DNA of 41,039 nucleotides from Candidatus Gastranaerophilales bacterium. GTDB taxonomy: Bacteria > Cyanobacteriota > Vampirovibrionia > Gastranaerophilales > Gastranaerophilaceae. Positions within the stretch are counted from its first letter, which is position 1, and the number at the start of each line of letters is the position of its first letter. Both the position numbers and the translations under genes were made by a program. The stretch spans positions 1-41,039 of the forward strand of contig CAJOOA010000035.1 in assembly GCA_905236055.1 (NCBI GenBank), read 5' to 3'. The notes beneath the pieces are model-generated. The model was given only the letters and a program-made list of their open reading frames with translations. It did no database searches and had not been told where the DNA came from. This document shows, piece by piece, positions 1 through 41,039 of the stretch.

Positions 1-1161
1 CAAGAATGGTAAGTAAATAACCATAATCATATCAACGTTTTCATCAGCTATAACTGTTTCAAGAGTTTGCTTGTAGTGTTCGATAGGAGCTGATGCAATC
101 ATATCTATCGGGTTCTTAACTGATGCTGCAGAAGGTAAGAAGCTTCTCAATTTTTCTTTTGTTGCATCAGAAATTTTAGCCATTTGCATACCATATTCGC
201 AAACTGCATCAGTTGCCATAATGCCTGGGCCGCCTGAGTTAGTGATAATAGCTACTCTGTCACCCTTCGGAATCGGACAGTTAGCAAAAACTTTTGCTGT
301 AGCAAATAAATTCTTCAAAGAGTATTCTCTGATTACGCCTGATTGACCGAGTAAAGCATTAGCTGCTTTATCAGCACCTGCAAGAGAACCTGTGTGAGAA
401 GATGCTGCGCTTGCGCCTGCTGCAGAACGACCTGCCTTAAGAGCCAAGATAGGTTTCTTCTTAGAAATTCTTGAAGCCAATTTTCTGAAGTTTGCAGGAT
501 TTTGAATTGATTCCATGTATAACAGAATTTGTTCAACGTCAGAATCGTTTTCCCAATATTCTAAAGCTGTTTCTGCGTTAACATCAGCTTGGTTACCGAT
601 TGAAATAAATTGTGCAAAACCTAAGTTAAGGTCCTTAAGAATATTCAAGATACCACCGCCAAGAGCACCGGATTGAGAAACGAAACCAATATGTCCTCTT
701 TCAGGAAGTGATTCTGCGAAACATCCGTCCATAGAAATTTCAGGTAATGTGTTAACAACGCCTAAGCAGTTCGGCCCTACACATCTCATACCATATTCCT
801 GAACTTTAGAAAGTAATGCTTTTTCAAGTTCTGCTCCTTCTGCACCTGTTTCTTTAAAGCCGGCAGTAATAACGCAAAGACCTTTTATGCCCTTTTGGTG
901 GCATTGGTCGATTGTATCGAGAACAAATTTAGCATTTACAACGATAATTGCCAAGTCGATTTCACCCGGAACTTCAAGAACTGAAGTGTATGCTTGAAGA
1001 CCTTCAATAATACCGCCTTTTGGGTTAATCGGGTAAATATTACCCTTAAATTTGTATTCTTGTAATCTTTTCATAATGTCGGAACCTATTGTGTGCTCTT
1101 TAGTTGAAGCACCAACAACGGCAATAGATTTCGGTTTCATAATCTTGTCTAAATTTACCAT
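1..1161 (-). CDS. Acyl-CoA synthetase, NDP-forming (ACD family), C-terminal part missing
   Basis: The protein runs off the left edge; 387 codons are present. It opens with a CoA-binding Rossmann region (KSIAVVGAST, residues 11-20; INPKGG) and continues with the succinyl-CoA-synthetase-like part (FVSQSGALGGG, about 160-170). SSHTGSLAG places a histidine at residue 256, the position of the phosphorylated His of ADP-forming acetyl-CoA synthetases. These enzymes convert acyl-CoA, ADP and phosphate to acid, CoA and ATP. The start ATG follows AAAGAAAGGA on the minus strand. An ATP-grasp domain or separate beta subunit would lie outside the window. The substrate is not readable; acetate is the inference from the fermentative neighbours. 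Divergent from ftsH. Confidence 0.88.
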   Translation of the reverse strand, partial: MVNLDKIMKPKSIAVVGASTKEHTIGSDIMKRLQEYKFKGNIYPINPKGGIIEGLQAYTSVLEVPGEIDLAIIVVNAKFVLDTIDQCHQKGIKGLCVITAGFKETGAEGAELEKALLSKVQEYGMRCVGPNCLGVVNTLPEISMDGCFAESLPERGHIGFVSQSGALGGGILNILKDLNLGFAQFISIGNQADVNAETALEYWENDSDVEQILLYMESIQNPANFRKLASRISKKKPILALKAGRSAAGASAASSHTGSLAGADKAANALLGQSGVIREYSLKNLFATAKVFANCPIPKGDRVAIITNSGGPGIMATDAVCEYGMQMAKISDATKEKLRSFLPSAASVKNPIDMIASAPIEHYKQTLETVIADENVDMIMVIYLPFL

Positions 1162-1202
1162 TATTTGTCCATCCTTTCTTTGTTTGTAAAAAGTACACTT
1201 AA

Positions 1203-1229
1203 ATTATATTACAAACATATTGGAATCAA
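1203..1229 (-). promoter_or_regulatory. Predicted promoter of the acyl-CoA synthetase gene
   Basis: On the minus strand TTGATT (1224-1229) precedes a perfect TATAAT (1203-1208) with a 15-bp spacer, which is short. It would give a leader of about 35 nt carrying the AAAGAAAGGA ribosome site. Confidence 0.4.
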
Positions 1230-1286
1230 TAGTTTTTACGTATTATTCAATTGACCCTTTTTCTACTGTTCAAGTCGCCGCTTTTA

Positions 1287-1295
1287 TGCTACAAT
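1287..1295 (+). promoter_or_regulatory. Predicted extended -10 promoter of ftsH
   Basis: TG-C-TACAAT lies 20 nt before the ftsH ATG. The -35 is weak (TTCAAG at 1269-1274, 15-bp spacer). The short leader includes AGAGGAAG. Confidence 0.4.
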
Positions 1296-1315
1296 TTGGA
1301 AAAAGAGGAAGAATT

Positions 1316-3178
1316 ATGCAAAAAAATCAATCAATAGGTATGTATATAATTTTAGGTGTTATGGTTTTGGGATTTATATCCATGCTAATGTCCGGTCCAA
1401 CATCAAGCACTGAGGAGCTTTCTTATACAACCTTTATGCAAAAACTCGAAAATAACGAGATTAAAAGCGTTAATATGGATAAAGATGTATTAATAGCTTA
1501 TCCAAAAGTGCAACCTGAAACAAAACCAGTTAACAATCCTTGGTATGGCGAAGTTAAGCCGGCTACGATTCAATACAAAGTTTCATTTCCCGAAAATTCG
1601 GATATTATTCAAAAATTAGAAGATAAAAATGTTGATATAAACATTAAGAAAACATCTGAGGCCGGTTCCATGTTCGGAATGGGTTCATCTTTTATAACCA
1701 TATTGATTGTTATAGGTTTTTTGGTACTTATAGCGAAAATGGTTCAGGCAGGCGGAGCGCAAGCAATGTCTTTTGGCAAAAGCAGAGCCAAAATGCTTAT
1801 GGATAGCAAAGTTAAGACGACATTTAAAGATGTTGCCGGAATTGATGAAGAAAGAAAAGAACTTGAAGAAATCGTAGATTTCTTAAAACACAGCGATAAA
1901 TATGTAAAATTGGGGGCAAAAATTCCTAAAGGAGTTCTGCTTGTCGGCGCTCCAGGTACAGGCAAGACCCTTATGGCAAAGGCCGTTGCGGGAGAAGCAG
2001 GCGTTCCGTTCTTTTCGATAAGCGGTTCTGATTTTGTCGAAATGTTTGTAGGTGTCGGCGCTTCTCGTGTTAGAGATTTGTTTGAACAAGCCAAAAAGCA
2101 TCAGCCGTGTATAGTTTTTATAGACGAAATTGATGCCGTCGGTCGTCAGCGCGGAGCAGGTCTCGGAGGCGGACACGACGAAAGAGAACAAACTCTTAAC
2201 CAATTGCTCGTGGAGATGGATGGTTTTGATGAACACACAAATATAATTATTCTTGCCGCAACAAACAGACCTGACATTTTGGATAATGCTCTTTTAAGGC
2301 CAGGACGTTTCGACAGACAAATCGTTATTAATAAGCCGGACGTTTTGGGTCGTGAGCAGATTCTTAATGTGCACGCAAAAAACAAACCCCTCGCTCAAGA
2401 AGTCGATTTAAAAACTTTGGCAAAACGCACTCCGGGATTTACGGGCGCAGATTTATCTAATCTCTTAAATGAAGCAGCCCTTTTGGCTGCACGCCATGAC
2501 AAATCAGAAATTGACATGCCGGATTTGGAAGAAGCTATTGATAAAGTTATGGCAGGACCTGAAAAGAAAAGCAGAATAATTTCTGACGAAGAAAAAGAAA
2601 ATACTGCCTACCACGAAGTCGGACACGCACTCCTCGCAAAACTACTCAAAGATTGCGATCCGCTTCATAAGGTTTCTATTATACCGCGCGGTATGGCATT
2701 GGGTATAACTCTTACATTGCCAGAAAAAGACCATTTAACAATGCGCAAAAGCCAACTCTTAGATAGAATTACAATGATACTTGGCGGACGTGTCGCAGAA
2801 GAATTGATATATGGAAAAGATAATGTAACAACAGGTGCCTCAAACGATTTGGAAAAAGTTTCGGCCCTTGCAAGAAGCATGGTTACAACCTACGGTATGA
2901 GTGAAAAAATGGGGAATTTGGCCTACGGGAAAGAACAAGAACACGTGTTTATGGGCAGAAACTTTGGAAATACAAGAGATTTTTCTGAAGAAATTGCAGC
3001 AGATATTGATAAAGAGGTAAAAATTATTGTTGACAGACAGTATGAAATTGCAAGAAATCTTTTAAATGATAACAGAGATATGCTTGAATACATTGCAAAA
3101 ACCCTTTTGGAAAAAGAAACTTTGGATGAAAAAGAGTTTGAAGAATTAATGAACGAGGTACGTTCTAAAAGGGTTTAA
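1316..3178 (+). CDS. ftsH: ATP-dependent zinc metalloprotease FtsH
   Basis: Membrane-anchored AAA+ protease that extracts and degrades membrane and short-lived cytosolic proteins as a hexamer. Visible in order: membrane segment at about 9-25, periplasmic domain, second segment at 125-141, Walker A GAPGTGKT (211-218), Walker B IVFIDEID (266-273), the second region of homology around NRPD...RPGRFD, and zinc motif HEVGH (433-437). At 620 residues the length is normal. The frame is open from a TTG at 1220, but AGAGGAAG just before the ATG at 1316 and the usual FtsH N-terminus (short cytosolic stretch, then membrane segment) decide for 1316. A membrane protein gene follows 30 nt later, probably in the same operon. 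Confidence 0.97.
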
Positions 3179-3208
3179 AATTAATGAAATTAATGAAAGG
3201 ATAAAAAA

Positions 3209-3709
3209 ATGGATAAAGATGAACTTTTGTTGGAAGAGTATAAGCTTTACGTTAAACAAAAAGATAATTTTGTAGAAAGAAATTTTAGTACAAATAAATT
3301 TTATATGATTTCTATTGCAGTAATCCTTCTTGCAATGATATTTACAAACGAAATTGTTTTTATGAATAGATTTTCTGCAACACTTGTTTTTTCTGCTATA
3401 GGCATTGCCGTATGCGCACTTTGGTGGATGAATGTAGATAACTACAACATTTTAACCAAAATTAAATTTACAAATGTTATTGAGAAAATGGAAGAAAGTT
3501 TTTCATTCAAACCGTTCACCGAAGAACGCAAAAGCATTGAAGAATTTAGAAATAACAAAATATTTATGTTCTCTGATATTCAAAAATTGATAGCAATATT
3601 GACAGCGTTGTTCTTTTTCATTATTTTTGTAAACGAAGTTACTCCTTTATTTGCAGATCTTTTTGACAAAATTTATTACTTACTACGCACTTTTAAAAGC
3701 GGAATTTAA
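3209..3709 (+). CDS. Small membrane protein, RipA-like
   Basis: 166 residues with hydrophobic segments at about 32-46, 55-74 and 125-146. The N-terminal YKLYVKQKDNFVERN followed by a membrane hairpin, then W-x-N-x-x-N-Y-N-x-L-x-x-x-K-F-x-x-V-I and an acidic stretch, resembles RipA-family octameric membrane proteins, whose role is poorly defined; this is recalled similarity, not a search result. Start preceded by GAAAGGA. It lies 30 nt after ftsH and 21 nt before a PAP2 phosphatase on the same strand, so it probably belongs to an envelope-related operon. A SLATT-like protein is the alternative. Confidence 0.7.
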   Translation: MDKDELLLEEYKLYVKQKDNFVERNFSTNKFYMISIAVILLAMIFTNEIVFMNRFSATLVFSAIGIAVCALWWMNVDNYNILTKIKFTNVIEKMEESFSFKPFTEERKSIEEFRNNKIFMFSDIQKLIAILTALFFFIIFVNEVTPLFADLFDKIYYLLRTFKSGI

Positions 3710-3730
3710 CAAATTTTACGGAGCTGGAAT

Positions 3731-4357
3731 ATGAAAAGACAAGTTTCTAATACGGCAATAAATTGGCATTATATAGCTGTAGCAATGATTTTTGCGGTGG
3801 CGATTTTTATAATGGTTTTATATATGCCAAATTTAAGAGAAATTGATTCTCAAATATTAAAAACTATAAGACAATTTTTACTTCCTTTTCCGCAATACAT
3901 TCCGTTATTCATTAATGAAATAGGTAAAGATTATTATATATGGCCATTAGTTGCCTCCGGAAGTGTTTTGGTTTCTCATAAACATAATTTGGAAGCATTT
4001 ATGCTCATACTTTTTACCCAACTATCATTCTTGGTAAAAGAATGGATAAAGAATTATGTCTGCAGAGAAAGACCTTGCGGAGATGCCTACCCCGGGTTTA
4101 GCTTTCCCTCCGGTCATTCTGTAATTGCAATGTGTTTTTACGGAATCTTAATTTATCTTGTGGCGCGCTATGTCAGAGGATTTTGGAGATATTTCCTTAT
4201 TTCTCTGTTCGGATTGTTAATAATTCTTGCAGGGCTTTCCCGTCTATGGCTAGGATTACATTTCCCGACAGATGTGTTAGAGGGCTTCCTCATCGGATTT
4301 ATTTTGGTAAATCTCTTTATAATTTTAGACAAATTCTTCAGCACTAAAGCCGAATAA
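3731..4357 (+). CDS. PAP2-family membrane phosphatase
   Basis: 208 residues with about six membrane segments. All three PAP2 phosphatase motifs are present: K-x6-RP (K107 to P115), PSGH (126-129) and S-R-x5-H-x3-D (S170 to D181), the latter two holding the histidines that form and attack the phospho-enzyme. Family members dephosphorylate lipid phosphates such as undecaprenyl pyrophosphate, phosphatidate or phosphatidylglycerol phosphate at the membrane; the substrate cannot be read here. A role in recycling the undecaprenyl carrier would fit the envelope genes around it. The start follows ACGGAG. The next gene converges with an 11-nt gap and no clear terminator. Confidence 0.9.
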   Translation: MKRQVSNTAINWHYIAVAMIFAVAIFIMVLYMPNLREIDSQILKTIRQFLLPFPQYIPLFINEIGKDYYIWPLVASGSVLVSHKHNLEAFMLILFTQLSFLVKEWIKNYVCRERPCGDAYPGFSFPSGHSVIAMCFYGILIYLVARYVRGFWRYFLISLFGLLIILAGLSRLWLGLHFPTDVLEGFLIGFILVNLFIILDKFFSTKAE

Positions 4358-4368
4358 AAATAAAAAGA

Positions 4369-5001
4369 TTACTTATTTCTTAAACCGAGAATTGCTTGTT
4401 CTTCTTCGGGAGTAAGTATTTTGGCACCACCTAGGATGTAAGTGTTTAAAACTGTTTGCGCATAAGTTTCTGCAAGTTCAAGTTTCAAGTATGCATCTTC
4501 TATAGTTTTTGATGCCACAACAAATCCGTGATTTTCCATTAGGACAGCATCATACTTATCAAAATATTTTATCGTATTTTCAACAAGCTCCTTTGAAGAC
4601 GGAAGTGCATACTTAGCAAGCGGAATTCCGCCAAAATAAAAAACATTTTCCGCCATAATTGGCTCTAACAAATCTTTTCCTGCCGATGCAAAACTGCTCA
4701 AAAAAGGCGAATGCACATGTATAATAAAGTTTATCTCAGGTCTTTGCTTATAAATTTCTATATGCAAAAATTTTTCACTGGAGGGTTTTTTACCTTTTTC
4801 AAGTGAATTGCCTTCAAAATCAGTATAAACAATGTGCTTTGAACATAAATAACCATTTGCCGAGCCAGATGTTGTTATAAGCATCCCATCCTTATAACGT
4901 GCAGAAATATTTCCGGAATATCCGGGAGTATAACCTTTTTCTCCGCATAATTGCCCGCACCTTATTATAGAGTTAGCTAATTCATGACGTTTACAGAACA
5001 T
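4369..5001 (-). CDS. Class II aldolase/adducin family protein
   Basis: 210 residues, the usual length for FucA/AraD-type enzymes. GYSGNIS (27-33) and TTSGSA form the phosphate-binding loops, E76 in PSSEKF matches the catalytic acid, and H95/H97 (HVHSP) with H158 (ENHGF) are the three zinc ligands. Such enzymes cleave L-fuculose-1-phosphate or L-rhamnulose-1-phosphate, or epimerise ribulose-5-phosphate; others act in methionine salvage. The sequence does not separate these. The start overlaps the end of the LptD-like gene by 11 nt, with GGAAG in front, so it is translated from the same minus-strand transcript although its function looks unrelated. Confidence 0.9.
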   Translation of the reverse strand: MFCKRHELANSIIRCGQLCGEKGYTPGYSGNISARYKDGMLITTSGSANGYLCSKHIVYTDFEGNSLEKGKKPSSEKFLHIEIYKQRPEINFIIHVHSPFLSSFASAGKDLLEPIMAENVFYFGGIPLAKYALPSSKELVENTIKYFDKYDAVLMENHGFVVASKTIEDAYLKLELAETYAQTVLNTYILGGAKILTPEEEQAILGLRNK

Positions 5002-7168
5002 CTTCCATAACCTTTATATCTTCAACAACAGCTCTGTTTAAAACTTTTGGCTGGGTTGGAGCCACGTTTGCATTATATTTATTTTCTGCTGGCCGTATAT
5101 CTTTTTTGGCCTTCTTTACTTGTTTTATTTCAAAAGTATTGTATTCAACATTTGCGCCCTTAGCATCCATCATAACCTCAACGGCACATCTGAGAATCTG
5201 CCTTTCTAAGTCGTAACCCAGATGTAATTTAAAATCGTCCGGTCCGAAGGAGAAATAGAATGTGTTTTCTGGCAATCTTCTACCGTTTACGGTATCACCT
5301 GAAACACATATAGTTCCGAACCAGGAAATTGTAAGCCATCTGCAAATTCTGAAGTACTCTCTTAAAGATAGTGCCTGTGTACCATATCTGAATGCATCAT
5401 ATCTTGCCAGCGGAGAATTATCATCATATGCAGTGAAGAAATAACCAAAATCCTGTTTCCAACGCTTATACTGAAAATTTAAATATGGTCCTGTTCTTGC
5501 AAGTGTTTGGGTATCACCAGTTCCATATAAAGCCGCCGATAACTGCGCTGTCATACCTAAACTCAAAGCTTGTAGCTTTTCCTGATTTTCATATCTGAAA
5601 AATTCTTGTCTAACCTGAGCCATGTATCTGAAACGTGATGTACTCATATGCCCAGAACTTTTTATTCTGTCATTATCGTGGCCCGAATCAAAATCAAGAT
5701 CATGGAAAAAACCACCTTCAATTCTATGTTCAAAAGAAGAAGTTCTACCGGGAATCAGAAAACCATTGGAAGCATAATTTTTTTTATATACTATTGATGC
5801 TCCGTATTTTGGTCTGCGGCGCCCCAGAAACCATTCATCCATATAACTATTTACAGAATATTGCATAAATAAATCGTCATCAAGGTCTTGTTTACCATAT
5901 GCAAAGAATCTGTGAGCTGCCGTTCCGTATGCTGCAGTAGTTTGGTTTGTACCGCTGGTGAAACGTCCTAAAATACCTACACCCATACCGGATTTATTAT
6001 TAACAAACGGTACAGCTTTTAACACAGAACCCTTGGGTAATTCAAACACCCAACTCGGACCTGCATATAAACCCAATCCGCGATAGTTGCCTATTTCAAA
6101 GAAATTAGTTTCCGCATAATCGTGATTTTTATTTGTATATACCTTTATGGCTGGAATCTTGAATACTAAACGATTACCCCTATAAATTCTACCCTTCTTT
6201 ATTGCAATAACTTCCAGGTCACCTTTTTGTTTAATTTTTATACTGTCAGCTCTAAATTTAATTATTCCGTCTTCCATGCTTTGAGAAAGCGATTCTTTGG
6301 GAGGTTTAAGCATGTTGCTTATTCCCATAAGTCTTCTCTTGGATAAAAGTTCAATCGGATATGATTCGTTTACCGTAATTTCACCTTGCTTCTGAACAAC
6401 TTTATCCGCATAAACAAATCCTTTTTTCGATTTAATTTCAATAGTTTGTGTATTAGTTATAGGGTTTTCTATGAGAGCATTTTCTTCGTTCAAATCAACA
6501 AAGATATAATCTCCGGTAATTATCTGACCATTTTTAACAATCCTTACATTACCTTCTGCCTTTATTGTATTGTTTACCCTGTCAAAAGTAAGAATATCAG
6601 ATTTGACATCAACATTTTGTTTAACGAAATTTATATTGACATTCCCCGTTGCTTTTATAAGGTAATTCTGAGTATCATAATCAACATTATCGCAATCCAA
6701 TATTATATCTTCCATTGAAGTTTTTGATTTTTTAATCTTATTTTTCTTATTAACAGGAGCTTTTTCTTTGCTCTGTTCTGCAACCGCTTCTTCATCTGCT
6801 TCAAATCCATCGGGAGCCATTTCCTCAAAATCATCGACAACTTCTTTTGATGCATATTCTGACGTACCATCATCATAAGAATAAATGTCCGGTTCCTTAG
6901 CCGTAGGTGCAAATTCCATTTTCTTTACAGCCCTGTCGTGCAATTTATTTTGAATTGTTAAACGTAGAATCTTTACAGGCGGCATTGTTTTATTACCCGA
7001 TGTCCTCTTCTTTGCACCATCATTGGTTACAACCTTCTGCTGCTGCGAAGATGATTCAAAGAAAGCATCTCCGGTATAATCAAAACCATCCTCAGAAGTA
7101 AATTCTGCCCTGACCGGAAGAATTAATACCATTAAAAATATTAAAAATATTGCAATTCTGTTCTTCAA
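4991..7168 (-). CDS. LptD/OstA-like outer-membrane protein
   Basis: 725 residues. A signal peptide (about 1-21, ending VRA) precedes a low-complexity acidic and lysine-rich linker (about 30-150). An OstA/LptA-like region follows (about 153-290: repeated strands such as ATGNVNINF and AEGNVRIVKNGQIITGDY). The remainder (about 300-690) is rich in aromatic residues and alternating strands, as in an outer-membrane barrel. LptD is the pore that inserts lipopolysaccharide into the outer leaflet; LptC-like and LptA-like genes occur at 26171-27741. The barrel part is shorter and diverged compared with proteobacterial LptD, and no LptE is seen, so the cargo may not be classical LPS. It starts 4 nt after the M23 gene. 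Confidence 0.78.
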   Translation of the reverse strand: MKNRIAIFLIFLMVLILPVRAEFTSEDGFDYTGDAFFESSSQQQKVVTNDGAKKRTSGNKTMPPVKILRLTIQNKLHDRAVKKMEFAPTAKEPDIYSYDDGTSEYASKEVVDDFEEMAPDGFEADEEAVAEQSKEKAPVNKKNKIKKSKTSMEDIILDCDNVDYDTQNYLIKATGNVNINFVKQNVDVKSDILTFDRVNNTIKAEGNVRIVKNGQIITGDYIFVDLNEENALIENPITNTQTIEIKSKKGFVYADKVVQKQGEITVNESYPIELLSKRRLMGISNMLKPPKESLSQSMEDGIIKFRADSIKIKQKGDLEVIAIKKGRIYRGNRLVFKIPAIKVYTNKNHDYAETNFFEIGNYRGLGLYAGPSWVFELPKGSVLKAVPFVNNKSGMGVGILGRFTSGTNQTTAAYGTAAHRFFAYGKQDLDDDLFMQYSVNSYMDEWFLGRRRPKYGASIVYKKNYASNGFLIPGRTSSFEHRIEGGFFHDLDFDSGHDNDRIKSSGHMSTSRFRYMAQVRQEFFRYENQEKLQALSLGMTAQLSAALYGTGDTQTLARTGPYLNFQYKRWKQDFGYFFTAYDDNSPLARYDAFRYGTQALSLREYFRICRWLTISWFGTICVSGDTVNGRRLPENTFYFSFGPDDFKLHLGYDLERQILRCAVEVMMDAKGANVEYNTFEIKQVKKAKKDIRPAENKYNANVAPTQPKVLNRAVVEDIKVMEDVL

Positions 7169-7172
7169 AATA

Positions 7173-8291
7173 CTATGTTCCTATATAACTTAAAGGATTA
7201 TTGGGCTGACCGTTAACCCTTACTTCAAAATGACAATGCGGTCCGGTGCTATAACCAGTTGTACCTTCATAGCCCAAAACCTGACCTCTTTGCACTTTTG
7301 CCCCATTAGAAACGGCAATAGAACTCATATGAGCATACAAAGTAGTAACAGGTTTTCCGTTAACAATACCGTGTTCCAAAATAACAACTTTCCCGTAACC
7401 ACCATACCATCCGGTATAAATAACTTTGCCTGAATTAGAAGCTTTTATTGCACCCTTATTAGGTCCGCCGATATCAACGCCAGAGTGAAAAGTTCTTGTG
7501 TTAAATATCGGATGTGTCCTCCAACCAAAAGGGGAAGTGATTCTTCCTTGTATCGGTTTCATAAAACCTGATGCAACAACAACATCTGAAGATTTAGTGG
7601 TACGGTTTATATATGTCTCTAGTTGATGAGATTGTTTCGCCAATTCTCTTTCTGCATTTTGATATGCTATCCGGTCTGTTTTAAGTTTCTGAATCATATT
7701 TTCATTGCGCGCAATTGCTCGCTTTATATAATCTTGCTGCGAATTTATTGAGGCCACCGAACGTTCCAGACTGCGTTTTCTCATTGCTATATTGTTTTTA
7801 ATTGAAGCAATCTCAATTGCTTTTCTCCTTGCTGCCATCATTTTGGCTTCATCTTGCTGTATTATAATTCTCTGATAATACAAGCGGTCAACAAGAGCAT
7901 TAATATCATTGGAATTTAAAAGTATTTGGAATCTGGCATTTCTTTGAGATTTATATGCGTTTCTTATATGCTGAGCAAGCACGTTATTTAAGGCATTATA
8001 TTCGGCAGAAGCAGTTGAAAGTTGTGACTCTAACTGACTTAATTTCTTTTGCGATTCAGCAATTTCAGATTTTGATTGTGTCAAATTATTCGTTGCAGTT
8101 TCAAGTTTCTGTTGGTTTTTATAAAGTTTGTTTGTTTCCACATTTTCAAGCCATCTTAACTTGTTAATTTTTTCTTGGGTCGCTTTTTGCCGCGCGGCTA
8201 TATCATCAATTGCATAAGAAGATAAACACCCGAAGGTATTCAATAGAATTGTTAAAAATATTAATATGTTTAATATTTTTCTAAAATTCAA
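7173..8291 (-). CDS. M23 peptidase with N-terminal coiled coil (EnvC/NlpD-like)
   Basis: 372 residues. The N-terminal hydrophobic segment (about 5-25) is a signal peptide or anchor; C22 lies in FGCLS, which is a poor lipobox. Residues about 30-235 are coiled coil (heptads rich in Q, K, E, L). The C-terminal LytM domain (about 255-370) keeps HSGVDIG, LYAHMS and HCHFEV, the zinc and catalytic residues, so it should be an active endopeptidase rather than only an activator. Expected role: peptidoglycan cleavage at division or growth, in the periplasm. It directly precedes the LptD-like gene (4-nt gap), linking wall and outer-membrane assembly. No clear ribosome site beyond AAAGAAAGGG. Confidence 0.9.
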   Translation of the reverse strand: MNFRKILNILIFLTILLNTFGCLSSYAIDDIAARQKATQEKINKLRWLENVETNKLYKNQQKLETATNNLTQSKSEIAESQKKLSQLESQLSTASAEYNALNNVLAQHIRNAYKSQRNARFQILLNSNDINALVDRLYYQRIIIQQDEAKMMAARRKAIEIASIKNNIAMRKRSLERSVASINSQQDYIKRAIARNENMIQKLKTDRIAYQNAERELAKQSHQLETYINRTTKSSDVVVASGFMKPIQGRITSPFGWRTHPIFNTRTFHSGVDIGGPNKGAIKASNSGKVIYTGWYGGYGKVVILEHGIVNGKPVTTLYAHMSSIAVSNGAKVQRGQVLGYEGTTGYSTGPHCHFEVRVNGQPNNPLSYIGT

Positions 8292-8312
8292 TAATGTACC
8301 CTTTCTTTGCAG

Positions 8313-8417
8313 TTATCTCAAAAATAAAAGACCGATACCCATACCTACAGTCCAAATAATGAATGAAACTGTTATTATGCCAACTATTAATTTTTTATGA
8401 TTTCTAAAAAAGTCCAT
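8313..8417 (-). CDS. 34-residue single-pass membrane protein
   Basis: A short frame with a strong ribosome site (GAGG, 6 nt before ATG). It encodes a charged N-terminus (MDFFRNHKKL) followed by one continuous hydrophobic segment and a terminal Arg. The beginning resembles the N-terminal anchor of PpiD/SurA-type folding factors (a Phe-Arg-x-His-x-Lys start, then a membrane segment), but no catalytic domain follows: the stop comes directly after the segment. It lies 21 nt before the M23 gene on the same strand and would be the first gene of that operon. Too short for ordinary gene callers. It could be a genuine microprotein or the remnant of a larger gene. Confidence 0.6.
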   Translation of the reverse strand: MDFFRNHKKLIVGIITVSFIIWTVGMGIGLLFLR

Positions 8418-8570
8418 ATCCAACCTCACCTGAACATGATAATACAAAAATGTTCTTAAGACAATTTTGTAAAGAGTTTTGAATCATATTTAATGTTTTT
8501 GATTTAATTTTTTCGTGTTACATTTGAATGGGGATTATAATCATTCTAAGCACTTTATCTCAATTGTATT

Positions 8571-9818
8571 ATGAAATGTAATAACATATCTAAAAAAACA
8601 CCTTCCTTGCACGGGAATAACATATATGAAATAACCGCCTACGTTCAAAATCACACTCTGATAAACAGAGGTATCACAACTATTGGCGGTAGTACCATAC
8701 CTCAATGCATAATGTCCAACAACAAATATGAAGCACAAGAGCGTGGAATAATGGGCGGCATATATTTCATTGCATCTTATCTGACTCCGATTCTTTTAAT
8801 ACCAATATATAACAGGTGTTTTTTGAAAAATAAAAGCATAATAAAAGACTTTAATAAGGCCGCCGAACGAATTATTCAGGTTTCAAAAGAATACCTTACC
8901 CCAAAAGGAAATTTAAAAGACGGTTTAAAAGAAACCGCAAATAATTTCGACAAAAAACTTAAAAACAAAAATACTTCAATGGCCTTTGAAGAAATTTATA
9001 AAAGGTATGGCAACGAGGAAAAACTGAAAGACGACCTGCTTTCCGTACACAAAAAAGTTTTAATGACAGATTTTATCACAACCAGCTTAATGTGGTCGGC
9101 AATTCCGTGGATCGCAACAGAGCTGACAGAAAAGAGAACTAAAAGAACAGATTTTTCTGCAGGATTTAATTTAAGAGAAAATCAAAAAAGTGAAATCTCT
9201 GCTTCCAAACAAAATAAAAAGAAAAAGTTGCTATGGAACATCGCTTTTGCAACAATTCCAGGAATTATATTCTCAAATACGGTTACAAAAGGATTAAAAA
9301 GCGAAATCACTATAGATACCGGCTATTTAACAAAAAAAATATCTCAAAATGCAGCTAAATTTAATTACACATCCGGAACCAATATGTCAAAGCTCATTTA
9401 TGCTTCAATATGGCTATTATCAAGTTTCCCCGCAAAAATAATTTCCGCAAGAGATAAAAACGAACGAAAAGACAGAGCAATAAGAGATATCGGTCTGTTT
9501 ACAATGTTTTTTGGCGGTGATTTTCTTATAAACAATATCCTTGGTCGGCTTTCAGATAAATATTTGGGTACAAAAATTATGGATACTAACACCCGAAACA
9601 TGAATTTCTTCGAAAAATTCAAACTCGGAATAAAAAATTTTAACAACCTTGAAAAAGAAAAAGGGCTTTCGAAAGAAATATTACAACGCACAAAAAAAGC
9701 GGGCGCATATATTTATTGGACATCTTTGCTTGCAAACACTACTTTAATCGGATTCGCACTACCTAAATTTTTGAACAAGCTATTGAGAAAAAATATTCAA
9801 AGAGAAACAACTCGTTAA
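8571..9818 (+). CDS. Multi-pass membrane protein of unknown family
   Basis: 415 residues, not recognised. Hydrophobic stretches at about 60-80, 165-185, 225-240, 285-300, 315-330 and 370-395 separate long basic, lysine- and asparagine-rich loops. Around residue 38-55 it has TTIGGSTIPQ and SNNKYEAQERG just before the first segment, which look like conserved non-membrane motifs. No enzymatic signature is visible. There is no Shine-Dalgarno before the ATG; TATAAT at 8536-8541 could start a short leader. A later start is possible. It ends 6 nt from the convergent pflA. Probably lineage-specific. Confidence 0.7.
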   Translation: MKCNNISKKTPSLHGNNIYEITAYVQNHTLINRGITTIGGSTIPQCIMSNNKYEAQERGIMGGIYFIASYLTPILLIPIYNRCFLKNKSIIKDFNKAAERIIQVSKEYLTPKGNLKDGLKETANNFDKKLKNKNTSMAFEEIYKRYGNEEKLKDDLLSVHKKVLMTDFITTSLMWSAIPWIATELTEKRTKRTDFSAGFNLRENQKSEISASKQNKKKKLLWNIAFATIPGIIFSNTVTKGLKSEITIDTGYLTKKISQNAAKFNYTSGTNMSKLIYASIWLLSSFPAKIISARDKNERKDRAIRDIGLFTMFFGGDFLINNILGRLSDKYLGTKIMDTNTRNMNFFEKFKLGIKNFNNLEKEKGLSKEILQRTKKAGAYIYWTSLLANTTLIGFALPKFLNKLLRKNIQRETTR

Positions 9819-9824
9819 AGCTTA

Positions 9825-10562
9825 TTATTTGCTATCCTTCATTGCTTGGAGGATTATATCTCTCGCTTTTATTGCCTCTTCCTTTGATAAAGGCGGAGTA
9901 TTCTTTAATTGATAAGGAATCCCTAGTGCTTCATATTTCGGAATCGCCATATTGTGATAGGGTAAAACGTCAAGCGCCTTTATATTGTGAAGTCCGGACA
10001 AAAATTCACCAAGTTCTTTTAAATAATTTTCATCATAAGTAATTTCCGGAACAACTACATGTCTTATCCAAACGGGTTTATTAATTTCTGATAAATATTT
10101 TGCAAAATCAAGAATATTCTCATTAGAATGCCCCGTAAGTTTTTTATGTTCCTCATCATCAATATGTTTTATATCTAAAAGAACAAGATCAGTATATTTT
10201 AATAGTTCGTCAATCGTTTCTTTGTGCTCCCTGTTAAATAAGACACCCGAAGTATCTAAAGCCGTGTGAATACCTTTTTCTTGCGCTAAGTTAAATAGCT
10301 CTGTTACAAACTCGGCCTGAACAAGCGGTTCGCCTCCCGTAACTGTGATACCACCCTTGCAAAACTCTTTTACTCCCTCATATTTTTCAAAAATTTGCGA
10401 AGGTGTATATTCTTCACCACCGTCAATTTTTTGTGAATCAGGGTTATGGCAGTACATACACCTCATTGGGCAACCTTGAGTAAATACGACAAACCTTATC
10501 CCAGGTCCGTCAACCGTTCCACATGTCTCTATCGAATGAATTTTGCCGATTATTTCACCCAT
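9825..10562 (-). CDS. pflA: Pyruvate formate-lyase activating enzyme
   Basis: 245 residues, the normal PflA length. The radical SAM motif C-x3-C-x2-C is at C31, C35 and C38 (GCPMRCMYCHN), followed by TVTGGEPL (SAM contact) and the rest of the small radical-SAM barrel. The N-terminus (GKIHSIETCGTVDGPGIRF) is the family signature. It places the glycyl radical on pyruvate formate-lyase under anaerobic conditions; the lyase gene is not in the window. Start preceded by GAGG. It lies 2 nt after the unknown gene upstream on the minus strand, so the two are almost certainly cotranscribed. Confidence 0.93.
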   Translation of the reverse strand: MGEIIGKIHSIETCGTVDGPGIRFVVFTQGCPMRCMYCHNPDSQKIDGGEEYTPSQIFEKYEGVKEFCKGGITVTGGEPLVQAEFVTELFNLAQEKGIHTALDTSGVLFNREHKETIDELLKYTDLVLLDIKHIDDEEHKKLTGHSNENILDFAKYLSEINKPVWIRHVVVPEITYDENYLKELGEFLSGLHNIKALDVLPYHNMAIPKYEALGIPYQLKNTPPLSKEEAIKARDIILQAMKDSK

Positions 10563-10564
10563 AT

Positions 10565-11278
10565 TTATCTTAACCTCAAAAACGCTTCGATCTTTGCTTT
10601 TACAGAATTTGATGCATAATCATCAATATCAATATAGAGCCCGTTATATTTATCTGCCAAATATTTCGCAAGTTGCGCTTTTGAACAAAATGCCTGTGAA
10701 TAAAAAACCGTCGGGACATTTTCGTCCACATACATCTCTAAATCAATATCTGCAGGAGTCCCCGCTTCAACACATCTTATCCAGCCATAAATTTGAGTCG
10801 TATCGGGGAATAATTTAAGTATTTCCAAATCATTCGGTGGCACACCCCAAAAACCTACAGTAGGAACCGTTTTAATATATTCTCTCTTAAAAATTCCCGG
10901 CTCAATTATTCCCGCTGTTATCAACTGAACTTTGTCATACAATGGTAAATTACTTGTACAAATTTTTATCTCACGCTTGGGTGCAAGTTTTTCATAAATC
11001 GTTTGAACAACATTAAACCCCATATCCGAAAGCACCTTTGACGCAAACCATCCGCTATCACATTTGTCTTTGCCAATTGGAGCAATTACTAATTCGGGTT
11101 TCAAATATAAAGCATTGTCAATAATATTTTTTATAATCTTGCAATAAGATTCCGGCAAAATCGTGCTTTTGGGCGCAGAAAAATCAATATCCAAATCCAC
11201 CCATTCGGAATTCGGATATCGTTTTTTTACATTATTTACGACTTGTGGGTCAGGATATCCCCAAAATCCTATCTTCAC
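10565..11278 (-). CDS. Unknown Cys-containing protein cotranscribed with pflA
   Basis: 237 residues, family not recognised, soluble. It seems to contain two related halves: KIGFWGYPDP at the N-terminus and TVGFWGVPPND at about residue 140, with similar Ala/Ser-Lys helices after each (WFASKVLSDM, FCSKAQLAKYLADK). Five cysteines lie in short contexts (SYCKI, DKCDSG, KICTSN, IRCVEA, AFCSK), which could bind metal or be redox-active. The start is GTG with only a distant GAGG; it lies 3 nt after the symporter gene and 2 nt before pflA. The position suggests a function tied to anaerobic metabolism, but nothing in the sequence proves it. Confidence 0.8.
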   Translation of the reverse strand: MKIGFWGYPDPQVVNNVKKRYPNSEWVDLDIDFSAPKSTILPESYCKIIKNIIDNALYLKPELVIAPIGKDKCDSGWFASKVLSDMGFNVVQTIYEKLAPKREIKICTSNLPLYDKVQLITAGIIEPGIFKREYIKTVPTVGFWGVPPNDLEILKLFPDTTQIYGWIRCVEAGTPADIDLEMYVDENVPTVFYSQAFCSKAQLAKYLADKYNGLYIDIDDYASNSVKAKIEAFLRLR

Positions 11279-11281
11279 GGC

Positions 11282-12607
11282 TTAATCAATAACCTCGTTA
11301 TATTCTTTCGGATTCGTTAGTAAATCGTAATCAATTTCATTTTCATTATCAGCAATAGCTGCCGCAACAACCGCATCTGAAGTTACGTTTACGAGTGTTC
11401 TCATCATATCCGTAATTCTTTCGATTGTGAACAGGAACGCAAAACCAGCAACAAGTTGTTCCGGGCTCAAGCCCAAGCCGTTAAGTACAAGCGCAATAGT
11501 AATTAAACCAGCTCCAGGAATACCTGCAGAAGTGCTTGATGCAATAATTGCAAGCAATGCAACCTGAACTATTAACAACGGGCTTAAAGCAATACCATAA
11601 GCTTGTGCAAGGAATATGACCGCAACCACTTGTAAAAGTGCAGTTCCATCCATATTAAGTGTTGCGCCAAGAGGAATTACGAAACTCGTAATTTTATGAG
11701 AAATACCTCTCTTTTCGCAACATGCAATTGTCAAAGGTAATGTTGCGGAAGAACTTGCCGTACCAAATGCAACCATCATAGCTTCGGCAATCGCTGCATA
11801 CAGCATCCAAACAGGAACTTTAGAAAATATTCTTAAGAATATAGGATAAACAACAAATAATTGAATACCAAAACCAAGTGCAAGAACACCTAAATATTTA
11901 GATATAGCGATAAATATATCCGGCCCAAAAGCAGATACCGCAACAGCAGTAAGTGCAAAAACGCCTGGTGCCGCAAAACACATAATCCAATCAGTAATTT
12001 TCATTGTTGCTGCAAATATAGATTCAAAGAAACTTACAAACGGTCTGTTAATTTCACCGACTCTTGCGAGAGCAACTGAGAAAAATACCGCAAACACTAT
12101 AATAGGAACCATTTCCCCACTTGCTACAGCCTCTAAAGGATTCTTAGGAACAAATCCTAAAATAATATTTAAAAGGTTGCCCTTCTGAGCTTCTATCGTT
12201 GCCGCAACCTGTGCCTGAATGCCTGTGGCAACGTCGGAATTGATATAAGCTACCGCTTCAGCCCCCGGTTTAAGCAAAAGTGCAAGCCCCGCTCCTAATG
12301 CTACAGCAACAGTTGTAATAATTGCATAATAGCATATCATTTTTGTACCGAGTTTACCTAGCTGTTTACTATCCCCAATACTTGTAATACCTATAACTAT
12401 TGCTGATATTACAAGCGGGATTACAACCATTTGTATTAACCTGATAAACAATTGCCCGATAAAAGTTAAAGCATTCATTATTACAGGATTTTGGTTTGTA
12501 TGAAGCCAAACTCCTGCAAATATACCGAGAAGCAGCCCGGCAAAAATGTGCCAATTTCTCTTTAACCCCAAACCTAAAGCAATCATTACCTGCATGTATA
12601 ATTTCAT
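11282..12607 (-). CDS. Dicarboxylate/amino acid:cation symporter (DAACS family)
   Basis: 441 residues with the hydrophobic pattern of GltP/DctA-type carriers. The re-entrant loop motif (GTASSSATLPLT), the GATLNMDGTALLQ motif and the last-helix NVTSDAVVAA substrate contact are all present. It imports glutamate, aspartate or C4-dicarboxylates with Na+ or H+; the substrate is not distinguishable by eye. A GTG at 12623-12625 is in frame, but it overlaps AGAGGAAC, the ribosome site of the ATG at 12605-12607, so the ATG is chosen. First gene of the operon with the unknown protein and pflA, behind a good promoter. Confidence 0.92.
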   Translation of the reverse strand: MKLYMQVMIALGLGLKRNWHIFAGLLLGIFAGVWLHTNQNPVIMNALTFIGQLFIRLIQMVVIPLVISAIVIGITSIGDSKQLGKLGTKMICYYAIITTVAVALGAGLALLLKPGAEAVAYINSDVATGIQAQVAATIEAQKGNLLNIILGFVPKNPLEAVASGEMVPIIVFAVFFSVALARVGEINRPFVSFFESIFAATMKITDWIMCFAAPGVFALTAVAVSAFGPDIFIAISKYLGVLALGFGIQLFVVYPIFLRIFSKVPVWMLYAAIAEAMMVAFGTASSSATLPLTIACCEKRGISHKITSFVIPLGATLNMDGTALLQVVAVIFLAQAYGIALSPLLIVQVALLAIIASSTSAGIPGAGLITIALVLNGLGLSPEQLVAGFAFLFTIERITDMMRTLVNVTSDAVVAAAIADNENEIDYDLLTNPKEYNEVID

Positions 12608-12642
12608 AAATAAAGTTCCTCTCACTGTTTATTAACCAGTCT

Positions 12643-12692
12643 ATTGTACTATTTTTCCCCAAAAAATACAAGATGATTATCCTGTGGATAAT
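12643..12692 (-). promoter_or_regulatory. Promoter of the symporter-pflA operon with upstream palindrome
   Basis: On the minus strand TTGTAT (12666-12671), 17-bp spacer, TACAAT (12643-12648). Directly upstream, 12676-12692 is a perfect inverted repeat with arms ATTATCC and GGATAAT around TGT, well placed for an activator or repressor. The same bases contain TTATCCACA, a DnaA-box-like 9-mer, probably by chance. Confidence 0.6.
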
Positions 12693-12702
12693 TGCAAATA
12701 AA

Positions 12703-12722
12703 AAAACGGCTTTCGCCGTTTT
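12703..12722 (-). terminator. Intrinsic terminator of the ribbon-helix-helix gene
   Basis: Stem AAAACGGC / GCCGTTTT with a 4-nt loop. On the minus strand a run of T follows (TTTATTT). It closes the transcript of the gene at 12841-13029 before the next operon starts. Confidence 0.85.
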
Positions 12723-12840
12723 ATTAAAAATTAATCACGTAATTGTGAGTTTCAAAAATTTCGTTTTCTCCCAAGTTTATTTTATTTCCTCGTGTCTCTT
12801 TTAATTTTTCTTTTTATTCTCGTCTCTCAACCCCAAAATC

Positions 12841-13029
12841 TTATCCCAGTAGCGCCTCAAGTATTTTTGCATTTTTGTCTGCCAAACCGTTTCTTCTTGT
12901 TTGTGAACGATTAATGTAGGTTCTTAATGCTTCACGAATTAACTCCGAGCGTGTACGACTTTCTGAATCAGCTACCTGATCAATCTTGTCTAAAAATCCC
13001 TCGGGCATTGAAATTAATACTCTTGCCAT
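12841..13029 (-). CDS. Ribbon-helix-helix (CopG-like) DNA-binding protein
   Basis: 62 residues. The N-terminal RVLISMPEGFLDKIDQVA strand and helix, then SRSELIREALRTYI, is the ribbon-helix-helix fold that binds DNA as a dimer through the first strand. Such proteins are antitoxins or small repressors. No toxin gene lies next to it: upstream is hydE (divergent), downstream a terminator. A solo regulator, possibly autoregulating, is the better reading. Strong ribosome site AGGAGG 6 nt before the ATG. The transcript has its own terminator at 12703-12722. Confidence 0.88.
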   Translation of the reverse strand: MARVLISMPEGFLDKIDQVADSESRTRSELIREALRTYINRSQTRRNGLADKNAKILEALLG

Positions 13030-13049
13030 AATTTCCTCCTTAATATTTT

Positions 13050-13077
13050 TATATACGTTTTGTTCCCTGTGTATATA
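13050..13077. promoter_or_regulatory. Inverted repeat upstream of the ribbon-helix-helix gene
   Basis: TATATAC (13050-13056) and GTATATA (13071-13077) form an inverted repeat with a 14-bp spacer, 21 bp upstream of the start codon. It is a candidate operator for self-repression, but in AT-rich DNA such arms can arise by chance. Confidence 0.3.
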
Positions 13078-13196
13078 TAAAGTATTTACATTTTAAAAAA
13101 TTGCCCTTTTTGGCATGTAATGTTAAGAAATATTAAGAATTTGTTATGGGATTAGCTCTGTTAATGCAGAAAAGACAATGTATTGCAGGTGTTTCA

Positions 13197-13205
13197 TGAT
13201 AAAAT
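13197..13205 (+). promoter_or_regulatory. Extended -10 promoter of hydE, predicted leaderless
   Basis: TG-A-TAAAAT ends 6 nt before the hydE ATG, so transcription should start at or next to the A of the start codon. There is no Shine-Dalgarno. No good -35 is seen. Confidence 0.5.
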
Positions 13206-13211
13206 ATTATT

Positions 13212-14198
13212 ATGAATAAAGACGAGCTTATAGCTATTTTATCGGACGAAACAAAAAATGATTGGCTTTTCAAAAAAGCCGACGAAATTCGCCGTCAAAA
13301 TGTTAGCGAAGGCATACATCTTCGAGGGCTTATTGAATTTTCAAATATCTGCAAGCGGCAGTGTAAATATTGCGGTTTACGTTGGCTAAACAAAGAAGTT
13401 GAAAGATACAGATTATCGGAAAATGATATTTTATCCTGCGCAAAAAATGCAGTCATGCTCGGATACCGCACAATTGTACTTCAGTCGGGAGAAGATGATT
13501 ATTACGACACTGATAGAATGTGCCGAATAATAAAAGACATTAAAGAATTTGACGTAGCTTTGACGTTAAGCATTGGCGAAAAAACCTATGATGAATATAA
13601 GGCCTTTAAAGATGCCGGAGCAGACAGATATCTTTTGAGAATCGAAACAACAGACAAGAACCTCTACAAAAATATGCACCCCAATGCAGACATAGAAAAT
13701 CGTTTCAGATGTTTATATGACCTCAAAAGTTTGGGATATGAAACAGGAACCGGATGCCTTGTCGGGCTCCCCGGTCAAACAATTGAATCTTTGGCAGATG
13801 ATATTTTATTTTTCAAAGAACTTGATGCCGATATGGTCGGAATAGGACCGTTTATTCCGCATGGACAAACCCCTTTAAAAGACGTACCACAAGGAGATTT
13901 TTGGCTTGCTTTAAAAGTTATGGCACTTACTAGAATTAATTTACCTGATATAAATATTCCCGCAACAACCGCTATGGAAACTATTAAGCCAAACGGCAGA
14001 ATAATTGCCCTACAAAGCGGAGCAAATGTTGTTATGCCAAATGTTACTTCAACGGAATATCGCGCAAAATACGAAATTTATCCAAATAAGATATGTATAA
14101 ATGATGCAGCAGAACAATGCAGAAATTGTATTGAAAATAAAATTAACAGTATAGGCCGTTTTGTTTCAAAAGACTATGGTTTCAGGAATAACCATTAA
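13212..14198 (+). CDS. hydE: [FeFe]-hydrogenase maturase HydE (radical SAM)
   Basis: 328 residues. HLRGLIEFSNICKRQCKYCGLR gives the HydE-type N-terminus and the C-x3-C-x2-C cluster motif (C47, C51, C54); TIVLQSGED and the later GTGCLVGLPGQT and IGPFIPHGQTPL segments also match HydE rather than biotin synthase or PylB. HydE makes part of the H-cluster precursor, so the genome should encode HydF, HydG and an [FeFe] hydrogenase elsewhere. C-terminal CRNC (about 307-310) could bind a second cluster. Monocistronic, without a ribosome site; the promoter lies immediately before the ATG. Confidence 0.88.
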   Translation: MNKDELIAILSDETKNDWLFKKADEIRRQNVSEGIHLRGLIEFSNICKRQCKYCGLRWLNKEVERYRLSENDILSCAKNAVMLGYRTIVLQSGEDDYYDTDRMCRIIKDIKEFDVALTLSIGEKTYDEYKAFKDAGADRYLLRIETTDKNLYKNMHPNADIENRFRCLYDLKSLGYETGTGCLVGLPGQTIESLADDILFFKELDADMVGIGPFIPHGQTPLKDVPQGDFWLALKVMALTRINLPDINIPATTAMETIKPNGRIIALQSGANVVMPNVTSTEYRAKYEIYPNKICINDAAEQCRNCIENKINSIGRFVSKDYGFRNNH

Positions 14199-14288
14199 AA
14201 ATATTTGGATTAATATTTCTTAAAAAACACTTGATAGAATATTTTTTTGATATATCTTGTTATATATAATTTGATATAAGGAGAAAAT

Positions 14289-14942
14289 ATGAGAATTTCT
14301 GCCGTAAATAACATCGGTTATCAAAAACATACTAATTACCCCAAAAAGACAAATGCAAATTTCAAAGGCATTAATGTACATAGAGTATTCGAACAGCAGA
14401 AATATCTGCCGAGGACCTGGCAAGAGGCAATTCAGCTTTATTTTCAATTATTAAATGCGGTAAAAACCGAAAAAAATTTGAAAATAGTCAACCCCGAACT
14501 TTATAAAGCATTGTTTTTCCCGGAGAAGTCTCCGACTTATGACCGTGCAGTAGGGTTTATAAAAGACCACAATATCTACGACACAAAGGAGGCCGGAATC
14601 ATTATAGCTCAAGAAGGGGATAAGGTATTGTTATCTTATTTACGTGATGCTGAATTTCCTGAAAATGGAAAAATTAAACATCATGGTCGCTGCATTACTT
14701 TTTACGACGGTGGCAGATCTTACAAGCGTTTTGGAATATATGAAGAAGAAGGGAAATACTTGGGTGTTTATCCGTATTATCAGCAAAATTTGTATTATGC
14801 CGATTATTGGCCTGTTGGTGAATACCAAGGGAATCCGAGAATGATTCAATCAAACGGTTATGAAACAACCTATTATAACCCTGATGGTTCAAGAGAATTA
14901 TTTGGCGGTATAACATCATTATTCCAAGAATTATTCGGTTAA
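14289..14942 (+). CDS. Tagged small protein, unknown function
   Basis: 217 residues, not recognised. It begins MRISAVNN, then an Asn/Lys/Tyr-rich stretch ending NANFKG at about 23-28, the N-terminal tag shared with other proteins here. The C-terminal half is rich in Tyr and Gly (HHGRCITFYDGG, KYLGVYPYYQ, YYNPDGSRELFGG), suggesting short beta repeats of a MORN-like or YD-like kind. No cleavable signal peptide and no membrane segment. Clear ribosome site AAGGAG. The next gene is pgi, 44 nt downstream on the same strand. Confidence 0.75.
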   Translation: MRISAVNNIGYQKHTNYPKKTNANFKGINVHRVFEQQKYLPRTWQEAIQLYFQLLNAVKTEKNLKIVNPELYKALFFPEKSPTYDRAVGFIKDHNIYDTKEAGIIIAQEGDKVLLSYLRDAEFPENGKIKHHGRCITFYDGGRSYKRFGIYEEEGKYLGVYPYYQQNLYYADYWPVGEYQGNPRMIQSNGYETTYYNPDGSRELFGGITSLFQELFG

Positions 14943-14986
14943 TAAATTATAATAATAAAAATATATAAATCAGGAGGTTATTAAGG

Positions 14987-16342
14987 ATGGGATTAAATTC
15001 GCTTACAATTAGACAGCCAATTTTGGGTATCAGAATGCAGACCAAGGCAAATTTTAGCAATGCTGTTGCAAAAAAAGTTGAACAAGTAATGCCGGTTGCG
15101 GTAGACGAATTTTATAAAAGAGCGGGTAAAAAAGGACAATTTTTAAATTGGGTTGGCTTACCCTCAAAACAAATAAAAAAAGTAGATGCCATTTATGACA
15201 CGGTCAACAAACTAAAAAACCAAACAGGTGCAAAGTTTTTAACCGTACTTGGAATTGGCGGCTCAAAACACACTGTTGAGCATATGTTAGGCATAAACGG
15301 TTTAAATATAAAAGGAGATAAAGTTAAATTTTTCTCTGACATAGATTCAACCAGTTTTGCAAGATATATGGAACAAATTGATAATGATATTACCAATTCA
15401 AACTTCCTTGTTGTTTCAAAATCCGGTTCAACTTTTGAAACAAAAGACGGAATGATGAGAGTTCTGGGTAAATTGAAAGAAAAATTTGATGATGGTTGGT
15501 TGTTCAAAAGTGAATGGGAAAAGAAGATTGCAAAGTACATGGTTGCTGTAACGGGTAAAAATGATGCAACAAGTGAATTAAGAAGATATTCCAACGAACA
15601 TGGTTGGCTTGGTGATTTGTATATTCATGACGATGTTGGCGGCAGATTCTCAGCATTTGATGACCATGCATTATTTACACTTGCTTATGCGGGAATGAAA
15701 AAAGAAGATATGATTAAAATGCTTCAAAGCGCACAGGATGTTTCGAATATCTCTATGAGTAAAAATTTAGCCCAAAATCAGGCGTTGAGTCAAGCTGCTT
15801 TCTGGTCTGCAGCAAGATTAGACGGAATAAGGGACAGCGTTCATCAATATTTGGGTGAAATGTTTAATTCAACCGAAAAATGGCATACTCAAATGCAGAA
15901 TGAATCCATCAAAGATACTTCAAAACAGATTACAAAAATAACAGATGCAATGCATCATTCTTCGGAAGCTTGGTATAAACCGGGCAACAAGTTTGCATTT
16001 GCATTAACAGCACCATATGACCAAGGTTTTGCAAAAGAAAATGTAGAAGGATATGTAAAAGCCATTGAAAAAACTAATTCTGATTGCGGGCCATCAATGT
16101 TGGAACTTTTAAATACGCAAGGACTGGGATTATCTCCTGAAGCTGCAGGCGCAATGACTCAGACAAGAGCATTCTCAACTGTTTATCAGGAAATATTGGA
16201 AAAGAAAGCGCTTGGTCAACCTTTGCCAAAAGTTTTAGACGCGGTTTTACAGCCGAATGTAGAGGCATATAAAAAAAACCTTAAACCGATAGAAGGAAAT
16301 AAACCACCTGTTGAAGCAGGCAGAATTTCTTTAAATGCATAA
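14987..16342 (+). CDS. pgi: Glucose-6-phosphate isomerase
   Basis: 451 residues, typical of the shorter bacterial Pgi type. VLGIGGSKHT and VVSKSGSTFET are the sugar-isomerase phosphate-binding motifs, HQYLGEMFNS carries the expected catalytic Glu region, and the C-terminal QTRAFSTVYQ / QPLPKVLDAVLQPNVEAYK is family-like. It interconverts glucose-6-phosphate and fructose-6-phosphate in glycolysis. The N-terminus (MGLNSLTIRQPILG...TKANFSN) is slightly extended and reminiscent of, but not equal to, the local N-terminal tag. AGGAGG precedes the ATG. A strong terminator follows. Confidence 0.93.
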   Translation: MGLNSLTIRQPILGIRMQTKANFSNAVAKKVEQVMPVAVDEFYKRAGKKGQFLNWVGLPSKQIKKVDAIYDTVNKLKNQTGAKFLTVLGIGGSKHTVEHMLGINGLNIKGDKVKFFSDIDSTSFARYMEQIDNDITNSNFLVVSKSGSTFETKDGMMRVLGKLKEKFDDGWLFKSEWEKKIAKYMVAVTGKNDATSELRRYSNEHGWLGDLYIHDDVGGRFSAFDDHALFTLAYAGMKKEDMIKMLQSAQDVSNISMSKNLAQNQALSQAAFWSAARLDGIRDSVHQYLGEMFNSTEKWHTQMQNESIKDTSKQITKITDAMHHSSEAWYKPGNKFAFALTAPYDQGFAKENVEGYVKAIEKTNSDCGPSMLELLNTQGLGLSPEAAGAMTQTRAFSTVYQEILEKKALGQPLPKVLDAVLQPNVEAYKKNLKPIEGNKPPVEAGRISLNA

Positions 16343-16345
16343 GAA

Positions 16346-16373
16346 AAAGAGGGCGGCAGAAACCGCCCTCTTT
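16346..16373. terminator. Bidirectional terminator between pgi and the Cys-rich gene
   Basis: GC-rich stem GAGGGCGG / CCGCCCTC extended by A-T pairs, 6-nt loop CAGAAA. T-rich tail on the plus strand and T run on the minus strand, serving both convergent genes. Confidence 0.9.
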
Positions 16374-16385
16374 CTTTTTGACAAC

Positions 16386-16676
16386 TTATTTGTTCATTTG
16401 CTGTAATTGATCGCATGGATCACAGTTTTCCCTGACCTTCTGACATGGCTCGCATGGTTTGGTCTGTTGCTGAACCTTGCATGGACAATTTTTCTTCTTT
16501 TTAGCACAAGGGTCGCAAGGTGCCGCATAACCTGTTTCACATGGGTCACACTTTTTCTCGCACTTGCAATGTCCCCAATTTGCCGGATTAAGATTTGACC
16601 AACAAAAAGCTTCGGCACTCATAATTGAACACGAAAGTAATCCTAACAATGCTAATACTGATAACGTTTTTTTCAT
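16386..16676 (-). CDS. Secreted Cys-rich protein with C-x-P-C repeats
   Basis: 96 residues. A clear signal peptide (about 1-23, MKKTLSVLALLGLL... ending AEA) precedes a mature part of about 73 residues containing 13 cysteines. They are arranged as repeated C-D/E-P-C units (four), plus CKC and CPC, separated by short Lys/Gln/Glu spacers. This looks like a small metal-binding or disulfide-rich periplasmic or surface protein; no known metallothionein family is recognised. Good ribosome site AAGGAG. It shares its terminator with pgi. The function is unknown. Confidence 0.82.
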   Translation of the reverse strand: MKKTLSVLALLGLLSCSIMSAEAFCWSNLNPANWGHCKCEKKCDPCETGYAAPCDPCAKKKKNCPCKVQQQTKPCEPCQKVRENCDPCDQLQQMNK

Positions 16677-16789
16677 AATTAACTCCTTTTCTAATTAAAA
16701 AAGCATGTATTAAACGAAATACGCTATCATTTTAAAAAACTTTGTCATAAAAACTATCACCCAATTAGACATATATTATTTTGGATTTA

Positions 16790-16798
16790 TGCTATACT
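16790..16798 (+). promoter_or_regulatory. Extended -10 promoter of the tRNA gene
   Basis: TG-C-TATACT ends 10 nt before the mature tRNA. The nearest -35-like TTAGAC (16765-16770) is 22 bp away, so the extended element probably carries the promoter. Confidence 0.55.
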
Positions 16799-16808
16799 AA
16801 AATAGTAG

Positions 16809-16884
16809 GGGTCTGTAGCTCAGTAGGATAGAGCGGCGGTTTCCTAAACCGCGTCTGCCGCGAGTTCGACTCTCGCCAGGCCCA
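16809..16884 (+). tRNA. tRNA-Arg, anticodon CCU (reads AGG)
   Basis: Full cloverleaf: acceptor GGGTCTG with CAGGCCC (one G-U pair), D stem GCTC/GAGC, anticodon stem GCGGT/ACCGC around loop TTCCTAA, T arm GCGAG-TTCGACT-CTCGC, discriminator A. The 3' CCA is not encoded and must be added. A hairpin terminator follows directly. Confidence 0.96.
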
Positions 16885-16887
16885 AAT

Positions 16888-16917
16888 AAAAAAGACAGGA
16901 ATAATCCTGTCTTTTTT
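16888..16917 (+). terminator. Intrinsic terminator after tRNA-Arg
   Basis: Stem GACAGGA / TCCTGTC extended by A-T pairs, loop ATAA, then a T run. Confidence 0.9.
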
Positions 16918-17048
16918 ATTTTATCTTTGATTTAAAAAACTGGTAAAATCCATTTATTTTTTTAAAAAATAAATTTTAACATTACTAGCAAATTATTTTT
17001 TTTTGTGTTTTAAGATAAGTGAAATTCGAATTTTCAAAGGAGAAACGG

Positions 17049-17363
17049 ATGCAAATACAATCAATTACCCCAAATGCCAATTACTCAAAAACCAGTTTTG
17101 GAACAGCACCAAAACCACAAGCAATTAAGCATGTTGAGTTTTCTATGATGAAAACTCCATCAAGCAAAGTGGAATTGGAAAACTTTGTTTCAAAACTTAA
17201 AAATGTTAAGTATGATTTGTTGATAAAGCTTTTGCCATACACTCCGAAAGCTGCCGAAACAAACTTCAATGCTAAAATGCTCACAAAAAAACTCAATGAT
17301 GTAAATTCCATGCTTGAAGTATTGGCACCTTCTCCGAAAAACACATTAAGACAAACCGTTTAA
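17049..17363 (+). CDS. Tagged small protein, unknown function
   Basis: 104 residues. It opens MQIQSITPNANYSKTSFG: the same kind of N-terminal tag (M-x-I-x-S/A-I, Asn/Tyr-rich, F-G) as in the proteins at 14289, 39582 and 40156. The rest is a predicted all-helical, lysine-rich domain (VELENFVSKLKN, KLNDVNSMLEVL). No signal peptide, no membrane segment, no known motif. The frame is open from a GTG at 17019, but AAGGAGA stands just before the ATG at 17049, which is chosen. Single gene between the tRNA terminator and two hairpins. Confidence 0.75.
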   Translation: MQIQSITPNANYSKTSFGTAPKPQAIKHVEFSMMKTPSSKVELENFVSKLKNVKYDLLIKLLPYTPKAAETNFNAKMLTKKLNDVNSMLEVLAPSPKNTLRQTV

Positions 17364-17398
17364 CAGGGAAACGGCAAATTAAATAAACATGAAAATCG

Positions 17399-17420
17399 AG
17401 GACGGCCAATCGGTCGTCCT
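17399..17420 (+). terminator. Hairpin after the 104-residue protein gene
   Basis: AGGACGGCC pairs with GGTCGTCCT (one G-U), loop AATC. It lacks a T run, so it may be a weak terminator or an mRNA-end stabiliser. Confidence 0.45.
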
Positions 17421-17437
17421 TACTTCTGCAAAATAAA

Positions 17438-17461
17438 GAGGTGTTTGGAATCAAACACCTC
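17438..17461 (-). terminator. Terminator of the TolC-fusion gene
   Basis: Perfect 10-bp stem GAGGTGTTTG / CAAACACCTC with a 4-nt loop; on the minus strand it is followed by TTTATTTT. Confidence 0.85.
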
Positions 17462-17480
17462 TCGTTTAGATTTTGGTTTA

Positions 17481-20033
17481 TTATAATGACAATACAAAGT
17501 CTTCTTCTGCCGGAAATACCTTCGGTACTTGAAGTATCCAGTCTTTAACTTCTTTGTCTGCTTTTGCCCAGTTAACAGATATTAAACCTCTCTGTACCCA
17601 AAGCAATTCTTTAAAGAATTCGTATTGAGAATTGAATGCGTCAAGTTTTGCCTTGAAATACAAATCTTGAGCATCAACCAATTGGTTAATCGGAGCTTCA
17701 CCTACCAAATATCTTGCCTTAACCATCTGGTAGTTTTCAGCTTCTGCAAACAATGCCTTGTATGATTTTTCAATCATAAAGTATTTCGCAATTGCTCTGT
17801 TAACAACTTCACGAATTGTCATTTCAAGCTGAGTATTAACTTCTTCAAGGTAAGCATTCAATTCGTTCAATTCAGATTTGCATCTTGCAATTTCAGCAAA
17901 CTTATGTCCGCCTTCAATCGGTTTCCATTGAGCCGCAATTAAGAAACGGAAAGAATCTTTATCTAATGCTAACCACGGAGTACTTGCCAAACCCATATTA
18001 TAACCTGCCGTCATGCTGTTTGCCAAGTATTGTGCCTCTGTCATACCTGCCGGCACTGCACCTGCATTAATGACACCCGTTGCTGCATTTGCTCCTTGTG
18101 CTGAACCAACAGCAGAACCAACATATTTCATTTGATTATGACCTTCATTTTCATAAGGCAAGTGTCTGTCAAATTGTTTTGAATATTCCAATGACAATTT
18201 AGCGTTCGGCAAAAAGAACTTCTGGGTATAATTACCTATTTCAGCTTTCTTCATAGCAATAGCAGCTTTTAACTTAACCGTTTCCGGTGAACGATAAATA
18301 ACCTCATCAACTAATAAATCAGTAAATTTACCTAATCTCTTCGGATCTCTAACGTGATCAATAATGTGAAGATCAGATGAGAAGAAAGAAGGATCGCTTG
18401 CAGTCAAAGGCGCGAAATCAAATTCTTGTTTTTGGTCTTTGTTGAGCAATTTGCTTACACTGATCTTAATATTTTTAAGTTCAGCTTGCATTCCGAGAAG
18501 TTTCTTTTCCTCTTCGCTAACCTGACCGGCCCAACGCATGATTTCTTCGTTTCCGCATTTGCCTGTTTTTTGACGAACACGAGCCATAGCAAGATTTTCT
18601 CTTGTTTCCTGCAATTCCTCTTGCTGAACTTTTATAGCATTTTCGAGCATCAAAGCATCAACATAAAGATTAGCCGCTTGGAACTCTGTATTTGTCTTAG
18701 TCAAAATGTGTTCGGCTTTGTCAAATTTCAATTTTTTATGTTTAACGATGATATTTGTAACCAAATCAGGTGAATAAATAACCTGATCCATTGCTGCTGT
18801 GAAAACACCTACTCTTGTAGGAACACCGGAATATGATTCAGCATAACCGCTGTTATAAGTTTGGTATCCCATATCTAACCTTAGAGTCGGCAGATATCTC
18901 AAGTAAGCACTCGCTACAGAACGTCTTGCAGCACTGATTAAAAATTGTTTTCTTTTCATATCAAGGTTGCCTTCGTCCAACGCATCAAGCAATGAACCAA
19001 GAGTATATTTAGGCAATTCTTTATTTGATATAATCGTACAATTATTCAATAATCTTAATGCCGGAACATAACCAACAGCATCGCCGGCATCTGAGTTGTA
19101 GAATAACACCTTATCATCATAGAAAGGTATTTTTTCTTCTTTTACAGCTTGTCCGTGAAGAACACCGTGGATATTGAATGAAGTCGCCTCGGCTAATTTC
19201 TTATCAACATTAAAAGTTGAAGCACCAAGCATTGCACCTAAAGCAACGTCTTCTTTACCAACTGTTGAAAAAGAAGGTAATTTTTTACTGTTAATATATT
19301 CGTAAACTTCTTTTCTTTGTGCTTGTGTCAAGTTAAATAAAGGTGTTACGAATGCCGAATCAGCATCAGATGGGATTTTTGCCAAAGATGCTTTTACATT
19401 GGTATTTACAGGAACTACAACAAAATCAATATTGCATTTCTTGTCTGCAAGCCGCTTCTTTATTATAGAATCCCAATCCTGATGCATGTTGTAATAATTT
19501 TCATTCATCAATATTGCGGTTTTCTTACTTCCCGGAACCAAGGCCTGAAAAGTAACAAAATCATCTACGTTTTGTTGTACAGGATTGAAACTTCCAAAAT
19601 CTCTCAAACCATATTGATCAATTGTCAAAACATATTTTTGTTTGTTTGGTTTGTTTGCGTAGTAATCACTTGACATAAAGCCAAGGGAAATAACCATTCT
19701 TGCACGTGATGCAAGCGCTTTGTCGGAAACTGCTTTTGCACCTGCTTCTGTCCAGTTCCCTGTAAAGATTAAATCTTTAGGAAACGATACCTTGAAATCC
19801 GGCAATAATGACATTGTAATAACTTTTTGGAAGGTTCCCAAAACTTCTGCATTTTTATCCGATGGGCCGTCAAATACGAAGGCAAGCTCAATTGTTTTTG
19901 CATTTGGAGCTGCCTGTAATGTCGGCTGTTTAGGCCTTGGCATGTTCGGATTGGGATTTGCTGCCATTACTGATATTCCTGTGTACATGTAGAATATCAT
20001 CAGCAACAATATACTACTTAGTATCTTTTTCAT
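17481..20033 (-). CDS. Fusion of a periplasmic binding-protein-like domain and a TolC-like outer-membrane channel
   Basis: 850 residues, about twice a usual TolC. A signal peptide (about 1-24) is followed by a type I binding-protein-like domain (about 45-330: TIELAFVFDGP, KTAILMNENYYNMHQDW, IDFVVVPVNT, LPSFSTVGKEDVALGAMLG), resembling the ABC_sub_bind family. Residues about 345-850 look like a TolC-type efflux protein: long helices with LENAIKVQQEELQETRENLAMARVRQKTGK and the matching second repeat near 770-820 (YQMVKARYLVGEAPINQLVDAQ). TolC trimers export drugs or proteins across the outer membrane; the extra domain could sense or present a ligand. No inner-membrane pump partner is adjacent. 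Ribosome site GGAGTGAGAG. Divergent from a TetR gene that probably regulates it. Confidence 0.82.
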   Translation of the reverse strand: MKKILSSILLLMIFYMYTGISVMAANPNPNMPRPKQPTLQAAPNAKTIELAFVFDGPSDKNAEVLGTFQKVITMSLLPDFKVSFPKDLIFTGNWTEAGAKAVSDKALASRARMVISLGFMSSDYYANKPNKQKYVLTIDQYGLRDFGSFNPVQQNVDDFVTFQALVPGSKKTAILMNENYYNMHQDWDSIIKKRLADKKCNIDFVVVPVNTNVKASLAKIPSDADSAFVTPLFNLTQAQRKEVYEYINSKKLPSFSTVGKEDVALGAMLGASTFNVDKKLAEATSFNIHGVLHGQAVKEEKIPFYDDKVLFYNSDAGDAVGYVPALRLLNNCTIISNKELPKYTLGSLLDALDEGNLDMKRKQFLISAARRSVASAYLRYLPTLRLDMGYQTYNSGYAESYSGVPTRVGVFTAAMDQVIYSPDLVTNIIVKHKKLKFDKAEHILTKTNTEFQAANLYVDALMLENAIKVQQEELQETRENLAMARVRQKTGKCGNEEIMRWAGQVSEEEKKLLGMQAELKNIKISVSKLLNKDQKQEFDFAPLTASDPSFFSSDLHIIDHVRDPKRLGKFTDLLVDEVIYRSPETVKLKAAIAMKKAEIGNYTQKFFLPNAKLSLEYSKQFDRHLPYENEGHNQMKYVGSAVGSAQGANAATGVINAGAVPAGMTEAQYLANSMTAGYNMGLASTPWLALDKDSFRFLIAAQWKPIEGGHKFAEIARCKSELNELNAYLEEVNTQLEMTIREVVNRAIAKYFMIEKSYKALFAEAENYQMVKARYLVGEAPINQLVDAQDLYFKAKLDAFNSQYEFFKELLWVQRGLISVNWAKADKEVKDWILQVPKVFPAEEDFVLSL

Positions 20034-20067
20034 TTTCTCTCACTCCATGAATTTTATTAGTACGAGA

Positions 20068-20120
20068 GTAAATTTAATTTAAAAATTCATTTCTGTCAAT
20101 AGGTCTCAAATTAAATTTAC
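20068..20120. repeat. 13-bp inverted repeat flanking the TolC-fusion promoter
   Basis: GTAAATTTAATTT (20068-20080) and its exact reverse complement (20108-20120) are separated by 27 bp that contain the -35 box of the minus-strand promoter; the left arm covers its -10 box. Each arm is itself nearly palindromic. A pair of operator sites or a DNA loop is possible. Confidence 0.55.
20071..20099 (-). promoter_or_regulatory. Promoter of the TolC-fusion gene
   Basis: Perfect TTGACA (20094-20099) on the minus strand, 17-bp spacer, TAAATT (20071-20076). The leader would be about 30 nt and contains the ribosome site. Confidence 0.7.
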
Positions 20121-20127
20121 AATTGGC

Positions 20128-20157
20128 TTGAAATTATTAAACATTTGTTTAATAATT
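20128..20157. promoter_or_regulatory. Palindromic TetR operator over the tetR promoter
   Basis: 20132-20157 is a perfect palindrome: 12-bp arm AATTATTAAACA, 2-bp centre, exact reverse-complement arm. The core AAACA-TT-TGTTT is typical of TetR-family sites. It overlaps the plus-strand promoter TTGAAA (20128-20133), 17-bp spacer, AATAAT (20151-20156), whose -10 ends 6 nt before the tetR ATG. Binding would block tetR transcription. Confidence 0.8.
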
Positions 20158-20162
20158 AAAGT

Positions 20163-20789
20163 ATGAAGAAATTTGATGAACAAAATTCCAAAGAAAGAAT
20201 CTTAAAAGTCGCTTCAAAACTTTTCGCACAAAAAGGTTTTGCGGGAACAAGCGTAAGAGAAATATCAAAAGCCGCCGGCGTTAATGTTGCCATGATATCT
20301 TATTTCTGGGGCGGGAAAAAAGAACTCTTTCATGGAATAATTAATAATACTATAGAGAAACAAACCCGGTATGCGAAATCAGCTCTTGACTTCGCAATAA
20401 ATCCGGAAGATTTGTCAAAAGAACAACAGATTGAACTTATGTACAGAACCGTTGACAAAGCAATTGAGTTTTTTTACAGCGACCTTTCAAGCGAACTCTT
20501 AACGATACTAACACACGGGCAAAAGGAAAAAGAAATCTTCGGAAATCTTCCATTGTTTAAGTATGGTAAAAAACTTGTTGCGGCCTTATTTGACCTCAAA
20601 GAAAACGATAAAGAAGTTATACTTACATTGGTTTCAATCATAACGCTGATAAATGCCCCGAGGTTAATGCCGAATTTTTCACTGCAGCTTATGAACCAGA
20701 GGACTTTCCATCAAGAAGACGTTCGAATAATCAGAAAAAATGTAAGAACATATATGGAAGCGCTGCTTCGTACACATAAGCTTATTTAA
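20163..20789 (+). CDS. TetR-family transcriptional repressor
   Basis: 208 residues. The N-terminal helix-turn-helix is classic TetR: KERILKVASKLFAQKGFAGTSVREISKAAGVNVAMISYFWGGKKELF-like order within residues 10-52. The C-terminal ligand domain is not specific; a drug, bile salt or lipid is a plausible inducer given the divergent export channel. No Shine-Dalgarno; the predicted transcript begins at the ATG (see the operator entry), so repressor levels would be low and self-controlled. It converges on rlmD and overlaps it by 8 nt at the stop codons. Confidence 0.93.
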   Translation: MKKFDEQNSKERILKVASKLFAQKGFAGTSVREISKAAGVNVAMISYFWGGKKELFHGIINNTIEKQTRYAKSALDFAINPEDLSKEQQIELMYRTVDKAIEFFYSDLSSELLTILTHGQKEKEIFGNLPLFKYGKKLVAALFDLKENDKEVILTLVSIITLINAPRLMPNFSLQLMNQRTFHQEDVRIIRKNVRTYMEALLRTHKLI

Positions 20790-22158
20790 TATTTATTATT
20801 GCAACATTTTCTATGTGATATGTGTGCGGAAACATATCAAAGGGTTGAATGAACTCAACGGTGCACCCTTGTTCTGTCAAATATTTTAAATCTCTCGCCA
20901 GTGTCGACGGATTGCAGGAAACATATATAATTTCTCTTTTTGTAAGTTTAAGTGCGTAGTCCAAACTCTGTTGAGAACAACCTTTTCTCGGAGGATCAAG
21001 AACCATAACATCATAATATTTACCCCTTGTATTCAGTTCTTTTTCAAAAAATTCTCCCGCATCCATATTGTGAAGTTCTATATTTTTAATCCCGTTCTGC
21101 TTAACAATTTCCTCAGCCAAATCTACTGAGGCCTTATTTTCTTCCACACTTACAACTTTTTCCGAAATATCGGAAAGACAAATTCCAAAAGCAGCAATGC
21201 CTGCATAAGCATCTAAAATAACAGGGGTATTATAATTTTTCGAAACATATTTTTTAACATATTCGAAAATGTTATTTGCACTCAAAGGGTTGACTTGAAA
21301 GAAAGTTTTCGCCCCGACTTTAAAAATCTTGTCGCATAGTCTTTCTTCAATATAATTTTGACCCCCAACTATATCGGTTTCTTTGCCTAGAATCAAATTC
21401 GTTTTATTCGGATTCAAATTTATTCCGACACCTGAAACATTTTCAAAATTTTCATATATTTTTTTAGCAAGGTTTTTAACTTTATCCAAAAATTTAGAAG
21501 AATTTATGACAAGAATAACAAGATTTTCCCCTGTAAGCTCAGACGAACGAATAACGACATGCCTCAAATCACCCGCATGCTTCTTTTCATTATATCCGCT
21601 TATGCCAAAAACCGGGGCATTATTTCTTATAAAATCTATTATATCGTCGCATTCTTTCGGTTGAATCGGACAATATTTTATGTTCACAATTTCGTGTGAA
21701 TTTTGCTTGTAATACCCAGCCAAAATTCTTTTTGAATCTCTTGTCTCAGAAACAGGATATTGAATTTTTCTGCGATATTCTTTTATCTTTGGACTCGGTA
21801 TGACATCTCTTATTTCAATCCCAGAACCCATAAATATATCTTTCACTATTTCTTTTTTCTGTTCCAATTGAAATTTGTAATCAATGAATTGAAGCTGACA
21901 TGCACCACAAACCTTTTGCATCGGACAAAGCGGAGAAACACGATGTTTCGATGGTTTTATGATTTCCGTTATAACAGCGTTGGCAAAATTCTTATTTTTC
22001 TTTGTAATACGAATTTTAACCTTATCTTCGGGGCAAGCATTTTCGACAAAAATAACATACCCCTCAACTCTTGCAATACCAAAACCGAGATTTGATAATT
22101 TTTCAATCTCAACAACCAATTCGGAAGGGATATCTTTTTTATTAACTATTTGCTGCAT
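20782..22158 (-). CDS. rlmD: 23S rRNA (uracil-C5) methyltransferase, RlmD/TrmA family
   Basis: 458 residues. N-terminal TRAM domain (about 10-70, IEKLSNLGFGIARVEGYVIFVENACPEDKV region), then cysteines CPMQKVCGACQ (with a later CPIQ) for a 4Fe-4S cluster, a SAM-binding domain (DAYAGIAAFG, VVSVEENKASV) and the catalytic VSCNPSTLARDL with DPPRKGC. These enzymes methylate U1939 or U747 of 23S rRNA; which base cannot be told. The start overlaps the upstream exonuclease gene by 13 nt, so the two are translationally linked. Confidence 0.92.
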   Translation of the reverse strand: MQQIVNKKDIPSELVVEIEKLSNLGFGIARVEGYVIFVENACPEDKVKIRITKKNKNFANAVITEIIKPSKHRVSPLCPMQKVCGACQLQFIDYKFQLEQKKEIVKDIFMGSGIEIRDVIPSPKIKEYRRKIQYPVSETRDSKRILAGYYKQNSHEIVNIKYCPIQPKECDDIIDFIRNNAPVFGISGYNEKKHAGDLRHVVIRSSELTGENLVILVINSSKFLDKVKNLAKKIYENFENVSGVGINLNPNKTNLILGKETDIVGGQNYIEERLCDKIFKVGAKTFFQVNPLSANNIFEYVKKYVSKNYNTPVILDAYAGIAAFGICLSDISEKVVSVEENKASVDLAEEIVKQNGIKNIELHNMDAGEFFEKELNTRGKYYDVMVLDPPRKGCSQQSLDYALKLTKREIIYVSCNPSTLARDLKYLTEQGCTVEFIQPFDMFPHTYHIENVAIINIK

Positions 22159-23066
22159 GGTTTAATAACCTGAATATTACGGGTTTCAGAAATTTCCTGC
22201 CTTGCATCTCTTATAATTTGTTTATATTCCTCAGACAAGCTTAAGCCGTTGCATAATCTGTCAATAAATCCATTATTCAGTCTGACAGCTTTCTCTAATG
22301 CACCAATATCCTCAAGCACATCTTTTACATCATTAAACTCATATCCGAAGGATTGTTTGGATTGATAAACCATTATTTCTCCGGTTTCTGCCTCCAACGG
22401 TTCTCCGCCAAGCTCAAAATGAAGTTTAAAAATAGATTTTAAATCCTGAAGTTCCGCTTGCATTGTAGCAATGCTTTGCTGAATTCTTAAATATCTGTCA
22501 AAAAGATAATCTACGTTTTTAAGCTGTTTTTTCTGCCAATCTAATTTTTGAAGATAAAGTTTTTTCAACTTCGGGTAAGCAAGAGCAAGCCCCATAGTAT
22601 CTGCCATTGCCCGGTGATGATTATTCAACTCAACATTAAATCTTTCCGTTAATGCCTCAAGTCCGTGAGATTCCAAATCAGGAGCTATTTCTTTGAACAT
22701 CATTTGTGTATCAATTCTCGGATTATTAAAAGGTTCGCCGGTTAACCGTAATTTTGCTTCATTAAGGAAAGAATAGTCAAAAATTGCATTGTGCGCTACA
22801 ATCGGATAATCGCCTATGAATTCAAGAATCTTTGGCATCGCTTCTTCTTCTGTCGGTGCATCTTCAACCATTTCTTGAGTTATACCGTGAATCGCGATGG
22901 AAGATTTTCGTATATGCTGATTAGGGTTTATCAATGTCTGATACTCATCAACGATTTTACCGTTTTCAAGCCGTACTGCGGCAAATTCAACCATTCGTTC
23001 TCTTGTGTAATCCAAACCGGTAGTTTCGGTATCCAATACAATTTCAATTTCTTTTTTTCTCGGCAT
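22146..23066 (-). CDS. DEDDh 3'-5' exonuclease, DNA polymerase III epsilon-like
   Basis: 306 residues. Exo motifs: VLDTETTG (about 10-17), HNAIFDYSF (about 95), and HRAMADT with the DEDDh histidine (about 152-158). The exonuclease domain occupies the first 175 residues; the rest is helical coiled coil (YLRIQQSIATMQAELQDLK) and a unique C-terminus without a recognised fold. It may be a proofreading subunit or a stand-alone repair or RNA-processing nuclease; the long helical tail argues for something other than a plain DnaQ. Ribosome site AAAGGA. First gene of a two-gene operon with rlmD. Confidence 0.88.
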   Translation of the reverse strand: MPRKKEIEIVLDTETTGLDYTRERMVEFAAVRLENGKIVDEYQTLINPNQHIRKSSIAIHGITQEMVEDAPTEEEAMPKILEFIGDYPIVAHNAIFDYSFLNEAKLRLTGEPFNNPRIDTQMMFKEIAPDLESHGLEALTERFNVELNNHHRAMADTMGLALAYPKLKKLYLQKLDWQKKQLKNVDYLFDRYLRIQQSIATMQAELQDLKSIFKLHFELGGEPLEAETGEIMVYQSKQSFGYEFNDVKDVLEDIGALEKAVRLNNGFIDRLCNGLSLSEEYKQIIRDARQEISETRNIQVIKPCSK

Positions 23067-23172
23067 AATTATATCCTTTTGGGGCAGACAAAACTTCTTA
23101 CCCTCTCTCCCTGAATATATGATAGCATAAATATGAGAGATGTGGTAACATTATTACACGAGGAGAATTTAT

Positions 23173-23490
23173 ATGGTAACTGAAATTAATACAAATAATT
23201 TTGATTCCGAAGTCGTAAATTATGCCGGAATTACTGTTGTAGACTTTTTTGCAGATTGGTGCGGACCTTGCAGAAAAATGGGACCGATTCTTGAAGAAGT
23301 TGAAAAAGAATTGGGTTCAAATGTTAAATTTACAAAAATCAACACAGATAATAACATTGAAATGGCAAAAAAATATCAAGTAAGCGGCCTTCCGACTCTT
23401 ATGATTTTCAAAAATGGTGCTCCCGCAGAGCGCATGGTCGGTTTAATGCCAAAATCTTCTATTATTACCAACATTGAAAAATATATTTAA
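23173..23490 (+). CDS. trxA: Thioredoxin
   Basis: 105 residues, the standard size. Active site WCGPC with C30 and C33, followed by the cis-proline SGLPTL and FKNGAPAERMVG. Cytosolic dithiol reductant for ribonucleotide reductase and other targets. Ribosome site GAGGAG. It is followed 59 nt later by a second thioredoxin-fold gene with its own promoter. Divergent from the exonuclease gene. Confidence 0.96.
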   Translation: MVTEINTNNFDSEVVNYAGITVVDFFADWCGPCRKMGPILEEVEKELGSNVKFTKINTDNNIEMAKKYQVSGLPTLMIFKNGAPAERMVGLMPKSSIITNIEKYI

Positions 23491-23513
23491 TTTAAATAAA
23501 ATATCCGATTTTA

Positions 23514-23543
23514 TTGACTTCAAGTGCTTTAGGGTGATATCAT
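23514..23543 (+). promoter_or_regulatory. Strong promoter of the exported thioredoxin-like gene, predicted leaderless
   Basis: TTGACT (23514-23519), 18-bp spacer, extended TG-A-TATCAT (-10 at 23538-23543). The -10 ends exactly 6 nt before the ATG at 23550, so the transcript should begin at or next to the start codon. Confidence 0.65.
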
Positions 23544-23549
23544 CAAAAT

Positions 23550-23915
23550 ATGAAGAAGTTGGTATTAATTTTGTCAATGCTTTTATGCCTGCCTGTGTTC
23601 GCCGGACAATATGAAGACGCTCTGAGAACAGGGCAACCCGTATGCTTGTACATGTACACAAAAACGTGTAAATATTGTAAACAAACAAAACCGGTTTTTG
23701 AAAAGCTTTTACGGAATCATAACAAAGATATTAAATTCGTCAGTGTTGATGCAGAATCTCCGTATGGATATCTTTTAATGAGAGATATGCAAGTTGGCTA
23801 TGTACCGTTTGTTGTTTTGGCAGACGCCAGAAGACATTACTTCATCCCTATAACACCATCTTGTGCTATAGAATACGCTTGTATGGAAAAAGAAATAAAA
23901 AAATTTATCAAGTAG
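23550..23915 (+). CDS. Exported thioredoxin-like protein
   Basis: 121 residues. Signal peptide (about 1-18, ending VFA) and a thioredoxin-fold domain with the redox site CKYC (C40, C43) and cis-proline at YVPFVV. The motif is unlike the cytosolic CGPC; CxYC-type sites occur in periplasmic reductases of the DsbD/SoxW or thioredoxin_7 kind. It should act on periplasmic disulfides. Two further cysteines lie near the C-terminus (SCAIEYACME). No Shine-Dalgarno. The next gene, rfbA, starts 12 nt after and may be cotranscribed, though the functions differ. Confidence 0.85.
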   Translation: MKKLVLILSMLLCLPVFAGQYEDALRTGQPVCLYMYTKTCKYCKQTKPVFEKLLRNHNKDIKFVSVDAESPYGYLLMRDMQVGYVPFVVLADARRHYFIPITPSCAIEYACMEKEIKKFIK

Positions 23916-23927
23916 ATAGGAGGAATT

Positions 23928-24821
23928 ATGAAAGGAATAGTATTAGCGGGAGGAGCAGGCACACGTTTATATCCGGCATCACAACCAATTTCAAAGATTC
24001 TTTTGCCTATTTATGATAAACCGATGATTTATTATCCTTTATCTACACTTATGCTTGCAGGTATTAAAGATATTCTTATAATAACCAATGAAACTGATTA
24101 TGATAATTTTATAAAATTACTCGGAGATGGCTCTCAATTCGGTTTAGACCTACACTACCAAATTCAATATGTACAAAAAGGCATCGCAGATGCGTTTATT
24201 ATAGGCGAAGAATTTATAGAGAACGATAGTGTTGCTTTGGTTCTGGGAGATAATATTTTCCACGGGCACGGATTTTCAACTATCATGAAAAATGCTATTT
24301 CAAACAACAAAGGTGCAACTGTTTTCGGCTATACGGTAAAAGATCCAGAACGATTTGGCGTTGTTGAATTTGACAAAAATCATAAAGCCATATCTTTGGA
24401 AGAAAAACCAAAACACCCGAAATCAAATTATGCAGTAACAGGTTTATATTTCTATGATAATAACGTTTGTAAATACGCAAAAGAGCTATCCCCATCTGCA
24501 AGAGGAGAACTTGAAATAACAGATTTGAATAAAATATATCTTGAAAAAGGCCTGTTGAATGTTGAAATTTTAGGAAGAGGTTTTGCATGGCTTGATACCG
24601 GAACACACGATTCTATGCTCCAGGCAAGTTCATTTGTTCAAACAATGGAATTGAACAAAGGGGTTAAAATCGCATGCCTGGAAGAAATCGCTTTCAACCA
24701 AGGTTTTATAACGGGAGAAGAACTCCTTAAAAAGATTGAAAAGTACGGTAACAACAGCGGGTATTATCAATATATAAGAGAGATTGTGTACCAAAATAAA
24801 AAAGACTTTGCGTTTATGTAA
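23928..24821 (+). CDS. rfbA: Glucose-1-phosphate thymidylyltransferase
   Basis: 297 residues, normal for RmlA/RfbA. Nucleotide-binding [11 protein letters not shown] with [25 protein letters not shown] is nearly diagnostic; [20 protein letters not shown] and [16 protein letters not shown] also match. It makes dTDP-glucose from glucose-1-phosphate and dTTP, the first step to dTDP-rhamnose and other surface sugars. The rfbB, C and D genes are not in the window. Good ribosome site AGGAGG. Confidence 0.96.
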
Positions 24822-24906
24822 ATTATTTATGCGAATTATAACAGACCGTAGCAAAAAAAAATTTTACAGTTTTTAGTTATATTATTAAACTTGCATCGGG
24901 AATAAT

Positions 24907-26130
24907 ATGATTAGTAATGTGTCATTTGGAGCAAAAGTAAATAGTATACCGCACCTTAAAAATTTGGCAGGTAAAAAATTAAACATGCCTGAAGTCAAAT
25001 TGAATGGTTATACGGCATTTATTGGCGGAGATGTTTTTGTACCTTCCTGCAAAATAGCTAAGCATGATTTACTGTTTAAAGATAAAAAACTTATAGCAAT
25101 TGACAATTTTGATGAAAATTCGGTCGGTGAAAAAATAAATTATGTTGTATTGGATAATGAAACAATAACCCCGGCAATCTTAGACCAACATATTCATGGT
25201 GGGTACGGCGTAAGTTTCCATGACTCTTCCGAAGAAAAAATAAGAGATTTGTTGAAAAAATTGGCCGAAAAAGGTATAGGCGGTGTAATAGCTACAACTT
25301 TGCCGGGAGATGCGGAACAGATAAAAAATCAGATTAAAGTTTTAAATAACATCATAAAAAATCCTGATGAAGGTGCTACTAAAATATATGGTATACATCT
25401 TGAAGGCCCGTTTTTGAACAAAGAAAAACGAGGGATTCACTCAATAAAAGATTTAATGATTCCGACTATAGATAATTACAAGAGTTTTGAGCCCGAAAAC
25501 GTCAAAATTGTTACACTCGCGCCGGAGCTTGATGAAAATTATGAACTTACAAAATATCTTCGTAAATCAGGCGTAACCGTTTCTGCCGGACATAGTATGG
25601 CAACAGCAAAAAATATAATCAAATCTGGAATTAAACAAGTCACACATTTATTTAATGCAATGGCACAGCTTCATCACAGAGTACCTACTATTGCGAATGA
25701 GGGTCTTAATAACCCAAAAATTACCGCGGAAATGATTGCGGATGAAGCATCAATTATTCCGTCTGTAATGAACATGGTAATGAAATTAAAGCCCAAAAGT
25801 AAACTCGTTTTAATATCCGATGCATTGCCAAATGCCGGAATTAAAGAAGATTTTATTATGGGAGGAAAAGTTATTTATGTAGATGATAACTTAATACCTA
25901 AAGATATCGATGGAGTTCTTGCCGGCAATATGAAATTTCTCCCCGAAACCGCAAAAACTTTAATTAATGATACCAATTTGACCTTCAAGGATTTTATAAG
26001 ATATACCAGCGCTAATCCCGCCAAAAACTTTGGATTACTGGAACATTTTTCAATAAAAGAAAATACGGAACCAAATTTTTCAATATGGAATAACACTGAA
26101 CTTATTCCGACAAAAACCTTTATCGCATAA
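24907..26130 (+). CDS. nagA: N-acetylglucosamine-6-phosphate deacetylase with short N-terminal extension
   Basis: 407 residues. Amidohydrolase motifs: DQHIHGGYG (H95, H97), HLEGPF, SAGHS, THLFNAM and LISDA, the metal ligands and catalytic Asp of NagA. It deacetylates GlcNAc-6-P to GlcN-6-P, feeding amino-sugar use or wall recycling. The first roughly 30 residues (MISNVSFGAKVN...) precede the usual NagA start; VSFGA resembles the F-G end of the N-terminal tag on small proteins of this window. No nagB or transporter is adjacent. Only a weak ribosome site (GGG, 6 nt before the ATG). Confidence 0.92.
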   Translation: MISNVSFGAKVNSIPHLKNLAGKKLNMPEVKLNGYTAFIGGDVFVPSCKIAKHDLLFKDKKLIAIDNFDENSVGEKINYVVLDNETITPAILDQHIHGGYGVSFHDSSEEKIRDLLKKLAEKGIGGVIATTLPGDAEQIKNQIKVLNNIIKNPDEGATKIYGIHLEGPFLNKEKRGIHSIKDLMIPTIDNYKSFEPENVKIVTLAPELDENYELTKYLRKSGVTVSAGHSMATAKNIIKSGIKQVTHLFNAMAQLHHRVPTIANEGLNNPKITAEMIADEASIIPSVMNMVMKLKPKSKLVLISDALPNAGIKEDFIMGGKVIYVDDNLIPKDIDGVLAGNMKFLPETAKTLINDTNLTFKDFIRYTSANPAKNFGLLEHFSIKENTEPNFSIWNNTELIPTKTFIA

Positions 26131-26155
26131 TTCATGCAAACTTTTACATATTATG

Positions 26156-26164
26156 TGTTAAAAT
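26156..26164 (+). promoter_or_regulatory. Extended -10 promoter of the lpt operon, predicted leaderless
   Basis: TG-T-TAAAAT with the -10 (26159-26164) ending exactly 6 nt before the ATG at 26171. No Shine-Dalgarno and no clear -35. Confidence 0.5.
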
Positions 26165-26170
26165 ACTGTT

Positions 26171-26785
26171 ATGAATTATTTTGAAACAGGTATTAAATAT
26201 TTTAAAAAACTTGATAAAAGAAAAAAAACATATTTCATTATTACTTTTTTGATAATTGTTATAATGAGTTGGACATTTATTTCTGCAGGTGTAATCACCG
26301 GAAATTTTAATCGTTCGCAATTAAGAAATAAAGCCGATAGCCAAAAAGTTAATGCAAACGGCATCATTATAACCGAAACCAAAAATGGTACAAAATATTT
26401 TGAAATATACGGCGAAAGCGGGAATTACAATAATCAGGATAAAATCGCAACTTTAAATAATCTCGTCGGGAATTTTTACAAGAACAATGAAGTCTCAATG
26501 AGTTTTCAATCCTCTAAGGGTTCTTATGACGAGAGAAATCGTGTCATAACATTGTTTGAAAATTCATATATAGTTCTTAAAGACGAAACCTCATTGGAAG
26601 CAGACAAAGTTGTTTGGTCCGGTTCAGATAACGACACAATCGCCGAAGGGAATGTTAAAATAAAAAAAGGTAAAGAACTTGTCGCATCTGCAGATAAATG
26701 TATAATAAGAGCAGGGTATGACAGCTTTAAAATAATAGGTAAGACAAAAACTCAAATTTTTGGTAAAGACAAGGAGAGCAAATGA
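26171..26785 (+). CDS. lptC: LptC-like periplasmic transport protein
   Basis: 204 residues: a short basic N-terminus, one membrane anchor (about 20-42), and a periplasmic beta-rich domain with VNANGIIITETKNGTKYFEIYGESG and IAEGNVKIKKGKELVASADK, the repeating strand pattern of LptC/YrbK. LptC links the LptBFG ABC transporter to the LptA bridge. The stop codon overlaps the lptA start (ATGA), so translation is coupled. The predicted transcript is leaderless. The LptBFG genes are not in the window. Confidence 0.8.
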   Translation: MNYFETGIKYFKKLDKRKKTYFIITFLIIVIMSWTFISAGVITGNFNRSQLRNKADSQKVNANGIIITETKNGTKYFEIYGESGNYNNQDKIATLNNLVGNFYKNNEVSMSFQSSKGSYDERNRVITLFENSYIVLKDETSLEADKVVWSGSDNDTIAEGNVKIKKGKELVASADKCIIRAGYDSFKIIGKTKTQIFGKDKESK

Positions 26786-27741
26786 AAAAGATACTAATTA
26801 TTTTGTTTTTAATACTTACAAGCATTGCTGTTTACGCATCAGATTTGGTTATAGAATCAAAAACACAGACTTTTTCTGATAAAGAAAAGAAAATAATGCT
26901 TGACGGAGGCGTAAAGGTTCAATTAGATAATCTGACAGTAGTAAGTCCAAAAGCAGACGTAAGTATAAGAAAAAATAATAAACTTGATGTCGCAACTTTT
27001 TATGACAAGCCATATGCTTTTGAAATAAATGCCAACAAAAAAAGGGAAGTTAAATCAAATATTTTACAGGTATCTTTAATCAATAAAATTGTACGTGCCG
27101 AAGGGGAAACTCAATCAATTATAACGGAAGGAAATACTCCAATTGTTGTCATTAACGCTGATGAGCAAGAATACGATACTAAGAGTAATATAATGGTCGC
27201 AAACGGAAAGGTAGGCATACAGTACAAAGACATAGAAACTCTTTCTGATAAAGCAGTAATTTTGACTGACTCAAAAGGCGATATAAAAAAGATTGATTTA
27301 ATTGGAAATGCATCAGTTAAACAAGGACAAAATTATTCTGAAGGACACCACTTTATTTATAATCCGGTTAATGATGATATGAACGTGAGCGGGAATACAA
27401 AAACTATCGCATACACAAAAGATGGCAAAAAGCTTACCATTCACTCGGATTATCAACAATACAACAAAAAACAAAATTCTTATATCGGGACAGGGCATGT
27501 TAAAATTTGGTTTGACGACTATTACGCCCAAGGGCCCAAGGTCAGCGTCTTTCCTAATATGGAAACCGGCAAGCCAAACGAAATCTATTTTGTAGGACGT
27601 TCTAAAATAGTACAAACAAACAGAGATATTGTTGCGGATAAGATAAAGATTACATTAGACCCGAAAGATTTTCAGGCAGAGGGGAATGTAAGAACTATTA
27701 TACACAATGTTGACACAAAAGATATGGACGGTAGTTTATAA
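26782..27741 (+). CDS. lptA: LptA/OstA-like periplasmic protein
   Basis: 319 residues with a signal peptide (about 1-19, ending VYA). The mature protein consists of repeated beta strands of the OstA type: MLDGGVKVQLDNLTVVSPKADV, ANGKVGIQYKDIETLSDKAV, GTGHVKIWFDDYYAQGPKVSV and AEGNVRTI. It is longer than proteobacterial LptA, apparently with two OstA-like domains in tandem, and could form a longer stretch of the periplasmic bridge. Overlaps lptC by 4 nt and the TPR gene by 1 nt (TAATG). Confidence 0.8.
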   Translation: MKKILIILFLILTSIAVYASDLVIESKTQTFSDKEKKIMLDGGVKVQLDNLTVVSPKADVSIRKNNKLDVATFYDKPYAFEINANKKREVKSNILQVSLINKIVRAEGETQSIITEGNTPIVVINADEQEYDTKSNIMVANGKVGIQYKDIETLSDKAVILTDSKGDIKKIDLIGNASVKQGQNYSEGHHFIYNPVNDDMNVSGNTKTIAYTKDGKKLTIHSDYQQYNKKQNSYIGTGHVKIWFDDYYAQGPKVSVFPNMETGKPNEIYFVGRSKIVQTNRDIVADKIKITLDPKDFQAEGNVRTIIHNVDTKDMDGSL

Positions 27742-28508
27742 TGTCGGAAAAAATTGATAAGGCAATGTCCTTATTTAAAGAAAGAAAATATAAAGAATGT
27801 ATTGATGCTTTCAGCATGGTGCTCGAAAATGAGCCGGACAATTCGGATGTTTATAACAACATGGGCGTTGCATACGCATGCGATGGGGATTATAATCACG
27901 CCCTTAATTGTTATACAAAAGCCATTGAGCTTAACCCCGAACTCGCACAGGCGTACATAAATCTCTCAGATTTATATTTTAAATCAGGTGATTTAGCGTC
28001 TGCAATCGGCACTTTGCAAAGAGGTACTTACGAATTAGAAAATAATTTAACCCTTGCGCACCTGTTGGCAAGAGTTTATATAGAAGACCAACGATACGAA
28101 GATGCGGTAGTTGAACTTGAAAGAGTCCTTGACGGTGAACCAGAAAACTATGACGCATATTACGATTTAGGGCATGTGTGCTTTGAGCTTGGAGATTACG
28201 AAAGTGCAATTTCTAATTTCGAAAATGTTTTAACCTATAGAGAAGATAGCGAACTTCTGTTTTATTCGCTTGCTCAGGCGTATGAAGCGAATAATGAGAT
28301 AGATAAGGCGATTTCCAATTATCTCAAAGCAATTGCCGTAAATGACAAATTTACCCTTGCGTATAAAAAAGTCGGAATTCTGTTTATGGCAAGAAATGAT
28401 TTTGAAGATGCGTTGGAATACTTTGAAGAATATTCAAATTTTGACATCCCGCAAGAAGAAAAAGATTCAATTAATAAGTTAATTGAACGAATAAAAACTA
28501 AAGTATAA
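27741..28508 (+). CDS. Tetratricopeptide-repeat protein
   Basis: 255 residues made almost entirely of TPR units: about six repeats with the spacing of 34 residues (for example DVYNNMGVAYACDGDYNHAL, AQAYINLSDLYFKSGDLASA, DAYYDLGHVCFELGDYESAI). No signal peptide or membrane segment, so a cytosolic scaffold for protein contacts. Its start overlaps the lptA stop, which ties it to envelope assembly, but partners are unknown. A promoter for clpC lies in the gap after it. Confidence 0.88.
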   Translation: MSEKIDKAMSLFKERKYKECIDAFSMVLENEPDNSDVYNNMGVAYACDGDYNHALNCYTKAIELNPELAQAYINLSDLYFKSGDLASAIGTLQRGTYELENNLTLAHLLARVYIEDQRYEDAVVELERVLDGEPENYDAYYDLGHVCFELGDYESAISNFENVLTYREDSELLFYSLAQAYEANNEIDKAISNYLKAIAVNDKFTLAYKKVGILFMARNDFEDALEYFEEYSNFDIPQEEKDSINKLIERIKTKV

Positions 28509-28564
28509 CCAGCCAGATTTTTATTCAATAACTCAACCATAAAATCGAATTGAAACCGTTCTAC

Positions 28565-28593
28565 TTGAAACTTTAGCTTTTTTTGGGTAGAAT
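28565..28593 (+). promoter_or_regulatory. Promoter of clpC
   Basis: TTGAAA (28565-28570), 17-bp spacer, TAGAAT (28588-28593). No recognisable CtsR heptad repeat was seen around it. Leader about 32 nt with GAGG. Confidence 0.65.
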
Positions 28594-28631
28594 AGAGTTA
28601 AATTCATCGGTAAGAAGAGGAAATTTTTAAA

Positions 28632-31160
28632 ATGTTCGAACGTTTTACAGAAAAAGCAATTAAAGTCATTATGTTAGCCCAGGAAGAAGCACGCCGTCTT
28701 GGACACAACTTTGTCGGGACAGAACAAATTCTTTTGGGTTTAATCGGAGAAGGAACAGGCATTGCGGCTAAAACCCTTAAATCTATGGGGATTAACCTCA
28801 AAGACGCAAGAGTTGAAGTTGAAAAAATAATCGGAAGAGGTTCCGGTTTCGTGGCCGTTGAAATTCCTTTTACTCCAAGGGCAAAAAGAGTACTTGAGCT
28901 TTCTTGGGACGAAGCAAGACAGCTTGGACATAATTATATCGGAACAGAACATTTGCTTCTCGGTTTAATCAGAGAAGGAGAAGGTGTTGCTGCGCGTGTA
29001 CTCGAAAATCTCGGTGTTGATTTAAATAAAATCAGAACAAATGTTGTTAAAATGCTCGGAGATTCGAAACCGACAGCAGGTGCAGGCGCATCTACAGGTT
29101 CCGGCAGCAGCGGTTCCTCGTATTCAAGCTCTTCTTCAAGCAAAGTTAAAACTCCAAGTTTGGATGAATATGGTACAGACCTAACCCTTGCAGCATCTGA
29201 AATGCGGCTTGATCCGGTTGTAGGTCGTGAAAAAGAAATTGAACGTGTTATACAGATTCTTGCAAGAAGAACAAAGAACAATCCTGTTTTACTCGGTGAA
29301 CCGGGTGTAGGTAAAACTGCAGTAGCGGAAGGTCTTGCTCTAAGAATTGTAAATAATGAAGTTCCTGATATTTTGGACGGTAAGAAAATTGTTCAGCTTG
29401 ATATGGGCCTATTAATTGCCGGTACGAAATACAGAGGCGAGTTTGAAGAACGCCTTAAAAAGATTATGGACGAAATTCGTCAAGCGGGAAATGTTATTCT
29501 TGTAATAGATGAAATGCACACCCTTATTGGCGCAGGTGCGGCAGAAGGTGCAATCGATGCTGCTAACATCTTAAAACCCGCACTTTCAAGAGGTGAATTG
29601 CAAGTTATTGGTGCAACAACCTCTGATGAATACAGAAAATACGTTGAAAAGGATTCTGCGCTTGAAAGAAGATTCCAGCCCGTCATTATTGAAGAACCAA
29701 CGATTGACGAAACAATCGAAATTATAAAGGGCTTAAAATCAAAATACGAAGAACACCACAATTTGATAATTTCTGACGATGCAATTGTTGCAGCAACAAA
29801 ATTGTCAAGCAAATATATAAATGACAGATTCTTACCTGACAAAGCAATTGACGTAATTGATGAAGCTTCTTCAAAAGTTCGGCTTAAATATTGTACGCTT
29901 TCTCCGGAAGGAAAAGAGCTTGATATGGAGTTGAGAGAAATTATCAAAGAAAAAGAAGAGGCAATAAGGAATCAAGAATTTGAACGTGCATCAGAACTTC
30001 GTGACGATGAAGCAAATATGAAAGACAGAATCAGAGAAGTTTCTGAAGAATGGCGCAAACAAAATGATGCAAATAAACCTACCGTTACGGAAGATGACGT
30101 CGCGCAAGTTATTGCAACTATGACAGGGGTTCCTGTTACCAAGCTTACTGAAGGTGAATCCGAACGGCTTATGAAATTGGAAGAAACTCTTCATGCAAGG
30201 GTAATAGGTCAATCCGATGCCGTAACAGCAATATCTAAGGCAATAAGACGTGCAAGAGTCGGATTGAAATCACCAAACCGACCGATTGGAAGCTTTATCT
30301 TCTCAGGTCCTACCGGTGTAGGTAAAACAGAATTGGCAAAAGCACTTGCAGAAGCAGTATTTGGAAGTGAAGACAATATGATTCGTGTAGATATGTCAGA
30401 ATTTATGGAAAAACATTCCACCGCAAAACTTATCGGTTCACCTCCGGGATATGTCGGTTATGATGACGGCGGTCATATGTCAGAATTAGTACGTAAAAAA
30501 CCGTATTCGGTTATTTTGTTCGACGAAATCGAAAAAGCACATCCGGATGTATTCAATATCCTTTTACAAATCCTTGATGACGGACGTTTGACCGATGCTA
30601 AGGGTAAACATATTAACTTCAAGAATACAATCATAATTATGACATCGAACGTCGGTGCAAGTATGATTACAACACAAAGTAAACTTGGTTTCTCAGCTTC
30701 ATCTGATGATGCTAAGAAAGATAAATATGAAAAACTTAAAGATACGGTCAATGAAGAATTGAAAAAGGCATTCAGACCTGAATTCTTGAACCGTATTGAT
30801 GATATTATCGTATTCTCGCATTTGAGCAAGGAAGAAATCAGACAAATCGTTGACTTGATGATGAAAGATCTCTTCAAGAGATTATCAGAAAGAGAGCTTT
30901 CCATCGAAGTTACTGATGAAGTAAAAGATTACCTCGCAAAAGATGGTTACAATGAAGCGTACGGCGCAAGACCTTTAAGAAGATTGATTCAAAGAAAGAT
31001 TGAAGATCAGCTTGCTGAAGAAATCCTCGGAAACGCATATCAAGCAGGTGACACAATCTTGTTAAAGCTCGACGCTTCAGAGGGCGAAGGTAAAGAAAAA
31101 CTTGTTTTCGAAAGAAAAGAAGGCAAGAAAAAATCTGCTAAAGTCGAAGAAACAGTTTAG
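28632..31160 (+). CDS. clpC: Clp protease ATP-binding subunit ClpC
   Basis: 842 residues, typical of ClpC. Order: two Clp-N repeats (about 1-145), a Ser/Gly linker, AAA domain 1 with GEPGVGKT, a UVR-type coiled coil in the middle ([19 protein letters not shown]), AAA domain 2 with [12 protein letters not shown], and a C-terminal domain with [10 protein letters not shown]. It unfolds substrates for ClpP. ClpC with a UVR middle region is the Gram-positive and cyanobacterial type, consistent with a cyanobacterial relative. Monocistronic, with its own promoter and a terminator. Confidence 0.96.
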
Positions 31161-31175
31161 TTAACAATATAAAAT

Positions 31176-31206
31176 AAAAACTCCCTGTTAAAAACATGGA
31201 GTTTTT
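31176..31206. terminator. Bidirectional terminator between clpC and fabG
   Basis: Stem AAAAACTCC / GGAGTTTTT with an inner TGTT/AACA pairing after one mismatch. T runs flank it on both strands. Confidence 0.85.
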
Positions 31207-31227
31207 GTGTATTTTTAACTTGCTTTA

Positions 31228-31959
31228 CTAAATTATCAAGCCGCCTGAAACTTCGAGAACTTGACCTGTAACATAGTCAGCATCGAGCGCAAGAAATTTG
31301 ATAACTTTTGCAACATCTTCCGGAGTTCCCATTCTTTTCAGAGGAATCATTTTCATATATTCTTCCGTATTTGTAAGATTTGCCGTCATTGCTGTTTGAA
31401 TAAATCCCGGTGCAACTGCGTTAACTCTGATATTTCTGGAACCAAATTCTTTAGCCAAGGATTTTGTCAAGCCCACCAAACCGGCTTTTGAAGCAGAATA
31501 ATTTGCCTGACCCGGGTTACCATGAAGCCCTACAACGCTTGATAAACTTACAATAGAACCTTGACGAGCTTTCATCATGTGTTTGATTACCGCATGAGTT
31601 ACATAGTAAGCACTTGAAAGGTTAACATTAATAACTGCTTCCCATTGTGCCGCATCCATTCTTACGAACAACCCGTCTTTTGTGATTCCGGCGTTATTAA
31701 TAAGTACATCAATCTTTCCGTGCTCTGCAATAATTTTTTCAATTGCCGGTTCGACTTCATCATTCTTAGAAACATCAAACTGGTAATAGTAAGCATTAGC
31801 ACCACATTCTTTAATCGCTTTTAAAGCTTCTTCAGCCGTTTCGATTCCTCCGATACCATTAACAATAATATCGCAACCGGCTTTTGCAAGCTCTAATGCT
31901 GTACTTAAGCCGATTCCTCGACCACCGCCGGTGATTAATGCTATTTTTTTGTCTGTCAT
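31228..31959 (-). CDS. fabG: 3-oxoacyl-ACP reductase
   Basis: 243 residues. Short-chain dehydrogenase with TGGGRGIG cofactor loop (10-17), NNAG, catalytic Ser in SLSSVVG and YSASK, plus PGFIQTAMT. It reduces 3-oxoacyl-ACP with NADPH in fatty-acid synthesis. Placement directly after fabD (17-nt gap) supports FabG over other dehydrogenases. Ribosome site AAGGAG. Other fab genes are not in the window. Confidence 0.94.
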   Translation of the reverse strand: MTDKKIALITGGGRGIGLSTALELAKAGCDIIVNGIGGIETAEEALKAIKECGANAYYYQFDVSKNDEVEPAIEKIIAEHGKIDVLINNAGITKDGLFVRMDAAQWEAVINVNLSSAYYVTHAVIKHMMKARQGSIVSLSSVVGLHGNPGQANYSASKAGLVGLTKSLAKEFGSRNIRVNAVAPGFIQTAMTANLTNTEEYMKMIPLKRMGTPEDVAKVIKFLALDADYVTGQVLEVSGGLII

Positions 31960-31976
31960 AATTATTTCTCCTTATG

Positions 31977-32921
31977 TTATAATTCTACAGAAAGTTTTTT
32001 TAATTCTTGTATTGTATTATCCAGTGATTCCATATCATAGATGTTGTACACTTTTGCATCTGGAACTATTTTTCTGTTCAAATTGGCAAGTACGGACCCG
32101 GGACCTATTTCAATAAAGGTATTAACACCCTCTGATGCCATTTTTTTAATGGTTTGTGTCCAACGTACCGAAGAATATATCTGTTTTGGCATCTTTGAAC
32201 GGAAGTCCTCTGCCTTTGTGGTAATTTCTGCGTCGACATTCGTAACAACCGGAACTTTTGCATCGTTAAGAGAAAGGTTTTTTACAAATTCTTTAAATTT
32301 TTCGCCTGCTTCTCTAACATATTTTGAATGAAATGCACCCGAAACAGCAAGAGGAACGACACGTCTGACACCATTTGCAAGCATATGGTCACCTGCAACT
32401 TTAACTGCAGCAGTATCACCTGTTATTACAACCTGTGCCGAAGAGTTATAGTTAGCTACATCAACATAACCAAACTTTCGACCTTCAGCAAGACCGGAAT
32501 TGAGTTGTTCTTCGCTTGCATTTATAATGGCAGCCATACTACCACCCTTAACCGTGCTCATCAACTCAGCCCTTTTTTGGATAGCTTTTAGCGTATCGTC
32601 AAGATTCATAACTCCGGCCGTATACATTGCGCAATATTCTCCGAGCGAATGTCCGGCAGTATAATCAGGCGTAATATTTAACTGTGATTTTAATGCTTCC
32701 ACGGCCGCAATTGACATAGTTACAATAGCCGGCTGAGTATTTATAGTTTGTTTCAAAACTTCATCAGGACCTTCAAAACAAAGAGATGTGACACTCTTAT
32801 TCAAAATCGCATCTGCCTTATCAAAAACCTGTTTTGCAGATTTGTTATTATTATATAAATTTTTCCCCATGCCAACATACTGAGACCCCTGACCGGGAAA
32901 TATAAAAGCTACTTTTGTCAT
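31977..32921 (-). CDS. fabD: Malonyl-CoA:ACP transacylase
   Basis: 314 residues. FPGQGSQYVGMG at the N-terminus, the nucleophile in GHSLGEY and the catalytic His in SGAFHSKY are the FabD signature. It loads malonyl groups onto ACP for fatty-acid synthesis. Ribosome site GAGGGAG. First gene of the fabD-fabG operon; divergent from the gene at 33017. Confidence 0.95.
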   Translation of the reverse strand: MTKVAFIFPGQGSQYVGMGKNLYNNNKSAKQVFDKADAILNKSVTSLCFEGPDEVLKQTINTQPAIVTMSIAAVEALKSQLNITPDYTAGHSLGEYCAMYTAGVMNLDDTLKAIQKRAELMSTVKGGSMAAIINASEEQLNSGLAEGRKFGYVDVANYNSSAQVVITGDTAAVKVAGDHMLANGVRRVVPLAVSGAFHSKYVREAGEKFKEFVKNLSLNDAKVPVVTNVDAEITTKAEDFRSKMPKQIYSSVRWTQTIKKMASEGVNTFIEIGPGSVLANLNRKIVPDAKVYNIYDMESLDNTIQELKKLSVEL

Positions 32922-32982
32922 TTAATCTGCTCCCTCTAATCTTTGTTGATTATAATACAAAGATGCTCAAATGTAAAAGTTC

Positions 32983-33010
32983 TTGATTTTCTTTATAAAA
33001 CCGTTAAAAT
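32983..33010 (+). promoter_or_regulatory. Promoter of the gene at 33017, predicted leaderless
   Basis: TTGATT (32983-32988), 16-bp spacer, TAAAAT (33005-33010), ending exactly 6 nt before the ATG. Confidence 0.6.
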
Positions 33011-33016
33011 AGTTTT

Positions 33017-33661
33017 ATGTTTAAAAAATTAATTTTACTGCTTATCATACTATTTATACCCCTGATTTTTGTATACGCAGAGGATAATGATGTTAATCTG
33101 CCAGAATCTCCGGAGTTTTCGTATCCGTCAGAGGAATCCCAAGCACCAATTATAAAATCAAACAAAAATTATGCTCAAATATATAACAATCTGCAACCGG
33201 CTGATTTTGCTTATGTTCATGATATTGACCCCGACCAATTTTACGATATCAAGGATACAACTTGGGCACCTTATCCGCTTTTGAGATTAAACTCTTACAT
33301 ATACTTCAAAGACCAGTCAATTGAACCCGGGTATTATCTTATAACACCACGTGAACATAAAGGAAATTGGTACATGCTATTTAAGCAAAATGGTAAAGTA
33401 TCACATATTATTCCTGTTTACGAAAAAGACATCGTACCCGAAACCTTTTATGAAACACATCTACCCAAACCTAAACTTACTTTTGCTCAAAAAGCTCACA
33501 TGGGTTTTTTAAGTTTTCTTGGTAAATTCAAAAGCTCAAAAAGGCGTGATCCAGTCAAATCTTACATGGAAATCAATGATTTGGAAAATTATTTTGTTTC
33601 AATCATTATATATTACGGCTCCTACAAGTATTCAACGATTTTCAGAACTATAAAATTATAA
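33017..33661 (+). CDS. Exported protein of unknown function
   Basis: 214 residues, not recognised. A strong signal peptide (about 1-21, ending VYA) leads a periplasmic or surface protein with an acidic, proline-rich start (NLPESPEFSYPSEESQAP) and then a compact region with many Tyr and Pro (WAPYPLLRLNSYIYFKDQ, PGYYLITPREHKGNWYMLF). No Cys, no repeats, no known motif. No ribosome site; the promoter sits directly before the ATG. The next gene starts 19 nt later with its own -10 box. Confidence 0.75.
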   Translation: MFKKLILLLIILFIPLIFVYAEDNDVNLPESPEFSYPSEESQAPIIKSNKNYAQIYNNLQPADFAYVHDIDPDQFYDIKDTTWAPYPLLRLNSYIYFKDQSIEPGYYLITPREHKGNWYMLFKQNGKVSHIIPVYEKDIVPETFYETHLPKPKLTFAQKAHMGFLSFLGKFKSSKRRDPVKSYMEINDLENYFVSIIIYYGSYKYSTIFRTIKL

Positions 33662-33665
33662 AATT

Positions 33666-33674
33666 TGGTATAAT
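33666..33674 (+). promoter_or_regulatory. Extended -10 promoter of the gene at 33681, predicted leaderless
   Basis: TG-G-TATAAT, perfect -10 (33669-33674), ending exactly 6 nt before the ATG. No Shine-Dalgarno. Confidence 0.6.
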
Positions 33675-33680
33675 AAATTT

Positions 33681-34823
33681 ATGAATTTTAATATCAGTAA
33701 AATAATATCAGGGTTAATAAATCCAAACTTTTTCCCTAAAAGAATCCAGGGCGGAGAACAGGTAAAATTCGGCGGATTTTCTCCGGAAATAAATGCAGGA
33801 CTTGCAAACACGAAACCGCAAGTAAATATTACACCAAATATTATCAATATTAATACTCCTACCGGGATTCATCAGATGAATACTTTGGCTCAAGGAGACA
33901 GATCTGTTTTTATAAAAAATTTACTGGGATTACCCCAAAATTTGAGTGATGTATTACAAAATCTGCAAAATCCCAATAAACCGCTCACAAACGGACTTAA
34001 TATAGGAAACTTGAATCAAACTTTGTTACAAAACCAAAAAGTACTCTCTGAAATTTTTCAGGAAATGAATCCGGTTGCACAAAACACACAAGAAATAGTA
34101 AATATTTTGAATGCCCAAACTCAAGCTGCACAAGTCAGACAAGATACCGTTGCCTTAATGTTCAGCGGAATGATTAGCATGCCTGACATTTCAAAGCTCA
34201 TTTTACAAAACAGCAAACAAGCGGTTGCCGCTCTTGTAATTTCTATGGCATCTGCTGCAAAAAACGGTATGGATGGGAAACAAATTCAGGAAACCTTAAG
34301 CGTAATAAATTCATGTATATCTATGGCCGAATCCGATAGCCCTGCACAAAATCTCAAAAGCTTGATGATGCTTTATCTGCCATGGCTGCCTTTGAATGAA
34401 GGCATTGGCTTTGACCTTGAAATTACTACTCCGGACGGTGAAAATGATTCAAATGATTCCAAATTAACAGTACTAATCCAAACAAAAAACTACGGGAATC
34501 TAAAAGGAGTATTTACACTGACAACCACAAATTCCGTTGATATTTACATTATATGTTCGGATAAATTCCCTAAAAATACTCTTCTAAAAAGCTTAACAGA
34601 AGAAAGCTCTTCACATGCAATGAATACTAATATTGACATTGAAGAGATAAAACCGGCAACTGAGGAACAAAATGAAGTTCGTGAAACAAAAGTTAATTTA
34701 TCCGCAACGAATGAAATGAACCCATATTTACTTCTGATGGCACATTCTTTTATTAGGAATACCATTGCTATAGATAACGGCGGAATGATTTTAGACAGTG
34801 CCGAAATCGGCAACGAATCTTGA
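33681..34823 (+). CDS. Unknown Asn/Gln-rich protein, weakly FliK-like
   Basis: 380 residues. The N-terminus (MNFNISKII...GGEQVKFGGFSPE) contains the KFGG end seen in the local tags, although the spacing is longer. A region rich in Asn, Gln and Leu follows (about 45-150), then a helical part and a C-terminal domain beginning LMMLYLPWLPLNEGIGFDLEI with strands LTVLIQTKNYGNLKG. That last pattern faintly recalls the C-terminal domain of hook-length proteins (FliK), which I would not trust without a profile search. No signal peptide. Its end overlaps the convergent MetE-like gene by 33 nt. Confidence 0.72.
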   Translation: MNFNISKIISGLINPNFFPKRIQGGEQVKFGGFSPEINAGLANTKPQVNITPNIININTPTGIHQMNTLAQGDRSVFIKNLLGLPQNLSDVLQNLQNPNKPLTNGLNIGNLNQTLLQNQKVLSEIFQEMNPVAQNTQEIVNILNAQTQAAQVRQDTVALMFSGMISMPDISKLILQNSKQAVAALVISMASAAKNGMDGKQIQETLSVINSCISMAESDSPAQNLKSLMMLYLPWLPLNEGIGFDLEITTPDGENDSNDSKLTVLIQTKNYGNLKGVFTLTTTNSVDIYIICSDKFPKNTLLKSLTEESSSHAMNTNIDIEEIKPATEEQNEVRETKVNLSATNEMNPYLLLMAHSFIRNTIAIDNGGMILDSAEIGNES

Positions 34824-35849
34824 TATAAGTTGCTTGGTCAACATTATAGCTTTTTCCGCAAAAATAACGGATAATTTATCCATATTACCGTTAACGGAAA
34901 AGATTGCGGATTTATATATTAAATCTGATGGTATTCCTGAATGTACAGCACCTTCCATCGTTGTTATCAGTCGTTTATACAAATAATCTGCCTTCATTCC
35001 TTTAATAACGTTGTCGGATGTTACAGGCACAATTCCCCAATTTATCATGCCTCCCTTAGCCAAAAATTTCGTCAATTTATCTGCCATTATAGATAAATTA
35101 TTGGGATTGTTGTATGCATCAAAAGATATTAAATTAACACCAGCCTTAATAGGAATAGACCAATCACATTTTCCCAAGCATTGAACTCCCACAATTGCTC
35201 CATAACCTTTTAGTTTTTCAACAACCTTAGAAATCAATTCCACGACAAATTCGTTAGTTATAACTTCATTTCTACGCTTTATTAGACTTAATTGTCCCAA
35301 CTCCGGTTCTTCCAAAATTACTATTGGTACGGTATTGGGAGATATTTCATTTATTTGTTTCATAATTTTTAAAGCTTTAACACAAACTGCCTGTATAAAC
35401 ATTTTTTTGTAACTCTTGTCAGCAAGCACTTGCTCTTCGGCAACCGGTGTAAGAATTTGTGAAACGGTAAACGGTCCTGGCATATTAATAATTGCGTTTG
35501 GTGACTTGAATTTTTTAATCATTTGAAAATATTTTTCAGAAAATTCCGCTTCAAAACTAAATTTTTCAATATCCTTAGAATCAGGATTTTTGTACACCGC
35601 ATCAAGAACGGACATTTCTTCATTATATTCCTTCGTTCCGGTTTTTAAGATAAATTTATTATCATCACCATACACAATTCCGGGTAAATTTTCGAAAAAA
35701 TGTCTTTCTAGGGTATCTGAACTTGAAAGATTAGGAAGCAGGGCAATAAATGGCGTCTTTTGAAACAACTTAGCCATCATGGCAGTTGTATGTTTTATAC
35801 TGTCATATGGTAATGTCCCTACAGGTAAACATCTTGTTATAAGCTCCAT
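34791..35849 (-). CDS. Methionine synthase/UROD-like barrel protein (MetE-like)
   Basis: 352 residues. CLPVGTLPYDS near the N-terminus, NLPGIVYGD, NMPGPFTVSQIL, ILEEPEL and VGVQCLGKCDWSIP match stand-alone MetE C-terminal-like proteins of the UROD/MetE barrel superfamily. The usual zinc motif around HCCGNTDW appears here as QCLGKCDW: the expected His is Gln, with Cys at two positions, so zinc binding and activity are uncertain. It may be a methyltransferase with a non-folate donor. The open frame reaches 35990, but inside rplI; GAGGGG before the ATG at 35847-35849 and the homologous N-terminus decide. Confidence 0.78.
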   Translation of the reverse strand: MELITRCLPVGTLPYDSIKHTTAMMAKLFQKTPFIALLPNLSSSDTLERHFFENLPGIVYGDDNKFILKTGTKEYNEEMSVLDAVYKNPDSKDIEKFSFEAEFSEKYFQMIKKFKSPNAIINMPGPFTVSQILTPVAEEQVLADKSYKKMFIQAVCVKALKIMKQINEISPNTVPIVILEEPELGQLSLIKRRNEVITNEFVVELISKVVEKLKGYGAIVGVQCLGKCDWSIPIKAGVNLISFDAYNNPNNLSIMADKLTKFLAKGGMINWGIVPVTSDNVIKGMKADYLYKRLITTMEGAVHSGIPSDLIYKSAIFSVNGNMDKLSVIFAEKAIMLTKQLISRFVADFGTV

Positions 35850-35868
35850 TGTATACCCCTCTTCATAA

Positions 35869-35900
35869 AATATGCCGACTTTTTGGCAAGCCGGCATATT
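35869..35900 (-). terminator. Hairpin between rplI and the MetE-like gene
   Basis: Stem AATATGCCG / CGGCATATT, continued by CTT/AAG after one mismatch. On the minus strand only TTTTA follows, and the ribosome site of the next gene lies immediately after. It may be a partial terminator or a processing site. Confidence 0.5.
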
Positions 35901-35919
35901 CACGTTAAAAATTTTCCAA

Positions 35920-36423
35920 TTATTCCTCAGTTGTTTCTTCTGAAACTTCTTCTTCAATTGATTCCTTAACAACTTCAGAAGCAGTAACAATAACTTTAAG
36001 TTCAGTTTTAACCTTAGATGTTAATTTTATAAGCATAGTAAACTCACCAATTTTGTTAATAGGTGAACTTAATGATACCATTTTACGATCAATTTCAATA
36101 TTGGCTTTTTCTTTGATTTCTTCACAAAGTTTTTTGGTAGTTATTGTACCAAATAATTTGCCGCTTTCACCTGCTTTTGCAGAAAGTTCAATTTGACCCA
36201 ATTTTTCAATTTCAGTAGCTTTTGCAAGTGCTTCTTGATGTAATTTTTCTTGTTTAGCTTTAATTCTTGCAATATTTTGTTCTCTATTCTTTAAAGCACC
36301 TTCTGTTGCAGCTTCGGCATAATTTCTCGGAATAAGCATGTTTCTTGCATAACCATCTTTTACATTTACGACATCACCGGCTTCACCGAGATTCTGCACA
36401 TCTTTTTTTAATATTACCTGCAT
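35920..36423 (-). CDS. rplI: 50S ribosomal protein bL9
   Basis: 167 residues, slightly long. MQVILKKDVQNLGEAGDVVNVKDGYARNMLIP is the bL9 signature, followed by the long central helix (ALKNREQNIARIKAKQEK) and the C-terminal domain (GKLFGTITTKKL). The last 15 residues are an acidic Glu-rich tail not usual for bL9. Ribosome site AAAGGAG. In many genomes rplI neighbours dnaB, rpsF or rpsR; here its upstream neighbour is a phage-like island, which may have inserted there. Confidence 0.96.
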   Translation of the reverse strand: MQVILKKDVQNLGEAGDVVNVKDGYARNMLIPRNYAEAATEGALKNREQNIARIKAKQEKLHQEALAKATEIEKLGQIELSAKAGESGKLFGTITTKKLCEEIKEKANIEIDRKMVSLSSPINKIGEFTMLIKLTSKVKTELKVIVTASEVVKESIEEEVSEETTEE

Positions 36424-36508
36424 AATTTTCTCCTTTTATGTATATTACTGGCTAGTATTGTCATGATAATAATAAAAAAAAGATTAAATGTACAGCCCCC
36501 ATGAAATT

Positions 36509-36826
36509 TTAGCTTAATTTTTCGTAATGTAAATTTCTTATAGCTTCATTTATAACCCAGCCATCAGCACGAAAATGTGCATAGTTATTTTTGCCGACAT
36601 ATCTCACCGCCTCCGGGGAACCTGACTTTAGCCACTTGTCTAAAATTTTTAAAGCCGTTTTTAATATTTTGCAGCCATATTTTTTTAGAAGTGTCTCATA
36701 TTGATTAGAAGTCAGATTCACAATCGTAACATTTGGAATTTTAATGTATATTTGAGAGTCTTGCCTCGGGCGACCGCCTTTATTTCCATTATTTTTATAA
36801 AATGATTTCTTACTTTTGAATGTCAT
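36509..36826 (-). CDS. Small basic protein, phage/plasmid-like
   Basis: 105 residues. A very basic start (MTFKSKKSFYKNN...KGGRPRQD) is followed by TSNQYETLLKKYGCKILKTALKILDKWLKSGS and HFRADGWVINEAI. This pattern (x-L-T-x-x-x-Y-x-x-L-x-x-K-Y-G, then a helix, then a W-V-I-x-x-A end) recalls the C-terminal segment of phage and plasmid replication-initiation proteins of gut bacteria; recalled, not searched. The start overlaps the broken gene upstream by 17 nt, so the two form one minus-strand unit under the operator at 37141-37178. Confidence 0.65.
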   Translation of the reverse strand: MTFKSKKSFYKNNGNKGGRPRQDSQIYIKIPNVTIVNLTSNQYETLLKKYGCKILKTALKILDKWLKSGSPEAVRYVGKNNYAHFRADGWVINEAIRNLHYEKLS

Positions 36827-37039
36827 TTCTTTTTATATTTGGTGCTCCTCCTCTTCTGATAATTTCGATAACTGTCACTTTCATTTTGCATTTATAGTTA
36901 CGTTTAGAAAAAAAAATACCTCGTACAATGAGCATTTAGAGCAATCACATCCTATCAAGTAACAATCAAATGCCTGTTGTGTCCATTCTTTACTTAATGT
37001 TTCAGAACATGATACATTATATCGGTAACTCTCTGACAA
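36810..37039 (-). pseudogene. Split small Cys-rich phage-like gene, frameshifted at a run of nine T
   Basis: Start TTG at 37037-37039 with AGGGG 5 nt before. Frame 1 reads MSESYRYNVSCSE..., then KEWTQQAFDCY, IGCDCSKCSLYEV, and stops at 36881-36883 after 52 residues. At the nine-T run (36908-36916 on the plus strand, nine A) a +1 shift reads on as SKRNYKCKMK, VTVIEIIRRGGAPN to a stop at 36810-36812, 76 residues in total. That continuation is protein-like, while the frame-1 tail is not. Either a real frameshift, a sequencing error in the homopolymer, or slippage that yields both products. WTQQAxxCYxxGCxCxxC resembles small genes of gut phages and mobile elements. Confidence 0.65.
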
Positions 37040-37090
37040 AATATCCCCTTGCTAAACCTTACAAAAAAGCAATACTTGTAAAAATATTAT

Positions 37091-37119
37091 TTGACATAAT
37101 CTTATTTATATGCTTAAAT
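37091..37119 (+). promoter_or_regulatory. Candidate promoter of the S24 repressor gene
   Basis: TTGACA (37091-37096), 17-bp spacer, TTAAAT (37114-37119). An inverted repeat TTATATG (37106-37112) / CATATAA (37122-37128) lies over the -10. The leader would be about 80 nt. Confidence 0.5.
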
Positions 37120-37140
37120 GTCATATAATGTTTTTACATT

Positions 37141-37178
37141 ATGTATTATATTGTAAGATAATATAATACATTTGTCAA
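37141..37178 (-). promoter_or_regulatory. Palindromic operator overlapping a divergent promoter
   Basis: 37141-37171 is a perfect inverted repeat: arm ATGTATTATATT, 7-bp centre, exact reverse-complement arm. On the minus strand TTGACA (37173-37178), 17-bp spacer, TACAAT (37150-37155) lies across it, reading toward the small phage-like genes. A second short palindrome TACAT-T-ATGTA (37135-37145) adjoins. This is the layout of a phage-type repressor operator. Confidence 0.7.
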
Positions 37179-37204
37179 GCGATAACTTCCAAAATCGGTG
37201 AAAA

Positions 37205-37822
37205 ATGAAATTAAATGAACTTATGCAGCTTATTTCCGGCAAAACCGGGAAATACGTTAATCAATCACTTCTAGCAGAGGGCTTGGGGATTACCCGCCAG
37301 ACAGTCAGCAACCGTATAAAGAATGACAGCCAAGTTACAGTTAGCGAACTTAGACGAATTGAAGATTTTTTTGGAATTACGCTTTTTAATGAAACAAGAG
37401 GAGACGAACAAGATGTCGTTTACATAGACTATTATTCGGACGTTTTTGCAAGTTGTGGAAGCGGAACAATTGTTTTTTCCGAGGAAAAAATTAAAATTCC
37501 TCTTTCCTCAACACTTATAAAAGGATTTTCAAAACAAAAAAACTATTCAATTATAAATGCAACCGGAAATAGCATGACACCCACTATCGATGACGGCGAT
37601 AAACTTCTTGTTGAACATTGGAACGGAGAACAAATACAAGATAATTGTGTTTATGTCTTTTGTTTTAATCAGGAATTTTTTATAAAACGGCTGTCCAAAA
37701 ACCTTGATGAAATAATAATAAAATCAGATAATCCGGATTATCGCACACGAACAATAAACGGAAGTACTGTGGATGAACTGATACTAGTGGGCAAGGTTAT
37801 CGGAATTATTAAATCGATTTAA
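37205..37822 (+). CDS. S24-family self-cleaving repressor (CI/LexA-like)
   Basis: 205 residues. N-terminal helix-turn-helix (about 18-55, SLLAEGLGITRQTVSNRI) and C-terminal S24 peptidase domain with the catalytic Ser at GNSMTP (S123) and Lys at FFIKRL (K161). A cleavage site Cys-Gly (C84-G85, FASCGSG) lies between the domains; Cys-Gly is used by some phage repressors. It would repress the minus-strand genes and cleave itself when RecA is activated. No Shine-Dalgarno is evident (ATCGGTGAAAA before the ATG). Its stop overlaps the lipM-like gene by 4 nt. Confidence 0.88.
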   Translation: MKLNELMQLISGKTGKYVNQSLLAEGLGITRQTVSNRIKNDSQVTVSELRRIEDFFGITLFNETRGDEQDVVYIDYYSDVFASCGSGTIVFSEEKIKIPLSSTLIKGFSKQKNYSIINATGNSMTPTIDDGDKLLVEHWNGEQIQDNCVYVFCFNQEFFIKRLSKNLDEIIIKSDNPDYRTRTINGSTVDELILVGKVIGIIKSI

Positions 37823-38466
37823 TTTTTAAGCTTTAAATATTCTTCAAATTTTTTAATAAATAACTCTTTGGTCATATTTGGTAATATTTCTTTTACTGTT
37901 GTAATATTTTCTTCAGAAACTTTTTCGTGAAACAAAGTTTCCAACAAATTTTTATCATATCCGAATAAAATTGAACCATGTTGTAATATATATCCGTTTT
38001 TGCGAAATTGTGCCGAGCCGATTATTTTTTTCCCTTGATAACAAACATCCGCGCCTGTTGAAATAAGCATGCAATAGTCAAATTTGGTTGATACTTTTTT
38101 ATTTTCGCCAAATGTAAGATCAACTCCGAGAGTTTTGAAGAAATCAATCAATATTCCTGATATATATCTATAAGATTTGCTTACGCTCTCTCCCTCAGAA
38201 ATCAATGTTATGGGTGTTATGTAACTATAAGTGATTTCGTCATCATGTAAAAGCGCACGGCCGCCTGTTACACGCCTGACAATATCTATTTCTTCGGATA
38301 TATTTATATTCTCCTGATTTCTGCCAAGTGAAACACATTTGGGAGACCAGCCGTAGAGTCTTATTATCGGCTCATCCGTTTGGTTTTTAATAGCTCCATC
38401 GAGCAAATCGGAATCGATTTGCATATTTTCCTTGCCCGTATAAATCCCAAATCTAACGTATTTCAT
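37819..38466 (-). CDS. Lipoate/octanoate ligase family, LipM-like octanoyltransferase
   Basis: 215 residues, shorter than LplA. RRVTGGRALLHDDEITYS (64-81) and the Lys region QGKKIIGSAQFRKNGYILQHGS (144-165) are the lipoyl-ligase fold. C132, 18 residues before GSAQ, sits where the LipM catalytic Cys lies, which favours octanoyl transfer from ACP over ATP-dependent ligation. The role is lipoylation of the GcvH or 2-oxoacid dehydrogenase subunits. The start overlaps the dgt stop by 14 nt, so translation is coupled to dgt. Confidence 0.85.
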   Translation of the reverse strand: MKYVRFGIYTGKENMQIDSDLLDGAIKNQTDEPIIRLYGWSPKCVSLGRNQENINISEEIDIVRRVTGGRALLHDDEITYSYITPITLISEGESVSKSYRYISGILIDFFKTLGVDLTFGENKKVSTKFDYCMLISTGADVCYQGKKIIGSAQFRKNGYILQHGSILFGYDKNLLETLFHEKVSEENITTVKEILPNMTKELFIKKFEEYLKLKN

Positions 38467-39487
38467 CTCTCAATCTCTTAAAAAGGGCTTCATCATTTAT
38501 TTCATCCGATAAAGGTTTTGGAATAAATAAATCCGAATATCTTCTTATTGCATATTGGTCAGACATGCCGGAAATGTAGTCGCAAACCAATTGTGGAATT
38601 TCATCCTCTTTGCAAAAATCCGAGAGTTTTTCGGTGTAATATTCATACAATGATTTTACAACATTTCTGGCTTTCTTTTCTTCGGCCTTTGTAACCGGAT
38701 CAAGGTAAACGTGTTGAAACATCCATTCTCTCAGCGTTTTCAAATGTTCCCAACACTCATCAGACATAGATACATTTGTACTCCCTATTGAACTTACAAT
38801 TACATCTGTAATCATCTTACCCAATCTGTCAGACTGATTTTTGGGGAAAAATTTTAAAGATTCTTGAGGTAAATCTTTTTCTGAGATAACCCCGGCGCGA
38901 ACGGAATCTTCTATATCATGATTTATGTAGGCAATTTTATCCGCATATTGAACAACTTGTGCCTCCGGAGTTTTCGGTTTATACCCCCAAGAGTGCGTCA
39001 AAATTCCGTCAACAGTTTCTCTGCAGAGATTCATATTTTCCAAAACTTCAACAACACGAACGCTTTGGATATTGTGATAAAATCCTCCGGGGATAAGTTC
39101 GTTTAAAATACTTTCACCGCAATGGCCGAAAGGAGTATGCCCCAAATCGTGTCCGAGCGCTATTGCCTCAGTTAAATCTTCGTTAAGTTTTAAAGCCCTG
39201 GAAATCGTACGGGCTATTTGAGAAACTTCAAGTGTGTGAGTTAAACGTGTTCTAAAGTGGTCATTAAAAGGCGATAAGAAAACCTGTGTTTTATGTTTAA
39301 GCCGCCTAAAAGATTTTGAATGCAGAATTTTATCCCTATCACGTTGAAATTCTGTCCTTATAGGATAATCGTCCGTTCTGGGAAAATTCCTTCCCGCCGA
39401 TTCCTTGCACTTCGTTGCGTACGGTGCCAAAATTTCGTACTCACGTTCTTCCAGTTCTTCTTTTATATTTTTCAAACAAATTGTCAT
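38453..39487 (-). CDS. dgt: dGTP triphosphohydrolase-like protein
   Basis: 344 residues. N-terminus LEEREYEILAPYATKCKESAGR and RTEFQRDRDKILHSKSFRRLKHKTQVF are the Dgt signature; the HD metal site is formed by HTLEVSQIART, HDLGHTPFGH and a later Asp. It hydrolyses dNTPs to nucleoside and triphosphate and controls dNTP pools; substrate range is not readable. ATG 39485-39487 is chosen over the in-frame ATG at 39503-39505 because the protein then starts like its family (MTI...LEEREYE) and TATAAT covers the upstream ATG. First gene of the dgt-lipM operon. Confidence 0.92.
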   Translation of the reverse strand: MTICLKNIKEELEEREYEILAPYATKCKESAGRNFPRTDDYPIRTEFQRDRDKILHSKSFRRLKHKTQVFLSPFNDHFRTRLTHTLEVSQIARTISRALKLNEDLTEAIALGHDLGHTPFGHCGESILNELIPGGFYHNIQSVRVVEVLENMNLCRETVDGILTHSWGYKPKTPEAQVVQYADKIAYINHDIEDSVRAGVISEKDLPQESLKFFPKNQSDRLGKMITDVIVSSIGSTNVSMSDECWEHLKTLREWMFQHVYLDPVTKAEEKKARNVVKSLYEYYTEKLSDFCKEDEIPQLVCDYISGMSDQYAIRRYSDLFIPKPLSDEINDEALFKRLRDEIR

Positions 39488-39496
39488 ACACCACTT

Positions 39497-39524
39497 ATTA
39501 TACATAAATATATAACAATAGCAA
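39497..39524 (-). promoter_or_regulatory. Promoter of dgt
   Basis: On the minus strand TTGCTA (39519-39524), 16-bp spacer, perfect TATAAT (39497-39502), 9 nt before the chosen ATG. The leader would be only a few bases. Confidence 0.5.
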
Positions 39525-39530
39525 AATTAA

Positions 39531-39555
39531 AAGGCGAATCAATATAATCCGCCTT
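39531..39555 (-). terminator. Possible terminator of the tagged gene at 39582
   Basis: AAGGCG / CGCCTT stem with a 13-nt loop; on the minus strand TTAATTTT follows. Confidence 0.5.
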
Positions 39556-39581
39556 CAATTTTATTTCTTAAAAAAGCGAGG

Positions 39582-39983
39582 TCAACTCTTCCTTAAATCT
39601 TCTAAAATAGATTCTTTAAATGAGTCAATCATATCGCCAATATGCGCGGAAATTCCTTCAGGCATATGCAATACATATCCTGTGGCCAACAACTTATTGT
39701 CCTTATAAAGTCCGTAATCAAATTCTTTAGAAGTATGTAACCAACGACTTCCTTCTTCTCTGAATTCATATGTACCTTTACATTTTTTCAGAAGAGGAAA
39801 ATACTCAGATGCTAATTTTTCTAAGCTGTTTAAATTGTCAGCGGCTTGAGCACTAAGCAACTCCTTGTATGCTTCATTGTATAAAAATTTACCGCGAAAA
39901 CTAAAGCTGTTTTTTTGTTCTTTATTAACACCGTAATTGCTTTTAGGTGCTATATTATAATTCTGAATTGCATTAATTTTCAT
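39582..39983 (-). CDS. Tagged small protein, unknown function
   Basis: 133 residues. It begins MKINAIQNYN, an Asn/Lys/Ser-rich linker, then SFSFRG at about 27-32, the clearest form of the N-terminal tag of this window. The rest is mixed helix and strand (EAYKELLSAQAADNLNSLEKLASEY, YGLYKDNKLLATGYVLHMPEG, a helical end). No signal peptide or membrane segment. Ribosome site AAAGGAG. Paired with the next tagged gene, 172 nt upstream on the same strand. Function unknown. Confidence 0.75.
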   Translation of the reverse strand: MKINAIQNYNIAPKSNYGVNKEQKNSFSFRGKFLYNEAYKELLSAQAADNLNSLEKLASEYFPLLKKCKGTYEFREEGSRWLHTSKEFDYGLYKDNKLLATGYVLHMPEGISAHIGDMIDSFKESILEDLRKS

Positions 39984-40077
39984 GTTTTTCTCCTTTCATT
40001 TCTATATCTGCTTTAAGACCTGTAAAAATATTTTTTGCTATTTCATTCAAAAAGAAACTTTCATGTTTTTCTCCTTT
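39981..40077. repeat. Duplicated ribosome-site/start segment
   Basis: The 16-mer AAAGGAGAAAAACATG (minus strand) occurs at 39981-39996, where it starts the tagged gene, and again at 40062-40077, where the frame ends after five codons (MKVSF). The second copy may be the remnant of another gene. Confidence 0.6.
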
Positions 40078-40155
40078 GTGATTCATTCTATATAAAAATT
40101 ACTGTAACACAATGGTTCGGGATTGGGTTGGTGTATTAAATTTGTGACTTACCGA

Positions 40156-40836
40156 CTATACTTGTTTACTACAGTCAATGCTTTTGGCTTCTGCAAATAA
40201 ATCTAATTGCTTATTAATCTTTCTTGCAATTACATCATATAAACCTTTTGACGGGACAGGAAACCAACTATCACCTCCAAATGTAAAACCAATTTCGTTT
40301 AGCTCTTTCTTCATTATCCTATCACGCTCTTTTGCTAATTCTACCTCAGTAGTTTTACCCCCGAGCGAGGAGTCTAAAGAAACTGTGTCCACTACGGAAG
40401 GAGCCCATTCCGCTAATTCTGTAGTAGCTTTCTCCCCATAGATTTCTGTGCTTGGCAGTTTAGATTTTAGTTTTACATAAATATTTCTGAAGTTCATAAA
40501 ACTACTGGTAGCGCGACAATTATGCACCATGTCTCTAAGGTTGCATTCAAAATTAACAGAAAAATCTTCTACTTCATTGGTAGGCATGATTTTAAAGTAT
40601 TTATCTGCAAGAGCTTTTCCGGTCTTTGGTAACTTGTCGTAACCTATTAGTTCTCTCAAATTAATCTTTTTTTTACAAAATTCAATTACCTTATCAGCTA
40701 TTTCATTACCACAATGAAGTTTTAATTCTTTAATATACCCCTCAGTAAGTTGTATATGACCAAAAGTTGGTTTGTTTTCACAACTTTTACGGTTATTATT
40801 GTTGTAGTTGTAATTTGTAATTGCTCGTATTTTCAT
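40156..40836 (-). CDS. Tagged protein, unknown function
   Basis: 226 residues. Start MKIRAITNYNYNNNN, then PTFGH at about 23-27: the tag again, with a run of Asn. The body is helical and lysine-rich with four cysteines (KLHCGNEI, EFCKKK, FECNLRD, HNCRATS) and ends in DCSKQV. A segment around 185-200 (FTFGGDSWFPVPSKG) is Gly/Trp-rich. No signal peptide, membrane segment or known fold. Ribosome site AAGGAG. Neighbour of a second tagged gene, so they may work together, but there is no direct evidence. Confidence 0.75.
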   Translation of the reverse strand: MKIRAITNYNYNNNNRKSCENKPTFGHIQLTEGYIKELKLHCGNEIADKVIEFCKKKINLRELIGYDKLPKTGKALADKYFKIMPTNEVEDFSVNFECNLRDMVHNCRATSSFMNFRNIYVKLKSKLPSTEIYGEKATTELAEWAPSVVDTVSLDSSLGGKTTEVELAKERDRIMKKELNEIGFTFGGDSWFPVPSKGLYDVIARKINKQLDLFAEAKSIDCSKQV

Positions 40837-40962
40837 TAATATACTCCTTATAATATATCATTTATGTTATGTTATAAAACCCCTGAAAATAAAATTTGCT
40901 AGTTTGGATGTTGATTTTTAAAAATAAAGTAAATTATTCGTGTGTTTACCAAGGTGTAAAAC

Positions 40963-40991
40963 TTGTCATAGGTTTTTGTTTATGATACTCT
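40963..40991 (+). promoter_or_regulatory. Promoter of the gene at the right edge
   Basis: TTGTCA (40963-40968), 17-bp spacer, extended TG-A-TACTCT (-10 at 40986-40991). Transcription would start near 40998, giving a leader of about 34 nt with AAGGAGAG. Confidence 0.5.
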
Positions 40992-41031
40992 GTAAATGTT
41001 TAATAATTACTTGTTTTCAAGGAGAGAATAG

Positions 41032-41039
41032 ATGAACGG
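41032..41039 (+). CDS. First codons of a gene cut by the window edge
   Basis: An ATG with AAGGAGAG 5 nt in front and a promoter about 40 nt upstream. Only Met-Asn-Gly can be read, so no product is named. Confidence 0.5.

Follow-up and report, generated by a model that had tools for sequence, protein, structure and literature searches.

In the 41,039-nt stretch of Candidatus Gastranaerophilales bacterium DNA analyzed here (the window), a small operon gene is divided between two reading frames at a run of nine T, which we attribute, as the probable explanation, to a recent and lineage-specific frameshift by replication slippage in a gene that is dispensable. Both halves of the gene, each in its own frame, match one orthologous protein family across its whole length, as represented by 54 intact orthologues from the same genus, and the split is therefore an observation beyond chance. 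The window is contig 35 of a draft genome of 1.76 Mb in 119 contigs, which is 97% complete and 3% contaminated.

Structure of the split gene and comparison with its orthologues

The coding (minus) strand carries exactly nine T at positions 36908-36916, which read as nine A flanked by G and T on the plus strand. The 5' part of the gene (36881-37039, minus strand) is a TTG-started frame of 52 residues running from 37039 to 36881, whose product, MSESYR...CSLYEVFFFLNVTINAK, contains the family's first three invariant cysteines in the orthologue alignment and terminates soon after the nine T. The 3' part (36810-36908, minus strand) continues in the other frame as SKRNYKCKMKVTVIEIIRRGGAPN..., is protein-like, and carries the fourth invariant cysteine together with the last predicted helix. 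Its stop codon lies at 36810-36812 and the next gene starts at 36826, so that the shifted-frame continuation overlaps that gene by 17 nt. The run, the TTG-started frame, the continuation and the overlap are all present as a preliminary description of this DNA had them, and its coordinates and its figure of 76 residues for the long form are correct. The locus therefore has an A/T run of at least nine nucleotides beyond which coding sequence goes on in the shifted frame, as do slippage genes of the mxiE, dnaX and tssM kind.

A search of 65 genomes of the genus yielded 54 orthologues that are open through the site in a single frame, which bears out the earlier proposal that the gene is split at the run and that its long form is ancestral. 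Counted from the homologous start, the intact orthologues have 66-80 codons, and none of the 54 ends at residue 52, where the preliminary description had raised the possibility that homologues might stop. Their longest homopolymers measure 4-7 nt, with 3-7 T at the site itself; no homopolymer longer than 7 was found among them, and the slippery run is thus not conserved. The closest relative, G193 (73% DNA identity over the region), reads YKVMFSRRNYKC at the site where the window reads YEV-FF-SKRNYKC, and in the alignment between them the run at 36908-36916 is two nucleotides longer in the window, the surplus being T. The spacing from the conserved phenylalanine to Cys48 is identical in 53 of the 54 orthologues; a single added T returns the gene to frame but inserts an extra phenylalanine into this stretch of fixed spacing. 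The suggestion that one added T restores the protein accordingly holds in so far as the frame opens, but this is neither the only restoring change nor one that fits the relatives, which point to a surplus of two nucleotides. Measured against the intact orthologues, the frame is disrupted as in a frameshift pseudogene. The window copy also lacks the ancestral start codon, an ATG in 51 of the 54 orthologues; its start would be the TTG two codons upstream.

Loss of the gene is not confined to the window. In G213 (locus L094), a deletion of ~31 nt shifts the reading frame very close to where it is broken in the window, and in G208 (L100) a short remnant is all that is left. The deletions are independent of each other and affect this gene in two further species of the genus. 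The gene is absent between the repressor and the downstream GGRP gene in six further genomes (G239, G215, G217, G024, G201 and G191), the loci of G194 and G197 being left unclassed in this count. Matches with internal stops in G034 and G109 were considered as broken copies and rejected, as these are natural gene ends. Two more copies are thus damaged, and six genomes cleanly lack the gene while the remainder of the operon is intact; the repeated loss typical of a frameshift pseudogene is evident, and the gene is dispensable in the genus. Taken together with the missing ancestral ATG, these losses favour ordinary, repeated gene loss.

The part of the window copy that follows the run shows no decay. 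Ten of its 12 near-invariant positions are kept, the remaining two changes are conservative, and the frame used contains no stop. Relative to G193, the two parts have similar pN values (0.177 upstream of the run, 0.214 downstream of it), synonymous sites being saturated in this comparison. It follows that the lesion is of very recent date, far younger than the divergence from G193, that full-length protein is still made, or that the run length given by the assembly is wrong.

The four-cysteine family and its operon

The family to which the gene belongs is marked by four invariant cysteines, C24, C31, C34 and C48 (alignment A2), and is predicted with moderate confidence (mean pLDDT 71) to fold into three helices, for which a fold search and a solved-structure search returned no structural neighbour. 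It is probably a small metal-binding domain, which perhaps contacts protein or DNA. In a protein search, 190 of the 191 genomes from the window's bacterial family gave matches, and a profile search detected the protein in 131 of the 292 phylum genomes, every one of them in the window's order; neither Pfam nor NCBIfam holds a relative. This is thus an undescribed protein family that is nearly universal in the bacterial family, restricted to the order and absent from both collections. An intact relative also occurs on a different contig of the window's own genome (L003, G000:C107:44-205).

The gene had initially been called phage-like, a label that the searches contradict: phage records and viral contigs gave no homologue, the family is found only in the window's bacterial order, and PHROGs returned a single match with an E value of 0.052. 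Across phage records, viral contigs, PHROGs, Pfam and NCBIfam, a phage origin is unsupported, and the sole phage resemblance nearby is that of the adjacent S24 repressor to phage CI.

The next gene of the operon (36509-36826, minus strand), which shares the 17-nt overlap, encodes a 105-aa 'GGRP' protein of unknown function. The operon has a sigma-70-like promoter, TTGACA-17-TACAAT (11/12 matches), at 37150-37178 on the minus strand, and diverges from a CI/LexA-like repressor with HTH_3 and Peptidase_S24 domains (37205-37822, plus strand). Overlapping the promoter is a probable operator, a perfect 12-bp inverted repeat with 7 nt between its arms (37141-37171), whose exact sequence occurs just once in the genome and which is likely to be the operator for the divergent S24 repressor. 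A weaker relative of the repeat, with 3 mismatches, was seen at G000:C36:413-441 (L175).

The order of divergent S24 repressor, small gene and same-strand GGRP gene is conserved in 55/55 orthologous loci (54 genomes, one counted twice), and the rest of the operon is intact in the window; the layout, taken earlier as that of an intact operon, is indeed the conserved one. In the window the module has ribosomal protein L9 and a ligase-like gene as neighbours, in G193 L9 and another housekeeping gene, and in G188 other genes, all of them ordinary chromosomal genes. Judged by these flanks, it is a cassette of the chromosome that carries a phage-type repressor, and no prophage. The cassette occupies different chromosomal places across species (36509-37822 in the window, L171 in G188, L173 in G193). 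Among the loci inspected, L9 adjoins it only in the window and G193, and no integrase was seen nearby.

Long A/T runs and the origin of the frameshift

A/T runs of at least nine nucleotides are scarce in this genome, in which we counted 39 distinct ones, whereas simple Markov models that had been trained on the window predict about 400-490. Such a depletion, approximately ten-fold in an organism of 35% GC, suggests selection against slippery runs, and long runs would be avoided through slipping of either transcription or replication. Three of them lie in the window (16996-17004, 24853-24861 and 36908-36916). About ten long genes cross runs of this length in frame, and no second gene was found split at any of the 39 runs; together these observations give no sign of systematic homopolymer error. 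Four candidates for further split genes (L133, L154, L163 and L165) were rejected as ordinary gene ends or non-coding sequence.

By the explanation we consider probable, the ancestor would have encoded a four-cysteine protein of 66-80 residues as the first of two operon genes, divergent from the S24 repressor. Substitutions in this lineage would have lengthened the T stretch at the Phe and Ser codons, and replication slippage would then have left the run of nine, beyond which the last third of the protein is out of frame. It is chiefly the 52-residue protein that would be made, and this protein, without the fourth of the invariant cysteines and without the final predicted helix, is probably non-functional. 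A small quantity of full-length protein may still come about through RNA polymerase adding a U in the run.

It is also conceivable, if somewhat unlikely, that the frameshift is real and the gene still works, RNA polymerase slipping on the nine T so that a minority of transcripts return to frame. A large proportion of genomes show selection against slippage from a length of nine A/T (PMC1088944), and the depletion seen here is what would be expected if such runs were slippery; this depletion could, however, equally come from replication slippage. In E. coli and Buchnera, transcriptional slippage mostly inserts a single nucleotide, and such insertions become more frequent in longer runs (PMC5574713). 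One added U does open the frame here, but the +1 product then has its extra phenylalanine exactly where spacing is fixed. The conservation of the part after the run would fit a working gene; against this, runs of this length are missing from all relatives, the genus can do without the gene, and no RNA structure of the kind that stimulates ribosomal frameshifting was found beyond chance near the site (z-score +0.83). The depletion thus makes a leaky rescue plausible, not a conserved two-product design. Such a design, a programmed switch by which short and long proteins are made on purpose, is very improbable: it has in its favour that each frame is open and that the long form resembles the family, but the site and the short product are conserved in 0/54 orthologues and the short form lacks an invariant cysteine. 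The earlier idea that both a 52- and a 76-residue product may be made, if read as a designed feature, consequently finds no counterpart in any relative.

That the true run is in frame, and the nine T an artefact of sequencing or assembly, or else a minority variant of the population, we regard as unlikely. The draft state of the genome and the lack of decay after the run would be consistent with it, as would the outcome of pattern scans of viral and genome contigs, which found neither a second genome of the species nor another strain with a different run length. However, the in-frame crossings and the lack of any other split at the 39 long runs argue against such an error, as does the ancestral ATG that is also missing from the window copy.

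Relation to known slippage genes and significance

One close parallel is found in Blochmannia and Buchnera, where genes carry frameshifts in poly(A) or poly(T) tracts that are possibly leaky via transcriptional slippage (PMC3017870); there, as here, a single indel in a long A/T run interrupts a gene that is otherwise conserved. Each Blochmannia genome, however, has 114-153 polyA tracts of at least nine within genes, and some of the split genes there encode key replication proteins, such as dnaX and dnaG (PMC3017870), whereas in the present genome such runs are rare and the split gene is dispensable. In Shigella flexneri mxiE, transcriptional slippage at a U run, shown by experiment, gives a functional long product (PMC1088944), and in Citrobacter rodentium tssM1, eleven A cause about 20% frameshifting and both products were shown to be necessary (PMC4256274). 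The gene described here shares with mxiE two overlapping frames joined by one nucleotide added in a U run, and with tssM1 an interruption just past a homopolymer in a gene that is intact in relatives and looks broken at first. Unlike in mxiE, the alignment implies a surplus of two nucleotides, and none of the relatives has the run; unlike in tssM1, the run consists of nine T; and in contrast to both, any slippage at the present run is putative.

When one draft genome shows a gene split at nine T, caution is called for; in the present case the explanation comes from relatives, which show that the gene can be intact and free of the run, that it has been lost repeatedly, and that the lesion differs in size from the one guessed without them. 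There is a slim chance that the nine T act as a slippery site peculiar to this lineage, or as an on/off switch at the level of replication, which would lower the amount of full-length protein while the gene is kept, in a four-cysteine family restricted to the order and under the control of an S24 repressor. Both by-products of the analysis, the undescribed order-wide cysteine protein family and the compact repressor-operon module, could be studied for their own sake.
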